Shown: positions 1 to 64,000 of the stretch, piece after piece | Numbering within the stretch: the stretch's first letter is position 1 | Layout of the letters: each line of letters begins with the position of its first letter | Source of the DNA: a virus | Length of the DNA: 64,000 bases | Virus record (IMG/VR): IMGVR_UViG_3300021440_000013 | Coordinates: 124,001-188,000 of that record | Direction: 5' to 3' (one strand) | Program-made: the position numbers and the translations under genes | The notes under the pieces: generated by a model | Databases searched by the model: none | What the model was told of the DNA's origin: nothing | Seen by the model: the letters and a program-made list of their open reading frames with translations, nothing else

Positions 1-2022
1 TCTACAGACCGTCCCGTCTTTCACGTTAGAGAAATCATTCAGATGCGTAAGGACGAAGTGGTGTCCTTGCCACTTGTTCATTCTGTCGTCTTTGATGACG
101 GGGAAACACTCACGAACGTACTTCAAAATGAAACGATCTATTCCTGGTTGTTCTGGAAGATCTTCCGTGTGTATAAAAACACACGCATTTTACCGAAGCA
201 CCATGTCGCAAGTGTGCTTAAAGGCAATGCGCTTAACACGGACACGCACGCGAAACTTTGCAGTGCAATCCTTAAATCCATCGTAGCGGACGAGAACCTT
301 TTCTATCCGCAGCAAAAGGAGCCCGTCCTTAAACTGATCTATAAAACCATCAGTGACGCGATGAGTGAACTCTCGCTCTTAAGTGAAGCTAACGTCACAT
401 CGATCGATATCCTGGATTTCATCCAGGCGGCGCACCACCCGACCGTCACGCAGCTCAAGGATCAGGCACACCAGGATCATCGCGCGATCAAGTATGCATA
501 TGAGGAGACCGTCAAACTCATCCGCACGTCGAAGGATTTTGAGGAAAATGGTCTGGCTAAAGCCGTTAAAGCTGAAATGGTCAAGACCAATCAGGTTGTG
601 CAGTGCGTGGTCTTCCGGGGCTTTGGTAGTGATGTGGATGGTGCAATCTATTCTGAACCGGTCTGGGGGAACTATACCTTCGGGAATACGCGCTTTTATG
701 ACTTCGTAGTGGATTCTCGAACGGCTGCAAAGAGTCACTTCTATTCTGACACGGCGCTTAAAGACTCCGAATACATGGCGCGTAAGTTTAGGTTGTTTGC
801 CACGGTGCTTGAACGTATTAACTACACTGACTGCGGCTCAACCGACCACGTTCTATGGGAAGTCAAAGGAGAACAGCGCGATAGCTCTGGTACGGTGCTT
901 TATCCGGGTGATCTGCCTTTCCTGATTGGCAAGAACTACCTTGATGAATCAACCGGCGGCTATCTCTCAATCGAAGGAGATGAGCGGCACCTCATCGGAA
1001 AGAAGATCAAGTTCCGTTCACTACTTCACTGCAAAGAGCCGGATCCTAAAGCAGTGTGTCATATGTGCGCGGGTCGTCTCTCCGAGAACATCTCGCGCTT
1101 TGCCAACCTAGGCCATCTGGGTAGTGTAACGACCACCAAGGAGATTACCCAAAACCTTCTCTCGATCAAGCACGTCAACACCAGTAGCACGCTGATCAAG
1201 ATCTTGATGGGTGAACATGAACGCAAATACCTTAACACCGGCACCGCAGGCACCGCAATCTATCTGAATGAGCCTCTAAAGATGCTCAGGCCTAAGCTGG
1301 TGGTCTTGCGTGATGAGGCCACAGGCCTTATTGCGCTTAACAACGTGGAGGATCTAGAACAGATTACGCTCTCCCGTATCTCACAGGTGACGGTCGTTAA
1401 ACTTATCGTTGAGGCGCACGGCGTTATCCAGGACACGACACTCACGGTCGAGCAAAAGAGCAAACCGGCTATGATGTCGGGCGATCTGATCCGTTACTTG
1501 AAACTTAAGTCATGGACCATCGACGAGCAGAACAACTTCATGATCGATATGTCGGGTTGGGATTACCGTCTACCGGTCTTCGTTATGCAGAATAGGGAGG
1601 AGAGCTACGTTGACTTGGCCAATCAAGTCAACGTGATGGTCCAGTCTAGCCAGAAGAACCTGCAAAAGCGTCAAGCCAAAGCCGCCGCCACACTCCTCTT
1701 GCAAGAGCTCTTTGATCTAGTGAACTCGAAGCTGCGCGTTAATATCCTGTCTTTTGAAATCATCATCTATGCTTTGATGGTGGAGTCAAAGAGCAGCTAT
1801 GCGCTTGCACGCGGTGCCATGGACCCGGTGTTGGGTGTGTCAGAATTGTTGACAAAATACCGATCTCTTGGAGCAGCGATGGCTTTTGAAGACCAAGCTG
1901 AGACGATCACGGACCCGGCGAACTTCTACCAAGGACGCCGACCCGATAGTCCGCTCGATGTGTTCTTTGCACCCAACGAGGTTGTGAGGGCCTATCGAAA
2001 CAAACACTTTACGGTAAACTAA
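1..2022 (+). CDS. Phage RNA polymerase beta' subunit, C-terminal part (5' partial)
   Basis: The reading frame is open from base 1 through the first internal ATG (43), so the true start lies upstream; 673 residues are visible. The product is the C-terminal half of a multisubunit RNA polymerase beta'. It has the second zinc site of bacterial beta': Cys codons at 832, 1030, 1057 and 1066, in the pattern DCGSTD...C-x8-C-x2-C. This is followed directly by a stretch with NLGHLGSVTTTKEITQNLL (about 1105-1170), which matches in position and pattern the bacterial trigger-loop segment after the zinc site ([20 protein letters not shown]). Bacterial beta' is one chain; here the N-terminal part is a separate gene at 47090-49116. 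A strong hairpin follows the stop. The family call is firm by motif order. Whether this is the virion or the non-virion polymerase of phiKZ-like phages cannot be told. Confidence 0.85.
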   Translation, partial: STDRPVFHVREIIQMRKDEVVSLPLVHSVVFDDGETLTNVLQNETIYSWLFWKIFRVYKNTRILPKHHVASVLKGNALNTDTHAKLCSAILKSIVADENLFYPQQKEPVLKLIYKTISDAMSELSLLSEANVTSIDILDFIQAAHHPTVTQLKDQAHQDHRAIKYAYEETVKLIRTSKDFEENGLAKAVKAEMVKTNQVVQCVVFRGFGSDVDGAIYSEPVWGNYTFGNTRFYDFVVDSRTAAKSHFYSDTALKDSEYMARKFRLFATVLERINYTDCGSTDHVLWEVKGEQRDSSGTVLYPGDLPFLIGKNYLDESTGGYLSIEGDERHLIGKKIKFRSLLHCKEPDPKAVCHMCAGRLSENISRFANLGHLGSVTTTKEITQNLLSIKHVNTSSTLIKILMGEHERKYLNTGTAGTAIYLNEPLKMLRPKLVVLRDEATGLIALNNVEDLEQITLSRISQVTVVKLIVEAHGVIQDTTLTVEQKSKPAMMSGDLIRYLKLKSWTIDEQNNFMIDMSGWDYRLPVFVMQNREESYVDLANQVNVMVQSSQKNLQKRQAKAAATLLLQELFDLVNSKLRVNILSFEIIIYALMVESKSSYALARGAMDPVLGVSELLTKYRSLGAAMAFEDQAETITDPANFYQGRRPDSPLDVFFAPNEVVRAYRNKHFTVN

Positions 2023-2036
2023 CACTAACACATCCG

Positions 2037-2069
2037 TAGGTAGGTGGGGCTCAAAACCCCACCTACCTA
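2037..2069 (+). terminator. Hairpin terminator after beta' C
   Basis: A perfect 13-bp stem (2037-2049 with 2057-2069) and 7-nt loop begin 14 nt after the beta' stop codon. No T tract follows directly, so it may be read by the phage polymerase or act as a 3' end stabiliser. Confidence 0.7.
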
Positions 2070-2121
2070 GTCTAAATGAGCTGTGGGTGTGTTTAGTTTT
2101 TCTATCTGTTCGAGTATAAAG

Positions 2122-4434
2122 ATGCCTAAAACCACCATCCACGTCTATACCCATCACCTTGTCGTAAGGGATCCGTCTCAACGAATCCGAGATGCGCTTT
2201 ATGCGCTAGCGAATAAGTACACCCAGTTTTCAATGGAATGGGACCGCTATCTGAGGCAACAGGTCTGGCGTCCCGTAAAGACCTTTGGTGTCTATGTGAA
2301 CCCAGGCGACGAGTTTCGTTTCCATATTGGCCAGCTAGAACCCCTTTTTAGGGAGCTCAAGGGCTTTCACGTAGATCCGAGTGGGTATGACGTCGTCTAT
2401 CATCCTGAGCCCGCGTGTGCCGCTGTAGAGCTTCCTGTAAAGAAAGGTTGGGTACTTCGCCGCGAACAGATCGCTGCTAAAGAATTCATCGTGAACAACA
2501 CGGAACCCGGCCATAATCACCCGATCCTGATGATCCGCACCGGGGGTGGTAAAGCACAGCCGCTCGATGCGCTCATTAAAATACCCGGCGGCTGGACGAC
2601 GATGCGTGACATTCAACCCGGTACCGTGATCACCGCGTGGGACGGCACCCCTACTAAAGTCAATGGCGTGTTCCCCCAGGGTAACACACGTGTCTATAAA
2701 GTCAAGTTTGAAGATACGCGAGAAACCAAGAGCGATGAGCAACATCTTTGGAAGATCTATAGATCCGCGACGACTCAGGATTTTGAGGTCCTTGAGACCT
2801 ACAAAATCCTTGAACTCTTAAAAAGCGGCGAAGTCTATACGGACTTACCTCAGAGCGAAAAGGGCGGTGATGTAGAACTCACGATGGATCCGTTCGAATA
2901 CGGAAAACATCTTGCAGAGACACTTAACCAAGCCACATACTACGAGATCAAACCTTATCTAAACGCCTCACATCGTCAAAGGGTAAGTTTCTTGCGTGGT
3001 CTTATTCATAAAGGCAGCGTTTCACATCAGGACGGCGTAATCTACAAAGACATCAAGGAGGTTCGTCTTTTTAATATCGTTCGGTTAGTGGTGCGTTCAC
3101 TAGGCGGTAAGACAACCAGTGTGGAGATGGACGGGTTTTATTACACCGGCATCATCCTACCTAAGCCCTTCGAGGTGTTTTCCTTCCTACCACCAAAAAC
3201 CTACAGGCTGCGCTTAAAGTTAACGAAACTTGAATACGCAGGGATCGAACAGACGCAGTGTATCGCGATTGATCACCCGAGTCATCTTTATGTCACGGAT
3301 CAATTCATCGTCACGCACAACACCGTCACGGCGCTTGTAACGGCGTCCGAACTCGGTAAGCGCCTTGCGATCGTGGTCTTGGCGATGTATATCGACAAAT
3401 GGGTCGGTGACTTGAAAAACGTCTACGACATCGATGACTCTGAGATCGGGATCATCAAGGGCGGAAACATCCTTCAGCGCACCACCCTTTACCCAAACTC
3501 AGGTAAACAGATCCCCAAGGTGTTTGTGATTTCGATCCCAACGCTTAATGCGTGGTATCGGATCTATGAGGACGATCCAACGAACCCCATACTTGACGCG
3601 TATGAGTGTAAGCCCTATGAGCTCTTTGAACATCTAGGGATCGGTACGGTGATCTTTGACGAAGTTCACCAACACCCTCACCCCGTCTTCAAAGTCTACA
3701 CCTATCTTAATGTCCAAAAGACCATCAATCTTTCAGCCACACTGCTAACGAAGGAGCCAACACTTCGAAAAGTTCAGTCGATGATGTTTCCTTATTCGAT
3801 GCGTTTTGACAAAGTCGAAGCCCCGCAGTACATTGAATGTCAGGCGTGTTCATACCAGATCCACGGCTTTAACCACAGCGGGATTCAGTTCATGATGAAA
3901 GCTCGCCAGAGCTATTCGCATGTCGAGTTTGAAAAGAGCATCCTCAAGCACAAAAAGCTCAGACCGCAGTATCTTGAGATGATCCTCTCGCTTTTTGAAG
4001 AAGCTTATCTTGATGATTATCTACGCGGTGATAAAGCCCTCATCTTTGTCTCAACGATCAAGATGGCGCGGGTTCTTGAAGACTTGATGAGAAAGAAGTA
4101 CAAGAAATATAAAGTCATGACCTATGTGGAAGGCGAGCCACTTGAAAACGCAACCGAATCAGACATCTGTATTTCAACCATGATCTCGGCAGGCACAGCG
4201 ATCGATATCCCTAAGTTAAGAGTTTCGATCATGACGATCTCGGTCGATAGCCCCATCTCAAACGTACAGGCACTGGGTCGGCTCCGCCAGCTCAATGATC
4301 GTGATACCCGCTTTTATTACTTTTACTGCACCAACATCCCCAAGCAGGTGGATTATCATCGAAACAAACTCGAGCTCTTTAAAGACCGTGTAAAAAGCCA
4401 CAGCGTGCGTTTGTTTAGCACACTGTATGCATAA
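2122..4434 (+). CDS. SF2 DNA/RNA helicase (UvsW-like) interrupted by an intein
   Basis: The precursor is 770 residues. Removing the 256-residue intein leaves a 514-residue superfamily 2 helicase. The rebuilt Walker A reads RTGGGK/TVTAL across the insertion. Motif II is IFDEVHQHP (about 3655-3675), motif III is NLSATLL, and motif VI is QALGRLRQ (about 4270). A Gln-containing LRREQ segment upstream fits a Q-motif-like element. The motif set resembles T4 UvsW and other phage helicases that remodel branched DNA or R-loops; this role is inferred. ATG 2122 was chosen because an upstream GTG at 2083 would add 13 unlike residues, although the ribosome site before 2122 is weak. The gene sits between two hairpins and is probably its own unit behind beta' C. 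Confidence 0.88.
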   Translation: MPKTTIHVYTHHLVVRDPSQRIRDALYALANKYTQFSMEWDRYLRQQVWRPVKTFGVYVNPGDEFRFHIGQLEPLFRELKGFHVDPSGYDVVYHPEPACAAVELPVKKGWVLRREQIAAKEFIVNNTEPGHNHPILMIRTGGGKAQPLDALIKIPGGWTTMRDIQPGTVITAWDGTPTKVNGVFPQGNTRVYKVKFEDTRETKSDEQHLWKIYRSATTQDFEVLETYKILELLKSGEVYTDLPQSEKGGDVELTMDPFEYGKHLAETLNQATYYEIKPYLNASHRQRVSFLRGLIHKGSVSHQDGVIYKDIKEVRLFNIVRLVVRSLGGKTTSVEMDGFYYTGIILPKPFEVFSFLPPKTYRLRLKLTKLEYAGIEQTQCIAIDHPSHLYVTDQFIVTHNTVTALVTASELGKRLAIVVLAMYIDKWVGDLKNVYDIDDSEIGIIKGGNILQRTTLYPNSGKQIPKVFVISIPTLNAWYRIYEDDPTNPILDAYECKPYELFEHLGIGTVIFDEVHQHPHPVFKVYTYLNVQKTINLSATLLTKEPTLRKVQSMMFPYSMRFDKVEAPQYIECQACSYQIHGFNHSGIQFMMKARQSYSHVEFEKSILKHKKLRPQYLEMILSLFEEAYLDDYLRGDKALIFVSTIKMARVLEDLMRKKYKKYKVMTYVEGEPLENATESDICISTMISAGTAIDIPKLRVSIMTISVDSPISNVQALGRLRQLNDRDTRFYYFYCTNIPKQVDYHRNKLELFKDRVKSHSVRLFSTLYA
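2554..3321 (+). mobile_element. Class 3 intein with a degenerate LAGLIDADG-like region
   Basis: The 256-residue insert begins with Ala (GCA 2554) directly after the Walker A Lys and ends THN before extein Thr+1 (ACC 3322). Cys1/Ser1 is absent, but the WCT set that defines class 3 inteins is present. His64 and Trp66 are in block B (DEQHLWKI), Cys236 is in block F (QTQCIAIDHP), and Thr254 precedes His255-Asn256. In this class the block F Cys makes the first attack in place of residue 1. Class 3 mini-inteins are about 140-150 residues. The extra length holds a segment at 146-156 (FLRGLIHKGSV) that looks like the FLRGL-DADGSV of a LAGLIDADG endonuclease with its acidic residues lost. Splicing is therefore likely, homing unlikely. 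Confidence 0.85.
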
Positions 4435-4442
4435 GCCCATTA

Positions 4443-4480
4443 AGAGGAGAGGGTTAAACCCTCTCCTCTATTTTTCTTTT
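4443..4480 (+). terminator. Intrinsic terminator after the helicase
   Basis: An 11-bp perfect stem (4443-4453 with 4459-4469), 5-nt loop, and the T-rich tail ATTTTTCTTTT. Confidence 0.85.
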
Positions 4481-4530
4481 TAAGATCGAGTGACATAACA
4501 GACATCGCTCCGTCACGAAGAGGAATAGAC

Positions 4531-4866
4531 ATGGATCGCCTGCAACCAAATGTTTTATCGTACATACTCATGATGCTTTTTGCGTTTTCAGCACTGGCAC
4601 TCCTGTTAGTTAGTACCTACCTCAACCGCGCCATTCTCAACATGCGCGCTGTTTTTATCGTGGAGATTGGGTCGCTCTTTATTTTCTCGGAAGTGCTGGT
4701 GCTTTACATCTACGTCCTGGGTAAGACAATCGGATACTGGTTTTATAAACTAACATATACTGCCAACCAATCTATTGACACCGGGGCATTTCTAGCAGAC
4801 CTCATTGTGGTTTTCCTTGGGTTCTTGCTCTTTGCCATTTCTTATTTCTTCTTTATTAAGGCTTAG
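4531..4866 (+). CDS. Small membrane protein, three predicted transmembrane segments
   Basis: The 111-residue protein is almost entirely hydrophobic. Three membrane spans are visible: about 8-32 (YILMMLFAFSALALLLV), 37-65 (AVFIVEIGSLFIF...YIYVLG) and 86-110 (ADLIVVFLGFLLFAISYFFF). No signal-peptidase site or enzyme motif is seen. A GAAGAGGAA ribosome site precedes ATG 4531. It lies 7 nt upstream of a second membrane protein of the same size and topology, so the two are probably co-expressed. Roles in lysis timing, membrane remodelling or superinfection exclusion are possible but unsupported. Confidence 0.7.
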   Translation: MDRLQPNVLSYILMMLFAFSALALLLVSTYLNRAILNMRAVFIVEIGSLFIFSEVLVLYIYVLGKTIGYWFYKLTYTANQSIDTGAFLADLIVVFLGFLLFAISYFFFIKA

Positions 4867-4873
4867 TGTATTC

Positions 4874-5191
4874 ATGCTCTATAGGCTTAACCGTGACCAT
4901 ATCGACATTTTTCTGGGTCTGTATATAAGAGCCACGCTCTTGGTATTTGTTTTTCTACTCATTCTTCAGATCAGTCAGCTCGTGGAGAAGTTTTGGCAGA
5001 GTTTTTTCTTACTGCTTCTAACAGGCTCGCTGGTACTCCAACTGGGCTTTGTGGCGTATGTCGAAATCGGTATAAAGGCCCTCAGAAAGAAAAAGATTTC
5101 CTATCTGGAACTCTCTATCATGGCGGGTTTAACTGTAGTCATGCTTTTTTTAACGCTGCTTTTACTGTACTATAATCAAAAAAGGATTTAA
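4874..5191 (+). CDS. Small membrane protein, three predicted transmembrane segments
   Basis: This 105-residue protein is not recognised by family. Hydrophobic spans lie at about 10-35 (GLYIRATLLVFVFLLILQI), 43-66 (FFLLLLTGSLVLQLGFVAYV) and 75-100 (LSIMAGLTVVMLFLTLLLLYY). It ends with a short charged tail. ATG 4874 was chosen over an earlier in-frame codon at 4805 because 4805 lies inside the preceding gene, which ends at 4866. The next gene starts 6 nt after this stop, so it reads as the middle of an operon. Size and topology match the gene before it, which suggests a heteromeric pair or an old duplication. Confidence 0.65.
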   Translation: MLYRLNRDHIDIFLGLYIRATLLVFVFLLILQISQLVEKFWQSFFLLLLTGSLVLQLGFVAYVEIGIKALRKKKISYLELSIMAGLTVVMLFLTLLLLYYNQKRI

Positions 5192-5197
5192 TGCATC

Positions 5198-6544
5198 ATG
5201 GCCATCGCTAAGAGAAAACCAGAGAGTCAGCCTCCCGCCAAACTTAATCTTGCTGAAGTCAAAGAAGAAACGTATCTTGGCATCGTTAACGACAACGATT
5301 CGATCGCCACGACGTCACTGCTGGCCTATATCGAGGGGATGCCGTGGTCCGTTCAGTATTACGCCCAGTTAATCGGCAAACACAACGATCTACGTGAACT
5401 CGATGCGCATCAAGACGCATCGTTTCAACAGTATCAAAAGATCAAAGATCTTGAACTCCGTGTTGATTCGGCTTTGCAAACAAGCTACGACAACACCAAC
5501 GCACTGACTTCGGTGACCGGTAGTGCTAACGTTACCAGCTTTATCCCCAACGTCAACGATTACTTTATCGCTGAAGCGGGTTCAGCCAACACGGCGCTAT
5601 TTCGCGTAACGAGCTCTGAGCGAAAAGTCTTTAATCGCCAAAGCGTCTATTTGATCAATTACACGCTGGTGCGTTACGTCACAAATGAAGACGACGCCTA
5701 CAAGAACCTTGAAGCCAAGACGGTTCGGACATATCATTTCAGTAAAGACCGTTTGGTTGATGGTCTTTCTCCGATCCTCAGGGAAGATCAACATGCCCTA
5801 GGTCGTGAAATCTCACTCCTATACAGAAGCCTGGTTAAGTATTACTTCAAGACCTTTTTTAATCGCTCCTATAAGACTTTGGTTATACCGAGTCAGTCGT
5901 ATTCGATCTATGATCCACTTTTGGTGGATTTTCTTAGACAGATCATGGATACGATGGATGCTGATGAAATACGCGATATCACTTACGCGCCGATCGACCA
6001 AGACCGTTTTATTAAAGACGGCTCTCTTTGGCGAGCCTTGCTTGAGCGCGATCACACCGCTTTGAGTTACGTGGCACATAAGGCAGTGGTGGTGAGTAAA
6101 GATTACTTTAATGGTTCAAGTTGGCTTAAGAGTGCCGCTTACTGGCCACTTGACTACTTTGTCTTTCCTCGCGCAAACGATCGAGCCAGGATCCCCGGAG
6201 ATCCAAATGCGCCCACCGCCAGCATGGTTGAGCTCGCTGGGGATAAAGTCTTCACTGATCTGAAAGAACTTACCCTCTCTCGGCCCGATGGTGCCATCGC
6301 CCTAATACACCCTGTTCTGGTCGATGATTACTACCTTCTTTCAAAGTGGTTTTATACCGAAGTGGGTCAGGCCTCCGCGCTTGAAATCTTGCTGCGTGAC
6401 TACCTTAAAGGAAGCACCTCCGATCTAGGCCTACTTCACCAGCTTGTAGTACGCTACCACACCTGGCCACTCCTTGAGCAATTTTATTATGGACCCCTTC
6501 TTTTTTTATTGATGAAGGATAGTGTGCGCGGGTTTTATCGATAG
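5198..6544 (+). CDS. Unknown protein, probable virion structural component
   Basis: The 448-residue soluble protein has no recognised motif. The N-terminus is basic and Pro-rich (AKRKPESQPP), and the rest is mixed alpha/beta with many aromatic residues, including a Tyr/Phe-rich stretch near 210-235 (YRSLVKYYFKTFFNRSYK). There is no signal peptide or membrane span. It follows two membrane proteins and ends before a strong intrinsic terminator. Because it lies in a run of similarly long motif-free proteins, a structural role is plausible, but this is context only. Confidence 0.6.
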   Translation: MAIAKRKPESQPPAKLNLAEVKEETYLGIVNDNDSIATTSLLAYIEGMPWSVQYYAQLIGKHNDLRELDAHQDASFQQYQKIKDLELRVDSALQTSYDNTNALTSVTGSANVTSFIPNVNDYFIAEAGSANTALFRVTSSERKVFNRQSVYLINYTLVRYVTNEDDAYKNLEAKTVRTYHFSKDRLVDGLSPILREDQHALGREISLLYRSLVKYYFKTFFNRSYKTLVIPSQSYSIYDPLLVDFLRQIMDTMDADEIRDITYAPIDQDRFIKDGSLWRALLERDHTALSYVAHKAVVVSKDYFNGSSWLKSAAYWPLDYFVFPRANDRARIPGDPNAPTASMVELAGDKVFTDLKELTLSRPDGAIALIHPVLVDDYYLLSKWFYTEVGQASALEILLRDYLKGSTSDLGLLHQLVVRYHTWPLLEQFYYGPLLFLLMKDSVRGFYR

Positions 6545-6553
6545 GTTATACTA

Positions 6554-6585
6554 CAGCCTGTGCCTTAGTAGCACAGGCTGTTTTT
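6554..6585 (+). terminator. Intrinsic terminator
   Basis: A 10-bp perfect stem (6554-6563 with 6571-6580) followed by TTTTT. It sits only 13 nt ahead of the next start codon, so the next gene probably needs its own promoter or readthrough. Confidence 0.85.
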
Positions 6586-6598
6586 ATTGGAGTTTACA

Positions 6599-7225
6599 AT
6601 GAAGCCTGCTGTTAATGATTTGTTTGACCGTTATTTTCTAGTTCAAATGAACTACCTAAACTCACGCTCAGTCGATCAGCTGCGTCGCTTTGGTCAACGT
6701 ATCTCGGGTGTCGCTGAAATCGATCGCACGCTGGATAGACAAGAGATTGTCACGGAACTCTCAGTTAATGCGATGTTTGAAAAGTTTCGTTCTGGTGTCA
6801 CCATTAAGCTCGTTCGGTATAGTGATGCCGCTGAAGTCTACCGGATCATTCACGCGCATTTGATTAAGTGGGCGGAGTATATCACATCAGGCATTAACGT
6901 TGGAAGTGCTCCATTAACAGACCTTGTAGAACTGGATCGTTTTGCTTCGGTCGTTTACGACAAAGCCGTCAACGTCTTTAGTGAACAGGAACGCACCAGC
7001 GCGCTGGCTGGAACCTTTAACCGTGTTCAAACTATCAACTTCAATAACATCTTGACGCGCGCACGTAAAACCGACTACCACACGGTCGAGACGACTCCAA
7101 ATGGTGTTGAAGTTATGCGCGTTAAAGAGCTCGAGGGACCTAAGCTCGTTGAACGCACCAGTTTCAAGGAGCTTTTCTCAAGCCGTATTAGCGACCTGAA
7201 GGGTTGGAGGGGTGATGATGAGTAA
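6599..7225 (+). CDS. Unknown protein, probable virion component
   Basis: The 208-residue protein has no known motif. It is mostly helical in appearance and charged, without membrane spans. ATG 6599 is preceded by TGGAG at good spacing; an upstream TTG at 6587 is less likely. The stop overlaps the start of the next gene (7218), which suggests translational coupling and a joint role. It begins a block running without a clear terminator to 12405. Confidence 0.6.
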   Translation: MKPAVNDLFDRYFLVQMNYLNSRSVDQLRRFGQRISGVAEIDRTLDRQEIVTELSVNAMFEKFRSGVTIKLVRYSDAAEVYRIIHAHLIKWAEYITSGINVGSAPLTDLVELDRFASVVYDKAVNVFSEQERTSALAGTFNRVQTINFNNILTRARKTDYHTVETTPNGVEVMRVKELEGPKLVERTSFKELFSSRISDLKGWRGDDE

Positions 7226-8633
7226 AGAAAACGGGAGTTTTGAATCAAGCCCTATGTGGGCTGATGTCAAAGACATCTTAGAGAAATCAGGCACCAAGAC
7301 CGTTTATGACTACAAGGGTGTTTTACACACCGAGAAAGAAGATCTCGCTGTCTGGGATATGAACTCCATCGAACTCTTACGGGATTACCTTAACGATATC
7401 GGTGAAGCGGCACGCGTGACCTTCAAAGTCGGTCTGGGTGATTACGTTAAGCGCATCTACCCCTATCGACACAACCTAGAGTTCTCGATCAAACGAACTC
7501 CGCTCAAAGAAGCGGGTTCGGGTAAAGAAAAGAATAAGAACGTCTTAACGACACGCTACAAGGCGATCTTCGATACATCGAAAAACCCTCAAGTCGGAGC
7601 CAGTGAGCTTGAAACACACGATCACCACTCTTTAAACACCGCCGATATCGCCGAAGTCTATCTTGAGCTTGTAGATCGCTCACTCGAACCCCTGCGAATA
7701 AAGACCGTCGGTGGCGTCTTTCAGAACGTTAAGATGGAAGATGCGATTCGTGCACTTCTTGGTGCAGAATCGGAAAAGGTCTTGGTCGACGGAAAACCCT
7801 CGATCGATGGCGTCGATTTGGTTCCTCCGGATAATAAAGAAATCGTCTCCCACATCGTCATCCCACATGGCACCAAGGTCGCGATGGTTCCGACGATCTT
7901 ACAAAATCAAGTCGGCGGTGTGTATAGCCGAGGTTTAGGGACGTATTTTCAAACCTATAATGGAAAGAAGCTGTGGTTTGTTTATCCGACGTATGACACC
8001 GAACGCTTCAATCAAAAGGGGCGGAAGATCGTTTTTTATGCAGTGCCCCAGGAGCGCTTTCCTCACCTAGATCGAACATGGCATCAAGATGGTGATTTGA
8101 TTAAAGTCTTAGTGACCGCGCAGCGTAAGTATTCCGATAGCGCGGAGCTTGCGATGATGAACGAAGGTTCAGGTTACCGCATGGCTGACGCAAAGGCGTT
8201 CATGAAAAAGCCCGTGGAGTTAACTGAGACAGGTCCACAAGCAAACCGAGCTAAGCTTAATCACGAAGTTGTAATTAAACAACGCGCCGATGGTCTTAAC
8301 TATGCACCAGTGAGTCAAGACGGTCCAAGCAGCAACGCCTTTTTACAACGTTCAAAGGTACTGGCACGAAGCTTAGCGCAGCTGGATTTTGTCTGGGAGA
8401 ACTCGGACCCTAACCTCATTTTCCCTGGCATGCCGTGTAAGTACAACTACCTCTCACAAGGTAAGGTCGTTTCTTTAAAAGGAACGATCCTTTTCGTGCA
8501 TAGTTTTTCAGCACGGGTTGAGAAATACGAAGCCAGCGCCTACCGAGTGATCACACGAATCACAATTGCTTGCGAAGCGCAAACTAAAGTGCCAGATCTA
8601 CCTAAACAAGGAGCAGTCGGTGAAAATCAGTAG
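7218..8633 (+). CDS. Unknown protein, probable virion structural component
   Basis: The 471-residue protein is not recognised. It is soluble, mixed alpha/beta, with a Gly/Tyr-rich centre (VGGVYSRGLGTYFQTYNG). Three in-frame starts exist (GTG 7212, ATG 7215, ATG 7218); 7218 lies 7 nt after GGAGG and is preferred. It overlaps both neighbours (8 nt upstream, 14 nt downstream), a sign of tight translational coupling. The length and position in a structural-looking operon hint at a baseplate or head component, but no motif supports a specific call. Confidence 0.6.
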   Translation: MSKENGSFESSPMWADVKDILEKSGTKTVYDYKGVLHTEKEDLAVWDMNSIELLRDYLNDIGEAARVTFKVGLGDYVKRIYPYRHNLEFSIKRTPLKEAGSGKEKNKNVLTTRYKAIFDTSKNPQVGASELETHDHHSLNTADIAEVYLELVDRSLEPLRIKTVGGVFQNVKMEDAIRALLGAESEKVLVDGKPSIDGVDLVPPDNKEIVSHIVIPHGTKVAMVPTILQNQVGGVYSRGLGTYFQTYNGKKLWFVYPTYDTERFNQKGRKIVFYAVPQERFPHLDRTWHQDGDLIKVLVTAQRKYSDSAELAMMNEGSGYRMADAKAFMKKPVELTETGPQANRAKLNHEVVIKQRADGLNYAPVSQDGPSSNAFLQRSKVLARSLAQLDFVWENSDPNLIFPGMPCKYNYLSQGKVVSLKGTILFVHSFSARVEKYEASAYRVITRITIACEAQTKVPDLPKQGAVGENQ

Positions 8634-8946
8634 AATAAGAAAAGCGGTAGCGTGGGTACGGTCTTTTTTCACTCGAAAAATGGTGGTGACTGGACAAGGT
8701 TTTACCACCGACGACAAAAGTATCCCGACTGAGGTTAACCTTAGAGAGCTTAAAGCGCCCACTAAAACAAAGCGTGACAATACGGCGCATCTAATCCGAT
8801 ACCGTTTAAAAGATCTTGATAACTTCGTTATGGTGGGCCTAAAGAGAAAACAAGATCGAGTGGTCTATCAGCTATATCACCCCGAATTACAAAAGACGAT
8901 TTATTTAGATAAAGCGCTCTTTGATCTACTCTTTAAATCCCAGTAG
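8620..8946 (+). CDS. Small basic protein of unknown function
   Basis: This 108-residue protein starts at GTG 8620, nine nt after an AAGGAG ribosome site that lies within the end of the preceding gene; longer in-frame starts have no such site. The N-terminus is strongly basic (KISRIRKAVAWVRSFFTRK) and could be an amphipathic helix that contacts membrane or nucleic acid. The rest is a compact alpha/beta region without recognised motif. It sits directly before the paralogous pair at 8960-11757. Confidence 0.55.
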   Translation: MKISRIRKAVAWVRSFFTRKMVVTGQGFTTDDKSIPTEVNLRELKAPTKTKRDNTAHLIRYRLKDLDNFVMVGLKRKQDRVVYQLYHPELQKTIYLDKALFDLLFKSQ

Positions 8947-8959
8947 GAGGTATTCCAGT

Positions 8960-10390
8960 ATGTATGAGCTTGAAGAAACACATGACTACGCGCCCGAGGG
9001 TACCGTCGACGGTATGGTGGTTGAAAATGAAAACGTTTTAATTTTGCAAGACAGGGATTTTGAAGACGCCGACATCGATAAACTCGGTGAGTATATCGAA
9101 GAGTCCTTTAAAGATCTCGACACCCTCACGAAACTCAACAGCGTTGTCAAGGAAGCGATCGCTGAGCCCGTTAAAGCCACTCAGTGGCTCCTTAATCACG
9201 CCCAGGAGACGCGTATCCAGATGGCTCGGCACTATGGTGGCTCGGTGGCCATGGAGTCGTTCTACACGCCTTCTACGGTTGTGTTTGCGCTAGAAGAGGA
9301 AGAGAAAAAAGAAGTCGGAATCATTGGTCGGATTGTTGACAGTATCGTCAGAGCCTTTAAGTGGCTCTGGAAGAAGATCACTGGCGTATTTTCCAGCAAA
9401 GACCCTGAGAAAGAAGAAGCCAAGCTCGATGAGGCCGTGGCAAGTTCCGAGAAAGCCGAAGAAGCCGGCGTAAAGCCCGCTGAGGTTGATCAGATCGCTG
9501 AGGCTTCGTCAGACAAGAAAGAGGTGGTCGCTGAGAATAAAGAGACGATGAAAAAGCGGGAACCTCAGATCAAAAAGTTCAGTGCGCTTCTTGGCAGAAT
9601 CGATCCGCCCATGTCAGCAGCTAAGCTCATCACCTACTACAAAAAGCTTCAGGACGAAACCCAGAAGCTCGAAGCGATGGTTACGGCAACCGTTAGCGCA
9701 TATAACCTCTTTGAGAAAACCGCCTCTCAGCTCACTAAAGAGAACCTCAAAGACGCTATACCGGTCTTTGTTAATACCATCCCCGAGATGCTCATGGCGG
9801 GTGCTTCACGCTTTGAAGGTATTAACGGAACCATCGCTTCGCCGTACTTTAACCACGTTGACGCAGAGTCAATCGCTAAAGCGTATCGGCTCGAGCAGCT
9901 CTCATGGGGCAAGGATCTTTGTGTCGCACAGGTCAGTAAGGACGGCGGAACCGTTGTGCTGATCTCCTATATGGCACTCAGCAAGTACGAACCTAAGGAT
10001 GTTTCTAAAGTCAACATCCTTTCTTCAACGGAACAAAAAGATCTGAGTGCTGCAATCAAGGCGTTTGGTAAAAAGATGGCGGCGCTTAACGAAACGATTG
10101 CTAAAGTCGCTGCTGTGGCTAAGGATCCCAATGGTCTTACAAGGATGGTGAAGGTTTTTGATACGCTTGAGGTGGGTGATGAAGCGCTAAGAAAACAGAT
10201 TAAAGAAGGTGTCTCTGGCGTGGCGTCTCGTCTACTTTCAATCGTGAAGACGCTGGCTAATGCAGGGAACGAACTTAACAGCGTGCATAAGCTGGGCTTA
10301 GAGTGGGTAAAGGAGTGTTCCAGCATCCTCAATGAACTTGCACGTAACGCTAACAAAGCGACAAAAGAAGCCGAGAAGGAGTCTGAGTGA
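8960..10390 (+). CDS. Paralogue 1 of a putative inner-head (inner-body) protein pair
   Basis: The 476-residue acidic, Ala/Glu/Lys-rich, mostly helical protein starts at ATG 8960 behind AGGAGG. Residues about 125-145 contain AFKWLWKKITGVFSS, nearly identical to AFEWLWEKISGIFKS of the next gene, and the two also share overall helical architecture. An acidic N-terminal region of about 110 residues precedes this element. It contains A-M-E (97-99) and A-L-E (110-112), which match the A/S-x-E cleavage sites of prohead proteases in phiKZ-like phages. Inner-body proteins of those phages are paralogous and processed in this way. The role is therefore an inference; the paralogy is seen directly. Confidence 0.55.
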   Translation: MYELEETHDYAPEGTVDGMVVENENVLILQDRDFEDADIDKLGEYIEESFKDLDTLTKLNSVVKEAIAEPVKATQWLLNHAQETRIQMARHYGGSVAMESFYTPSTVVFALEEEEKKEVGIIGRIVDSIVRAFKWLWKKITGVFSSKDPEKEEAKLDEAVASSEKAEEAGVKPAEVDQIAEASSDKKEVVAENKETMKKREPQIKKFSALLGRIDPPMSAAKLITYYKKLQDETQKLEAMVTATVSAYNLFEKTASQLTKENLKDAIPVFVNTIPEMLMAGASRFEGINGTIASPYFNHVDAESIAKAYRLEQLSWGKDLCVAQVSKDGGTVVLISYMALSKYEPKDVSKVNILSSTEQKDLSAAIKAFGKKMAALNETIAKVAAVAKDPNGLTRMVKVFDTLEVGDEALRKQIKEGVSGVASRLLSIVKTLANAGNELNSVHKLGLEWVKECSSILNELARNANKATKEAEKESE

Positions 10391-11757
10391 TGGGTATCCT
10401 AGCCTACGAAGATCTTGACGATCTTGATGAGTCCGGCGCTGAACCTCTTTCTAGTGACGCGCTTGAAATTGCAACCGAGTCGATCGATTACGCTGTTGAG
10501 CAACTATCAACGCTGTTTGATACGCGTAGCTTTATTCAAAACCGCGACACGATTTCAACCGAAGCATTTAAACTTCTTCGTATCGTCCATGAGTCGATCG
10601 CGAAAGATCAGCGGCTCATGGAGCTTGCGGTTAAAGAAAACGTTGTGTTTGAAAGCATCGACGAGACCCAGTTTAAACGCATCATGGCTGCCGAAGCGGA
10701 CGATGGTAAGAATCTGCTCGAAAGACTGATCGATACCGTCATCAAAGCCTTCGAGTGGCTCTGGGAGAAGATCAGCGGGATCTTTAAATCCCCTCCGGTT
10801 GAAATTGACGACACCCTTGAAGAAAAGATCGGTAAAGCGATCGATGCGGCAGGGGGTCTTAAAGAAGCCATCACCCTGACCGGTAAAGCGGCGCCCGCTG
10901 CATTTTCTTACATCGGCGAGACCGTTACCCTCTCGAATGTTCAAGAGGTGCTCAAGGCCCATAAGGAGCAGATAACCCAGCTTAGGAGTTTTACTGATAA
11001 ACTCCTAAGCTCGATCGATCCTTTTAACAGTGTAGTCGTGAAGCTCACACCAGACAGTGACGTGGCAGAAGTCAAAGCATCGCTTGATCAATTCGCGGCT
11101 GACTTCCCAAATCACTTTAAAGAATACATGAAGCTGCCGTTCACGGTCGAACTTGCCAAAGAATACGGCGTTAAGACTTCGGGTGAGATCGATCTGAATA
11201 AATCCTACGCTTACGGTCCGATCCTCACTAATACCGGACCTGGCATTTTTGCCTATGTCACGCAAAAGGGCAGTAAGGGCACGCCGATCTTTACAGCTTC
11301 TCTTTCTAAAAAGAAGCTGGAGACTTCGGAGAAGTTCAAGATCGAAATGGGTCAAGACGCAAACGCCATCAAGAGCTTTGCTAAAGATCTCGTGGAATAC
11401 TCCAAGAAACTTGGCGAAGAATGGTCCGACGTCTCCAGTAAAGAGAGTCGGATGAAATCGGTGATTAAGGACGCATCGGATGCGCTCACGAAAGTCAAGA
11501 AGACCGTTAGCGCCAAGGACTCTCCGGCCCTCACAGGTCTTTTGAAAGACATGGTTCAGCTTAGCAACGCGGTGGGTAAAGTTCCGGTGGGGCTTTTTGG
11601 TGCACTAAACGCACTTAAAGAATCCCTCTCTATTTTCGACAAACTGGTCCAGTCGACGATGAAAGTGATCTCTTCTAAGGCTAAGCCTGAAGAGGGTGAA
11701 AAACCTACTGAAGAAACCAAACCTGCCGAAGAAAAACCGGCCGAAGCCAAAACGTAA
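10390..11757 (+). CDS. Paralogue 2 of a putative inner-head (inner-body) protein pair
   Basis: The 455-residue protein starts at ATG 10390, overlapping the previous stop, behind GAAGGAG. It repeats the design of paralogue 1: an acidic N-terminal region, an A-A-E site at 100-102, then AFEWLWEKISGIFKS at about 120-134, then a long helical region. The C-terminus is a low-complexity Glu/Lys/Pro tail (PEEGEKPTEETKPAEEKP), as paralogue 1 has a Lys/Glu-rich end. The spacing from the A-x-E site to the WLW element is about 21 residues here and 23 in paralogue 1 (using ALE112), which supports a shared cleaved propeptide. Function is inferred from phiKZ-like inner-body proteins, not from a direct match. 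Confidence 0.55.
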   Translation: MGILAYEDLDDLDESGAEPLSSDALEIATESIDYAVEQLSTLFDTRSFIQNRDTISTEAFKLLRIVHESIAKDQRLMELAVKENVVFESIDETQFKRIMAAEADDGKNLLERLIDTVIKAFEWLWEKISGIFKSPPVEIDDTLEEKIGKAIDAAGGLKEAITLTGKAAPAAFSYIGETVTLSNVQEVLKAHKEQITQLRSFTDKLLSSIDPFNSVVVKLTPDSDVAEVKASLDQFAADFPNHFKEYMKLPFTVELAKEYGVKTSGEIDLNKSYAYGPILTNTGPGIFAYVTQKGSKGTPIFTASLSKKKLETSEKFKIEMGQDANAIKSFAKDLVEYSKKLGEEWSDVSSKESRMKSVIKDASDALTKVKKTVSAKDSPALTGLLKDMVQLSNAVGKVPVGLFGALNALKESLSIFDKLVQSTMKVISSKAKPEEGEKPTEETKPAEEKPAEAKT

Positions 11758-11769
11758 AGGAGGTGTGTT

Positions 11770-12405
11770 GTGGCGCTGATTACCGGGATACGAAAGAGTT
11801 GGTTTAATGGTCGTGACCCTATCGTGCATCGAACAGGCGTGGTTGTTTATACGTCAGATCAGCTCCACGATCTCGACCCTCGGCACATCTTGAGATCGAT
11901 TCAATATTTCTCTCCCTACGAACTGCCTGAAGAGACACATTATCGCTTAGTGCCGTTGATAGGGTTTGTGGATAAAGAAAAGAACCGGTTGATGCGCTTT
12001 TACCTAAAGGACGATCAGCGCTGGACGATCTTTCACCAAGTCGATGAGATGGTTCTTGATCAACTTCCGACTAACGAAGCTGAGAACCGGATTTGTCTCA
12101 CACAACAAATCCGGGCAAGCGTGGTTGAACGCTTTGGTGATTTGGATAAGGTGTTTAATCCACACGCCATGGCGCTGGCTTTATCGCTCAACCGCATCCA
12201 GTGCATGCTCGTTAACGAAGAGTATCCTGATACCGTCTTTTTGCCGTCATGGTTAATGGTGGATCGTAACTACGTCCTACCGGAACCCCCGGTTGAGCGT
12301 GTCGAGTGGCTTCAGCCTTTCGATGTTCAAAAAGAGATCATCATGGATCATCTTTCTTTTCATCCCCTGACCATCACCCATCTTTGCACTGAGTCAAAAA
12401 CTTAA
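11770..12405 (+). CDS. Unknown protein
   Basis: The 211-residue protein starts at GTG 11770 after an exceptionally good AAAGGAGGT site. It has no membrane span and no known motif. It is rich in His, Pro and aromatic residues, with PYELPEETHYRLVPLIGFVD near 55-75. It is the last gene of the 6599-12405 block and is followed by a terminator, so it probably acts with the paralogous pair before it. I cannot assign a function. Confidence 0.6.
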   Translation: MALITGIRKSWFNGRDPIVHRTGVVVYTSDQLHDLDPRHILRSIQYFSPYELPEETHYRLVPLIGFVDKEKNRLMRFYLKDDQRWTIFHQVDEMVLDQLPTNEAENRICLTQQIRASVVERFGDLDKVFNPHAMALALSLNRIQCMLVNEEYPDTVFLPSWLMVDRNYVLPEPPVERVEWLQPFDVQKEIIMDHLSFHPLTITHLCTESKT

Positions 12406-12411
12406 AAATCA

Positions 12412-12448
12412 GGCAGAGAAGGCTTCACGGCCTTCTCTGTCTTTTTTA
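12412..12448 (+). terminator. Intrinsic terminator
   Basis: A 12-bp stem with one G-U pair (12412-12423 with 12430-12441) followed by a run of T (12442-12447). Confidence 0.85.
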
Positions 12449-12506
12449 TTTTGAAATCGAATGGATAGTTTAAGAATTCAAACAGGCTTTTTGAGGAGTT
12501 TATATC

Positions 12507-12953
12507 ATGCTAGGTTACGAAAGCGAACGCGAGTTCTTAAAAGGACTCGCTGTCTCCCATTTCAATGCTCAATATGCACGAAAGGTCGATAAGACCAAGT
12601 GCGCTATCCGCTCAATCCCGCCGACCTATAGCACCACCCACGGCTACGAGATCGAGACGGTTAAACAGACCGACTATGTGCGGATTCGGATGTATTTTAA
12701 CCTGTCTGGTTATACGCACTTTAACAAGATCCGTATCGAAGTTGATAACACCCACGTCGAAAGCGCACTGGGGGACGAAGTCTATGTCATGCTGGGTGAG
12801 GTAGATCCCGTTTGGGTAGAGGACGGGATTTATAAGTTTCGCTGGCTTCCAGAGGACACGTCGGTTTACGAATACTTGAGTTTCGTTGAAGATAACTCTG
12901 TGATCCAGTTTATGGAGGGAGATTATCTTCGCCTTATGGAGCAGGCCGGTTAA
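12507..12953 (+). CDS. Unknown small protein
   Basis: The 148-residue acidic protein starts at ATG 12507 after GAGGAG. It looks like a compact beta-rich fold (TDYVRIRMYFNLSGYTHFNK) with no membrane span. It is 3 nt upstream of a cysteine-hydrolase gene, so the two likely form a short operon; it could be that enzyme's partner or inhibitor, but nothing in the sequence shows this. Confidence 0.6.
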   Translation: MLGYESEREFLKGLAVSHFNAQYARKVDKTKCAIRSIPPTYSTTHGYEIETVKQTDYVRIRMYFNLSGYTHFNKIRIEVDNTHVESALGDEVYVMLGEVDPVWVEDGIYKFRWLPEDTSVYEYLSFVEDNSVIQFMEGDYLRLMEQAG

Positions 12954-12956
12954 GCT

Positions 12957-13493
12957 ATGTCTAAGCTTATTCCGTATATCTCTACGGCTGCCATCGCCTC
13001 TGGTGATCTTCTAGCCTGGTCACGCGACCCGTATTCTACAATGGGTGATCTTACGCTTGCGGCAATACGGTTCTTTACATCGAGTCCCTATGGACACGTC
13101 GGGATCGCTTGGCGCTGTCACGACGGAATCGATGATGAACTTTTTGTCATTGAGGCAACCATGCCAAAGATTCGCATGGCTAGAGTAACGACCGACCGCC
13201 CCTTCTACTGCCTTCCAATGGGGATCAATTGGACTGAGCGAAACAAAGCATTCCTGCTCAGTAAGCTTGACTACCCCTACGGTACGCTTGATGCGTTTAG
13301 AGCGGGTCTTGGGATCCGTGTTAACCACGATATGAAATGGCAGTGCGCAGAGCTTGCTCATGGGTTTTTTGAAGCCAGCGGAATCCTTCTTAAGCCGCAA
13401 TACACACCCGGTAAGTTGGTTGAGAATGCGTGTGGGTATGCTGGCAACGTCATGCATAAAGTCATTGGTCCTGGCCGAACTCTTGAGTGGTAA
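12957..13493 (+). CDS. Permuted NlpC/P60-like (YiiX/YebB type) cysteine hydrolase
   Basis: The 178-residue protein shows the order typical of circularly permuted papain-fold enzymes. There is an N-terminal GDLLAWSR strand, then a His motif (SPYGHVGIAWR, about 44-54), an acidic FVIEAT strand, and late in the chain a Cys motif (WQCAELAHGFF, about 127-137). In YiiX/YebB-like and related NlpC/P60 families this His-then-Cys order forms the catalytic pair. Substrates are amide or ester bonds in peptidoglycan peptides or lipids. A phage role in cell-wall cleavage or release is possible, but no export signal or wall-binding domain is seen. The gene closes a two-gene unit and is followed by a 257-nt intergenic region. 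Confidence 0.65.
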   Translation: MSKLIPYISTAAIASGDLLAWSRDPYSTMGDLTLAAIRFFTSSPYGHVGIAWRCHDGIDDELFVIEATMPKIRMARVTTDRPFYCLPMGINWTERNKAFLLSKLDYPYGTLDAFRAGLGIRVNHDMKWQCAELAHGFFEASGILLKPQYTPGKLVENACGYAGNVMHKVIGPGRTLEW

Positions 13494-13750
13494 TTAAAGT
13501 ATAGATGTAGTGGAAGATCGACCAAAAATCGAAACTAGGCATTCTATCGAAAGTTAGACACGTGTAAGTTCACCCTATGGCAATAAGCCGCTTTACTTAC
13601 ATCGCATTGTTTAAACTAACGAGGATTGACCTACATGGTTGTAAGGTGGAGCCGTGTTCATAAAGTCCATCTAAAGATTCTTTTAATTAGGTGGTTGGGA
13701 AGCTCTTTTTTAGCCGCCTGTCGCTGTTTTCTCTCTCAAAGGAAGAACTC
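13494..13750 (+). promoter_or_regulatory. 257-nt intergenic leader ahead of a codon-biased fibre gene
   Basis: AT-rich, with an AATTAAAGTATAGAT stretch at the 5' end that could carry a promoter. AAGGAAG at 13740-13746 is the ribosome site for ATG 13751. A 39-codon open frame (13635-13754) overlaps that start, but its composition is not convincing. No terminator hairpin follows the hydrolase gene. The promoter itself is not demonstrated. Confidence 0.35.
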
Positions 13751-15034
13751 ATGAGTCTGCATATCGTTCGTGTATCCGCTCTGCCGGATCCCCTGGTTGC
13801 CAACACCATCTACCTGCTGGCCGTCTCTGCCACTGAAGTCCAGGTCGTTACCGTTGGTAACAACATCAACAACCCGCGCAAGACCCAGCTCTCGAGCGAA
13901 GTCGCGACCCTGATCAACAACTCGGCGGCCAGCCTGACCGCTGATTACGACGCCAAGATCGCTGCCGCCGTTACCGCTGCCGGTGGTGACGTTGACGGCG
14001 CTTTGGCCGAAGCCAAGGCTTACACCGATACGGGTCTGGCTGCTGAAGTGGCCCGTGTCGATGCGAAGATCGCCGCTGACGACGCCGCTGGTCTGGCTGC
14101 TGCTAAGGCCTACACCGACGCCGAACTCACCGACGAAGTCACTCGCGTCGATGCCAAGATCGGTGCTGATGTGGCCGCTGAAGCTGCTCGCGCTGATGCT
14201 GCCCTGGCTGCTGGCGACTCCGCCACCCTGGACGCTGCCAAGCTCTACACCGACAACGAAGTGGGCGATGAAGCCACTCGCGTTGATGCCAAGATTGCTG
14301 CTGATGTGGCTAGCGAAGCTGCGCGTGCTGATGCTGCCCTGGCTGCTGGCGACTCCGCTACCCTGGCGGCTGCCAAGGTGTATGCTGATGGCCTGAGTAC
14401 CTCCGAAGTGGCCCGCGTGGATGCCGCTATCGCTGCTGGCGATGCTGCTACCCTGGCGGCTGGTAAGGCCTACACCGACTCCAGCGTTGCTGCTGAAGTC
14501 ACCCGTGTGGACGCCAAAATCGCTGCTGACATCGCTACTTCCGATGCCGCTGGTCAAACCGCGCTGAACAACGCCATCGCTGGTGAAGTGACTCGCGTCG
14601 ACACCAAGATCGCTAACGACGTTGCTGCCAACTCGGCGGCTGACCGTGCCTACACCGACGCTGCTGTTGCCGGTGAAGTGACCCGTGTCGATGCCAAAAT
14701 TGCTGCCGACATCTCTGGCGCAATCGGTAACCTGGACCTCTCCAACAGCGCCCAACTGGCTGCCAACATCGCTGAACGCGATGCCCTGGTCCTGACCAAG
14801 AACAGCTTCGTGCTGGTTTCTGACGCCACGGGCGACGCCACCGTTACCGCCGGCGCTGCGCTGTACTTCTACAACACGGGCGACAGCTCCTTCCTGAAGA
14901 TCGCTGAATACGAGTCCCTGGACATCGTGATTCCGAACAAGGCGATCCTGGAACAGTTCTCCGACGTCGGCGGCCAGCTCGCCTACAAGGGCGCACTGGT
15001 GGGCACCGTCCAAGAAGGCACCCACACCTGGTAA
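13751..15034 (+). CDS. Repetitive trimeric-type tail fibre protein
   Basis: The 427-residue protein has a short N-terminal domain (IVRVSALPDPLVANTIYLL) shared with the gene at 57421, which suggests a common attachment point. Residues about 70-325 are Ala/Asp-rich heptad-like repeats of the kind AAKAYTDAEVxxEVxRVDAKIAAD. A compact C-terminal domain ends in GTHTW. Such repeats form long trimeric coiled-coil shafts in phage fibres. The codon choice is unlike its neighbours: CTG, GCT/GCC and AAG dominate and GC content is clearly higher, consistent with high expression or recent transfer. It stands alone between an intergenic leader and a strong terminator. ATG 13751 was chosen for its AAGGAAG site and the shared N-terminal motif. 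Confidence 0.75.
   Translation: MSLHIVRVSALPDPLVANTIYLLAVSATEVQVVTVGNNINNPRKTQLSSEVATLINNSAASLTADYDAKIAAAVTAAGGDVDGALAEAKAYTDTGLAAEVARVDAKIAADDAAGLAAAKAYTDAELTDEVTRVDAKIGADVAAEAARADAALAAGDSATLDAAKLYTDNEVGDEATRVDAKIAADVASEAARADAALAAGDSATLAAAKVYADGLSTSEVARVDAAIAAGDAATLAAGKAYTDSSVAAEVTRVDAKIAADIATSDAAGQTALNNAIAGEVTRVDTKIANDVAANSAADRAYTDAAVAGEVTRVDAKIAADISGAIGNLDLSNSAQLAANIAERDALVLTKNSFVLVSDATGDATVTAGAALYFYNTGDSSFLKIAEYESLDIVIPNKAILEQFSDVGGQLAYKGALVGTVQEGTHTW
14020..14720 (+). repeat. In-frame tandem coding repeats of the fibre shaft
   Basis: Imperfect repeats encode AxAAGDSATLxAAKxYTD and EVTRVDAKIAAD blocks about 30-40 residues apart. Several DNA stretches are near-identical between copies (for example around 14190-14240 and 14320-14370), so copy number could change by recombination. 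Confidence 0.75.
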
Positions 15035-15082
15035 GCTTGACTCAGCCGGGTTGATCTTGACCTAGCTGTTTGGCTAAGTGTT

Positions 15083-15112
15083 TAAGGGAGGAGGCTTCGG
15101 CCTCCTCCCTTA
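15083..15112 (+). terminator. Hairpin terminator
   Basis: A 13-bp perfect stem (15083-15095 with 15100-15112) closed by a TTCG tetraloop. The tail TTAGTGTT is only weakly T-rich. Confidence 0.8.
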
Positions 15113-15203
15113 TTAGTGTTAGTCATAAAACCAAACAGCAAATCGTCTGACTAGAGGTACATGTACATCTTCCCTAACAACCAATACTTTTTATAGGTTG
15201 ATC

Positions 15204-15956
15204 ATGCCTAACTTACTGACCCGAACCCCGCTCGCTGCGCCGCAAGAACTCGCTGAACTCTATGTCGTTTGGGATCGTAAAGATTACCGAATGACGCTTG
15301 CCACACTTCTTTCTTTGGTGACTAAAGAGAAGCTGGGTCTGGGGAATGTTGAGAACACAGCTGATGCTGACAAGGCTATTAGCACTGCAACGCAGGTCGA
15401 ACTGGCTAAAAAAGCAGATGCCATCAGCGTCCCGACCAAAGAAGCATTTGACGCCTTGGCGGGTCAGCTTCAAGACTTTGTGTCGATCGATACGCTTAAC
15501 ACCGCTGTCGATGCGATCGTTAATCGTCTAAACGACTACACCACCAAGGTAGAGACAAACCAGGCCGTCTCAGCAGCACTCTCTCCAATCACGCTTGCGC
15601 TCTCGAACATCCAAAGCTCGATCCAAGCTCAGGAACAAGCGATTCAGAGCCTTCAAACTGCACAAGCGAATAACATCACGCTCACGCAGCTTAATGAAGG
15701 CCTGAGTCATCAAGCCGATGCGTTTAATCAGGGTTTGAACACCCTGGCTCAAGCAACCAGTGCGCAGATTACCGCCATCGGAAACCAGCTCACTGCATTC
15801 CAAACGGTCTTGACGAGCTTTGAGCTTCTTCTGAACGATAAAGCCGACCGGGTGCATCGTCATGCCATCGACGATATCGATGGCTTACGCCAGTATATCG
15901 AAGAGATCGCACTTATGGTTGAGCCGGAAGTTACCGCTAACGGCCATGAGTGGTAA
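15204..15956 (+). CDS. Tail fibre / fibre-associated protein
   Basis: The 250-residue protein has a segment typical of phage fibre connectors (GLGNVENTADADKAISTATQ, about 50-70). A long Gln/Ala-rich helical region follows (about 80-215), likely a trimeric coiled coil, then VHRHAIDDIDGLRQYIEEI, a motif common near fibre tips. The C-terminus is NGHEW, the same G-x-H-x-W ending seen at 13751 and 57421. It lies between a terminator and the FN3-module genes. The fibre role is well supported by pattern; position along the fibre is not known. Confidence 0.7.
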   Translation: MPNLLTRTPLAAPQELAELYVVWDRKDYRMTLATLLSLVTKEKLGLGNVENTADADKAISTATQVELAKKADAISVPTKEAFDALAGQLQDFVSIDTLNTAVDAIVNRLNDYTTKVETNQAVSAALSPITLALSNIQSSIQAQEQAIQSLQTAQANNITLTQLNEGLSHQADAFNQGLNTLAQATSAQITAIGNQLTAFQTVLTSFELLLNDKADRVHRHAIDDIDGLRQYIEEIALMVEPEVTANGHEW

Positions 15957-15983
15957 GTGCGTACTTAATCTAAGGAGATAGAG

Positions 15984-16559
15984 ATGTCCGAGATTAAGCG
16001 CGTCACTACCCTACCCACTACACTGGGTATGGGCGATATATTGATCCTAAAGGAAAATGAGACCGTCTCCCTGGCTGTGGTGGATCAGAGTGCCACCAAG
16101 GCGTATCGTCTAGGCGAGCGGGTGTGTCTGAGTGGTCCTTCGTCGATCTTTCATAAACAGGAAGGGCTGTGGCTTATTCAGGGCTACACGGACCGGGAGA
16201 CCTACCAGTGTGCATCAAACGATGGCACAGTGTGGCAGGAGGGTGCGTATATCCACTTTGTGGTGAGTAACACGGCGCTATCGACCGCGTCTTTCACGGT
16301 CAATGAGCGCGTCTTTACGATCGCGCTCATGCCGGTTAGTGTTTCCCCACCCGTTATCGATGCCCCCACGGCCAACGCCATTAACGTAGCGGTGAGTGGG
16401 GCGCGAGTGATCGCCTCGGCCTTTACGCTAAACGACACTACGAGCGTGGATAGTCACGCCTCAACCGACTGGGAAGTGGCCACCGACAGTAACTTCACAA
16501 CGATCGTGGCTTCGAGCTATGCTGACAAGGACAACCTTGTTGCATGGACGATCCCTTAA
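15984..16559 (+). CDS. Fibre-locus protein with a shortened FN3-like module
   Basis: The 191-residue protein starts after AAGGAG. Its N-terminus (EIKRVTTLP...GDILILKENE) loosely matches the IVRV-ALP domain of the fibre genes at 13751 and 57421. A middle domain (SFTVNERVFTIALMPVSV) and the start of an FN3-like module (HASTDWEVATDSNFTTIVASS) recur in the genes at 16579 and 18362. Here the module stops at about half length (NLVAWTIP, then stop). The second half, containing a YVRxRY-like strand in the other two, is missing. It may be a naturally short version or an ancient truncation. Likely a fibre or baseplate decoration component. Confidence 0.6.
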   Translation: MSEIKRVTTLPTTLGMGDILILKENETVSLAVVDQSATKAYRLGERVCLSGPSSIFHKQEGLWLIQGYTDRETYQCASNDGTVWQEGAYIHFVVSNTALSTASFTVNERVFTIALMPVSVSPPVIDAPTANAINVAVSGARVIASAFTLNDTTSVDSHASTDWEVATDSNFTTIVASSYADKDNLVAWTIP

Positions 16560-16578
16560 CGTTTAAGGAGATAACGCC

Positions 16579-17163
16579 ATGGGCGCTGTACTCACAGCAG
16601 AGATTTTAACGAATGGTCAGTTAAAACTGACCACCACTAACCTCTTAGGCCAGACCGTTCAGTTGTCCTTAGGTGAAAAGATTAAGAGCGAAAACGCACT
16701 TAACTGGGAAGTGGTGGTGGGGCTTAATGCGATATTCAAGGTCACGAATCATCACTTTACCGATCTTTACACGGTCAGTACGACAAACGGTACGGTGAGT
16801 GTCACTGACGGGGTGATCACCTACATCCCGTCAACCATCGGTCAAGGCGGCTTTATCATTAACGGCCAGAAAGTTAATGTGACGGTCGTTCAGGATAAGG
16901 TTGGAAAACCCAACGTTATCTTGCCTAAGAACCAGAGCACGGGAGTGAGTCGTTACGTTGAGGCGGCTTCGAGTGATTTTAAGGTCCAGAACACCACGAT
17001 CACACACGCGTATTCACGTTGGCAGGTGGCCAGTGACGCAAGCTTCATACAGATCATTTATGACGGAGCCGATGTGTCTAACCTTACTCGACTTAAGCTG
17101 CCCAAGCTTAAAAATGGTCAAAAGTATTACGTACGTATTCAGCACTTTGGGAAAAAACCATAA
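16579..17163 (+). CDS. Fibre-locus protein with FN3-like module
   Basis: The 194-residue beta-rich protein has two domains in common with the genes on either side. One is a VNGR/INGQ-type domain (GGFIINGQKVNVTVV, about 90-110). The other is a C-terminal FN3-like module (HAYSRWQVASDASFIQIIY ... NGQKYYVRIQHFG). The first 75 residues are unlike the neighbours. AAGGAG precedes ATG 16579. It ends the short 15984-17163 pair and is closed by a terminator. FN3-like domains are common on virion surfaces, where they bind carbohydrate weakly or act as spacers. Confidence 0.6.
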   Translation: MGAVLTAEILTNGQLKLTTTNLLGQTVQLSLGEKIKSENALNWEVVVGLNAIFKVTNHHFTDLYTVSTTNGTVSVTDGVITYIPSTIGQGGFIINGQKVNVTVVQDKVGKPNVILPKNQSTGVSRYVEAASSDFKVQNTTITHAYSRWQVASDASFIQIIYDGADVSNLTRLKLPKLKNGQKYYVRIQHFGKKP

Positions 17164-17170
17164 GCGCTTG

Positions 17171-17206
17171 ACAAGGAGATGGGTGTTAAGCCCATCTCCT
17201 TGTTTG
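17171..17206 (+). terminator. Hairpin terminator
   Basis: A 13-bp perfect stem (17171-17183 with 17191-17203) and 7-nt loop. It starts 8 nt after the stop codon and has a short TTT tail. Confidence 0.75.
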
Positions 17207-17254
17207 GTGTGAATAGAAATCTCATGGACTACATTCTTTTAAGGAGAATCAACG

Positions 17255-18349
17255 ATGACTACGCTTCATCGCTATGCGCTTGATCCATCGGGGATGAACC
17301 CGAACAACTTTATCTCAGGTGAAGTACATCTGCTCTCGGCGCGCGCCATCCGGGTCGCTGTTCCAAAGTACGCCCCTTTCTTTTCTGACTCCGTTGTCGT
17401 CTATGACGGTGTCTCGATGCGTCGGCTCGATCGAAATGTCGATTACCGTATCCCGACGATTAGCCAAGAGCTTACTTTGCGCTATGGTCAAGAGATCGCT
17501 GAAAGCATCTTGATCGAAAATCAAGATATCTCAAATAGTGTCCGGATAAGCTACCAAGCACTGGGTGGAGACCATCAGAACAACATCGATAACATCGTTC
17601 AAATCTACGAAGCCTGGGTTAACGATAATCGTTCGGTCGACTGGAACAGTGGTGTTTTTGGTAAACCTAATACGTTTCCACCAGGACCCCACCCACACTA
17701 CCTAGCCGATGTCTTTGGGTTTGAACCGATCACCTTTGAGCTTGAACGGATTGCCCAGGCCATCGGTATGGCTAACGCCCAAGGCTATGAACTTCTCTAC
17801 CAAGGCTTAAAGAACCACACGGTCACTGAGGACGATGTCGCTAACGGCATCGTCAGTGATAAATATGTGAGCTTTGAGCGCCTACTTCAAGCGCTTCAAT
17901 GCTATAATTTCAATTCGATAAAACTCACACCTGAGCGTCAAACCATTTTTAATGGAAAGAGTTTTTGGGTAAAGGTCGAAGCCAGCAATGCGCCTCTCAG
18001 TGAGATCTACCACTGGAGTGTTGAACACATCGGCACAGAGAGTGCGGACTTTGTTGTTGGAAGTGGGATTGTGACGCTCACAAACGGCGTGGGTGAGTTT
18101 ATGGTGCAGGCGGCAAGCACCAGTCAGTCCGAAAAAGACGAGCTCTTTAGGCTCGTCTTAAAGCGCCGTAATCAAGACGGCGTGATCCTGATGAGAAGTT
18201 TCCCGCTAACGCTGGTTCAACATCGCAGCGCGCGACGAAACCGCATCATCGAGGGCCTGATTTATCCTAACACACGCTCGCCCCGTACGCGACAAAGCGC
18301 GCGCGTACTCGCCGCCAACCGCGGTTTGTGGCACCATACATTCAGCTAA
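17255..18349 (+). CDS. Virion protein of the tail-fibre locus
   Basis: The 364-residue protein is not recognised by a named family. The N-terminal half is beta-rich (SDSVVVYDGVSMRRLDRNVDY resembles a baseplate or fibre adaptor fold). The centre carries FPPGPHPHYLADVFGFEP (about 147-164), a Pro/His-rich loop followed by a helical region. The C-terminus is a beta sandwich and an Arg-rich tail (SARRNRIIEGLIYPNTRSPR). AAGGAG precedes ATG 17255, and the next gene begins 12 nt after the stop, so it is co-expressed with the propeller fibre. A base or hinge piece connecting fibre to baseplate is a reasonable inference. Confidence 0.55.
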   Translation: MTTLHRYALDPSGMNPNNFISGEVHLLSARAIRVAVPKYAPFFSDSVVVYDGVSMRRLDRNVDYRIPTISQELTLRYGQEIAESILIENQDISNSVRISYQALGGDHQNNIDNIVQIYEAWVNDNRSVDWNSGVFGKPNTFPPGPHPHYLADVFGFEPITFELERIAQAIGMANAQGYELLYQGLKNHTVTEDDVANGIVSDKYVSFERLLQALQCYNFNSIKLTPERQTIFNGKSFWVKVEASNAPLSEIYHWSVEHIGTESADFVVGSGIVTLTNGVGEFMVQAASTSQSEKDELFRLVLKRRNQDGVILMRSFPLTLVQHRSARRNRIIEGLIYPNTRSPRTRQSARVLAANRGLWHHTFS

Positions 18350-18361
18350 GAGAGGTGTATC

Positions 18362-20272
18362 TTGACGCGTAGAAATAGTCTTATTAGCGATGGCCAAAGC
18401 ATCGTTGGGGGTGCACGCATCACCCAAGGTGGCACCGGCGCAAGTTCTTCTCAGGTGGCATTGAGTAACCTAGGAGGTGTGTCGGTCGATCTAATCGATC
18501 ACGCACTTGGACCCATTCCACTTGATGAACACGGATTACCTTCGCCCTCGATTTTTACAGGGATCTCAGTGATTGACACCGCCATTGACGGCGAGCGTTT
18601 TATCGGGATTCGTGAAACCAAAGAGTATTTCATTACGACTTTTGATGCGTTTTTAAAGTACGTCGTGGAAGCTATCGATGGTGAAGTCGAAATAGAGGGT
18701 CATGTCATCCGCTACACGGCACCCTATCGCACCGGAAGCTCAGGTTTCACAGTCAATGGGCGTCTAATCTCCATCGCTGTAACTGGCGTAACGGTCGGAG
18801 AGCCCAGCATCACTTCGCCGACTGAGAATGCCGATAACCGTCCTTTGAGCCTCAGTGTTTTGTCGAGTCCGTTTTCCTTTAAGGGAGAAACGGACTCTCA
18901 TAAATCAACCGACTGGGAAGTCTCACTTGACAGAGGTTTTGGAACACTCTCTGCCTCAAGTTACAACGACACGTTCCACTTAACGTTCTGGGAAATCATG
19001 GCTCTTAAAGAACTTACTACGCACTATGTGCGCTGTCGCTATCGCAGCCAGAGCGGCTCGGTGAGCGCGTGGTCAAACCCCAGGTCTTTTAAGACCGGGA
19101 ACGACGGTTTGATTAACAATGAAAACCAAGTGATCCCTAACCCAACGGGGCTGCCTAATCAGTTCTTTGGCTGGCATGCTGTCTATGATGGTACGGGTAA
19201 TACACTCTACATCACCAGCGACCGTAAACCACGAAACGGGCTTCAAAATGTAGGAGCGGTTTTTGTTTATAAGCGTGACTCGGCAGGTCTGTGGGCGTAT
19301 TTGACGGAGATCAACATCCCTTCTGCCGATTTAGCCGCTAACGCTTATTTTGGAAACTCGATCTCAGTGAGTGCCGATGGGGCTCATTTGGTTGTGGGCA
19401 CTTACTATGCTAGTGGTGCGGATGGGCGTGTGTACTATTTCACGCGCAGTGGCGACGTATGGACCCACCAGCAAACACTTTATCCTCCAGTTAGAAACAC
19501 TGACGAATATTTTAGTTATTACAAAATAACTCTAAGTTCGGATGGAAACGAACTTATCGTGGGTTCCATTTACTATGAAGATTCTGCGGTAGTCAATACC
19601 GGCTGTATCTATCAATATCTGAGAAGTGGGGCGACATGGGCGCTAAACGCCCAGATTAAAAACAACCACCCCAAGATGGAAAATAACGATAACCTTGGGC
19701 ACTATCAGGCTATGTCGACCGACCGCCAACATCTTTTGGTGGCGGCTATTTGTGGCAACTACAGCGGACAGACAAAAAGCGGGTATGTCAACTACTACAC
19801 TAAGAGCGGCAATAACTGGGTCTATCAAAGCAGGATTGAACGGAGTGACCTTCCATTAGCGGCGATGTTTGGACACACGTTATCGATGAGTGCCGATGGC
19901 ACTCGCGCGGTTATCTTTGCACCCTTAGTAAAAAAAGCGTATATTTATTTGCGCTCCGGTGTAACCTGGACGCTTGAAAAAGAACTGGTAGACACCAACA
20001 CTAAGGCCTTCATCTCGGGGCGTGTTAATATTTCTAGTGACGGATTGACGGCATATTTTTCGACGGCGTATTCGGATTACCCCGGTGTACTCTACATCTA
20101 CAGTAGAAGTTCTGGTTCGTGGGTGCTTACCAAGACTCTCACCCCAGTTAATTCTTTTAACGGCGATCTTTTTGGCCGAAGCACCATTGCCATTCATCCA
20201 TCTCTTCAGGAGATTGCGGTAGCCTCGCTTGGGGGAAGTGGAAACATCGGCTCCGTTTCAATCTTCTCTTAA
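18362..20272 (+). CDS. Tail fibre with FN3-like module and seven-bladed beta-propeller
   Basis: The 636-residue protein starts at TTG 18362 after GAGAGG; no better start is available. The N-terminus carries ITQGGTGASSSQVALSNLGG, a classic fibre element. A VNGR domain (FTVNGRLISIAV) is followed by a full FN3-like module (HKSTDWEVSLDRGFG ... YVRCRYRSQSGSVSAWS). The last about 390 residues hold seven similar blades, each with a pattern such as FGNSISVSADGAHLVVG, FGHTLSMSADGTRAVIF or FGRSTIAIHP. These FG-GAP/Kelch-like blades predict a propeller at the tip. Propellers of this type bind receptors or glycans, so this is a candidate receptor-binding protein. Confidence 0.75.
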   Translation: MTRRNSLISDGQSIVGGARITQGGTGASSSQVALSNLGGVSVDLIDHALGPIPLDEHGLPSPSIFTGISVIDTAIDGERFIGIRETKEYFITTFDAFLKYVVEAIDGEVEIEGHVIRYTAPYRTGSSGFTVNGRLISIAVTGVTVGEPSITSPTENADNRPLSLSVLSSPFSFKGETDSHKSTDWEVSLDRGFGTLSASSYNDTFHLTFWEIMALKELTTHYVRCRYRSQSGSVSAWSNPRSFKTGNDGLINNENQVIPNPTGLPNQFFGWHAVYDGTGNTLYITSDRKPRNGLQNVGAVFVYKRDSAGLWAYLTEINIPSADLAANAYFGNSISVSADGAHLVVGTYYASGADGRVYYFTRSGDVWTHQQTLYPPVRNTDEYFSYYKITLSSDGNELIVGSIYYEDSAVVNTGCIYQYLRSGATWALNAQIKNNHPKMENNDNLGHYQAMSTDRQHLLVAAICGNYSGQTKSGYVNYYTKSGNNWVYQSRIERSDLPLAAMFGHTLSMSADGTRAVIFAPLVKKAYIYLRSGVTWTLEKELVDTNTKAFISGRVNISSDGLTAYFSTAYSDYPGVLYIYSRSSGSWVLTKTLTPVNSFNGDLFGRSTIAIHPSLQEIAVASLGGSGNIGSVSIFS

Positions 20273-20279
20273 AAAACAC

Positions 20280-20311
20280 CCACAGGAAGGGCCTTATAGC
20301 CCTTCCTGTGG
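20280..20311. terminator. Bidirectional hairpin terminator between convergent genes
   Basis: A 13-bp perfect stem (20280-20292 with 20299-20311). AAAAAA on the left serves as a T tract for the minus-strand gene; the right side is TCTCTTTAT. Confidence 0.85.
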
Positions 20312-20316
20312 TCTCT

Positions 20317-21156
20317 TTATCCTTCGCTTACATCCGTTGCCTTGAGACTGCCATCGACCGCTACATCGCCCTTCATGGTAATATTTCCCTCCATCGCCAT
20401 GTCACCTTGAAGCACCATACCCGAGCCCCCTGACATCGCCACTCCGCCCTTCGTTGTCAGAGGTGCGTTGATCGTCATCTCTGCTGAATTGATCTCAACC
20501 GACTCCGAAGCGTTTAATGTAAAACGCTTCGTATTGACAATGACTTCATTTTCAGTCGTAGCGGTGAGTTTGCCCGCTTTTGAATCCAGTTCGAGTGTAT
20601 TACCCAAACTATCCTTTACCACAAAGAGACCCGCGGTGGTATCGATATCGATGTCGTACTGGCACGCCTCACCGTTGTTATCCGACGTATGAAAAGCGAC
20701 CTTCTTATTTAACGTGTCAACCAAAGCGTAATAGGACGTCTCAGGCGTCGCTGGCGCCTGACCCGAAGGTTGATTGCTCCAAAGGTAGCGGACACGCTCC
20801 AAACGCCTTAGTTCCGGTTCACGAAAGATCGTCGTCCAATAATAGTCTTGCGTATCTGCGTAAGAGAAAACGATGATCGTCTCACCCGCGACCACGTCAG
20901 GTGCGGTATCGCGGTTACTGTGACCAAAGGGGATCCACTTCGCTTTGAGTGAAGAGACCTTTTTCATCGATGCGGTTTTCTTCACGCCGTTTTGATTAGC
21001 GGTCGTCGCTTTGACTTCTTTAGAAGCTGAGATGTCTCCTAGATCCATCGACATGGATTCAATCGGATCGACTTCGACCCAAGGGTCATCAGGGATCTTG
21101 TTTTTCGTTACGATACCGAGAGAGTAGAGCTTAAGACCTGACGTTTTATCACTCAT
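20317..21156 (-). CDS. Baseplate central spike protein (gpV / T4 gp5-like)
   Basis: The 279-residue minus-strand protein has an N-terminal OB-fold-like region (VVAGETIIVFSYADTQDYYW, then EPELRRLERVRYLWSN). It continues into beta-strand repeats (GNTLELDSKAGKLTATTENE, then FTLNASESVEINSAEMTINAP). The C-terminus has short Gly-Asp/Met-x-Gly repeats (MVLQGDMAMEGNITMKGDVAV). This is the layout of phage spike proteins whose trimeric beta-prism C-terminus pierces the outer membrane. ATG at 21156 was chosen; in-frame TTG and GTG codons just upstream are less likely. It is transcribed away from the SbcC-like gene across a region with 17-bp repeats. Confidence 0.75.
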   Translation of the reverse strand: MSDKTSGLKLYSLGIVTKNKIPDDPWVEVDPIESMSMDLGDISASKEVKATTANQNGVKKTASMKKVSSLKAKWIPFGHSNRDTAPDVVAGETIIVFSYADTQDYYWTTIFREPELRRLERVRYLWSNQPSGQAPATPETSYYALVDTLNKKVAFHTSDNNGEACQYDIDIDTTAGLFVVKDSLGNTLELDSKAGKLTATTENEVIVNTKRFTLNASESVEINSAEMTINAPLTTKGGVAMSGGSGMVLQGDMAMEGNITMKGDVAVDGSLKATDVSEG

Positions 21157-21180
21157 GTTTAGTTGCACCAAGAAAGTGGA

Positions 21181-21245
21181 TGGGGTTCAATCGGAGATGG
21201 GGTTCAATCGGAGATGGGGTTCAATCGGAGATGGGGTTCAATGGA
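21181..21245. repeat. 17-bp direct tandem repeats, about 3.8 copies
   Basis: Three exact copies of TGGGGTTCAATCGGAGA (21181, 21198, 21215) and a fourth partial copy from 21232 lie between divergent genes. No spacer separates the copies. This is the control region for the spike gene (-) and the SbcC-like gene (+). Confidence 0.9.
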
Positions 21246-21317
21246 TGAGGAACTCTGCAAAGAAAAGAAACCGTAGGCACACCAATTGAGTAGACCACTC
21301 TTAACGTATACGTCAAA

Positions 21318-23816
21318 ATGAAGATCGTTAAACTCATCCTAGTTGGCTATCGTGGCTTTAGACTCCGTCAGATTAACCACTTTGAATATACTCCAGATAA
21401 AAAGACCCAGGTCATCCTTGGCACCAATGGTAGTGGTAAAAGTTCGCTTTTGAAGGAACTCTCTCCACTTCCAGCTAACTTTCAAGATTTTGAGAAACAT
21501 GGACGTAAAGAAATCACGATCAATCACGATGGAAAACAATACGTTCTCCAGAGTCTTTTTGACGAAGAGGGTAAGCGCTATCCGTTTTTCTTAAATGGAC
21601 GTAACCTGAATCCAGGCAATACACTTACCGTATATCGCGAGCTCGTTAAAGAACACTTTAACTATACCCCAGAGGTACAGCAGCTTTTGATCGGCTCTTT
21701 ACGTTTTCATGAAATGAGTGCGGTGGATCGACGTAATTGGTTCATGAAGATCAGTGATGTCGATTACACCTACGCTTACAAGTATTTTGGAAAGCTTAAA
21801 GACAAAGTGCGCGACCTTCAAGGTGCGCTCAAACATAACCAAGCCCGCCTCACCGAAGAGACCGAGAAGTGTCTAAGCCAAAAAGATGAAGCGGCACTGC
21901 GTATCAAGATTGAGAGCTACCACCACATCCTGAATGATCTTCTTTTGATTCGGATTCCAAGACTTTCTAATAAGGAAGAGGTCGAAACTAAGGTCCGTCA
22001 CACCGAAGAGCTCATCGTCAGTGATCTAAATGCTTTAGAATCGATTATAGCGTCTCCTGACGCATTAAAAAGCTTTACCCTCGCTGAGATACTAGAGAGC
22101 ACTTTTATTTCGTTACAGAACGAAATAAGCAGTCTGAAGAGCATTCTTGTTTATCGCTGTGAAGTGGTTGAAAAACATCAAACGGCGATCAGTCTCGCGA
22201 GGGCTTCAAGTCAGACCTCTAAAGAAGACGTAGAGCGAACCATCGCCTCACTCGACAAAGAAAAAATGGAGACACTTGAAAGAGTGCGTCTACCTTTATG
22301 CTTTGAAGACCCTGTTAACGCCGAGAAAAGCCTGAGTGCACTCTTTGATGATTTACGCGATATCTTCACGCAGCTCTCAGGATTGCCTAAAACACGCTAC
22401 GAGCGTGAGCATTTTCAAGAGCGTGTCAGTCAGCGCCCGGTCTTTACGCACCGACTCGATACGCTTAAGCGCACTGAGATTGCGTTATTTCAAGAAATCA
22501 AGCACCTCAAGGAACATCTGGCTAAGGGTGAGATTGACTGCCCGAAATGCCAGCATGTCTGGGTTCCTAACTTCGATCAGACGAAGCTTGATAAGTTTGT
22601 GATTCAAAGATCACACACGCTAGCAGAAATCGAGCGTCTAGAAAAAGAGTCGTCTCAAAACGAAGCCTCGATTCTTGAGCACCAAACCCATTTTGGTCTT
22701 CTAGATAGGCTCAATTACTACGTAAGGACTTTTCCAAGTCTGGGACCACTTTGGCTTCATGTTAAGCAGACCGACAAACTCTTTGCCGAGCCTGACAGCC
22801 TAAACCACGACTTACAGACGTTGCGCTCAGATCTTCAAGAGCATGTAAAAGCGATCCGTCTTGAAGAGCGCCTCATCGAACTCAGAAAAACCTATACATC
22901 CATTCTTAACGCCGGAGAGCTCGATCTTAATAAAATTGAAAAAGATCTCGTTGAAGAAAACGAAAAACTCCTCAAAGTACAAACCGAACTCCAGGCTAAA
23001 GAAGTGCAGCTGCGTGAGACCAAGGAGCTCATTGACTTACAGAGAAGTATCACAAACCTCTCAGGGCGGGTAAGAGGGAATCTGAAGTACCGAACCGAGG
23101 CGTATCAAAAACTCTTTGACACCGAACGGATGCGTCTACTTGACGAACTGATCTATCGCCTACGGGGTGAACTCAGTCACGCTGAGCGTGCGCTTTCACA
23201 GATCGATATTCAAAAGGGTTTGGTAACGGACCTAAAAAAGCAAGTCACAGCGATCGAAGATGATCTCTCAACACTTAAGCTTGCGATGCAGGTGCTCTCA
23301 CCCTCAGAAGGTTTGATTGCTAAGGGGATGATGGGCTTTATCAACCACTTTGTTAATCAGGTCAACCAGTTCATCGCTAAGTTCTGGCTTTATCCCTTGG
23401 AGATAAAGCCTCTTAAGGTGATCGATGACGACAACATCCTTGATCTGGATTACAAGTTCCCGGTGTGTGTCAACAACGACACACGGATGTCTAAAGATGT
23501 CGCTGAGACCAGCGCGGGCATGCGTGAAGTGATCGATCTGGCGTTTGTAGCGGTCAGCATGCAGTATCTTGGGCTTTCTCACTCACCGATCTTTTTAGAT
23601 GAGTTTGCTAAAACATTGGATCCAGCGCACCGGCAGATGGCCTATCAAGCCATTGATCATTTGATCGAATCCGACAACTATACTCAGGTGTTTTTGGTGA
23701 GTCACTACCAAGACGGATACACGGCGCTAGGAGAGTGCGATATCTCGGTACTCTGTGATAGTAATATCCAAATACCGAAGCATCTGGCGTATAACAAACA
23801 CATTAAGTTTAAGTGA
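21318..23816 (+). CDS. SbcC/Rad50/T4 gp46-like SMC-family ATPase
   Basis: The 832-residue protein has the full SMC-type layout. Walker A is GTNGSGKSS (about residue 34-42). Two long coiled-coil arms surround a CPKC zinc-hook motif at about 408-411. A signature-like segment (AETSAGMREVIDLAF) and Walker B (PIFLDEFAKTLD) are near the C-terminus, followed by a His switch (VFLVSHY). Such proteins pair with an Mre11/SbcD nuclease to process DNA ends. No nuclease partner lies beside it here. The chain is shorter than bacterial SbcC (about 1050) and closer to phage gp46 proteins (about 560) plus longer arms. Role in recombination-dependent replication is inferred from the family. Confidence 0.88.
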   Translation: MKIVKLILVGYRGFRLRQINHFEYTPDKKTQVILGTNGSGKSSLLKELSPLPANFQDFEKHGRKEITINHDGKQYVLQSLFDEEGKRYPFFLNGRNLNPGNTLTVYRELVKEHFNYTPEVQQLLIGSLRFHEMSAVDRRNWFMKISDVDYTYAYKYFGKLKDKVRDLQGALKHNQARLTEETEKCLSQKDEAALRIKIESYHHILNDLLLIRIPRLSNKEEVETKVRHTEELIVSDLNALESIIASPDALKSFTLAEILESTFISLQNEISSLKSILVYRCEVVEKHQTAISLARASSQTSKEDVERTIASLDKEKMETLERVRLPLCFEDPVNAEKSLSALFDDLRDIFTQLSGLPKTRYEREHFQERVSQRPVFTHRLDTLKRTEIALFQEIKHLKEHLAKGEIDCPKCQHVWVPNFDQTKLDKFVIQRSHTLAEIERLEKESSQNEASILEHQTHFGLLDRLNYYVRTFPSLGPLWLHVKQTDKLFAEPDSLNHDLQTLRSDLQEHVKAIRLEERLIELRKTYTSILNAGELDLNKIEKDLVEENEKLLKVQTELQAKEVQLRETKELIDLQRSITNLSGRVRGNLKYRTEAYQKLFDTERMRLLDELIYRLRGELSHAERALSQIDIQKGLVTDLKKQVTAIEDDLSTLKLAMQVLSPSEGLIAKGMMGFINHFVNQVNQFIAKFWLYPLEIKPLKVIDDDNILDLDYKFPVCVNNDTRMSKDVAETSAGMREVIDLAFVAVSMQYLGLSHSPIFLDEFAKTLDPAHRQMAYQAIDHLIESDNYTQVFLVSHYQDGYTALGECDISVLCDSNIQIPKHLAYNKHIKFK

Positions 23817-23962
23817 GGTGTGGACGATGGATGAACCCGTCAGTGATTTCAACCCCTTGATGAAGAGAGCGCTTAGTTACCTTCTATAAACGACTTTACG
23901 GTTGAGATGTGGATCTATCAGGACAGTTCAGTTAAGGGTGGTGTAGTTAAAAAGTAGATAGA

Positions 23963-23994
23963 CTGCACGACGGGCTTTAAAGCCCGTCGTGCAG
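23963..23994. terminator. Bidirectional hairpin between convergent genes
   Basis: A 14-bp perfect stem (23963-23976 with 23981-23994), TTAA loop, between the SbcC-like gene (+) and 24000-24611 (-). No T tract on either side. The 23817-23962 stretch before it holds only a 20-codon open frame (23827-23889) that I do not count as a gene. Confidence 0.75.
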
Positions 23995-23999
23995 ATGTG

Positions 24000-24611
24000 T
24001 TAAAGCGCGTGATTCTTAATGTAGTTTTCCAGCTGGGTGATGTGAGCCCGTAAAGCGGCCGCCTCTTCACGTAGTCGGTGGTTCTGTGCGTAAAGCGTGC
24101 CTTGTTCACTTACACGTAAGCTTCGGCGAAGCTGTGCGTCCTCATGCGCCTGGCTAGTAACCAAAACGGGCTTAGAAGTCTCTACCATCTTAACGACGAC
24201 ATCGACACCGAGCTGACCCTCGGCAAGTTCCTTCAGATCCTGCATGACCGCACTTAAATCCTGCGAAGACGGTAAGGCTGGCATCGCCAAACCCAGCATC
24301 ACTGAGCGGTACTTAACTCCGTTTGGCGAAGGATAGGACAGGATAAAGCGATACGGAACATAGAGCCAGTGACCCGATTTCGATTGAAGTGAAACCACGT
24401 AGGCGTCGGACGCAACGTCGTCTTGATAGACGTCACCAATCGCGTACTTATCGTAAATCGCGACTTTGACATCTTCGTTATTCGCCAAGTAATCACTGAT
24501 GCGCCGAACCGCTTTACACGTGTATTCGACCTTATCCATCACCAGCGCGTCAAATGGGCTCGCCAGCTCATAATAACCGGAGCTTCCCACAACCGGAAGA
24601 ACGTAGTTCAT
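24000..24611 (-). CDS. Unknown protein with C-terminal coiled coil
   Basis: The 203-residue minus-strand protein has a good AAGGAGG site before its ATG. The first about 150 residues appear to be one compact domain. The last about 40 (about 160-203) form a predicted coiled coil (LREEAAALRAHITQLENYI), suggesting oligomerisation. It starts 10 nt after the preceding gene on the same strand and forms an operon with it. No enzyme motif, signal or membrane span is visible, and no function is assigned. Confidence 0.6.
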   Translation of the reverse strand: MNYVLPVVGSSGYYELASPFDALVMDKVEYTCKAVRRISDYLANNEDVKVAIYDKYAIGDVYQDDVASDAYVVSLQSKSGHWLYVPYRFILSYPSPNGVKYRSVMLGLAMPALPSSQDLSAVMQDLKELAEGQLGVDVVVKMVETSKPVLVTSQAHEDAQLRRSLRVSEQGTLYAQNHRLREEAAALRAHITQLENYIKNHAL

Positions 24612-24621
24612 AAAGCCCTCC

Positions 24622-25911
24622 TTAGGTGTTGGCCCGGACCGCGACGAGGTAGTTAACCTCGTTGATGATGCGCGTCACGTAAAGTAAACCATCGCGATAT
24701 ACCCGACGGATGGGGTTTTGGATAGAGCTGTATTCGGTGGCGGTTTCGGCGATCTGGATCAGCTCGACCATCTTAAGCACCCATTCGCGTGTCTGAACGC
24801 TCATGCGGTTAAAATCAACCGACGAAGTGGGCACCGGGATATAGTCGTGAAAGAGAGTTTTGATATCGGTCTTTCCTACCACGTTGGTGGTGCCATTGAG
24901 GACTACCGTCTGGATGGCTTTATAATCAAAAGGAAAGACTGACAGATTGGCACGGATCCACTCGCTTGACATACTGGGCCATTTAGCCAAAGCAAACTCA
25001 TAGGTTTCAGCCGGATCAACAATGCTGCTATAGATTCCAGCCAGCTCAGTGAGGTTCGTGATGGCGAGTTTATCCCAGCGCGGATAAAGCAAAAATTCAG
25101 TGCGTTTAAAAAGATCTGGGAAGATCATTTTCCATTCGTCGAGCGTATGGGTGCTGTTTTGGAGCACGTAAGAGACGACGGCATCTTTAATGGCGTCGAT
25201 ATTATCGCCATTCTTACCATAGATGAGCACGCCCCAGTTAACCTTAACCTTTTGGGCGGTGTTCTGTGGGTTGATATAGTCAAACGCGTAAACGCGCGTG
25301 TAGCTCTCCGGAAGACCGTTCTTAAAGTCTTGGATGTGACTCACGGTGTCGGTGATCGTGATCGCGGAGAGTTCAGTGGCCAGTGCCCCGTAGTGACCAA
25401 AGAATCGATCTAGGTTATCGATTGGGGGAACGGTGACGATCTCATATTCCGTATACTGGTTTTCAAAAGCCTCATTGCTGATCCAGACTCGTACCGAAAG
25501 ATCGATGTGCGTGACCGAGCGCCACTCAATCCACTCGGGCAGTGTGTGCTCCAAACCCACCTTGATGGTGCCAAACTGGAGTTGGCTGATCCGACCACCC
25601 ATCTCGGCAAGCACACTGTTATAAAGATCCGTGACGTCGAAGGGAAAGACGTGACTACTCATGTACCCTACGGCCTTATCCACCACGCTCGAGATCTCAT
25701 CGAGCTCAGACGCACCCAGGGTATAGTCCGTTTCACCGTCTTTGGTTACGAACGTGTGGACGATGTCGCCAGGATAACCCATGTATTGATACTCACCTTT
25801 TCTTTTGGAAAAGGTGAGTGCAAAGGGCGAGAGCTCAAAGAATTCGTTGACCTGACCCACCACGTTGTTGGTGTAGCTGGCTTTAGCTAAAAAAGCACGG
25901 ATCGTTTTCAT
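24622..25911 (-). CDS. Unknown protein, possibly structural
   Basis: The 429-residue minus-strand protein has no recognised motif. It starts MKTIRAFLAKASYT and is a mixed alpha/beta chain with many aromatic residues and no membrane span. It is the first gene of a two-gene minus-strand operon and is divergent from the small membrane protein at 25942, with only 30 nt between them. A virion role is possible on size and composition, but context alone does not decide it. Confidence 0.55.
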   Translation of the reverse strand: MKTIRAFLAKASYTNNVVGQVNEFFELSPFALTFSKRKGEYQYMGYPGDIVHTFVTKDGETDYTLGASELDEISSVVDKAVGYMSSHVFPFDVTDLYNSVLAEMGGRISQLQFGTIKVGLEHTLPEWIEWRSVTHIDLSVRVWISNEAFENQYTEYEIVTVPPIDNLDRFFGHYGALATELSAITITDTVSHIQDFKNGLPESYTRVYAFDYINPQNTAQKVKVNWGVLIYGKNGDNIDAIKDAVVSYVLQNSTHTLDEWKMIFPDLFKRTEFLLYPRWDKLAITNLTELAGIYSSIVDPAETYEFALAKWPSMSSEWIRANLSVFPFDYKAIQTVVLNGTTNVVGKTDIKTLFHDYIPVPTSSVDFNRMSVQTREWVLKMVELIQIAETATEYSSIQNPIRRVYRDGLLYVTRIINEVNYLVAVRANT

Positions 25912-25941
25912 TATCGTCTTTCTTTAAAATGAGGGGTGTCG

Positions 25942-26217
25942 ATGACACATATTGCAAAACTGATTTTCTATCTCCTGCGAGAACTCATCTTCGACACCAA
26001 GGATGAGTACAATTACAAGAGTCGAAAATTTAATACACGTAAGTTTCTGGTGCTGATCCTGTTTTGTCTATCGGTTAGCGTGAACGCTTGGATATTTTAC
26101 CGCTACCTGCTCTTAGCGACTGAGCACCTCACACTCAAGGCAACGTGTGATAAAATAATAGGCGTAAAAAACCCACCGAACGTCTCATCTGATAGAGCGA
26201 TAGATCAATCAAAATAA
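25942..26217 (+). CDS. Small membrane protein, single span
   Basis: The 91-residue protein has a basic N-terminal region (KDEYNYKSRKFNTRKF) followed by one transmembrane helix at about 35-55 (VLILFCLSVSVNAWIFYRYLL), and a soluble tail of about 35 residues. ATG 25942 is preceded by GAGGGGTG. It sits 8 nt ahead of the RNase H gene, so it belongs to the operon 25942-28636. Function unknown. Confidence 0.6.
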   Translation: MTHIAKLIFYLLRELIFDTKDEYNYKSRKFNTRKFLVLILFCLSVSVNAWIFYRYLLLATEHLTLKATCDKIIGVKNPPNVSSDRAIDQSK

Positions 26218-26225
26218 AGGTGTGC

Positions 26226-27713
26226 ATGATGGGTGATAAAGCGGTTTACGATGGTGCGGTATTTTATACCGACGGTTCTGCACGACCTAATCCTGGCGCA
26301 TATGGTTCAGGGGTGCATGGTTATGTCTATCTCTACCCGACTGAGAAACAGAAAGCGACTAAAGTCGAAGCGTATTTTGCCACCGACAAAGGCTACATTC
26401 TTCAAAAGGATCTAGCGGCAAGTCAGGCTAAAGAAGTCCATGTACTCAAATACATGGACGGCTTTCGTTCGAACATCGTTGAGGGTACGAACAACGTCGG
26501 TGAGATCTGCGCTGCGATCATGGCGTTGAAAGATTTCAAAGAGATCACCGACACCCTACCCAGGATCTATATCGCAGGTGACAGCGAATATGTCGTCAAG
26601 GGTGCCGTAGAATGGATCCCAACCTGGATTCGAAACGGCTGGAAATCCTCCACGGGCGCGCCCGTTAAAAACCAACGTGAATGGATTTTGTTTCACGATG
26701 CGATCTGTGCTTTTAAAGAACACGGTGAGTTTAACATCGGCTGGGTGCGAGGGCATAACAACGAGCTGGGGAATGTGAAGGCGGATTACCTGGCTGGGAT
26801 TGCCACCAATCACTCACAGGCCGGTATCTCACACCTACACAAAGTGATCAGTGATGCGCAAGGCTATCATAAGAACACGGTGGATTTCGATCCTCTCTTT
26901 TCTTTAAAGCGTCTTTATTTCAACACCGAAAGAGAGCTCAATGTGCCCGGCCTGTATTATCAGACCGGCTACGCATCGAACGACTATATCACAGGAAAGC
27001 GAACCAGTGACGCATCGTTCTCAGTGATTCGGCTCTCGAGCCCCAGTCCCGTGTTAGAGGCAATCATCGACACTCAGTGCGGGGTAACCGGGGATCAAAA
27101 TACCGTTGTTTTTGCAAAGCTTGAACGTGTTCGCTCGGTTGATCTGTATCCATATCTAAAGGAGTTTGGAAAGTACGCGATCATAAAAGATCCGCGTAAC
27201 CACAGCGTAAACTTCCTGGACTTTAAACCGATCACACAAGAGGTGCGTCCGGGTGAACTGCAGCTCAGAACCATCGATGTTCTTTCACATCTAGAAGAAC
27301 TGCTTTTAGACTTCGAAACGAACTACCTGGAAACTCAGGAGCTGGCCAACAGCGCTCTTTATTCCATCTATGATGTCACCTCTCATTTTTATGATTTTTC
27401 TGAAAAGAAAAAAGGGGGTGTGATCACTTCGGTGATGACTTTGAAAAAGGAGTTTGGTGTTGGTGCCAAATCCACCAAAGTCGATGTGACGAAAACTGTC
27501 GATGGCGTATTGAAAACATGGACGCTGCCCCTTCTTTTCTCTGACGATATCCCAACCCGAAATGCATTTAAGTCAATCGAGACGTTTGAGCCCTCTGTCT
27601 ATGTTGTGACATGGCATGATGCGCCTACCGTCATCCGGTATGCCACGATCGTTAGGACCAACCAAGCGGTAAGTATCTGGTGTAACTATTTCGCTAACCA
27701 GGTCCTCTTTTAA
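26226..27713 (+). CDS. Ribonuclease HI domain fused to an unknown C-terminal domain
   Basis: The 495-residue protein has type 1 RNase H at residues about 5-200. The catalytic acids are in FYTDGSARPNPG (Asp), NVGEICAAI (Glu), YIAGDSEYV (Asp) and the terminal GHNNELGNVKADYLA (His and Asp). RNase HI cuts RNA in RNA-DNA hybrids, for example primers or R-loops. The usual length is about 155 residues; insertions after the first strand and the extra about 290 C-terminal residues are unusual. That second domain shows no known motif and may recruit the enzyme to replication proteins. Two ATG codons (26226, 26229) follow AAAGG; the first is used here. Confidence 0.85.
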   Translation: MMGDKAVYDGAVFYTDGSARPNPGAYGSGVHGYVYLYPTEKQKATKVEAYFATDKGYILQKDLAASQAKEVHVLKYMDGFRSNIVEGTNNVGEICAAIMALKDFKEITDTLPRIYIAGDSEYVVKGAVEWIPTWIRNGWKSSTGAPVKNQREWILFHDAICAFKEHGEFNIGWVRGHNNELGNVKADYLAGIATNHSQAGISHLHKVISDAQGYHKNTVDFDPLFSLKRLYFNTERELNVPGLYYQTGYASNDYITGKRTSDASFSVIRLSSPSPVLEAIIDTQCGVTGDQNTVVFAKLERVRSVDLYPYLKEFGKYAIIKDPRNHSVNFLDFKPITQEVRPGELQLRTIDVLSHLEELLLDFETNYLETQELANSALYSIYDVTSHFYDFSEKKKGGVITSVMTLKKEFGVGAKSTKVDVTKTVDGVLKTWTLPLLFSDDIPTRNAFKSIETFEPSVYVVTWHDAPTVIRYATIVRTNQAVSIWCNYFANQVLF

Positions 27714-27734
27714 TCAAAAAGGATAGATGAGCAC

Positions 27735-28196
27735 ATGGCTGAGTTTACTCACATCAGTGCGGCTGGATCGTTTCTAACACGCTTTCTAAGAAGAAAGCTC
27801 AATCAGATTGCGCCCAGGCGGATCAAAAGGCTCTTTTTCATCAGCTCTTTGATCTGTCTGGTGTTAAACAACCGCTCGCCTGACCTAGGTCTTCTAAAAA
27901 AGATCAACGATGTTTTAAACCTCTCATACACCAGCACCGGTATGCTCTTTCCGGTGTATATGGGTTTTACCCACTGGGATGACCTCGATTTTAACCGAAC
28001 ACCCATGATCGTGGATGGCGTTGAGTGCAAGGTCACTGATCTATTCTGGGCAAGTTCTGACCATGATTTATGGAGAGTTGCTTACTTTTATACAACGCAT
28101 GCACCTGACTGGCTTGTTTATGCAAGCCAGTCACTCATGACCACCGATGCGCACGATATGTTTAAACTCCTTAAAAAAGACCATTGTGCTCCATGA
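27735..28196 (+). CDS. Unknown protein coupled to the macrodomain gene
   Basis: The 153-residue protein has a basic N-terminal third (LRRKLNQIAPRRIKRLFF) and a short hydrophobic stretch (FFISSLICLVL), too short to call a clear membrane span. No motif is recognised. The stop overlaps the start of the macrodomain gene (ATGA at 28193-28196), so the two are translationally coupled and may work together. I have no functional call. Confidence 0.6.
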   Translation: MAEFTHISAAGSFLTRFLRRKLNQIAPRRIKRLFFISSLICLVLNNRSPDLGLLKKINDVLNLSYTSTGMLFPVYMGFTHWDDLDFNRTPMIVDGVECKVTDLFWASSDHDLWRVAYFYTTHAPDWLVYASQSLMTTDAHDMFKLLKKDHCAP

Positions 28197-28636
28197 TACA
28201 TTTTCTAAAAGGTGATATCTTCGACTCAGGTACCGACGCGATCGTTAATCCCGTTAACTGCGTCGGTGTGATGGGCGCTGGGTTAGCTGAGAAGTTTAAA
28301 ACCCGTTACCCGTACAATTACATCCATTATAAAGATGCGTGTAAAAACAGGGAGCTTAAGATCGGCACGGTCTTTACGGTTCTGGTTCCGGGTTCTGTTC
28401 CACGTTTCGTTGTGAACTTTCCGACCAAGGTACATTGGCGCGATGCAAGCTCCATGTACTACATCCAGAAGAGCTTGGCTGCGCTCGTGAAGGAGATCGA
28501 TAAATACCATTTCAAATCGATCGCGATGCCTAAAGTAGGCTGTGGTTTAGGTGGGCTCGATTGGAACGACGTTAAGCTTCTCATCATTGAGACGCTAGGA
28601 TCCTTGGAGCAGTGTGACGTTTTGGTTTATGAATAA
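28193..28636 (+). CDS. Macrodomain protein, DarG/TARG1-like ADP-ribose hydrolase family
   Basis: The 147-residue protein is a single macrodomain. It has HFLKGDIFDSGTDAIVNPVN at the N-terminus, then CVGVMGAGLAEKFKTRYP, and PKVGCGLGGLDW near the C-terminus. These are the ADP-ribose binding loops of the DarG/TARG1 branch, where the N-x-VN-x-x-G-V-M-G-x-G-L-A motif is diagnostic. Members remove ADP-ribose from DNA thymidine (against DarT) or from proteins. In a phage this suggests reversal of host ADP-ribosylation defence, or processing of ADP-ribose signals; this is inference. The start at 28193 overlaps the previous stop. A terminator follows. Confidence 0.85.
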   Translation: MIHFLKGDIFDSGTDAIVNPVNCVGVMGAGLAEKFKTRYPYNYIHYKDACKNRELKIGTVFTVLVPGSVPRFVVNFPTKVHWRDASSMYYIQKSLAALVKEIDKYHFKSIAMPKVGCGLGGLDWNDVKLLIIETLGSLEQCDVLVYE

Positions 28637-28643
28637 ACACAGT

Positions 28644-28676
28644 TAGACAGAGAGGCCTACAAAGCCTCTCTGTCTA
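28644..28676. terminator. Bidirectional hairpin between convergent genes
   Basis: A 13-bp perfect stem (28644-28656 with 28664-28676), 7-nt loop, between the macrodomain gene (+) and 28687-29541 (-). Weak TTT on the right only. Confidence 0.8.
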
Positions 28677-28686
28677 GTTTGATCAC

Positions 28687-29541
28687 TTATCCTTTAAAGA
28701 GTGCACCAAGCTGCTCAGCCATCGAATTGACCGAAGAGATCGCTGTCTCAACGTGATAGCCGTGGATTGACATCGATTCTACGAACTTAGCCACCTCGTA
28801 AGCGCCCTCGGAGATGTTTTTAGCCATCTGTGGTGAAGCAGCACCGATGTCTTCGGTTGCCATCCGGCTACGGATGAGCTCAAGCATACCCGTGGTTTTG
28901 TTCACCTCACTGACGATCTGAGTATAGTTCAGTTGACTGCGTAGCTGCACCAGTTTTTCAGTCAGTGCAAAGACACGCTCCATGTCACCAAAACGCTCAA
29001 TGACTTGACCCACTGGGCGACGTGAGAGAGAAGGGTTGCGTTCATCGAAAAACTTAGCCACATCTTTACGCCAGTCTTCCCGGTCTTTGCGGATCTTCTT
29101 ATAAAAGTCAGCGTGAGACTTCATCGATTGGCGAATATCGGCATTCGAGAGAAACATTGAAAGCTCAAGGTTATAGTTATCAAGGATGCTTTTTCCATCC
29201 TTGATTTCTTTTTCAGTGTGCTGCACCAAGAGCATCAGGTAGTTAATAAGTTTACCATTAAAGCCTTCCGGAACCTGTACAAGCGTTGCGTCGTAGGCAA
29301 GGTAATTGAAATCTTTGCTTTTATGCAAAACATCTTTAAACAAAGCTGAGGAGAGCTGGCTCTCAGCACCTTTTTCAGACAACTGAGTCAGGTTCGGCAA
29401 GAACGAGGAGATCACCTTGACGCTCTTGGGTACAATGCGTTTAAAAAGTCCAAGGACATCCGCCCCCACAGCCGACTCAACCACCATACGGTTCATAAGT
29501 GAGTCAAAACTCACATCGTCAACAGATTCTTGAATAAGCAT
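28687..29541 (-). CDS. Unknown helical protein, possibly virion-associated
   Basis: The 284-residue minus-strand protein is mostly helical and charged, with heptad-like stretches (AKFFDERNP, then ALTEKLVQLRSQLNY). ATG at 29541 follows GAAGGAAA; an in-frame codon 48 nt upstream is less likely. It starts with an acidic region and an amphipathic segment (VLGLFKRIVPKSVKVISSF, about 30-50), a layout loosely like the pair at 8960-11757. This likeness is weak. It is a single-gene minus unit facing the RecA/DnaB-fold ATPase gene. No function assigned. Confidence 0.55.
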   Translation of the reverse strand: MLIQESVDDVSFDSLMNRMVVESAVGADVLGLFKRIVPKSVKVISSFLPNLTQLSEKGAESQLSSALFKDVLHKSKDFNYLAYDATLVQVPEGFNGKLINYLMLLVQHTEKEIKDGKSILDNYNLELSMFLSNADIRQSMKSHADFYKKIRKDREDWRKDVAKFFDERNPSLSRRPVGQVIERFGDMERVFALTEKLVQLRSQLNYTQIVSEVNKTTGMLELIRSRMATEDIGAASPQMAKNISEGAYEVAKFVESMSIHGYHVETAISSVNSMAEQLGALFKG

Positions 29542-29692
29542 AGCGTTTCCTTCATTAACTAAAACAGGGAGAGAGTCATTTTCGATCACAGGTTAGTAAA
29601 AACATCAACAGCGCTGTCATACTATGTCGAAGGCTTCGTGTTTATAAGTCTCAAATTTTAGCTGTATCTGACCTCTTTGGAGATCCTTCAAT

Positions 29693-31153
29693 ATGCGTCC
29701 TCAGTTCCGTCTTCCGCCCCCTGTGATGATGTCAATTAATACGGGTGCGCTTCTCGATATCCCAACAGGCAAGTTTATCAAAGGCACGCATGACCAGCGT
29801 GTGCTTTTAGCGGGCATTGGAAACATTACGGGTTTGGTTGGTCCGGGCAACTGCTTTAAGACGACGGTCATGCGGTATATGATCCTCTCGGCGCTGGCTA
29901 AACTCTACGGGACCGTGCCTGAGATCTTTTATAACTCCTACGACACTGAAGTTAATACCCAAGAAGAACGCGCCCGTCACCTCTCACACCAGATCCCAGG
30001 CTTTGAGAATATCAACCTTCATGACGAAGGGATCTGGCAGATGACTAACCGCGCTGTTTACTCTGGGAATGAATGGTTTACGGAACTTAAAAAATATCTC
30101 TCTGAAAAGGCTTCTGATAAAAAGGCAGCACGCTTTGAGACCGCTTATCTTGATAGAGATGGTGTCTCACCCTTAAAGGTGATGACACCCTCCTTCACTG
30201 ACATCGACTCATTGACGCACTTCATGACCTCTGATGTTGAGAAGATCTTGGATACCGTAGAACTGGGGGATTCTGCGGGCAACACGATGTATATGCGCCA
30301 AGGTCTTGCCAAAGCAAAGCTCCTGATGGAGATGCCTTCGGTTGCCGCATCGTCTCTGAATTACTTTTTGTTTACGGCACACATCGGCAAAGAGATTTCG
30401 ATGCCCTCGGCGCCCGGCACACCGCCTCCGCGTAAACAACTTCAACACATGACGGGTGGTGAAGTGATCAAGGGCGTCACCAATAACTTCTTTTACCTGC
30501 TTCACAACTGCTGGTTGATCAATAGCGCACGTCCGTACACTAACCAAACTACCAAAGCGCCCGAGTACCCCCGCTCACAGGGCGATGAGCGCGCAGGCGA
30601 TCTTGATCTCTTTATTGTCACGATGCGGCAACTTCGTGGTAAGAACGGTACCAGTGGGTTTAACATCGAACTGCTCGTCTCTCAAGCGGATGGTGTGCTC
30701 GCTTCGCTCTCTGAATTCCATTATGTGAAGAAGTCCAACCGCTTTGGCTTAGAAGGCAATGACCGCAGTTATTCGTTGGCACTCTACCCTGAAGTGGCGA
30801 TGAGTCGAACAACGGTTCGGCAAAAGCTTCGTGAGGACAAGAAGCTTGCGCGGGCCATGGAGATCACCAGCCAGCTTTGTCAGATGTATGAATATCAGCG
30901 TGATCTTCTGGATACGCTGATGGAACCTGAAGCGCTGCGTAAAGCACTCGAAGCGAAAGGTTACGACTGGGATTGGCTTTTCGAGAATACCCGAAGCTGG
31001 CATACACTTAACGACGAAGTCCATCCGCTTTACCCGCTCTCAACGCTTGATCTGTGCCGCATTGCCCGTGGTGAGTACCACCCATATTGGTTATGTGTTG
31101 ATAACAAAACCGTTAAACCCGAATACGCTAAGAAAAAACGTCAACTCACGTAA
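29693..31153 (+). CDS. RecA/DnaB-fold P-loop ATPase
   Basis: The 486-residue protein starts after GGAGA. A RecA-fold core is visible: Walker A GLVGPGNCFKTT (about 42-53), a strand YNSYDTEVN (about 82-90) that places a Glu for water activation, and FLFTAHIGKE (about 223-232), resembling the sensing strand of DnaB/RecA proteins. A variable loop follows (HMTGGEVIKGVTNNFFYLL). The C-terminal about 130 residues are a separate helical domain. It may be a replicative helicase or a recombinase of the UvsX type; the motifs do not choose between them. It leads the unit that also holds the beta C-terminal piece of RNA polymerase. Confidence 0.7.
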   Translation: MRPQFRLPPPVMMSINTGALLDIPTGKFIKGTHDQRVLLAGIGNITGLVGPGNCFKTTVMRYMILSALAKLYGTVPEIFYNSYDTEVNTQEERARHLSHQIPGFENINLHDEGIWQMTNRAVYSGNEWFTELKKYLSEKASDKKAARFETAYLDRDGVSPLKVMTPSFTDIDSLTHFMTSDVEKILDTVELGDSAGNTMYMRQGLAKAKLLMEMPSVAASSLNYFLFTAHIGKEISMPSAPGTPPPRKQLQHMTGGEVIKGVTNNFFYLLHNCWLINSARPYTNQTTKAPEYPRSQGDERAGDLDLFIVTMRQLRGKNGTSGFNIELLVSQADGVLASLSEFHYVKKSNRFGLEGNDRSYSLALYPEVAMSRTTVRQKLREDKKLARAMEITSQLCQMYEYQRDLLDTLMEPEALRKALEAKGYDWDWLFENTRSWHTLNDEVHPLYPLSTLDLCRIARGEYHPYWLCVDNKTVKPEYAKKKRQLT

Positions 31154-31164
31154 GGACATCAGTC

Positions 31165-31557
31165 ATGGAACCGAACATTCAGCAGGACGAAGCGTCCGAA
31201 AAGATCGTCGAACTCTTTAAAGGTCCGATGCGCTTTTATAACACGGATCGACAAAGTGACGAACTCGATCTCGTTAAAGAGGTGCGTCAACGTCTTCTTT
31301 CCCTGGGCCTTGAAGATAAGCTCCAAGAAGGTTTTGATACCAACCGCTTCATTTTGGAAGCGGTCGATAAAAACTCCCATGTGCAGCAGTTTTTGTTAAA
31401 CCGCTACCTCACCATTCAGTTTATGGCCTCTCAGGAAGACACTGCCGTTGAACGCTATGCGCTCATGAACGAAGTCAATCCCAGTGACTGGCTTACCGTT
31501 TTTGAACAACGTATCCTGCCGGCAGTGGTTAATCTTGATTTGCCAGTTAAGATCTGA
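31165..31557 (+). CDS. Unknown small protein
   Basis: The 130-residue acidic helical protein starts 11 nt after the ATPase gene, behind AAGGACA, and is 8 nt ahead of the polymerase fragment. A central QQFLLNRYL and later NPSDWLTVFEQRILP can be laid against RTFLLNHTE and DQDWFNQVMETVTK of the 160-residue protein at 34706, hinting at distant paralogy. No known motif. Its location suggests a role with the ATPase or polymerase. Confidence 0.6.
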   Translation: MEPNIQQDEASEKIVELFKGPMRFYNTDRQSDELDLVKEVRQRLLSLGLEDKLQEGFDTNRFILEAVDKNSHVQQFLLNRYLTIQFMASQEDTAVERYALMNEVNPSDWLTVFEQRILPAVVNLDLPVKI

Positions 31558-31565
31558 GAGACGCC

Positions 31566-32234
31566 ATGCCTAAAAACCGTCAGAAGGCCGAAGCCTTCAT
31601 CCTTAAGTGCTTAGAAGAAATCCTTCCCGGAAACAGTGACGTCGAGAATTACAAAAACTACTTTGCATCTTTGTCCGATAAGGCGTTTGACGCCTACATG
31701 GAAGGGCTTAAAAGTGGTGAAAAGTTCTTGACACTCACAGCGCCTAACTTTGGTAAGACCAATCTTTCTCTGGAGAGAAACTTTGCCATCGCCGATAAAC
31801 TAGGCCACAACTTCTTTCAACGCCTCTGGATTAAAGGTGAGGGTGAGGTGCCCACACACCTCACCCCGATCCCTTATTTGGTTGTACTGATGCCCTTTCG
31901 GGTGGCCTCACAAAGACTGGATAAGAAAAAATCGATCCCTAAGACTTCGCGTGTCATTAACGCCTTGACAGGTCAGGCAACCGGTGAATCCAAGGGCGCC
32001 AGTATCTCATACCCAGAAATCCGTGTATGTGCCGCTATGGGTTTAGAGTCAACCATGGTCGAGCTCATGAAGTATCGCGGCGGGGACGTACGAGGTAACG
32101 CAGCTTTTAACGCGTCGCTCATGCGTTCAGGTCGGGCCAACATGGACACCCTCAAACATTTTGCCAGTGGTGTCGAATCCACCTCGAGGCTCAAAACCTT
32201 TCTGACTGCGTGCCATTTATCCAACACCCTTTAA
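31566..32234 (+). CDS. Stand-alone C-terminal piece of RNA polymerase beta subunit
   Basis: The 222-residue protein matches the extreme C-terminus of bacterial beta. Its YLVVLMPFRVASQRLD lies where beta has GYMYMLKLNHLVDDK. ALTGQATGESKG and SYPEIRVCAAMGLES fall where beta has the GGQRFGEMEVWALEAYGA segment. ELMKYRGGDVRGN corresponds to EMLTVKSDDVNGR, and the closing helix STSRLKTFLTACHL to FNVLLKEIRSLGI. The large beta gene at 49666 ends just before this region, so the two are complementary. In beta this part anchors the clamp of beta'. The match is by eye; a profile search would decide. It is followed without a gap by the next gene. Confidence 0.7.
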   Translation: MPKNRQKAEAFILKCLEEILPGNSDVENYKNYFASLSDKAFDAYMEGLKSGEKFLTLTAPNFGKTNLSLERNFAIADKLGHNFFQRLWIKGEGEVPTHLTPIPYLVVLMPFRVASQRLDKKKSIPKTSRVINALTGQATGESKGASISYPEIRVCAAMGLESTMVELMKYRGGDVRGNAAFNASLMRSGRANMDTLKHFASGVESTSRLKTFLTACHLSNTL

Positions 32235-32969
32235 ATGACCATGGCTGAATTTGAAACCGCCACGCTTTATGTCGAACTGGATGCGCTTTTTGATACGCGT
32301 ATGGTTGTCTTAAAGAGCTTTGGTTTAGACGCGATCGAAACGCATGTACCCCGTGGCTACTACACCCGCGTGATCGATAGCTTTGGGGACATCACGCTCG
32401 AAGCCTTTGAAGAACGCTACGCTAAACGAAACATCAACACCCTGCGTGAGGCGCTCATCACACCGGTGGCGGGCCATATCTACGACTTTGCCAGAAGGAC
32501 GTTGATCGCGTTGGTGTCGTCTCCATTTAGACGACAACCTAAAGTCTTCGTTAACACCTACCCCTACCAGCTTGACGAAGTCTCAGCAGCCTCTATTGTT
32601 GAGGGGTTAAAGATCGTGACGAAAAACACGATCGACATCGAAGTCGCGTATCTGCCACTTGAAAAGATCACTCCGCAGTATGTGAAGGACAACTACATCC
32701 AGATGGTGATGTATTCATACTGGGAGTGGTTAGAGACCCATGCCAAAAACAAAAACTGGGAGACCACACGCTGTCCAGAGATAACCCTCATTGGTCCCCG
32801 CGTGATAAGGTCAATGAGTGCGCTTCGAGACGCTAAGGTGCGCGATGTCTTTGGTGTGGTTGAAACATACAGCCGTGTATTTGTTAAACTTCAGTTGTAC
32901 CCGGTTAACTTTTTCAGTGCGGATGTCACACGCATCAAGGAGCGTTTAAAAGAAAAAAGTGCTACGTAG
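32235..32969 (+). CDS. Unknown protein next to the polymerase beta fragment
   Basis: The 244-residue protein starts at the base after the previous stop, so it is translationally coupled. No ribosome site is clear, and an ATG two codons later is an alternative start. The chain is mixed alpha/beta with no membrane span or known motif. Coupling to the beta C-terminal piece suggests a transcription-related partner, perhaps an additional polymerase subunit as found in phiKZ-like enzymes, but nothing in its sequence proves this. A bidirectional hairpin follows. Confidence 0.55.
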   Translation: MTMAEFETATLYVELDALFDTRMVVLKSFGLDAIETHVPRGYYTRVIDSFGDITLEAFEERYAKRNINTLREALITPVAGHIYDFARRTLIALVSSPFRRQPKVFVNTYPYQLDEVSAASIVEGLKIVTKNTIDIEVAYLPLEKITPQYVKDNYIQMVMYSYWEWLETHAKNKNWETTRCPEITLIGPRVIRSMSALRDAKVRDVFGVVETYSRVFVKLQLYPVNFFSADVTRIKERLKEKSAT

Positions 32970-32974
32970 ATCAA

Positions 32975-33012
32975 TGATGACGACTGAGCCTTTGAGAGCT
33001 CAGTCGTCATCA
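32975..33012. terminator. Bidirectional hairpin between convergent genes
   Basis: A 15-bp perfect stem (32975-32989 with 32998-33012), 8-nt loop, immediately after the stop of 32235-32969 and before the end of the minus-strand gene. No T tract on either side. Confidence 0.8.
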
Positions 33013-33021
33013 GGTCGTTAT

Positions 33022-33435
33022 TCACGTTTGAGTAATATCCTCGATCGTCAAGGGAAGCATCCCCACGTCCATCTCACCCGGCACCACATTGCTCGGCTTA
33101 ATCGAACCAGGAAGCTGGCGCTTATCACTTGCAACAGGAACATGTTCCGCAGGGCGATAAGAAGCCAGCGCTTTACCGACCAGGGTGGTAAGGTTGGTGA
33201 GGCCCTGTTCGGTCTTAGAGGCGACCTTGATCTTAGCGCGCGTGAGCACTTCGCCGTCGAGATCTTTCATTAACGCCAGCGCTAACTTTTGATCCTCATT
33301 AGTAACGGGGGGTTTTCCGTCCTTGATAAGGCTGGTGAGCATCATGGTTCGGATTCGGCGATTGTTTAAAAGGATGCTGGTGTCTTCACTATTAAAGACA
33401 GTGTCCTCTTCAGCATTTAAGTTGGCGTGTCCCAT
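33022..33435 (-). CDS. Unknown small protein
   Basis: The 137-residue minus-strand protein starts after TAGGAA. It has an acidic N-terminus, a helical middle with a Lys/Asp-rich stretch (LALALMKDLDGEVLTRAKIKV), and a Pro-rich C-terminal third. No motif is recognised. It is a single-gene unit, divergent from 33515. The plus-strand frame opposite it is treated as a shadow. Confidence 0.6.
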   Translation of the reverse strand: MGHANLNAEEDTVFNSEDTSILLNNRRIRTMMLTSLIKDGKPPVTNEDQKLALALMKDLDGEVLTRAKIKVASKTEQGLTNLTTLVGKALASYRPAEHVPVASDKRQLPGSIKPSNVVPGEMDVGMLPLTIEDITQT

Positions 33436-33514
33436 TTCCTATAGTCCTGTTTTAATGTTAGTCTTAACCACATATATCTAACATGAGCCCTTATCTATAA
33501 GGAGAATAAAAAGC

Positions 33515-33976
33515 ATGTTTAAAGGACTCTTCGCACGACTTTTCTCTAAGGAGCCCGAGCTCAGTCCGATCGAAGAAAGTGTTGAACGCTTTAAAAAGTA
33601 TTACCATCTTGAGCGTTCGATCTATCGAGATATCCGTGAAATCCAAGTCCTCTATCCCAGTATTACGGACTACATCAAGGAGTTAGAAAAGCTCATCTAC
33701 GCATTCATTGAGCATAAACACTACACCGGACAGATCGGTGAAATCACCCTCATTAGACGCAGAAACTTTTACACTGACCAGAAAGGCTTCTTTGTTTCAC
33801 CGCAGGATTACCACCGACGCTTTATCGATCTTGCGATTGAGGTTTTAACGTACTACCATGCTGCCGAGAGCAGCGAGCATCAAGATGGACTCACGCAGTC
33901 CAATCTTTACCGTGCACTACCACTGATCAATAACCTGATCGTGCTCAGCCAGACACTTGAGGTCTTAGAAGCCTAA
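33515..33976 (+). CDS. Unknown small protein
   Basis: The 153-residue protein starts after TAAGGAGA. The N-terminus is short and hydrophobic-basic (MFKGLFARLFSKEPE), then the chain is helical with many Tyr residues (RSIYRDIREIQVLYPSITDY). No motif is recognised. It opens a unit of four small genes to 36025. Confidence 0.6.
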   Translation: MFKGLFARLFSKEPELSPIEESVERFKKYYHLERSIYRDIREIQVLYPSITDYIKELEKLIYAFIEHKHYTGQIGEITLIRRRNFYTDQKGFFVSPQDYHRRFIDLAIEVLTYYHAAESSEHQDGLTQSNLYRALPLINNLIVLSQTLEVLEA

Positions 33977-34026
33977 TAGACCGTCCCCACTACCCCTCAA
34001 AGATCGACGCGAGGAGGATATACACC

Positions 34027-34722
34027 GTGCAACATCGCAAACATCGACTCATACCGTATGGGCAGCGAATCAAATCAGGTCCCGTAGGCAGTGTTTTATG
34101 CAATCTCTTTAGGGGACTTCTTGCAAGCGCAGGTGTCGATCAAGACAGCTATTCGCGTCTTGTCGAGCGTTCTGCCCAGCGTCCTATGAAGGGTGAGAGT
34201 CCCTCGAGTATCGTTGGGCTGGGAAAAGAACTGATGAGAGAGAGTATCACTTGGAAGACCTTTTTAAGAGGTCTGGAGTTCGTTAAGATTAAGAAGTTCG
34301 AATTCATTATCGCGCTTTACCTCGAAGATGGACGTGAACTTCACTTTGCTGAAGCCTATATGCTCAACCAGATCACTTCACAGGGCGTGATCTTGTCCAA
34401 TATCTTTAAAGCCTTAATTGGTTCAGGGGTGATGGATATTACCAAACACAGTGATCTGATGGCGCGCTATTTAGGGAACGCGTGTGCCAACATGGATCGC
34501 ACGAAGCGCTCAGCAGCTAGAGCAAGTCTCACCAAAGAACTTTTCAAACCCACGATGACGTGGAAGAGTTTTGTAAAGGGGATGGTTTATCTTTCCGCCG
34601 TGCGTGTTGAGATTACCTTAAAAGCCTACCCGCTCTTTGGTCGTCAAGCAGAAGTGCTTGGTGCTAGAGAGGTGATTAACCTGTCTGACTTTAAGGACGA
34701 TATCGATGAAGCCTCAGAATAA
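34027..34722 (+). CDS. Unknown protein made of two copies of one domain
   Basis: The 231-residue protein starts at GTG 34027 behind GAGGAGG. It contains an internal duplication. The first half (about 20-110) and second half (about 118-205) both begin with a short hydrophobic helix (VLCNLFRGLLASAGV, ILSNIFKALIGSGVM). Both later reach a Trp-Lys-x-Phe element followed by a beta hairpin (TWKTFLRGLEFVKIKKFEF and TWKSFVKGMVYLSAVRVEI). This is a small alpha/beta domain used twice, as in some phage DNA- or RNA-binding regulators. No function is assigned. The next gene overlaps its end. Confidence 0.6.
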   Translation: MQHRKHRLIPYGQRIKSGPVGSVLCNLFRGLLASAGVDQDSYSRLVERSAQRPMKGESPSSIVGLGKELMRESITWKTFLRGLEFVKIKKFEFIIALYLEDGRELHFAEAYMLNQITSQGVILSNIFKALIGSGVMDITKHSDLMARYLGNACANMDRTKRSAARASLTKELFKPTMTWKSFVKGMVYLSAVRVEITLKAYPLFGRQAEVLGAREVINLSDFKDDIDEASE

Positions 34723-35188
34723 GGCGCTGCCTGCTGTGATCTACTCGGCTTTTATGGCCGAGTACGATACACTTTCAGATGAAAACAAAACACTCATTAA
34801 AAACTGGCTTACTGAGCTTAAGCTGGTAGGCATCTCGAACTATTTTACCAATGAGTGTCAGGCGATCTTGGTTAAGCAAATCGCCGAGAACCAGCTCCTC
34901 AGGACCTTTTTGTTAAACCACACCGAACGGGTGCACGTGCTCAGTCTTTTTGCTGAGGAGGTTGACCAAGACTGGTTTAACCAAGTTATGGAGACGGTCA
35001 CTAAGTTCCGTCTCCAACTTTCACTAAACTGCGTTTTGCCTGAAGCCGCCTCAGAGAGTCTTTACATACCCACGAGCGAGCTGAGGACGTTGATTAACAA
35101 TAATCCATGGATCCTGGATCTCTACCTCATGCTCATCACGGATGGGGTCTTCGATCACATGGAAGAAGTTCAAAACAAATCCGCTTAA
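34706..35188 (+). CDS. Unknown small protein
   Basis: The 160-residue acidic helical protein overlaps the preceding gene by 17 nt, so the two are translationally coupled. FLLNHTERVHVLSLFAEEVD and DWFNQVMETV resemble a stretch of the small protein at 31165. No known motif, signal or membrane segment is visible. Confidence 0.55.
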   Translation: MKPQNKALPAVIYSAFMAEYDTLSDENKTLIKNWLTELKLVGISNYFTNECQAILVKQIAENQLLRTFLLNHTERVHVLSLFAEEVDQDWFNQVMETVTKFRLQLSLNCVLPEAASESLYIPTSELRTLINNNPWILDLYLMLITDGVFDHMEEVQNKSA

Positions 35189-35203
35189 TACGACGAGATA
35201 GAC

Positions 35204-36025
35204 ATGGAAAAAAAGAACCTGCGTGATCAACTGACCGAGATCAAAGCCCATACGTACCGTTTTCCAGCCAATCCCAATATGCGTAAAGAAGAAGGGGTTG
35301 ATCACATCAACCTCTACTGGAACAGTCAGCATGAGCTGGGCCGCTTTCTCTCTCTTTCGGAACAAGGTTATTTTAGCACCCCGGTGCTCGGTAGCTTTAA
35401 ATCGCTCTCAACAGTCATCCAGTTCTTAGGTGCCGAGAAACGCGACGACAGAATTCGTCGCCTTGGGGGCAATCAGCTTCGCAACTATGTGAAACATCAC
35501 TGCGGTGGTTTTAATCGTGCTCGTATTCCGAATGGGCGTGCGGTACTGATGCATACGGCGTATCTGCGTCTCATTCAGAATAAAAAGATGTTTAAGCTTT
35601 TCAAAGAATGCGAGCTGGCTTTCGATAGCTACCATGTCATTGAGAGCGGTCTTCGTATCCGAGAAGACGATGCGGTGTGGCTCTCCAAGGGCTATGAAGA
35701 AATCCGTCAGGCGGTTAAAGAAAACCGAGAGCCCGACTTTCAGTTTCTCTTCGACAAAGGTGAGCGTTCGGTTTATGAGAGCGTGGTTAAGCTACTCTCC
35801 GAGGGTAAGACCGAGGTTCGTATTCCTGATCTGGCGGAGTTCATCGCCACCTATCGTCCGCTTGAGATCGGCACGACGGCGTTTGATCCATCCATGGTGG
35901 GTAATATCGACATGCTCGAAGAACCTAATAATGTGGAGACTTCTCCCACCTCTTTCTCCCCCGATCGTGAAGAGGGTGTGTTAGCTAACACACCCGTGGG
36001 TGATACGCTCCAGCCTCTGGCATGA
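35204..36025 (+). CDS. Possible NADAR/YbiA-like protein with acidic tail
   Basis: The 273-residue protein starts after ACGAGATA. Residues about 33-75 (DHINLYWNSQHELGRFLSL, GSFKSLSTVIQFLGAEKRDD) and the following IRRLGGN element follow the order of the YbiA/NADAR fold (INFYS...FSNFA, then W-x-T-x-EHYFQ, then IRR). But the EHYFQ residues expected to be catalytic are replaced here (STVIQF). The next helical region also fits loosely. The last 50 residues are an acidic disordered tail. NADAR proteins reverse guanine ADP-ribosylation or cleave riboflavin intermediates. I treat this as a weak fold guess, and if right the enzyme may be altered. Confidence 0.4.
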   Translation: MEKKNLRDQLTEIKAHTYRFPANPNMRKEEGVDHINLYWNSQHELGRFLSLSEQGYFSTPVLGSFKSLSTVIQFLGAEKRDDRIRRLGGNQLRNYVKHHCGGFNRARIPNGRAVLMHTAYLRLIQNKKMFKLFKECELAFDSYHVIESGLRIREDDAVWLSKGYEEIRQAVKENREPDFQFLFDKGERSVYESVVKLLSEGKTEVRIPDLAEFIATYRPLEIGTTAFDPSMVGNIDMLEEPNNVETSPTSFSPDREEGVLANTPVGDTLQPLA

Positions 36026-36062
36026 GTTTTCTCCTTGTGGTTAGTTAGGGTAATGCTGCGTT

Positions 36063-36098
36063 TAGCTAGGGGGTTACGGCCCCCTAGCTATCTTTTTT
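36063..36098 (+). terminator. Intrinsic terminator
   Basis: An 11-bp perfect stem (36063-36073 with 36080-36090), 6-nt loop, then TCTTTTTTG. Confidence 0.9.
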
Positions 36099-36149
36099 GT
36101 TTGTTGTTTAAAAATAAGGTGACAAGACTTTATACGGAGTTTATGCGCC

Positions 36150-37187
36150 ATGGCAACCGCTACGAAACGTTTTACCTCATACGACCGCGAAACCAACGTC
36201 TCAACCGCTGCGTTTGACTCCACGGTCGATGGTTCGATTTTCAATAGTCCTGAGAATGCGCTTAAAACTGCAAACAAAAACCTCGAGGATCTCATCGCCT
36301 CATCGATGAGTGAGATCGAAGATCAGAAGGCGGCCATGGAAGCGGCCTTCTCTGATGAAATCCGCAGCGTTAAGGATATCACCTCTCAGGTTTCTGATCT
36401 CAGTAAGTTACCCAAAGCGAAGCTCGATGAGTTCTTGGGGGGTTTAGCAGGAGGGAATGCTTTCTTGCAAAAATCCCTCAATGGACTTTTGCAAAAGTGT
36501 TCAACTAAAGGACTTAGCGCCGGACTTCCGGGCAAACCTTTTGATACGTCGATCAACTGTGGATCTGGGAAACTGGGTCTTGGCGCAACGGGTGGAACAA
36601 AAAGCTGTAACGCTGGCTCCTATAGCGATGTCCTAAATAAGCTCACCGGGGGTGAATATGTCTCGGGCTATAAGGACATCAATAGTGCGCTTCGGAATCT
36701 GATGTCTTTATCGGGCCTTGGCTACGATTTAGGCATGTGTGGTGTCTTTGGTGCTCTGGCAGGCAATCTACCGACTGACGCCCTTTCTAGGGCCTCTGCG
36801 GGGCTTTTAAGCTCACTGGGCGCAGCAGGAAACCTAAACGGCTTTCTTGACGTTGCAAAAAGCTCAGTGGGGCTCTCACCCCTGCTCGTTAACCCCGGTG
36901 TCCTGACGGGTTTCGTAGATAACTTTACCCTACCGGGTAATGTGGGCGCAAATAAGTTTCTAGAAACAGCGGAGCGCTCCTTAGGCGGTATGGAACTTCT
37001 CAACGAGTCATGGTTTAACAACCCAGAGAGTGGGGCACTCTCATGGGGCGTGATGAACGAGAAGTCCGAAGACCTCTACAGCTGTTTCGATACAAAACTC
37101 ACCGACAACAGTTTCTCGGAAGCGGATCTGGATATCGTCTTGGGTGACGATATGGATTTCATGATGGGGAGTTATTTGATGGCGTAA
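36150..37187 (+). CDS. Probable virion structural protein
   Basis: The 345-residue protein starts at ATG 36150 with a TACGGAG site upstream. It is rich in Gly, Ser, Leu and Asn with few charged residues in the second half (GALAGNLPTDALSRASAGLL), typical of phage structural proteins, and has six Cys residues. No enzyme motif is seen. It is a single-gene unit between a terminator and a bidirectional hairpin, convergent with the 713-residue protein. Structural role is inferred from composition and context. Confidence 0.55.
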   Translation: MATATKRFTSYDRETNVSTAAFDSTVDGSIFNSPENALKTANKNLEDLIASSMSEIEDQKAAMEAAFSDEIRSVKDITSQVSDLSKLPKAKLDEFLGGLAGGNAFLQKSLNGLLQKCSTKGLSAGLPGKPFDTSINCGSGKLGLGATGGTKSCNAGSYSDVLNKLTGGEYVSGYKDINSALRNLMSLSGLGYDLGMCGVFGALAGNLPTDALSRASAGLLSSLGAAGNLNGFLDVAKSSVGLSPLLVNPGVLTGFVDNFTLPGNVGANKFLETAERSLGGMELLNESWFNNPESGALSWGVMNEKSEDLYSCFDTKLTDNSFSEADLDIVLGDDMDFMMGSYLMA

Positions 37188-37191
37188 AAGA

Positions 37192-37223
37192 CCAAGAGGA
37201 GGGCCGTAAAGCCCTCCTCTTGG
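37192..37223. terminator. Bidirectional hairpin between convergent genes
   Basis: A 13-bp perfect stem (37192-37204 with 37211-37223), CGTAAA loop, in the 38 nt between the two convergent stops. No T tract on the plus side beyond ATTTATT. Confidence 0.8.
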
Positions 37224-37225
37224 AT

Positions 37226-39367
37226 TTATTGGCGTGTTCCGTCGATAACAGACGCACCTTTAACCAACGTGTTTGCAGCACCATAAAGCGCGCCTGACAA
37301 ACCAAATGTCAGGTCGTTAATAAAGCCGTCAGTAACGGCGTTTTTAAAGACCGCTGTGTGGTACGCAGGACTGGTGCTAAATTGTTTAAACTTCAGAATC
37401 TGTTTAGTCATCCGAAGCTGTGCCATCGGCAGCGGGTAGATTTGACTATAGATATCCATGCCAGCCAATACGTTTAAATAATCGGCTGCGATGTTATCGT
37501 CGTCCATCGTCATGTCTTTACTGAACATCCCACTGATCCCGCCGCTTGACATGGGCATGTGCATGATGGTTGAAAGATCCACGATGTTAATACTCACATC
37601 CAGCGCCAGTGCTTGACCTTGCGTATCGAACGCAAGGTTAGACGTTCCGCGTGTAATGCTGATGGATTCAATCATTGCAAGCTTTGACTGAAGACGACCA
37701 CGGTCAAAGATCTGGCAATAGAACGGTGACGTATAGGATTGCTTGCCGGTTGATCGAGGGATCGATCCCGCTAAAAGCATGTAAAAAGGAATCCAGATAT
37801 TAATCAACCGAGAGACAGGGTTGTTGTAAGGGCTGATCAACTGAATTTTGTAGCTCGCTCTTGGAAGCGACGCCGAAGAGCTTTGCCAGTGCTTAGGGAT
37901 GTCCATATAGCCGGAGCCACCCAGACCTGCCACAAGGCCCGAAAAGCCCAGCGTCACCCCATCGATGGCACCCGTGACAAGGTTGGCTGCCGCGCCGACC
38001 ATGTTTTGAATTGTCTCACCAAGCACATTGCCATCGGCAAGACTAAAGCGCGCTTCTTTAAACTGCGAAGAGATCCCGTTCAGTTTCTGAGAGATTTCAG
38101 ATTCACCCACAGTGTTACCGAAGGACTCACTCATCGAGCCCGTGTGATCGACCCGAAACACAGCAAACTGAGAGCCGTCACGAAATTCCGCGTCAGCGTA
38201 TTTCTTAAGGCTGTCCATGTAACTGCCTTCGGTTTTTTGTACACCGGGTTTCTCGGAAGTCAAATCGACACGAGGATCGAGCTCTTGTTTAACTTCGTCA
38301 GACTCTTTTCTAAAGTAATCTCCTACCGTCATCATTTCGTTTAAAAACGCCATGAGGGTTGGTTCGCCTCGATTGTCACTGACCCAGCTTGTGTGGGTGC
38401 CTTCGCCCGTGTTGTCACGGCGCAGATAGCCCTCGAAGTCCGTTGCGGTCCCGTTGTTTAAGTGGGAGAAATCACTCATAAAGAGTTCGTTGGCCATGCG
38501 TTGGGCTCTGTTAGCCAACGCATACACATCGAAATAACTGGCGCCTCGGAAGATATCCGGCATCAAGGCTGAGATCTCTTCTAACTGATCTTTATCGATC
38601 TGATAGGGTTGACCCAGTCTTTGTTGATCTTCGCTTGAGAGAAACTTCTTAAAGACCCCCGTGTTTACCGCGTGGTTATTAACCAGTAGGTTCACCATTG
38701 ACCAGTACATGTGCATCGCGGGTTTAAGCGTAAAGAATTTGCTGCTCTCACGCCCCATGAGCCATCCGATCGCTTTGCCGATCGCCACACCAACCGTGAC
38801 GACCGGGAACGCTACCAGCGCCAGAACACTGCCCGCGATCTTACCGGCCGTGAACCATGCGTCGGGTGCTCGGCCCGTTCTAGCCATGATGATCTGTTCG
38901 TGATCAAAGGCTTTAAATAAAAAAGAAAGCAGCGAGTTAAACTTAGGGACACCAAAGCGTAAAAAGATGCGCTGAGAAGGATCGTCGATTCCTTCACTAT
39001 AGGCCCGACCCATCCCATAGTTGCCTGAAACGTTTGTGAGTGAAACGGCATTTCTGGCTTCACGCATATTGTTACCCACGCGACGTCCGGGCACACGGAT
39101 GTCGCTGTAGCGTGTCCATTGAGGGCGTGGGTTGATTCCGATATTGCACCCTAGGCGACCATCGGTGAATTTAGAAGAAGCACTCGACCAATAGCGGTTC
39201 TTAATATCGCTACTGATGCCGAGCTCGCCATCTGGAACCATGAACGCAACTTTCAACCAGCTTTTATCGAGCGGTTCATTGTCATCGGTGGTGTGATCCG
39301 TTGGGGCGATGGGTCGTCCGTTATACTCCATGTAGCTGGGGTCGATCTTTGTGGTGAGGCTTGCCAT
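37226..39367 (-). CDS. Large unknown virion or tail protein
   Basis: The 713-residue minus-strand protein was started at ATG 39367 (an in-frame codon 12 nt upstream is possible). A hydrophobic Gly/Val-rich region (about 165-190, GSVLALVAFPVVTVGVAIG) and another near 475-500 (GAIDGVTLGFSGLVAGLGGSG) look like membrane-active or buried segments. The rest is soluble. It is the second gene of the minus-strand block, behind a hairpin that follows the giant tail protein, and the pair is probably part of the tail or baseplate. No specific motif was found. Confidence 0.55.
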   Translation of the reverse strand: MASLTTKIDPSYMEYNGRPIAPTDHTTDDNEPLDKSWLKVAFMVPDGELGISSDIKNRYWSSASSKFTDGRLGCNIGINPRPQWTRYSDIRVPGRRVGNNMREARNAVSLTNVSGNYGMGRAYSEGIDDPSQRIFLRFGVPKFNSLLSFLFKAFDHEQIIMARTGRAPDAWFTAGKIAGSVLALVAFPVVTVGVAIGKAIGWLMGRESSKFFTLKPAMHMYWSMVNLLVNNHAVNTGVFKKFLSSEDQQRLGQPYQIDKDQLEEISALMPDIFRGASYFDVYALANRAQRMANELFMSDFSHLNNGTATDFEGYLRRDNTGEGTHTSWVSDNRGEPTLMAFLNEMMTVGDYFRKESDEVKQELDPRVDLTSEKPGVQKTEGSYMDSLKKYADAEFRDGSQFAVFRVDHTGSMSESFGNTVGESEISQKLNGISSQFKEARFSLADGNVLGETIQNMVGAAANLVTGAIDGVTLGFSGLVAGLGGSGYMDIPKHWQSSSASLPRASYKIQLISPYNNPVSRLINIWIPFYMLLAGSIPRSTGKQSYTSPFYCQIFDRGRLQSKLAMIESISITRGTSNLAFDTQGQALALDVSINIVDLSTIMHMPMSSGGISGMFSKDMTMDDDNIAADYLNVLAGMDIYSQIYPLPMAQLRMTKQILKFKQFSTSPAYHTAVFKNAVTDGFINDLTFGLSGALYGAANTLVKGASVIDGTRQ

Positions 39368-39389
39368 TCTTTTCTCCAATCATTAAAAC

Positions 39390-39420
39390 CGTGAGGAGGG
39401 GTCTAAAACCCCTCCTCACG
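39390..39420 (-). terminator. Hairpin terminator after the giant tail protein
   Basis: A 13-bp perfect stem (39390-39402 with 39408-39420) between the tail protein (ends 39428) and the next minus-strand gene (starts 39367). On the minus strand it is followed by GTTTTAATG. Confidence 0.8.
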
Positions 39421-39427
39421 TGCTCGT

Positions 39428-42400
39428 TTACATCGTTCTTCGCATATCAAGGGCGGATGAGCCAGACTTATCCTTGCGACCCAGGTTGATTCTGTCCTGT
39501 TCTTTCGGAGAAGCTTTTTCATCGCCTGCTTTAGCAGCCTTAGTGGTGGCACTTACAACCGTAGCCATCATCTCAGCCACCTTTTCAACCTTGACATTAC
39601 TCAGGATCTCACGCAGCACTACCAACGATTCTTGTTGGATACCAACAGATTTGTCTAGCGCTGTACTTAATGACCCAAATCCAGCGGCCATGCCTTCGCC
39701 CGACTCAGTGCGTCCGGTGCTAACGACCCCCGGTGTGCGGTTGTCTAAGAAAAGCCCAGAGCTAGAACTCTTAGGTTCTGGCGCCTTCTTTTGCCCCGCT
39801 GCGGGTCCGGCATTAGCAACCGCTGCTTTTTGAGCCGATACCTTTTCACCTGCCATCGGTGTACTGATCGGACTCTGAGCTGGATCGATATCAAGACCAG
39901 GTCCTTTACTTGGCGCCGCGGAGAGACCTAGCGAGCCAGTGGGTGCTTTGACACCGTAGCGGCTTGATTTCTCATTAAGCTTGGCGCTTAAGTTATCGTA
40001 GACCTGTTTAACGGTGAGGGGTTTACCATCTTTGTAAAAGATGTTTTGATTCTTCGAGGCCGGGCCTGGAAAACGATTCGCTGCAATCGCGTCAGGCGGC
40101 ATGGAAAGAAATGCTTTTGCGCCACTGGCCCCTAAGAAATGCGCCAGGTAAAGGTCAGTCAAATTTGGATTTGACTTGACCGGTGCGATGACTTTCTTAT
40201 TCTCCTTAATGTATTCAGCGGCCATCAAACTTGACGCTTCAACACTAAACGGAGACGCCGTCTTCTCTAAGCCATACTTAGAAGAATACTTAGAAACCAT
40301 CGAATCCCAGGTTGACCGAATGAACTGAAAGAGTCCCGCGGCGGAGCTTGTTGAAGCTTTGGCTTGGGGATTCATGTCTGATTCAACCGCAGCAAACGCC
40401 TGCATGAGAGCCGGGTCCTCACCTGCACGTTTGGCGTGCGATGCGATCTGGGCTTTGATGTCGCCACTTGCGCCATTTTCAGCGCTGGCGGTAGTTGCTT
40501 TCCCGCCGGTGGAGGCGGGTTTCTCTTCAGCGTCAGGTGGAGGAAGATCGTTGGTCGTTGAGTTAGCGGCAGCGGTATTTTGCGCCATTGACAGTTTAGC
40601 ATCTTTGGAAGGAGGCGTTCCTGCTTTGGCGTTTTGATCCGAGGCTTTCTTAACCGCAACGGCAGTATCGACCGTGTTGGTCGAAGTCGTTTCAGCTTTT
40701 ACCGCTTCGCTAAATTTAGGCGGAGGGAGCACCTGATCTTTTGCGGTTTGCTGTAGATTAGACGCTACGGGCGAGGGCGGGGCATTGAGTAGACCCAGTG
40801 CAACGTCTTTGTTACGCCGACCCTTTGCGCTGTTAGCCATGCTACCGTATCCGGCGCCACCACGCATGACACCCGCGCTGATCATGGCGTCTCGCAACTG
40901 ACCATTAGTTTTCGCTTCCGAAGGGTTCTTTTGGATCCCTGCGGGCTCTACGTGCCAAGGTTCTTGCCCCACGGGTCTGGTGAAACCATACTTCTTCATC
41001 AAGCCCAGTTTGTCAAGCTCGTCAGCGATCTTTGAATCGATGTCGAGCGCTAAACCAAACTCATGAAGCGAGTTGCCTGGCGCCGCAGCTCTATCGCCAT
41101 ACTTACGCTTCATCTCGACTTGTTCTTCGTAGGTGCGTACACCCGAAGTGACAAGGATGCTCTTGCCTGTATTCTTTCCATACTCCTCAGCCATCCCTAA
41201 GAAGAGCTTGAGCATGGTTGGATTAAGGCTATCGATGTTGATACCCTTTTTCTCAAACTTAACGAACTGGCGACCTGCTGTACCCTCCAAGGGTGCGCCT
41301 GGCGCCATCGCGACTTTACCCGCTCCGCCTACAAGACTCTTTTCTTCACTGCCTTGCTCGCGCGCTGTGGTGCTGGCTGGTGCCGCACCACCATCTTCAC
41401 TCTGGGTGGCCGTCTGTACCTGGGCTTTATTCTGCTCAGCGTTCTTACGGCGCTCCTCTTCGACCTTCGCTTTTTGAGCTTGGTCGATCTGACTCTCTTT
41501 TTCTTTGTCTTTAAAGACGCCGAAGGTGAGTTTGTCAAAGAGCGTTTTAGCAACCGATGTCGCGGTTGTTTCACCGAGCTTTGCAGGAGGCAGCGTTGCT
41601 TTGGTGTCTTTCGGTTTATCCGCTTTCGCCTTAGCGATCAACGCTTCGATGCTGTCCTTGACAAACTTGTTGTCCAAAGAGAGCTGGCTTAATGCTTTAA
41701 CCGGAGAGGTGTCTTCATCATAGGGGCCACTTTCAAAACCAACGAGTTCGAGATACTTGATCCGATCGTCCGGTTTAAACTTAGCCACCTCTTTGAGCTT
41801 GGCTTTGTTATTGACCGCATAGAGCGCGGTCATGTGTGTCAAGAAGAATGGCTTAAAGCGTTTATCGAACCAACGGCTAAACTTCTCGCCTTGCTCAGTA
41901 TCTTCCTTGTCAATCTTAAAGAGCTCAAGGAGTTCTTCAGATTTGACTTTCTTATCATTGATATAGGCTTTACCGTTATCGTAACCGACACGCCCATCTT
42001 CAAGATACGCTTCCAACATGAACGGGTAGTAGTTATACTGATCCACGCTCTGATTGTAACCAAAGCCATATTGGTTTAAGCGGATGCGTTCAAACTCATC
42101 CGCGTTGTTACGCGTCGCGTATTGGTAGAGTTTATAAAGTCCATAGCCGGCACCTGCTATCGCTGCCGCACCTAAAATCACTGGGCTGCTGATCACGGAA
42201 GCAACGGCCCCTATTGCACCACCGGCTACGTTTAACGCACCCATGGCAAGGCCAGGTAGGGCGCGTGTCAACGCAAAGCGCCCTAGTCCTAATGCACCCT
42301 TGCCGGCAAGCTTAGCGGCACCCCACGCGCCTTTACCAGCAAGCTTGGCTACGCCTCCCACTCCCTTAACCAGTGCACCTGGCGTCATCGCGAGAAGTTT

Positions 42401-45400
42401 ACCCGCTAAACCCATCACGCCGCCAAGACCTTTAGTGATCAAGGAGAAGAGTCCACCAAAGCCCGTCATCGCCATTTTGAGGCCATTTCCAAGCAAATCC
42501 ATCAGTCCTGTACCGCCCTTATAGCGTGCGGTCAGATCTGCTTGAGCGCCTTCTTTTTGGCGAGATGCTTTGAGTTCAGCTAACTTTTCTTCACGCTCTT
42601 CAATACTTCCGTCACGTGTACCACTTCCATCGGTGTCGTTCCAAGCACGCTTGGCCGAATCGATCTTTTGCTTAACACGTTTAAGAAGAGAAGGTTTCTT
42701 TTCAACTTGAGGTTGATTTTCGGGTGTGGCTGCCGCAGCACCTTTTTCTCCACCCTTTAAAAACCCGCCAATACTACTTGCAAGTCCACCCGCCATAGCG
42801 GCACCGGTCCCTAATAGACCGCGTGCCTTACCCTGCGCTAACTTAAAGCGACTTGGTTTGGCAGGACCCATCTGGTCTGGAAGTCTAGGCCCCACGAAAT
42901 CACCTGGACTCTGAGCCTTAGGGGTCGACCAACTCGGTTGCTTGAATCGATCCTTGGCAGCTTGAATCATCGCATCGATACGGTCCTGATACGTCTCGTT
43001 GGGTTGTAAGTCCGATATCCCTCTGTCAATCGCATCTTTTTGTCGAGCACCGGGATATATCGGTCCAACAAACTCATCTGGTCTCTGGGTCTTGGTAGCG
43101 GTGTGTTTTGTTTTTAGCGCGCTGTACTGGTATTTGGCTTTATTGAACAAGCCTTTCTTTTTGTCACCCGGCTGCATCGGACCCACAAAGTCTTCCGGTG
43201 TTCTACCCAAAAGCTTGTCTCCGAGTTCGCGTCCCTTGCCTTTTAGGTCAGTGAAGTTTTCTTTATTCTTAAAGAAATCCATTCCACGAGAGAGAAGTGA
43301 GCCTGAGCTTGTTCCGATTGCAGCAGTGCTGACTCCAGGCTGCATCGGACCCACAAAGTCCTTTGCGACCTCTTCACTGACAGCACCACCTTTACCAAAA
43401 CCAAAGAAACCCTTGATCTTGTTCTTGAGCTCTGCGGTCTTTTCTTTGATCTCAGCCGACTTGATGGCTACTTCGTCCTTAGCTTCCTTTAAAACCTCGT
43501 TCAGGTTCTTAGGCGCTTTGTCGACAGGACCGCCAGGCGGCGTTACCTTGAGCTTGGCAGATTCACGCTTCTTAATGCGTTTTAACACATTCACACGCTG
43601 GTTAAGCATGATGTCGCGGATATCGAGCAAGACCTCGTAAGTATCCTTGGCGTATTTATTTTCACCAAAGTTGATACCAAACTGACCCCAGTCGGTGGGT
43701 TGATCCCACCACTCTTTGATCTTTCCACCCATTGAGAGCGACTTATCGGTCAGGACATTAAATCCTTTTCTAGCTTTATCTCCTACCCACGCAGCCGCCT
43801 TGGTCGCTAGACGGATGACGTTGGTGACGTTTCCACGGATCTTATCACCATAGCGATCATAGAGACCCTTGGAGCGTTCTTCAAGACTCAGGATGATGTT
43901 ACCCACCGAGTCAACGATATCGCCCTTAGCCTTATTGAGCTTATCCATCGTGTCAAGCACTTCGCCCGTGACCGCGTCACGATAAAAACCCGCCTTGAGT
44001 TTAACGGCACGAATAACGGGTTCTACGCCATCAGGCAAGTACAGGTCTTTGGCTTCATTAAGCTTATCCCCAACCCAACCAAAGACTTTACTCACCTTGT
44101 CTTTGATGAACTTTAAACCATTGGGAAGTCCTTCGGTTAGAAAAGACTTCGCGCTATCGAAGACGGTGCTTGAAAAAGATGCTGCTTTTTCATAGAGCGT
44201 GCTAAACGCTTTACGCGTACCGCTCTCTTTATCGGTGAGTTGGTCTTTAAGAAAGTCTTTTGCTGAGGTGAAAAGACCCTTGGCTTTCTCGGTTTTCTCA
44301 CCCGGTGTAAAGAATTCTTTAAGCGCCTCGATTGTGCTTGAACCGGCTTTAAATCCTAGGTCCATCGTGCCGCGCATGATCGAAGTAATCATGCCGCGGA
44401 AAGTGCCATCGTGAACAAGTTGGTTTGGAATAAAGCCACCCGCACCCTGGCCACCGCTTTGCACAAGCTCACTGGCCAGCTTTTGCTGTTCGGTAAGCAG
44501 CTTTACCGTGTCAGCGGTATCTTTTTGGATCTTAGCGAGGAGCTCGTTGGTGAGCTCCTCTGCGCTCTTACCCTTGGTACGGTGACGTGAAGAGCTCTTG
44601 GGTGTGGTTTCCGGCGGTGCGGCGTCACGTTTAAAAAGACCTTCGACCTTCTCACCCAAATGTTGAATGGAAGCCATCAAGGCGCCATTCATACTTTGCA
44701 GATCGATCATCTTGCCCTTTGGTGCAACCTCTTCACCTAGGTTCTTACGCACCTCCTGAGCCATGGGTCCTGAGTGCTCTTGATCATCGCCCTTACCCGC
44801 CTGATAGTTCCAGTTAAAGAGCTTGGTCTTTTTAATACCTTCGTAGGCTTCCCTTGGATTAAAACGCTTAACCTTGTCAAAGAAACCCTCTTCTTTGTCG
44901 GGTTTAGACTTCTGTCCAAAGTAGCGTGCCGCCAAGTCTTTATAATCCTGACTCCCAGGCGCACCCTTAAAGCGATCACTGACCGCCTGGAGGAGTTCTT
45001 TTGGGTTAAGCTCTTTGATCGCTTCTTTAACGTTGATGTCCGAACGAATAAAGGCGCTGTCTTCCATGAACTTGGCGTAAGCTTCTTCATCGATGTCGTA
45101 CTTGCCGTCATCACGCTTTTTCGCTAAACCTTTCTTAGCGATTAGATCGCCATAGCCCGCCTTTTCAAACCCAGCGATGGTTTTATCAGACGAAGGTGTC
45201 CTCTTACGGATGTCCTTGATGGCTTTAGTCAGTGTGTTAGCATCGCGGTTTTTAGTATCGCTTTGCTCGCTTGAGCGAAGCTTATATTCAATTAAGTCTT
45301 GGAGTTCATCTGAGAGCTGTCCGAACGAAGGGGACGAGAGGATCGAATCAGGATCAAGTGGGTTATTACTATCCCGACTCAGCCTTGATAAGAATCGTTT

Positions 45401-47038
45401 AAGCTCGATGATTTGGTCTTCGTCGAGGTTTTCATTTTCGGTAAAGAGTTCGACGGCTTTTTCGACTATGTAGTTATAGCCGGATCTCTGGATATGGGAG
45501 GCAAGGTCTTTTTCAACCCGCGCCCCCATGTCCGTTTCACTGGTGAATTCCTTACGCTTAAAATCGTATACCTGCCGGTCGGCTTGATTTCGCCCGGTTC
45601 TTAACATGACGATTTCGCGGTGAATGTTCGCCAGGTGCCCAGGGATAATGTCGGTTAGACTGATGTGTGCTTTGGCATCAAAACCCATCGTAGGGTTATC
45701 GAGCTCATCGAGATTCGTCTCAGAACCAATACTTCGACCCGGATCCCTGTCCGTGAAGTTATCCATGAGCATGTCAAGGGCACGGAAGAACTTACCCTTA
45801 GCACCAACCTCGTTGGTTTTGTCAACCCAGTTTTGAGACTGCCTTAGTTTCTCGATAGCGCCTGCTGGGTTGTTAGCAATATTGGCAAGGCCGGCAAACT
45901 TCTCCTGGATGACCGAGTCATCACCACCGATCTGTTTGATCCGTTTAGCCATCACGTCGCGAAACCATTCCGCGATGTTGGCACCCGCCGTTGCGCCAAG
46001 CATCTCGGCTTTTGACATGGGTTCCATACCCATGTCAACCATCGATGCGTTCATTCCATCCAGCATCTCTTTAGCGTCAATGGCGCTGTCAAGCTGCATG
46101 TCGGCCGTATCGAGCGCCGAAGTAAAGCCAGAAACTGTCTGACGCGCAGTTTCTTTAAGGCGGTCCATACCTTTTTTCAGGAAGGACTTATCGCCATAGA
46201 GCGACTCAATAAACTTTTTCTTACTGACTTCTTTAAAGCGCTCGCTTTCGGTGATCTTTACGTACTCTGGCATCGCGGTGTTTTTAACCACCGCTTCCAG
46301 TTGCGTTTGGAAAACTTTGAAACTGGCCTGAGCTTTTGAGAAGTGTTCTTTTTGTGCAAGCAGCGAACGAATCTGAAGTTCAAGCGACTTGCGTTGAAAG
46401 CGCTGGTTGGTGTTAACCGTATATTGCGTCTGAATGGAGAGGCTACGCTCCATCGAGCGTTGCAGATCGAAGTTGGCATTAAAGCGCTTAGCACCGATGC
46501 GGTCTCGAATCAGGTCTTTGGCGTTATCGAGCTTACCTTGTTCTTGCTGCTGCTCAAAGACCCCTGCAAGCGACATCGCTACCGCTTGTTCTTCTTGGTT
46601 AGGGACTGTGTTCTGCTCACCACCGATGTCTATGCCACCCCAGCGTGCGATTTTCTCAGTCAGGCTTTTAAGGCGCTTAGCACTCTCTGGAACAAGCTGG
46701 TTAATCTTGGCGGTAACACGCCCGACACGGGGCTTTATTTCTCTTACCGTCTCATCGTATAGTTCGTACATCCCGGTGGTGAGCTCACCGGTTGCATCTG
46801 CCACTTCCCCGTAGCTATCAGGGAGCGTTTTGCGAAGGGTGTCCTTTACAAACTCTGGGCTAACCACCGCGTCTTTAACGCCAGACACGGTACCCATAAA
46901 GACGTTGCCAATGACACCACGCGCTTTTTTCTTACCCGTGGCTTCCTGATTAAGCTCGCCATCAATTTCATTCTCGAAGTCGAAATTAAAATCTGTATCA
47001 AACTCCGGAATATCCGAAACCAGCTCCTTCTTGGCCAT
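39428..47038 (-). CDS. Giant tape-measure-like tail protein with M15 peptidase and lytic transglycosylase domains
   Basis: The 2536-residue minus-strand protein starts at ATG 47038 after GGGAGG. The N-terminal part is helical and charged, as in tape measures. Around 1226-1380 a DFVGP motif occurs four times. A Gly/Ala/Leu-rich hydrophobic region at about 1520-1640 contains membrane-spanning stretches (ISSPVILGAAAIAGAGYGL). Near 1935-2035 is an M15 D,D-peptidase: SGVRTYEEQ, NSLHEFGLALDID (zinc His and Asp) and EPWHVEP (catalytic Glu and zinc His). At about 2195-2320 is a lytic transglycosylase with Glu2219 (AFAAVESDMNPQA) and SSAAGLFQFIRSTWD. Together these would cut both peptide and glycan bonds during DNA entry. 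Confidence 0.85.
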   Translation of the reverse strand: MAKKELVSDIPEFDTDFNFDFENEIDGELNQEATGKKKARGVIGNVFMGTVSGVKDAVVSPEFVKDTLRKTLPDSYGEVADATGELTTGMYELYDETVREIKPRVGRVTAKINQLVPESAKRLKSLTEKIARWGGIDIGGEQNTVPNQEEQAVAMSLAGVFEQQQEQGKLDNAKDLIRDRIGAKRFNANFDLQRSMERSLSIQTQYTVNTNQRFQRKSLELQIRSLLAQKEHFSKAQASFKVFQTQLEAVVKNTAMPEYVKITESERFKEVSKKKFIESLYGDKSFLKKGMDRLKETARQTVSGFTSALDTADMQLDSAIDAKEMLDGMNASMVDMGMEPMSKAEMLGATAGANIAEWFRDVMAKRIKQIGGDDSVIQEKFAGLANIANNPAGAIEKLRQSQNWVDKTNEVGAKGKFFRALDMLMDNFTDRDPGRSIGSETNLDELDNPTMGFDAKAHISLTDIIPGHLANIHREIVMLRTGRNQADRQVYDFKRKEFTSETDMGARVEKDLASHIQRSGYNYIVEKAVELFTENENLDEDQIIELKRFLSRLSRDSNNPLDPDSILSSPSFGQLSDELQDLIEYKLRSSEQSDTKNRDANTLTKAIKDIRKRTPSSDKTIAGFEKAGYGDLIAKKGLAKKRDDGKYDIDEEAYAKFMEDSAFIRSDINVKEAIKELNPKELLQAVSDRFKGAPGSQDYKDLAARYFGQKSKPDKEEGFFDKVKRFNPREAYEGIKKTKLFNWNYQAGKGDDQEHSGPMAQEVRKNLGEEVAPKGKMIDLQSMNGALMASIQHLGEKVEGLFKRDAAPPETTPKSSSRHRTKGKSAEELTNELLAKIQKDTADTVKLLTEQQKLASELVQSGGQGAGGFIPNQLVHDGTFRGMITSIMRGTMDLGFKAGSSTIEALKEFFTPGEKTEKAKGLFTSAKDFLKDQLTDKESGTRKAFSTLYEKAASFSSTVFDSAKSFLTEGLPNGLKFIKDKVSKVFGWVGDKLNEAKDLYLPDGVEPVIRAVKLKAGFYRDAVTGEVLDTMDKLNKAKGDIVDSVGNIILSLEERSKGLYDRYGDKIRGNVTNVIRLATKAAAWVGDKARKGFNVLTDKSLSMGGKIKEWWDQPTDWGQFGINFGENKYAKDTYEVLLDIRDIMLNQRVNVLKRIKKRESAKLKVTPPGGPVDKAPKNLNEVLKEAKDEVAIKSAEIKEKTAELKNKIKGFFGFGKGGAVSEEVAKDFVGPMQPGVSTAAIGTSSGSLLSRGMDFFKNKENFTDLKGKGRELGDKLLGRTPEDFVGPMQPGDKKKGLFNKAKYQYSALKTKHTATKTQRPDEFVGPIYPGARQKDAIDRGISDLQPNETYQDRIDAMIQAAKDRFKQPSWSTPKAQSPGDFVGPRLPDQMGPAKPSRFKLAQGKARGLLGTGAAMAGGLASSIGGFLKGGEKGAAAATPENQPQVEKKPSLLKRVKQKIDSAKRAWNDTDGSGTRDGSIEEREEKLAELKASRQKEGAQADLTARYKGGTGLMDLLGNGLKMAMTGFGGLFSLITKGLGGVMGLAGKLLAMTPGALVKGVGGVAKLAGKGAWGAAKLAGKGALGLGRFALTRALPGLAMGALNVAGGAIGAVASVISSPVILGAAAIAGAGYGLYKLYQYATRNNADEFERIRLNQYGFGYNQSVDQYNYYPFMLEAYLEDGRVGYDNGKAYINDKKVKSEELLELFKIDKEDTEQGEKFSRWFDKRFKPFFLTHMTALYAVNNKAKLKEVAKFKPDDRIKYLELVGFESGPYDEDTSPVKALSQLSLDNKFVKDSIEALIAKAKADKPKDTKATLPPAKLGETTATSVAKTLFDKLTFGVFKDKEKESQIDQAQKAKVEEERRKNAEQNKAQVQTATQSEDGGAAPASTTAREQGSEEKSLVGGAGKVAMAPGAPLEGTAGRQFVKFEKKGINIDSLNPTMLKLFLGMAEEYGKNTGKSILVTSGVRTYEEQVEMKRKYGDRAAAPGNSLHEFGLALDIDSKIADELDKLGLMKKYGFTRPVGQEPWHVEPAGIQKNPSEAKTNGQLRDAMISAGVMRGGAGYGSMANSAKGRRNKDVALGLLNAPPSPVASNLQQTAKDQVLPPPKFSEAVKAETTSTNTVDTAVAVKKASDQNAKAGTPPSKDAKLSMAQNTAAANSTTNDLPPPDAEEKPASTGGKATTASAENGASGDIKAQIASHAKRAGEDPALMQAFAAVESDMNPQAKASTSSAAGLFQFIRSTWDSMVSKYSSKYGLEKTASPFSVEASSLMAAEYIKENKKVIAPVKSNPNLTDLYLAHFLGASGAKAFLSMPPDAIAANRFPGPASKNQNIFYKDGKPLTVKQVYDNLSAKLNEKSSRYGVKAPTGSLGLSAAPSKGPGLDIDPAQSPISTPMAGEKVSAQKAAVANAGPAAGQKKAPEPKSSSSGLFLDNRTPGVVSTGRTESGEGMAAGFGSLSTALDKSVGIQQESLVVLREILSNVKVEKVAEMMATVVSATTKAAKAGDEKASPKEQDRINLGRKDKSGSSALDMRRTM
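42880..43370 (-). repeat. Four dispersed DFVGP coding repeats in the tail protein
   Basis: The codons for DFVGPMQPG (two copies, about 43180 and 43350), DEFVGPIYPG (about 43070) and DFVGPRLPD (about 42897) occur at spacings of about 40-60 residues, each inside a basic, Pro/Gly-rich linker. They look like short linear motifs rather than folded domains. Confidence 0.8.
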
Positions 47039-47089
47039 TTTTAGATAGCCTCCCATAATGTAAAGTTTAGCATCCAAAGGATCTTCGCT

Positions 47090-49116
47090 ATGAACCTTTT
47101 AGATACGGTCCCATTTAACCTGAGTCTTCTAATTCTCACGCCCGAGAATACACGTGGACTTGGGCAAGTCAAAGTGCTCGATGTTTTCTCAGCGGCCAGT
47201 AAGAACTTTCACAGTGACGGTCTTTTTAGTATCGAGACCTTTGGTAAGGTAGGGGGTGAACGCCGTAGCCGCCTCTATGGTTACATTAACCTTAATGTGC
47301 CAATCTTTCACCCTGTGCTCTATAAGAGCTTGATTGGGCTAAAGGAGCTCTACGCGCAGATCATGGCGGGTTCTGCCTACGCCAAATTTGATCCAGTAAC
47401 AAAAGACTTTGAAGCAGCCTCAATCACCGACGGTGAAACAGGCTACGCGTTCTTTGTCAGGCATTTCCAAGCGCTTCAGTTTGAGGAGCGTAAAAGTACG
47501 TCGCGTGAGTTCGCGATCAAGCTCATTAATAAATACCGCGATAAGGCTTTTATTGATAAACTCATTGTGCTTCCTGCTGGATTACGTGACTACACGATCC
47601 AGCCCAACGGTAAGCCTGAGGAAGATGAGATCAATACCCTGTATCGCAAGGTGCTCTCCAATGCTACGGTCATTGGGACTCAGTCAAAGAGCGATCTGAC
47701 CCATATTGACTCAACCCGTTATGGGCTTCAGAATGCGGTACAGGAGGTCTTTAGTTACATCGTGAACTTGCTTGAGGGGAAGGGTAAGTTGATCCAAGGC
47801 TGGTGGACTAACCGAAACGTTCACAACAGCACACGCAATGTGATCACAGCGATCGTCCCCAAGTCTAATGAACTGGGGGACGAACACACCATTTCCCCAA
47901 ACCACACCGTCGTGGGGATCTATCAGCAGATTCGTGCGATTTTTCCGATCTCGATCAATCTGATCCGTGAGATGGCGGGTATGGTTTTTTCAGGTCCTAA
48001 TAACCCAGCGCGGCTAATCGATCCAAAAACACTTCTAGGTGAGACGGTCTCGATTGATCCGGTTCATTTTGATGAGTGGATGACCCAGGAAGGGATCGAG
48101 TCCATTTTAAACCGTTTTGAGATCGAGGCGCTTCGACACGACGAAGTTAAGGTGGGTGGACATTACTTCGCTCTGCTTTACAATGACGGTAAACGCGTCA
48201 AACTCTTTCACGGCTTGCAAGAGCTGCCAGATGGGTTTGACAAGGCATTCGTTAAACCGGTTAGCTATGCAGAGCTGTTCTACTTAGCGGTCTATAAACG
48301 TGTCAGGGAGATCCCTGCGTTTGTGACACGTTACCCCGTGATCGGCTATGGTGGTATCTACCCAAGCTTCGTCTATATGAAAACGACCACGCACAGTCAA
48401 TCTTTGCGTGTTTTAGATGACGCGTGGCAAGAAAGTGGCGATGTCGCTAATGAGTTCCCAATTCGCGGTGTACCTTTCGTTAATTCACTGAGTGTCTCCG
48501 GAGCCCACTTAGGCCGGCTCGGGGCTGATTGACAACGAGTGTAATAATTGATGCTAGAGTTTAGCATCTCGTTGTTTGTCCGATTTTGTAGAAATGCAAA
48601 ATTGATCCTCCTTTAACTGCTGGAACCCACTAAAGCTGTGTCACCACATGCGTCACGAAAGTAGACGTAGACGGTTTAAAAACGACATGGATGATCCGAT
48701 TGACTCGGTGAAATGGGGAACCGTGGAGTGAAACACTCCCTTTAGCAGCCAAGCTCCTAAGGCGTAAGCTATGGAGAAGGTTCAACGATCAGCCCTTAAG
48801 CAAGGGGTAGGCTCAAGCGAGCCGAAACGGGGAGCACCTGACCGGTTGATGCCGAAGGTGAAGATATGATCTGTTCTGCATGCAAAACATGCAGCGTATG
48901 CGGGTAATGCTGCGGGGAGAAGGGTAGCGTCTTTTCTTGAACAACAAGTTCGACGGGGATGTCATGTCGTTTGTACCGGTGATGACCGATGAGTCTATCG
49001 CAGAAGTTACGAAACTCTTGGCCAGTCGCGACTACTATGTGGGTGTCGATGGCAAGATGGTATTTAGCTCTTCTAACGATGTCTCTGAGTTGGTTTTCTC
49101 AGAGATGACCAGTTAA
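47090..49116 (+). CDS. Phage RNA polymerase beta' subunit, N-terminal part, split by a group I intron
   Basis: Exon 1 is 47090-48529 and exon 2 is 48949-49116; joined they encode 535 residues. GKGKLIQGWWTNRN...NSTRNVITAIVP matches bacterial beta' [41 protein letters not shown] matches LNRAPTLHRLGIQ. The catalytic loop is rebuilt only after splicing: HLGRLGAD / FDGDVMSFVPV gives DFDGD, whose three Asp hold the catalytic magnesium. Exon 2 continues as in bacteria (IAEVTKLLASRDYY like EARALMMSTNN). Without splicing, TGA at 48530 ends the chain after the first Asp. Beta' C is at 1-2022 and beta at 49666. The gene is divergent from the giant tail protein with 51 nt between starts. Confidence 0.88.
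48530..48948 (+). ncRNA. Self-splicing group I intron
   Basis: This 419-nt non-coding insert has group I core elements. ACTGCTGGAACCC...TAAAGCTG occurs in the P3-P4 region, followed later by GCAGCCAAGCTCCTA...GGAGAAGGTTCAACGATCA and AAGATATGATC. P7 pairs 48787-48791 (GATCA) with 48867-48871 (TGATC). Hairpins lie at 48793-48806, and at 48876-48894 (P9-like). The 5' splice site follows exon U48529, which can form the usual U-G pair with a G of the internal guide; an extended P1 is possible (ACAACGAG with CTCGTTGT). The last base is G48948. No homing-endonuclease reading frame is present. Exact splice ends come from the restored DFDGD frame. Confidence 0.88.
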
Positions 49117-49131
49117 GGAAAAGTGGTTAAA

Positions 49132-49662
49132 ATGAACCCAGTTGTTTTAAAGAACACACTTTGGAATGCGCTGGCAAAGTTTCTTCTTAGAAAGAAACTT
49201 GCCGCCATCACCAGTAATCGAGGTATTGAACTTGATCGTGACGAGAAGATCGTCATTCGGTCGTTTGAAGGCACCGCTATTAAAGGTCCTGATAAAGGGT
49301 TTTTTAACAAGTTGATCTGGACCTTCTTTTTAAATGAACTTGACGGAGTCATTGGGGATGCTCGGTGGAACCCTGAGCGTAAAGACACACTTCTGATCCG
49401 TCTTAAATGGTGGTTTAGAAATCCGTGCCATAACTTCACGTGGCATGTAATCGGATTTGCCCAGAAGCTGAGCACTCGGGTCGACTTCCAAGCCGAAGAC
49501 GGACCTGGGTGGAATTACGCGATGACCCTCATCAAAGGTCTGGATGATAAGTTTACACTCTACCCCTACTTTCTTTATCTTTCTTCTAAGATAAAGTTTT
49601 ACATCGGGTGGCGTGGCCGTGGAACCTTCGGAATTAAGTTCAACATTAAGACAGGTGAGTAA
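49132..49662 (+). CDS. Unknown protein between the polymerase genes
   Basis: The 176-residue protein is rich in Trp, Phe and basic residues, with a conspicuous RLKWWFRNPCHNFTWHVIGF (about 84-103). It has no clear membrane span. ATG 49132 is used; GTG 49123 is an alternative, as AAGGA lies at 49115-49119. It lies 15 nt after beta' exon 2 and 3 nt before beta, so it is in one operon with them. Related phage proteins of unknown role may carry the same WWFRNP-like stretch, but I cannot verify this. No polymerase motif is visible. Confidence 0.6.
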   Translation: MNPVVLKNTLWNALAKFLLRKKLAAITSNRGIELDRDEKIVIRSFEGTAIKGPDKGFFNKLIWTFFLNELDGVIGDARWNPERKDTLLIRLKWWFRNPCHNFTWHVIGFAQKLSTRVDFQAEDGPGWNYAMTLIKGLDDKFTLYPYFLYLSSKIKFYIGWRGRGTFGIKFNIKTGE

Positions 49663-49665
49663 ATT

Positions 49666-52600
49666 ATGAAACCTATTTTTAAGGTACTTTATCGGGCAGA
49701 GGGTATTCGCTACAGCGATCGGCTTTTGAACCTCCCGCAGTATAAGCTGACGCAGTTTCCACGAGGGTCTCTTTTTCACAGCGTCGATTACACGCATCTA
49801 CACCCAGACGTAGAGGCTGCTCAGCCCTATTTCACGGGTTATAGCAAGAAGATCTTGGTTGATCATCTTACGCACTATGAGGCTCTTAAAGGCCCCGCTC
49901 GCCAAATCACCTTCAACATCAATCAAGCCACACGGACGTGGCGTCAAAGCCACCGTGCTCTCTGGAGTGAGCTTGAAGCGCCGTATCGTACAGAGCAAAA
50001 TCCTGACGCACTCATTGTCGTAAACTACGGTTATCTGGACAAAGCCCACATTTACCAAAAGGTGCAGTTGGCAGAATATTACCGCTGGTACAATCTCTTT
50101 GATACGCTTTACCGAAAAGTCAACGAGATCGCCGCCGTAAGTGATCGTCATCAGTTCTTGTTTTATCCTTTGCCAAAACTATTACAAGGCCGGGCAATCC
50201 TTCAGAAGTTTGAAAAAGAAGGCGAAGGCTCAATTCGAACGGTGTCGTTCTTTGGCCAAGGTGGAGATGCCAGTTATCTCTTTTTGGACCTTTGGAAATG
50301 GTTAGGTGTTAAGCACCGCGCTAATAGCCTTTTATCACATATCTATCCGAAACATTACGCCAAAGTCAACTTGATCTTCCAGGGTAGTTCAGGTAATCAA
50401 GTTTGGATTAACTTGGGGTATCTGAACAGTTGGATCAAGGGTCAAGAAAACGCAACCGAATTTAACAGTGTCACGCAGTTTGATGCGGAGTTGATCCAAA
50501 AACTCTACCTTCGAATGGCGATGAGTTTGAACTCGGTGGTGACTGAGCCTGAAGTGCTGCCCGATGAAGCGGTTGAAATCAACCAAAGTGTCCCTGTGCC
50601 GAAGGTTTCTGAAGAACCTTCGGCAGGTAGCGTTGACGAAACCAGTCTTGACACCGAGAGCGCGGCGCTTCCCAGTGACGAAGAAGAGAACCCCAACGCA
50701 GGACAATCACTCCTTCGAGTCAACCTTAAAGCAGGCGCTAAAACCGAGGTGGCGGCGCTGGATAAAAAGAGCGATGAGCTTCCCGTTGAGGACCTCACCA
50801 AACTCATGCTCGATGAGCTTGAAAAAGACATGGAGGCACTGGATCGCATCAGTCTTGTTCACCTTAAGAATAGTGGTGAAAAAATGGATGCGACAGGCGG
50901 TCCGGCGGTTGAAATCACGCTGGATAGCCGTAGTGTAAGAGAAGAAGTTTATAAGACACTGAGCGCTGAAGAAGCGCTTAAGAGCCGTATCCGTGAAGAC
51001 GCTGAGGCGAATCTCATTACCGCTTCGGATTACCGTAAGTATGAAGAGGCGATCAAAGCGTACCAAGAAAGCCCTGATCCTTACGGTGGAAAAGAGCCGC
51101 GCATTAAAGCGATGGTGATTAAACCCGAAGAACTCATCATCACTCCCGAAGAAAGTAAGATCGTCTTGACGAGCGCAACGCCTGACACCACAATGGGTGA
51201 AAGCACGCTGAAGACGTTCGATAAGAAATACATTCGAACGGTTCACCGTAAGGACATCTTACAAGCGATCGACGCGATCCAAGGAACCGGTGTGGTGATC
51301 CGTAACCACGAGGTGGAAATCCGGCATAGCGTCCTAGGTGTGTATGAGCACCACCGACTTGAAATCAAACCGATCGATGGTGCGCCGTCCACGCTTCAGT
51401 TTACGCTTCCTGTGGTCGAGGAGGACGGCACCTTTACAGCAGGAGGAAACAAATACCTTCTGCGTCGTCAACGGGTCGACAACGTTATTCGTAAGATCGC
51501 GCCTCAGATCGTCTCGCTCTCGACCTATTACGGTAAGACGTTTATTCAAACGTCGCCTAAGATGTCAAGCAGCAGTCTAGTCTGGCTCTTTAGACAGATT
51601 AACCTACAGGCGCTCTCGGGTGAAGGCCTTATCAGAGACGTTAACCCAGGCAATGCGTTTGATAACGATTACACCGCACCGTACATCTATAACGCACTTG
51701 CCAGTGAGTTTGAATCGATGAGCGTCGGAGACATTAAGCTCATCTTCGATCACAAAGCCGCAAGGAAGCTTCTTAACGAAGGCCAAGGGTATCCGCGATC
51801 TTTGTTTGCAGATGGGGCTGTGTTTTGCGGTGTGGACAGCAAGGGGAATTATATCCGGGTTGACCGCGATAATCACTTTCAGCGCTTTAGTGACAAAGGG
51901 GTGGAGGAGCTCGGTGATTTTGCCAGCTTGGCTAAGCTGGATGTCGAAAAAGCACCGATCGATTTTGCTGAGATGCGGGTGTTTTCCAAGTATGTGCCTG
52001 TGGGGCTCATCCTTGGCTACTATGTGGGCTTTAAACGCCTTATCGCGCTTCTGGACGAGCCGTACCGTGTGGTTGAGGGGCGTAAGAATAAAGGCTTGGC
52101 GCCTAACGAATACGCGGTAAGTTTCCAGGATGTGAGCTACATCTTTAAAACGACAGACCGCGTTAGCACACTGATCCTCTCAGGCTTTATGGAGTATGAA
52201 AAGATCATCAAGATGTTTGAGGCTAAGGAGTTTGACCATAAAGAAGTCTATCTCAACGTCTTAATGGCGAAGAAGATGAGTGCCATCTATGTGCGTGAGC
52301 TCGACATGATGGAGTCGGCCTTTATTGATCCGATTAGTCGTGAGATCTTGGCTGAGATGAAAGAGCCGACCAGCTTTATTCCGCTGCTGGTAAGAGCCGT
52401 AGAACTCCTCACTACGTTTGAACACCCTGCATCGCAAGACCGCTCTGCTATGCGTGACCGGGGCTATGAGCGTTTTGCAGGCACGATCTACAAAGAACTG
52501 ACCCAGGCGGTTCGGCAGTTTAGGAATAAGAATCTCGTAGGGCGCTCTAAGGTCGATATGAGTCCGTTCCAGATCTGGAACGCCTTAATGAAGGACAATT

Positions 52601-54027
52601 CCTTAAAGATCGTTGAGGACACCAACCCGATCCAGAGTTTAAAAGAACAGGAGGTCATCACCTTTACCGGCACAGGAGGTCGTAATAAAGACACGATGAC
52701 CAAAGAGACGCGCGCGTATCACCCGAACGATGTGGGTATTCTGTCTGAGTCGACTGTCGACAGCACCTCTGTGGGGACCATCGCGTACCTCTCTGCAAAC
52801 CCGAACATCAAAAATGTTCGGGGTATCGCAAAAGATGAGAAGGTCTTTAACCCGACGACGATCCTCTCAACCAGCGCACTTTTATCACCCGCCGCAATGA
52901 ACGACAATCCCAAGCGTGTTATGTTTATCACCACGCAGCATTCGCATACGATCGGCTCAAGTGGCTATAAGCAACCTCGACTCCGAACAGGGTATGAGTT
53001 TGTGATTGGGAAACGGACTCCGAAGCTCTTCTCTAGCGCGGCTGAAGAAGACGGTGTTGTGCTGAGTATTGCGGAAAAAGGCATGGTGGTGCGTTATGCC
53101 TCAGGTAAAGAAGTAGGTCTTGAATTAGGTCGACTTCACGGTAAAGCAGAAGGAACGGTGTACCCTCATGATCTCGTCACCTCTTTAGCAGTCGGTGCTA
53201 AGTTTAAAGCAGGCGATATTCTTAGCTATAACACCAAGTTCTTTGAGCCTGATTTTATAAACCCCAAAGAAGTGGTGCTAAAAGTGAACGATGTCGTCAG
53301 AACCGCGTTCATGGAAAACAACTTAACACATGAAGACTCGTGCTCGATTTCTCAGAGCCTGGGTAAGCGTTTTGAAACCGAGGTGATGAAGGTTAAGTCA
53401 TACGTGGTGAAGTTCCAACAAAACCTTCTCGAAGTCATTAAGCTGGGTGCTCGGGTAGACCCAAAGACCGTCTTGATGATCATTGAGGATGAGATCACCG
53501 CGAACACCGGTGCGTTTAGCGAAGACAGCTTAGCGACACTTAAACGCCTTTCAAATGCTGCGCCTAAGGCTGGCGTGATGGGTATCGTTGAAAAGATCGA
53601 AGTGTTCTATCATGGCGACAAACGTGACATGACGGCGTCGATCAAAAAGCTCGCCGATAAATCCGATCAAGACATGGCTCAAGCGGCTAAGAGTGTCGGT
53701 AAGCCCGTTGTTTCGGGGCGTGTTACCGACGAATATCGCGTGGCGGGTTCTCCGCTTGAACTCGATTACGCTGAAGTGAAAATCTACATCTCCGTTAAAG
53801 CGGGTACGGGCGTAGGTGATAAAGCGGTCTTTGGTCATCAGATGAAGTCGACGATCGCCGAAGTGATGGCCGAACCGATCCATACCGAAGCGGGTGAGAT
53901 CGTAGAGGCGACGTTTGGTTACCGCTCTGTGGCTAACCGCGGTGTTCTCTCTCCTTCAATCATTGGCACCACCATCACGCTTCTGGATGTGGTGGGTAAG
54001 AAAGCGGTTGAGCTTTACGAAGCATAA
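49666..54027 (+). CDS. Phage RNA polymerase beta subunit (lacks its C-terminal tail)
   Basis: The 1453-residue protein is a fused N- plus C-part of beta. An acidic linker (residues about 300-360, with SLDTESAALPSDEEE) and a charged helical region interrupt the N-terminal third. The central TKETRAYHPNDVGILSESTVD lies where bacterial beta has the RDVHPTHYGRVCPIETPEG element. Near the C-terminus, VGDKAVFGHQMKSTIAEV (about 1381-1398) matches GDKMAGRHGNKGVISKI and keeps both Lys residues that contact the initiating nucleotide. The chain then ends at VGKKAVELYEA, before the GEMEVWALEAYGA region, which is instead encoded at 31566-32234. Beta is usually one chain or split differently in phiKZ. Subunit identity is firm, virion or non-virion type unknown. 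Confidence 0.88.
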   Translation: MKPIFKVLYRAEGIRYSDRLLNLPQYKLTQFPRGSLFHSVDYTHLHPDVEAAQPYFTGYSKKILVDHLTHYEALKGPARQITFNINQATRTWRQSHRALWSELEAPYRTEQNPDALIVVNYGYLDKAHIYQKVQLAEYYRWYNLFDTLYRKVNEIAAVSDRHQFLFYPLPKLLQGRAILQKFEKEGEGSIRTVSFFGQGGDASYLFLDLWKWLGVKHRANSLLSHIYPKHYAKVNLIFQGSSGNQVWINLGYLNSWIKGQENATEFNSVTQFDAELIQKLYLRMAMSLNSVVTEPEVLPDEAVEINQSVPVPKVSEEPSAGSVDETSLDTESAALPSDEEENPNAGQSLLRVNLKAGAKTEVAALDKKSDELPVEDLTKLMLDELEKDMEALDRISLVHLKNSGEKMDATGGPAVEITLDSRSVREEVYKTLSAEEALKSRIREDAEANLITASDYRKYEEAIKAYQESPDPYGGKEPRIKAMVIKPEELIITPEESKIVLTSATPDTTMGESTLKTFDKKYIRTVHRKDILQAIDAIQGTGVVIRNHEVEIRHSVLGVYEHHRLEIKPIDGAPSTLQFTLPVVEEDGTFTAGGNKYLLRRQRVDNVIRKIAPQIVSLSTYYGKTFIQTSPKMSSSSLVWLFRQINLQALSGEGLIRDVNPGNAFDNDYTAPYIYNALASEFESMSVGDIKLIFDHKAARKLLNEGQGYPRSLFADGAVFCGVDSKGNYIRVDRDNHFQRFSDKGVEELGDFASLAKLDVEKAPIDFAEMRVFSKYVPVGLILGYYVGFKRLIALLDEPYRVVEGRKNKGLAPNEYAVSFQDVSYIFKTTDRVSTLILSGFMEYEKIIKMFEAKEFDHKEVYLNVLMAKKMSAIYVRELDMMESAFIDPISREILAEMKEPTSFIPLLVRAVELLTTFEHPASQDRSAMRDRGYERFAGTIYKELTQAVRQFRNKNLVGRSKVDMSPFQIWNALMKDNSLKIVEDTNPIQSLKEQEVITFTGTGGRNKDTMTKETRAYHPNDVGILSESTVDSTSVGTIAYLSANPNIKNVRGIAKDEKVFNPTTILSTSALLSPAAMNDNPKRVMFITTQHSHTIGSSGYKQPRLRTGYEFVIGKRTPKLFSSAAEEDGVVLSIAEKGMVVRYASGKEVGLELGRLHGKAEGTVYPHDLVTSLAVGAKFKAGDILSYNTKFFEPDFINPKEVVLKVNDVVRTAFMENNLTHEDSCSISQSLGKRFETEVMKVKSYVVKFQQNLLEVIKLGARVDPKTVLMIIEDEITANTGAFSEDSLATLKRLSNAAPKAGVMGIVEKIEVFYHGDKRDMTASIKKLADKSDQDMAQAAKSVGKPVVSGRVTDEYRVAGSPLELDYAEVKIYISVKAGTGVGDKAVFGHQMKSTIAEVMAEPIHTEAGEIVEATFGYRSVANRGVLSPSIIGTTITLLDVVGKKAVELYEA

Positions 54028-54031
54028 AACC

Positions 54032-54065
54032 TAGACTAGGATGGGCCTAAACCCATCCTAGTCTA
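54032..54065 (+). terminator. Hairpin terminator after beta
   Basis: A 14-bp perfect stem (54032-54045 with 54052-54065), CCTAAA-type loop. It begins 4 nt after the beta stop codon. No T tract follows. Confidence 0.75.
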
Positions 54066-54148
54066 AATCTGATGAAGACTGCGCTTATCTATTTAAGAAA
54101 GGCGTACTTGAACCCTGTTTTATTTCTTTAAAATGGAGAGATGCTAAA

Positions 54149-54349
54149 ATGGCAACTGTTAATGAGAAAACGCATGAGACGGCCTTGATCCTGGCCAACG
54201 TCGGTGCTGTCGCAACTGGTATCGTTAAAAAGATCAGCGGCAACGATATCAGCACTGCGGTAAATGGCTCGCCGGTGACGGCCGAACTGATCCAGAACCT
54301 GGTTTATCGCCGTGTGGCTATCGCGGCTGAAAAAGAACTCAACGCCTAA
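54149..54349 (+). CDS. Unknown small protein, possibly highly expressed
   Basis: The 66-residue protein starts after AATGGAGAGA. It is small, Ala/Val/Ile-rich with conserved-looking termini (MATVNEKTHETALILAN at the start, AAEKELNA at the end). Codons are biased to CTG, GCC and CGT compared with many neighbours. It lies 18 nt upstream of the 500-residue gene and starts the unit 54149-57354. No function assigned. Confidence 0.6.
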   Translation: MATVNEKTHETALILANVGAVATGIVKKISGNDISTAVNGSPVTAELIQNLVYRRVAIAAEKELNA

Positions 54350-54367
54350 AAGAAGGAGCATCAAGAC

Positions 54368-55870
54368 ATGATTAAACGCGAAGTTTATCTGGGCGCAGTT
54401 CCTGTTGCCAACGAACTTAAAGAAAAGAACATCCACGTGATCGCGGTCGATGGCTCGCCTTTGGCTGAGCTGCTCGATCTGTCAACGAGCATCGTTTCTG
54501 TTCAAACGACGGATTTGCCGCGGGTGCTAGCCAATCCGAGTACCCGTAGTGACAATCAAATCTTCAGCGACGAGCAGCGGGCAGGTGAAGTTGAATCGGT
54601 CACGGCTAACTTCGATGGCCAAAGCCAACACTCTTTGAAAGTGGCGGCGCTGGTTGACGACATTGCGCCGTATGTCACGAGCCATATTTCTTTGGCACGT
54701 AACACGGTGGTGCCGATCATCACGGATCTCTCTAACAAACTTCAAAAGTTTATCGAGACGGCTCGTCCGATCGATCCGTCCAGTCTTTTCAAGATCAATA
54801 AACGCAGCCTGCCAGCTATTTTGCAAGACGAGTCCTTCATGGGTGAAGGACTTGAAAACTACGCCTCGAGTCAACATGGCTGGGTGAACTTTAACCTGCG
54901 TTTGGAGGTTGTTGAGGATGAGAACTTCTATCTCTCTTTGATGAACCTCTCGAACGATCGGCTTAACACGCTCTTGGGCGACTGGATCCGTACGCTCGAT
55001 AAAGACTTTTTGAAAAACGTCTTCTCGGTTAACTTCGGTAACAACGCCATCACTGCTGGGTCAATCGTTCAATACGCGCTGGGTGAGCCGGGCGCTACGC
55101 TTGATGCGTATAACGCTGTGGATATCGCTTTGGCTGTTTACATCATGGGTAACCGCATGATGGTCGATGTCCAGCCGACGCAAGGCGTGCCTTTGACGAA
55201 GTATAAGAGTGAACTACGCGGCGTCATTGATTACGCCGGTACGATCATTCATAAAGCGATGCGTACGATCAAGCGTCAGTTTGAATCGAACGTGATGGTC
55301 TCTCGACTCGTGATGAGTGAGCGCTCGGTGACGGTTAACGCCGCGCTCTATACGTCGTGGTTAGAAAGTGGTGGGTGCCCAGAAGCGATTCTCGGGATGG
55401 TGGCTTCGGGTCAAGTCCAGTACGAAGTCTCTGCGATCGAAGAGAAAAAAGAAGAGCTGTGTCGCTACTGGGAGAATTACGTGATGCTCTCCCAGACCAA
55501 TATTCGTGAAGAACTGCGTAAGCGTTTTGCCGCTTACGCAGAGAGCGAAGTGCTTCAGGGTCTCAGTGAACTCACCGAGGTGGAAAAAGAATACGTCTCC
55601 ACGCACTCAAGCCATATGGCCAAGGTCGCTGAAAACGTCAAAGCGGAACTGGCGCACTTTAGCCATCGTTTGATGGACGATGTGCCGCATTTGGCGCTAC
55701 ATCTGATCGCACGGGCACGCTTTTACTTCACCTCGAGCTATCTGATCCTTAACGAAATGGTCGAGGTCTCCAAAGCCAACCCGGACATTGAGCCGCGTGA
55801 AGCGGCATTGTTGGCGGTGATCGCCTATATCACCGAATACATGACGACGCAGGTGCGTTTCGTTCGGTAA
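54368..55870 (+). CDS. Unknown protein, probable virion structural component
   Basis: The 500-residue protein starts after GAAGGAG. The N-terminal third is beta-rich (EVYLGAVPVANELKEKNIHV), the C-terminal half is helical (IREELRKRFAAYAESEVLQGL). It has no membrane span and no known enzyme motif. Its length and the tight operon with two following genes (the next start overlaps its stop) suggest a tail or capsid component. Function is inferred from context only. Confidence 0.55.
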   Translation: MIKREVYLGAVPVANELKEKNIHVIAVDGSPLAELLDLSTSIVSVQTTDLPRVLANPSTRSDNQIFSDEQRAGEVESVTANFDGQSQHSLKVAALVDDIAPYVTSHISLARNTVVPIITDLSNKLQKFIETARPIDPSSLFKINKRSLPAILQDESFMGEGLENYASSQHGWVNFNLRLEVVEDENFYLSLMNLSNDRLNTLLGDWIRTLDKDFLKNVFSVNFGNNAITAGSIVQYALGEPGATLDAYNAVDIALAVYIMGNRMMVDVQPTQGVPLTKYKSELRGVIDYAGTIIHKAMRTIKRQFESNVMVSRLVMSERSVTVNAALYTSWLESGGCPEAILGMVASGQVQYEVSAIEEKKEELCRYWENYVMLSQTNIREELRKRFAAYAESEVLQGLSELTEVEKEYVSTHSSHMAKVAENVKAELAHFSHRLMDDVPHLALHLIARARFYFTSSYLILNEMVEVSKANPDIEPREAALLAVIAYITEYMTTQVRFVR

Positions 55871-56586
55871 TGAAACTCATCCGTAACGCCGGGAAGGTTC
55901 TTAACGCACTAACGGATCTTCCCGGTAAACCCGTTATCGCCAAGGAGGCGATCACGATCCAGCTTCCAGTGCGCTTTAAAGAAGTGGATCTCTGTAAGAT
56001 AGGTGAGCAGACCTATGCTTATGGGCTATTTGTGATGATCCTTGACTCTGGGGATTACGCGCTCATGAACGTGAACGCGTATCTTGAGCTAGGTCCGTCA
56101 CACGTCGAAATCTCAAAAGTCGATGAGACGGAGTATTACAACTTTCGTTTTGAGGCAGGCGATGTGCTCTTTAGGACTAAGGAGCTCGTGTGCCGGGCTA
56201 ACCTGATCTATAAGGCTATCGAGGAGTTTGTCTTCAAAGGTAAGGCGCCGTGGTACGTTGAATATGAAGACATGGGTAAGATCTTCGATACCGCCAAGCA
56301 TCACGCGAAAACCACCGCAAACATCATGCCAACGGTCGTGGAGTTTATGGCGGCTTATATTGCGCGAAAGAAAGACGATCGAGTGAAGTTTATTCGAGAA
56401 GGCGCAGAGAGCTACGATGATTTTACACGCAAATATCTTGAATGGGTGCCTATGCGTAGCGTCTATTGGTCAGCACCTGGCACCGTTAATAAACTAGCAG
56501 GCGCCTACTTCTCAGACGGTGTCGTGAGTGCGTTGGTTAATCCAAGCACTAAGACCGAGAATATCGAGGGTATCTTGAGGGCTTAA
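55870..56586 (+). CDS. Unknown protein
   Basis: The 238-residue protein begins at ATG 55870, which overlaps the previous stop (TAATG), so it is translationally coupled. It appears to be a mixed alpha/beta protein with an N-terminal region LIRNAGKVLNALTDLPGKP and no membrane span. No motif is recognised. The next gene starts at the next base after its stop. Part of the 54149-57354 block. Confidence 0.55.
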   Translation: MKLIRNAGKVLNALTDLPGKPVIAKEAITIQLPVRFKEVDLCKIGEQTYAYGLFVMILDSGDYALMNVNAYLELGPSHVEISKVDETEYYNFRFEAGDVLFRTKELVCRANLIYKAIEEFVFKGKAPWYVEYEDMGKIFDTAKHHAKTTANIMPTVVEFMAAYIARKKDDRVKFIREGAESYDDFTRKYLEWVPMRSVYWSAPGTVNKLAGAYFSDGVVSALVNPSTKTENIEGILRA

Positions 56587-57354
56587 ATGATGAACGGAAA
56601 AGTTTACTTCACGGCAACGAAGTTGTCGATCTTTAAAAAGGAAGGTAAGTTACTTCCTGATGAAAACGGCTACTACGAACTGGTGGTAGGTGGGCTTAAT
56701 ACCTACAACAACACTGGGGCGTGGTATTACACCATCGAGGGCGTGCGGGAACTCTTTGGTCCAGGCAGCATCTTGCACCGACGTATCGCCAATGGTTGTC
56801 TTAGGGCGGAAGTGAATCACCCTAAGCAAAAGCCAGGTGAGTCCGCCGAAGCATTCTTTAATCGGATGCTTGACATCGATCTCAATAACACCTGCGCTCA
56901 CTTTAAGGAAATCTGGCTTGATGAGGAGTTCGGTAAGAAGAACCCTCAGTACAAGAACCCGAACCTGGTGGCGATCATGGCGAAGGTGAAGCCAGCGGGC
57001 CCCAAGGGCCAGATGCTTCAAGAATCGCTTGATAACCCCAGTGAGAATGTCTGCTTCAGTATCCGTGCTCTGGCTGATGAGGGCTATGTTGGTGGTAAGC
57101 GTCTGAGGGTATTAAAGGAAGTCGTCACCATCGATTACGTCAATGAAGGTGGAATCGTGGTCGCCTCCAAGTGGGATTCTCCCGCCATGGAAAGCATCGA
57201 TGACAGCGCACTTCTTGAGATCACACTTAAGACCATTGAGAAAGCTAAGGTAGGTGAATCATGTCTTGCTACCGAGGCTTCTCGTGAACTCGTTGAGTAT
57301 GTAGAAAAGAAGTATTTCAAAGCGACAAAACCCGCGGTCTGGGCAAACTGGTGA
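56587..57354 (+). CDS. Unknown protein, possible structural or assembly factor
   Basis: The 255-residue protein starts at ATG 56587 directly after the preceding stop; a second ATG three bases later is an alternative. The N-terminal part has a beta-rich region (NGYYELVVGGLNTYNNTGA, about 25-43), and a middle helical part is Asn/Lys-rich. No catalytic motif is recognised. It ends the block and is followed by a terminator. Confidence 0.55.
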   Translation: MMNGKVYFTATKLSIFKKEGKLLPDENGYYELVVGGLNTYNNTGAWYYTIEGVRELFGPGSILHRRIANGCLRAEVNHPKQKPGESAEAFFNRMLDIDLNNTCAHFKEIWLDEEFGKKNPQYKNPNLVAIMAKVKPAGPKGQMLQESLDNPSENVCFSIRALADEGYVGGKRLRVLKEVVTIDYVNEGGIVVASKWDSPAMESIDDSALLEITLKTIEKAKVGESCLATEASRELVEYVEKKYFKATKPAVWANW

Positions 57355-57400
57355 TGATGTGGAGTGACCTAACGTCACTCCACATCACGCTGCTCTTTTT
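57355..57400 (+). terminator. Intrinsic terminator
   Basis: A 13-bp perfect stem (57356-57368 with 57374-57386) and 5-nt loop, followed 10 nt later by CTTTTT. Confidence 0.8.
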
Positions 57401-57420
57401 AACTTTACCGGGATAACCCT

Positions 57421-57822
57421 ATGAGTGCGCTCACGATTGTTCGTGTTAATGCGCTTCCGCTCCAAACGGAAGCGAACACGCTCTATCTCGTAAAGAAAAC
57501 GGATACCTTATTCGATCTTTACGTCACAAGTTCTGACGGACTCTCTGTTCGTCACGTTGCAACCCAAGAAGACGTTCTTACCCAAAGCGTTCTCTTTTCT
57601 CAAACGCCACCTGCTCTTCCACAGGCTTCCCGTTTGTGGTGGAACACGGTCGAAGGTGTTCTTTACATTCAGTACGATGATGGCGATAGCGTAAACTGGG
57701 TTGAAGCTAATCCTGCTCCTCTTTACCCGGAATTTGGTGGTACGGGCTCATCGAACACGATGGCGCGTGCTGATCACAACCACGACGAGACGTATGTCAC
57801 GATCGGCATCCATCAGTGGTGA
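57421..57822 (+). CDS. Fibre attachment or connector protein
   Basis: The 133-residue protein begins TIVRVNALPLQTEANTLYLV, the same N-terminal module as the fibre gene at 13751 (IVRVSALPDPLVANTIYLL). The central part has WWNTVEGVLYIQYDDGDSVN, and the end is ADHNHDETYVTIGIHQW. It carries the His-x-His pattern typical of phage fibre tips or joints (metal-binding loop) and the shared G-x-H-x-W terminus. It heads the second fibre locus. Co-expression with the following fibre gene is likely as the gap is 6 nt. Confidence 0.65.
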   Translation: MSALTIVRVNALPLQTEANTLYLVKKTDTLFDLYVTSSDGLSVRHVATQEDVLTQSVLFSQTPPALPQASRLWWNTVEGVLYIQYDDGDSVNWVEANPAPLYPEFGGTGSSNTMARADHNHDETYVTIGIHQW

Positions 57823-57828
57823 TCAAAG

Positions 57829-58950
57829 ATGCTTAAATTTCCAGTTTCCCCCATTGAAGGTCAGATCTACACGTACGACAATGTGCGTAAGTACATTTAT
57901 TCGGCAGGGCGTTGGAAGGTCTACTCTAACAACTACGTCTTGGCGGTGGAAAACGTTAACTTTGCCAATGAGCCCTATGTAGACGCTAAGGTGGGTGCCG
58001 AAGCACAGCGGGCTAACCAAGCCATTGCTGAAGGCGATACGGCAACGCTAACCAGTGCCAAAGCCTATGCCGACACTAAGATTGTCAACGACCCGAGTGT
58101 TTATGAGGCGTTGATTTCTCAAGGTGACGCTGCTACACTGGCGAGCGCTAATGCTCACTCAGATACGCAAGCGGCCAATGCACTTCAAGCGGCCCAAACC
58201 TACTCGGATGCCCTGGTTGCGGGTCAAGACATCAAGAAATCGGTCACGGTTGCAACGACGCAGAACATCGCTTTGTCTGGTGTGCAAACGATCGACGGCT
58301 ACGCGTTGTCTGTCGGCAACACGGTCTTGGTTAAAGACCAGGCCAACGGCGCACAAAACGGCATTTATGTCGTGGCTGCCGGTGCGTGGGCGCGCAGAAA
58401 TGATGCCGACACCTCTGACAAAGTCACCACGGGTCTTACTGTCACCTCTGAGCAAGGCAGCAGCAATCATGACACCACCTGGGTCCTCACGACCAAGGAT
58501 GTCGTGCTTGGCACTTCACCCCTCTCCTTTACGATCTTTGGCTCGTCGGTCTCGGTTGACAACATCACTTTGCGTAAAACCGACAACGTTGTGTCGGTGA
58601 GTCCTTCGGTTACACCGTACGACATCGGTGCGTATGTGAATGGTAAGCCTAACGCGGCGGATGTCATCACGCGCATCATTTGTGTTCGGCCCTTCAATCT
58701 TCCGGCTAACCTAACGGGTAGTCACGCCAACGCAAGTACCCCGCCCAGTTTTCCCGCTGTCTTTACCATCAAGAAAAACGGAGTTTCGATCGGGTCGTTC
58801 CAGTTTGCGGCAGGCGCCGGTAGCGCTTCATTTACTTTTGCTGCCCCGGTTTTCTTTGCCACAAACGATCTGATCACCGTCCACTCTCCTGACACACAAG
58901 ACGCTACCCTTGCGGATATCGCCTTTACGTTCATGGGGAATCTTCAGTAA
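57829..58950 (+). CDS. Tail fibre protein
   Basis: The 373-residue protein has an N-terminal region KVYSNNYVL and a repeat-rich helical part (AEGDTATLTSAKAYADTKI, GDAATLASANAHSDTQAA) like the repeats of the fibre gene at 13751. Then comes a domain widespread in phage fibres (SGVQTIDGYALSVGNTVLVK, then NGIYVVAAGAWARRNDADT, about 150-200). A C-terminal beta sandwich follows (about 240-373). It lies 9 nt before the array of small A/B genes and may carry or be decorated by their products. Confidence 0.75.
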   Translation: MLKFPVSPIEGQIYTYDNVRKYIYSAGRWKVYSNNYVLAVENVNFANEPYVDAKVGAEAQRANQAIAEGDTATLTSAKAYADTKIVNDPSVYEALISQGDAATLASANAHSDTQAANALQAAQTYSDALVAGQDIKKSVTVATTQNIALSGVQTIDGYALSVGNTVLVKDQANGAQNGIYVVAAGAWARRNDADTSDKVTTGLTVTSEQGSSNHDTTWVLTTKDVVLGTSPLSFTIFGSSVSVDNITLRKTDNVVSVSPSVTPYDIGAYVNGKPNAADVITRIICVRPFNLPANLTGSHANASTPPSFPAVFTIKKNGVSIGSFQFAAGAGSASFTFAAPVFFATNDLITVHSPDTQDATLADIAFTFMGNLQ

Positions 58951-58959
58951 GGGGGAGGT

Positions 58960-59376
58960 ATGCTCTTTGGAAACTCAAAGCTCGCCAATAGTCTTCTAAA
59001 CGCCATCTTAACGGAAGGTGCTTTGTCGACGATGGGTCAGTGCTCCATCTTGGTGTATAAAAACACCATCCCGACTGATCAAGCAGCACTTAGTTTCGAT
59101 CCAGCAACACGAAGCGCCGATCTCCTGGGCACGTTTACGAACTCTACGTTCAGTGTTACGGGTAACGCCATCTCACTTAAACAGCCGCCCAGCGCCATCA
59201 CGACGCCTGTGGCCGGCACGGTGACATGGGCGTATATCAAAGGTGCTAATAGCGTTGGCTTTATTGTGGATGTGGGGTTGGCTGGAAGCTACTCGCCGCT
59301 TATCTTAGACAAGCTTGTTTGTACTGCGGGTGGATCTCTAACCGTGGTTGAAGCGGGCATGAGTCTTGTGTTCTAA
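58960..59376 (+). CDS. Cassette gene A1, small beta-rich fibre-locus protein
   Basis: The 138-residue protein starts after GGGGGAGGT. It is the first of three A-type genes. It shares with A2 (59856) and A3 (60919) the order: helical start (NSLLNAILTEG), a short TDQA/TDAE region, GTVTWAYIK and a GSLTVVEAGM-like end. It is the most divergent of the A series. No known motif. Small beta-sandwich proteins of this type often decorate fibres or bind glycans; that role is inferred. Confidence 0.55.
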   Translation: MLFGNSKLANSLLNAILTEGALSTMGQCSILVYKNTIPTDQAALSFDPATRSADLLGTFTNSTFSVTGNAISLKQPPSAITTPVAGTVTWAYIKGANSVGFIVDVGLAGSYSPLILDKLVCTAGGSLTVVEAGMSLVF

Positions 59377-59390
59377 GAAGGAGATGTGCT

Positions 59391-59843
59391 ATGTCAGTGA
59401 TAAAGATAACGGGGTTGTCTAGCGCACTTTTGAATAGTGCGCTCAGACAAAGTCTGGGGATAAACGTGAACGGCTATGCTGCGTTTACGGGCATCTACCA
59501 AGGCAGCCCGCCCAACATTGTCGATGTGGTTAACAACGTCACCACCTTTAGGGCGAGTGACCTACTCTGGTCTTCTGAGGGCAGCGCTAACACTGTTCTG
59601 CCGCTTGGCTACCAGTTGAATGGTGATGGTTTTTTTTACCCGAAGAAACCCGGTATCGCCGGATGGTTTCTTTGTGCGGGGATTGATAAAGCGACGCGCA
59701 ACATCATGTCGTTTATCACTGGGCGTGTTTCTGAAAGCGGTGGTGATGGGGATCTTATACTTTCGAGCACAACACTCGAAAGTAATAATAAGTATCGTAT
59801 CCATCAACTCAAACTCAATATCCCGTACTCCTTTACCTACTAG
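59391..59843 (+). CDS. Cassette gene B1, small beta-rich fibre-locus protein
   Basis: The 150-residue protein starts after AAGGAGA. It is the first of three B-type genes (with 60307 and 61382). The shared elements are a SDLLWSSEG-like middle, a GWFLCAGI segment aligned with SWFIIGVY and SWFIFGAF, then SESGGDGDLILSSTTLESNN and a KYRIHQLKL end. It pairs with the A1 gene before it. No enzyme motif or membrane span. Confidence 0.6.
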   Translation: MSVIKITGLSSALLNSALRQSLGINVNGYAAFTGIYQGSPPNIVDVVNNVTTFRASDLLWSSEGSANTVLPLGYQLNGDGFFYPKKPGIAGWFLCAGIDKATRNIMSFITGRVSESGGDGDLILSSTTLESNNKYRIHQLKLNIPYSFTY

Positions 59844-59855
59844 GGGGTGTTTTTA

Positions 59856-60317
59856 ATGGCAGTGATTTCAAAATCGCTAACCGCCGCGTACCTCATATCG
59901 CTTAGAAATAAGCTTTTGTTTCCGGTTAATGCGGCGGGTATTAAGCTGTGTATTGGGGAGATGCCGACAGACGCTGAGATTGAAACCCTCACTCAGTCAA
60001 GTAGCCGCATCACCGACAATGTCGCAGTGACGATCAACACCACGGGCCTCACCTCGAAGTTAAAGGATACGGCGTGGCCGCCCACTTACGCTTCGGACAC
60101 ACTTCCAAGTAACCCCAAGGCGTTGTCTACCAAAGTTGGAAAAATTGGATGGTGTGTTTTTTACCACACCAACCCCAGCGTGGTAGTTATCGGTGACGTC
60201 ACGTTAACGAACGGCACCGGACTTGTTAGTGTCGATGCGCTTGACGTGGTTGTAGGCACGCCTGTTACTCTTACCAACATCGCCATTCAGGTTAAGAGGT
60301 GGAACAGTGAAGCTTAA
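59856..60317 (+). CDS. Cassette gene A2, small beta-rich fibre-locus protein
   Basis: The 153-residue protein starts at ATG 59856 after TAGGGGGTG. It is clearly homologous to A3 at 60919: LCIGEMPTDAEIETLT matches LCVGTPPTDAEVDTLT, and VVVGTPVTLTNIAI matches VIVGTPVTLTNWSV. It overlaps the start of B2 by 11 nt, so A2 and B2 are translationally coupled. Function unknown; probably a small virion-surface or fibre component. Confidence 0.65.
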   Translation: MAVISKSLTAAYLISLRNKLLFPVNAAGIKLCIGEMPTDAEIETLTQSSSRITDNVAVTINTTGLTSKLKDTAWPPTYASDTLPSNPKALSTKVGKIGWCVFYHTNPSVVVIGDVTLTNGTGLVSVDALDVVVGTPVTLTNIAIQVKRWNSEA

Positions 60318-60903
60318 ATATAATACCGCAGCTTTTACGGATTTACTCACCTATGCAACTGAAGGGGGTGAGGTCAGTGTGGCGGGAGTTCCTGCGAAAT
60401 ATTTCTGTGGACTTAACGGAGGTTTCTATATCGGAACCAACGGCACGGCTGTGGGTTTTGTTAAATCACTTATCGGAACCGGATGGGGTTGGATAACCTC
60501 GGTACGGGGTCTTTGGATCTATAAAGGTGTCCCACCCACGCTCGGTGAACTTGAAACGTACATCGCAGCGGCGCCAGTGAAAGTGACAGCGACGGACATC
60601 TTCCGGTATAGCGACCTTCTTATCAAATACACACCCCTTACGCAGTCTGTTACAAACACGTCGCTGATTCATAGTTTTAGTCCAAGCACAGCGACAGCAT
60701 CAGGCCAAGCATCGTGGTTTATTATCGGTGTCTATGCTGATAATTCGAGCGGTGTTGCTCTTCCCTCATATCTGATCATGGGTACCATAACGGAAAGTGC
60801 GGGGGGTGGCGACATTGAACTGGCTGATTTAAATATCGTCTCCGGCACGCAGTACCGCCTTCCTCCCTACGAACTTAAATTCCCTTCTAAACTCTCAAGC
60901 TAA
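60307..60903 (+). CDS. Cassette gene B2, small beta-rich fibre-locus protein
   Basis: The 198-residue protein starts at GTG 60307 behind AAGAGGTGG. It is clearly homologous to B3 at 61382: LWIYKGVPPTLGELE matches LFIFKGVPPTKTELD, IFRYSDLLIKYTP matches SFRYADLLLQFAP, and SGQASWFIIG matches SGTASWFIFG. It overlaps A2. No known motif. Likely works with its A partner as one unit. Confidence 0.65.
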   Translation: MKLKYNTAAFTDLLTYATEGGEVSVAGVPAKYFCGLNGGFYIGTNGTAVGFVKSLIGTGWGWITSVRGLWIYKGVPPTLGELETYIAAAPVKVTATDIFRYSDLLIKYTPLTQSVTNTSLIHSFSPSTATASGQASWFIIGVYADNSSGVALPSYLIMGTITESAGGGDIELADLNIVSGTQYRLPPYELKFPSKLSS

Positions 60904-60918
60904 CAAAGGAAGTAAAAA

Positions 60919-61362
60919 ATGATCACCTCTAAAGGCATGGCCTGCTCGCTGCTTCAGTCGTACCTGATGTCTCTTCGCACCGTTCAAAGTGCATCAGGGC
61001 TTCTTTTGTGTGTCGGAACGCCTCCGACTGACGCCGAAGTCGATACGCTGACCGCTGCTTCCACGATCGTCACGAGTAATCTGGCATGCACGTTCGATAT
61101 GACCGGGTTTACCTATGCGCTTAACAACACTACGGAGTTTCCGCCACGTTATGTGCTCTCGGGCTATCCCTACACCAACACAAAAACTTCCGCCAAAGCC
61201 GGCACGATCACCTGGGGTGTCCTCTCAAATGCGGCATGGGGTATTGCAGTGATTGACGTCACGCCTACTAATGGCGGCGGCATCGTCGAAATCAACACTC
61301 CGACTGTCATCGTAGGTACGCCGGTCACGCTCACCAACTGGTCGGTTAAGATCGATCGTTAA
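60919..61362 (+). CDS. Cassette gene A3, small beta-rich fibre-locus protein
   Basis: The 147-residue protein starts after AAAGGAAGT. It is the closest relative of A2 in the array (see LCVGTPPTDAEVDTLT and VIVGTPVTLTNWSV). The N-terminus has a short helix (ACSLLQSYLMSLRT), then beta strands. Codon use is enriched in CTG, ATC and AAG. No known motif; structural role inferred. Confidence 0.65.
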   Translation: MITSKGMACSLLQSYLMSLRTVQSASGLLLCVGTPPTDAEVDTLTAASTIVTSNLACTFDMTGFTYALNNTTEFPPRYVLSGYPYTNTKTSAKAGTITWGVLSNAAWGIAVIDVTPTNGGGIVEINTPTVIVGTPVTLTNWSVKIDR

Positions 61363-61381
61363 TCTTTTTAAGGAGAAATAT

Positions 61382-61912
61382 ATGTCTGCTCGTTTTCCTC
61401 TTGCTACGTTGAACTACCTGCTCCGTACTGCGGGCGCTCCTTCTTCCACGATGGGGGGTCTTGCAGCGCCGTCTAAGGGCGTCAATAGCGACATCATCCG
61501 GATTTATAATGCGGCAGTCCCGGTGCGTGGTCTCTTTATCTTCAAAGGCGTTCCGCCCACTAAAACGGAGCTTGATGCTATCGACAACACCGTCTATACG
61601 ACGGTTGCCACTTCGTTCCGTTACGCTGACCTGCTGCTTCAGTTTGCACCAAGTGTTGCACCCCAGTACGTTGAGGATAAAGCGCTCTTTTCGATGCCGC
61701 CGGCTACGCCGATTCGCTCGGGTACGGCCTCGTGGTTTATCTTCGGTGCCTTTAATAACAGTGGCGTCACGGAAACCCACTCATACATCATGGGTACTGT
61801 GGCAATGGACGGAAGTGGCGATCTGAACATCCTTGACACCAATATCGATTCGACGAAGCTGTATCGATTCCCTCAGTTTGCGTTCCAGGCTCCGAAGAAG
61901 TTTGTCTTTTAA
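61382..61912 (+). CDS. Cassette gene B3, small beta-rich fibre-locus protein
   Basis: The 176-residue protein starts after AAGGAGAAA. It is the closest relative of B2 (LFIFKGVPPTKTELD, SFRYADLLLQF, SGTASWFIFGAF, SYIMGTVAMDGSGDLN). The C-terminus YRFPQFAFQAPKKF resembles YRLPPYELKFPSK of B2. It ends the array and precedes the LamG-like protein. Function unknown. Confidence 0.65.
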   Translation: MSARFPLATLNYLLRTAGAPSSTMGGLAAPSKGVNSDIIRIYNAAVPVRGLFIFKGVPPTKTELDAIDNTVYTTVATSFRYADLLLQFAPSVAPQYVEDKALFSMPPATPIRSGTASWFIFGAFNNSGVTETHSYIMGTVAMDGSGDLNILDTNIDSTKLYRFPQFAFQAPKKFVF

Positions 61913-61935
61913 CCTAAACCACTGAGGTGATCTGT

Positions 61936-63147
61936 ATGCCACTCATCACAGTGGTGCCACAGAGTCGATATAAAACAATCGACTTAATAAACCAGGGTGA
62001 GATAACACTCACCCCTTCGTTTACTAACTACCGCTATACCAACCTGTTTCCTGTGTCGCTCTCCAAAGACGCAGTGGTAAACTATCTGGCGTTAAATAGC
62101 CAAGACACACTGGTTAAAAACGTCAGTATGGGTTCGGGCAGCAGTTATAGCCTAGGTAGTGATATTGCCACGCTTTCGAGCTTAGCAACACTACGTAATG
62201 GTGATGTCTTTACCCAGTCGAGTGAGATCGTTCTCAATAAACCCAGTGCGCTGATGGGAAATGCCGATGTGTTTAGTTTTACAAACGACATCGTTCTCAA
62301 TAAATCAAACGCAATCATGGGGGGTGGAGGTGTTTTTAATCTTACCAGCGACATAACGCCAGGATCTCCATTTGTGGTCTCAGGGGGTGCGGGAGAGTAC
62401 AGTCTTTCGTCACCTGGGATAGCGGTTGCGCCTGCGGTCTTGATGGACGATGCACCCACGTCGTATCCGGCTGATCGAGACACCACTGATCCGTATCTTT
62501 ACACCAACAACGTTCTTTTGACTGACTTTGAAGGTGCGAACGGAAGCACAAGTCTCACTGATGCGTATGGAAAGTTATTTTCCAATAGGACTGGCTTTAG
62601 CCTAAGCACAACCAAATCAAAGTTTGGCTCGAGTAGTGGGTACTTTAACGGCGCCACCTATCTTGAAACTCCGCAATCAGCACAAGACTATGCTTTTGGA
62701 GTCGGGGATTTTACCATCGAGTTCTGGTTTAACACCCCGGCATTACCTGCGTCTGTAGCATGCTTAGTCGATGCGCGAGACGACAGAACCGGAACGAACG
62801 GCTTTTTTGCATACTACCAGTCTAATGGTGTATTCGGTGTATCAGTCGATGGTGGCGCTACTGTTTATCCCACCGCTATTATTACGGCTAATAAATGGTA
62901 CCACCTCGCGGTGGTGAGAAACGGAGGGGTTTTACACACATATATTAACGGCAATTCGATTGGGTCTATTGAGTATAAATCCAACATGACAGCGCGATCG
63001 ATGGTGTTTGGAACAGTAATGACCATCAAGACCGGAGGGAGCGGCTGGGAGTTCTACGGCTACATGGATGCACTGCGTGTTACCAAGGGCGTTGCGCGCT
63101 ATGTTCATGCGTTCACGCCACCGACGGTTCCATATCCACTTCCTTAA
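61936..63147 (+). CDS. LamG/concanavalin-like glycan-binding fibre protein
   Basis: The 403-residue protein starts at ATG 61936 with GAGGTG upstream. Residues about 85-150 carry two related blocks, EIVLNKPSALMGNADVFSF and DIVLNKSNAIMGGGGVFNL. The C-terminal about 205 residues form a LamG-like jelly roll: GDFTIEFWFNT, GFFAYYQSNGVFGVSVDGG, NKWYHLAVVRNGGVLHTYIN and YMDALRVTKGVARY. LamG domains bind carbohydrates, so this may recognise the host surface. It closes the second fibre locus and is followed by a terminator. Confidence 0.75.
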   Translation: MPLITVVPQSRYKTIDLINQGEITLTPSFTNYRYTNLFPVSLSKDAVVNYLALNSQDTLVKNVSMGSGSSYSLGSDIATLSSLATLRNGDVFTQSSEIVLNKPSALMGNADVFSFTNDIVLNKSNAIMGGGGVFNLTSDITPGSPFVVSGGAGEYSLSSPGIAVAPAVLMDDAPTSYPADRDTTDPYLYTNNVLLTDFEGANGSTSLTDAYGKLFSNRTGFSLSTTKSKFGSSSGYFNGATYLETPQSAQDYAFGVGDFTIEFWFNTPALPASVACLVDARDDRTGTNGFFAYYQSNGVFGVSVDGGATVYPTAIITANKWYHLAVVRNGGVLHTYINGNSIGSIEYKSNMTARSMVFGTVMTIKTGGSGWEFYGYMDALRVTKGVARYVHAFTPPTVPYPLP

Positions 63148-63169
63148 TTTGTAATTGCACTTATCATCA

Positions 63170-63212
63170 CAGACAGGAGGGCCGCAAAGCCCTCCTGTCT
63201 GACTGTGTTTTT
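63170..63212 (+). terminator. Intrinsic terminator
   Basis: A 13-bp perfect stem (63170-63182 with 63189-63201), 6-nt loop, followed by ACTGTGTTTTT. Confidence 0.85.
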
Positions 63213-63292
63213 AAAACACTTCAGTCATATATATTCTACTTGACTACATAACGCAAGTAGATTTCTTACTCTGATCTAAGGAGACATGGATC

Positions 63293-63490
63293 ATGCGGCC
63301 TATTGTGTTTGTGGAAGTCTTTAGTGAATGCATTGATCTATTCACTGAGGATGAGGTTGTTGAGCTTCAGCGTTTTGTCGCTGAAGCTCGTGACATCCGC
63401 GTCGTGATGACGCTAAAGGCGTTGGTGACAACCCACCGTCTTGGTGTTGAGAAGGCCATCGCTGGCCTTAAAGAAACTGTCTGTATCTAA
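63293..63490 (+). CDS. Unknown small protein
   Basis: The 65-residue acidic protein starts after TAAGGAGA. It is a helical chain (EDEVVELQRFVAEARDIRVV) without known motif. The upstream 80 nt are AT-rich (ATATATATTCTACTTGACTACATAA), a likely promoter stretch. It may be the first gene of a new operon. Confidence 0.55.
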   Translation: MRPIVFVEVFSECIDLFTEDEVVELQRFVAEARDIRVVMTLKALVTTHRLGVEKAIAGLKETVCI

Positions 63491-63501
63491 AAGAAAAGAC
63501 C

Positions 63502-63744
63502 ATGGACGATTTCATTACCTTTATCTACGTTACGAGCATGCTCGTAACAGCTGTTCTCACCACTCTTGGCACCACCGAGGGAGAACTTAAAATAAAGAAA
63601 AAATACCCGGATATTAAAGATAAGGCGGTAACGCGCCTTGTCATTCTGTCAAACGCAGTTACGGTGTTCATGCCGGTTTTTAACACCGGCATGGTGTTCT
63701 TTGCTGCCTGGCTTGTCCTTAAGAAAGTAAAAGAAAGGAGTTAA
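63502..63744 (+). CDS. Small membrane protein, two predicted spans
   Basis: The 80-residue protein has hydrophobic spans at about 4-24 (FITFIYVTSMLVTAVLTTLG) and 45-73 (VILSNAVTVFMPVFNTGMVF), joined by a Lys-rich cytoplasm-like loop. It ends in a basic tail. A weak AAAAGA site precedes ATG 63502. Size and topology would allow a holin-like role but nothing shows it. Confidence 0.55.
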   Translation: MDDFITFIYVTSMLVTAVLTTLGTTEGELKIKKKYPDIKDKAVTRLVILSNAVTVFMPVFNTGMVFFAAWLVLKKVKERS

Positions 63745-63746
63745 CC

Positions 63747-64000
63747 GTGTCGTACGTCGCAGTAAAAAGTCTTTAAATGTGTTTTCTGCGGCGTAGAAGA
63801 GGCGGAGCAGATCGACCAGTGAAGCTCGATCTGGGATCAGTTGGTCCACGAGACACCTGACATGGCAGTGCTCGAAGAAAACGGCACTAATCTCTGGAGG
63901 CTCGGTAAGGTGTGTGACGCCTGCTGTGAGCGAGGCAAGCCGTACAAAAAAGACGAAATCGCTGAAAGCTTTTTCGATCAACTCATCAACAAAGACTTTT
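63747..64000 (+). pseudogene. Broken zinc-binding protein gene (3' end outside window)
   Basis: After AAAGGAG, GTG 63747 opens VSYVAVKSL and meets a stop at once. One frame over, KVFKCVFCGVEEAEQIDQ runs from 63766 to a TGA at 63820. The same frame then continues SSIWDQLVHETPDMAVLEEN and KVCDACCERGKPYKK to the window end. Joined across one frameshift and the TGA, it forms one protein with two Cys-x-x-Cys pairs, a likely zinc ribbon. It could be a decayed gene, a sequencing error or recoding. The last part might also be translated alone from ATG 63862. Confidence 0.45.

Follow-up and report, generated by a model that had tools for sequence, protein, structure and literature searches.

Class 3 inteins are defined in published work by Trp at B:12, Cys at F:4, and Thr at G:5, together with the absence of an N-terminal nucleophile (PMC3196547, PMC5050341). 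The mycobacterial DnaB inteins (M. smegmatis DnaBi1, 6bs8; M. chimaera DnaB1, 6rix/6riy) share with the intein described here the Walker A site, the Trp-Cys-Thr (WCT) triplet, a DxxH motif, the terminal THN, and the HINT fold (PMC6195587, PMC7664689). However, they are mini-inteins of 139-145 aa housed in DnaB, whereas ours comprises 256 aa within an SF2 helicase, keeps the remnant of an endonuclease domain, and is followed by Thr, not Ser, at +1. The class 3 inteins of mycobacteriophages (TerL1-a and others; PMC5050341) are phage-borne and occupy the "classic" P-loop Lys/Thr position, but their exteins and phage groups are different.

The window, which is the whole stretch of 64,000 nucleotides analyzed here, corresponds to positions 124001-188000 of a 216,876-base IMG/VR record; the features of interest are listed in Table 1. 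The helicase reading frame is open over 770 codons when read from the DNA, and its ATG at 2122 matches the starts of related proteins better than the mechanically called GTG at 2083. We assign the extein to the phiKZ gp75-like SF2 helicases based on sequence similarity, its SF2 motifs, and its position beside an RNA polymerase subunit gene, a gene order common to phiKZ, EL, LucasX, Rebecca, and others. Both phiKZ gp75 and the window helicase match the same PHROG family, phrog_16, and the structural model of the precursor resembles XPB and T4 UvsW.

Table 1. Features of the helicase locus, in window coordinates
Feature	Position	Strand	Match or conservation
Non-virion RNA polymerase beta-type subunit gene, adjoining the helicase gene	43..2022	+	phrog_3015, E=1.1e-149
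Intein-containing SF2 helicase gene (phiKZ gp75-like), 770-aa precursor	2122..4434	+	phrog_16 DNA helicase, E=1.2e-31
N-extein, 144 aa, with MIRTGGGK at its end, the first half of Walker A	2122..2553	+	
Class 3 intein, 256 aa, AQPLDALIKIPGGW...IVTHN	2554..3321	+	
Block B, Asp61-x-x-His64-x-Trp66; shares DxxH with M. smegmatis DnaBi1 and supplies W of the WCT triplet	2734..2751	+	
Degenerate first LAGLIDADG motif, DPFEYGKHL (relatives DPYxLGxLLGDG)	2887..2913	+	
Degenerate second LAGLIDADG motif, LRGLIHKGS (relatives LxGLLDTDG)	2992..3018	+	
Cys236, fourth position of block F; only cysteine in the intein and the nucleophile predicted to start splicing	3259..3261	+	invariant, 81/81
Thr254-His255-Asn256 (G:5-G:7), residues of C-terminal cleavage; Thr254 is the T of the WCT triplet	3313..3321	+	
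C-extein, 370 aa, from Thr401, with DEVH box and helicase C-terminal domain	3322..4431	+	

Elsewhere in the same record (G000), outside the window, lies a 618-aa relative of chimallin, the phage nuclear shell protein (L109:1219-3075), which matches PDB 7sqq (E=2e-17) and the PHROG nuclear shell protein phrog_4795 (E=2.1e-69); its presence suggests that the phage is probably nucleus-forming. The phage falls within the phiKZ-like group that encodes chimallin. Two further loci of the window were recorded. An ORF at 13691-15034 (+), matching a family of unknown function (phrog_7946) in its C-terminal part only, is overlapped by an antisense ORF of nearly equal length (13736-15025) within a local G+C peak of 0.558 (14001-16000). 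The region 39428-47077 (-) encodes a 2549-aa protein that combines tail fibre, transglycosylase, and endolysin family matches in one chain.

The insert occupies precursor residues 145-400 and separates Lys144 from Thr401 in the Walker A sequence GGGK|T (intein numbering applies to Cys236, His255, and Asn256, precursor numbering to Lys144, Ala145, and Thr401). The GGGK residues are 141-144, and the corresponding Walker A threonine follows 257 residues on, at 401, where it serves at once as the +1 nucleophile and as the Walker A Thr. The 256 residues start with AQPLDALIKIPGGW and finish with DHPSHLYVTDQFIVTHN; their removal in silico leaves 514 aa and restores GGGKT. The original prediction had placed an intein at 2554-3321, directly after the Walker A lysine, with Ala first, a THN/T end, lengths of 770, 514, and 256 aa, and His64, Trp66, Cys236, and Thr254 as key residues; each of these particulars was confirmed from the DNA. 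The class 3 signature is complete: position 1 is Ala1 and offers no Cys, Ser, or Thr nucleophile; Trp66 (B:12), Cys236 (F:4), and Thr254 form the WCT triplet and align with 6bs8; and His64 (B:10), the terminal His255-Asn256, and the +1 Thr401 supply the remaining residues. In addition, Asp61-x-x-His64 reproduces the block B DxxH of DnaBi1 (PMC6195587).

Comparisons with known structures agree with this assignment. Using the insert as a phmmer query against the PDB, we retrieved the class 3 DnaB inteins as best matches, 6bs8 of M. smegmatis (E=1.3e-7) and 6rix (7e-7)/6riy of M. chimaera, followed by gp41-1 inteins. The HxW, C..(V/I)D, and THN motifs all align with those of the class 3 DnaB inteins, pairing HLW with HQW, CIAIDHPSHLYV with CVEVDNPEHLYL, and one THN end with the other. 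These E-values with aligned motifs, and the presence of relatives of the insert in 438 phage records, indicate that the similarity is not due to chance. AlphaFold2, given the insert and 31 relatives from viral contigs, produced a model (pLDDT 93.5, pTM 0.91) with a HINT fold around a shrunken PI-SceI-like domain. All Foldseek matches at E <= 0.001 were inteins or related HINT domains, including PI-SceI (2.4e-10, the top match), 6riy (1.9e-7), and 6bs8 (7.6e-7). In the precursor model, the junctions and the P-loop are the low-confidence part, with pLDDT below 50 at residues 140-143 and 390-398.

Conservation was assessed over 81 distinct inteins, the window intein included. Scanning viral contigs with the single window protein as query gave no match, and an alignment query yielded the relatives. 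His B:10, Trp B:12, Cys F:4, His G:6, and Asn G:7 are present in every member, and Thr G:5 in 79, although conservation at G:5-G:6 is partly built into the search, as one of its two patterns includes these residues. Position 1, by comparison, is a non-nucleophile in 73 of the 81 (A, E, M, L, D, Q, G, P, F, Y, or K); across all 81, it is Ala in 48, Glu in 7, Met, Ser, and Cys in 4 each, Leu in 3, and others in the remainder. A free position 1 beside an invariant Cys F:4 is the pattern expected if the latter, and not residue 1, begins the reaction. Features, fold, and relatives thus concur with the class 3 (WCT) reading advanced in the original prediction.

The same intein family was also observed at other sites. 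In SNF2-type helicases (SL2, PhiPA3) it splits the Walker A Lys|Thr pair, and in a terminase-like protein of Eowyn it follows GK (jointly L010:2045-4954, L011:2021-5191, and L018:1611-4550). In EL gp39, an RNA polymerase subunit that is not a P-loop ATPase (L005:1781-4891), a related class 3 intein of 366 aa with intact LAGLIDADG motifs is inserted between ...AAGK and a Ser. For proteins of this kind, public annotations like "DarB-like antirestriction" or "terminase large subunit" probably stem from the shared inteins.

A separate scan of viral contigs, with the C-extein alone as query, revealed 77 distinct helicase loci, of which 67 are empty and 10 filled. The +1 residue is Thr in all filled loci, and Gly occupies this position in 9 of the empty ones. 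Moreover, five pairs of cultured phages are distinguished by a single in-frame insert located exactly at the GGGK|T codon boundary, while their flanks are 83-98% identical overall: Rebecca/RAY (insert of 1035 bp), EL/GXNNE2 (744 bp), ACP1/pAEv1810 (609 bp), VP4B/2TSL (594 bp), and JN03/SPFM3 (1038 bp). The +1 codon differs within the Rebecca/RAY pair, encoding Thr in the filled and Ser in the empty copy. JN03 (L024:1623-4367) and SPFM3 (L025:1623-3329) show an abrupt drop in identity immediately left of the intein, to 63% over the last 30 bases and 68% over 100 bases, against 87% over the whole left flank and 97.5% on the right; this likely represents a co-conversion tract whose donor was distant. 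Rebecca and JN03 cluster in the intein tree (97/93) but not in the extein tree, which points to transfer between phages.

For the phage of the window itself, neither a megablast search of phages with the leading 25 kb, which gave no match, nor the viral-contig scan found a close empty relative. Its nearest extein, L050/L117 (98/99), likewise bears an intein, though the pairing is not resolved in the intein tree. Few branches are supported overall, and the comparison of the two trees does not resolve whether this copy descended vertically with its helicase.

The endonuclease domain of the window intein has decayed. Relatives of 340-366 aa carry two LAGLIDADG motifs (ILGAILGDG and GLLDTDG in LucasX), whereas the window intein lacks both motif Asp residues and approximately 90 residues between the motifs, and does not qualify as a LAGLIDADG homing intein, a type recognized by two such motifs with acidic catalytic residues. 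No Pfam endonuclease domain was detected in it; among the 32 inteins scanned, LAGLIDADG_3 was found in 19 and Hom_end in 16. Decay is recurrent across the family, as seen in EL gp40 (248 aa), VP4B, KpLz, and ACP1 (about 200 aa each), and L090 (144 aa), and the window copy appears as an intermediate state of decay among the helicase-site inteins. The decayed EL, ACP1, and VP4B copies also show the empty/filled polymorphism, which implies that such copies are either lost precisely or spread through ordinary recombination. With its endonuclease decayed, the window copy is probably immobile and probably transmitted only vertically or via ordinary recombination.

We consider it very probable that the insert is a class 3 intein that excises itself to yield the 514-aa helicase, and that it descends from a homing element whose endonuclease is now degenerate. 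Following the chemistry studied in homologues (PMC3196547, PMC7664689, PMC6195587), Cys236 would attack the Lys144-Ala145 bond to form a branched thioester, and the N-extein would then be handed to Thr401 in a second branched intermediate. Asn256, assisted by His255, would cyclise and release the 256-aa intein, after which an O-N acyl shift would join ...GGGK to T... and produce the helicase with an intact Walker A motif. The element itself would have come to the Lys|Thr site by homing in an ancestor. Since the P-loop of the unspliced precursor is split, with GGGK separated from T, this form is expected to be without ATPase activity; the precedent of the P-loop intein of RadA, as cited in PMC6195587, supports such inactivity. 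On these grounds, the proposal that splicing is needed for ATP binding appears sound.

Several alternative explanations were weighed against this reading. It is extremely improbable that the insert is a permanent helicase domain, for example a regulatory or DNA-binding one, that is never removed. The original prediction had named conservation of the insert as a domain of related helicases as grounds for its rejection; instead, the insert is absent from 67 of 77 distinct homologues, and the five phage pairs differ by its exact presence. Although the model gives its central region (approximately residues 69-232) a good fold despite the lost endonuclease motifs, so that this part is not simply junk, the splicing residues are all retained, and the same element splits the Walker A Lys-Thr/Ser pair in unrelated ATPases (SNF2-type helicase, terminase). 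We give almost no weight either to a class 1 intein with an odd first residue or to a class 2 intein with direct attack by the +1 residue: Ser or Cys does occur at position 1 in 8 of the 81 relatives, and such members could start that way, but the window intein begins with Ala, no member of the set departs from Cys F:4 or Trp B:12, and class 2 is reported solely from KlbA (PMC3196547).

An intein of class 3 ancestry that has lost splicing, leaving the helicase inactive or replaced, is somewhat less remote, yet still very unlikely. The decayed endonuclease fits this scenario, and inactive class 3-like inteins are known; however, one of these, the pseudogene Arsp-FB24 Arth_1007, lacks Cys F:4 and His B:10 (PMC3196547), whereas in the window all catalytic residues are intact, the frame is open over its entire length, and the helicase motifs are conserved. 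Furthermore, the 216,876-base record, which is possibly incomplete, yielded neither a second helicase copy nor another member of this intein family. We regard as improbable, though less so than the foregoing, that the endonuclease-less intein is retained as a control element delaying helicase activation, for instance by infection stage or by place relative to the phage nucleus; if this were the case, presence or absence of the intein would alter phage behaviour. A redox switch like that of DnaBi1 was judged unlikely: the DnaBi1 disulfide uses a second cysteine (Cys48) that the window intein lacks, and with Cys236 as its only cysteine an internal disulfide is impossible. Cys236 could still be modified itself or form a disulfide with a cysteine of an extein.

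Returning to the predicted self-excising class 3 intein, its nearest counterparts are those of the gp75-like helicases of jumbo phages (EL gp40, LucasX, Rebecca, Proteus phage 10, AerS_266, FishSpeaker, VP4B, and ACP1), which share its gene, its Lys|Thr site, and its class 3 residues at about 35-40% intein identity. Several of them have intact LAGLIDADG motifs (340-360 aa), whereas VP4B, KpLz, and ACP1 carry mini-inteins of about 200 aa. PI-SceI, the yeast VMA intein, resembles the window intein over both the HINT and endonuclease parts, but belongs to class 1, is longer, and has an active endonuclease. The window intein belongs to a large, already known family; InBase listed the phage EL inteins, and our literature search found no description of them or of inteins in helicases of nucleus-forming phages. 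Beyond the original prediction, our analysis shows that the endonuclease is degenerate, supplies exactly matching empty sites in relatives, and places the intein in a phage that is probably nucleus-forming; class 3 inteins thereby come to include one from an uncultivated, chimallin-encoding jumbo phage. At a single codon boundary within one core gene, the family ranges from empty sites through full homing inteins and decayed forms like the present one to mini-inteins of 144-200 aa, a series that offers a natural data set for the class 3 homing cycle and a supply of diverse splicing domains of this class.
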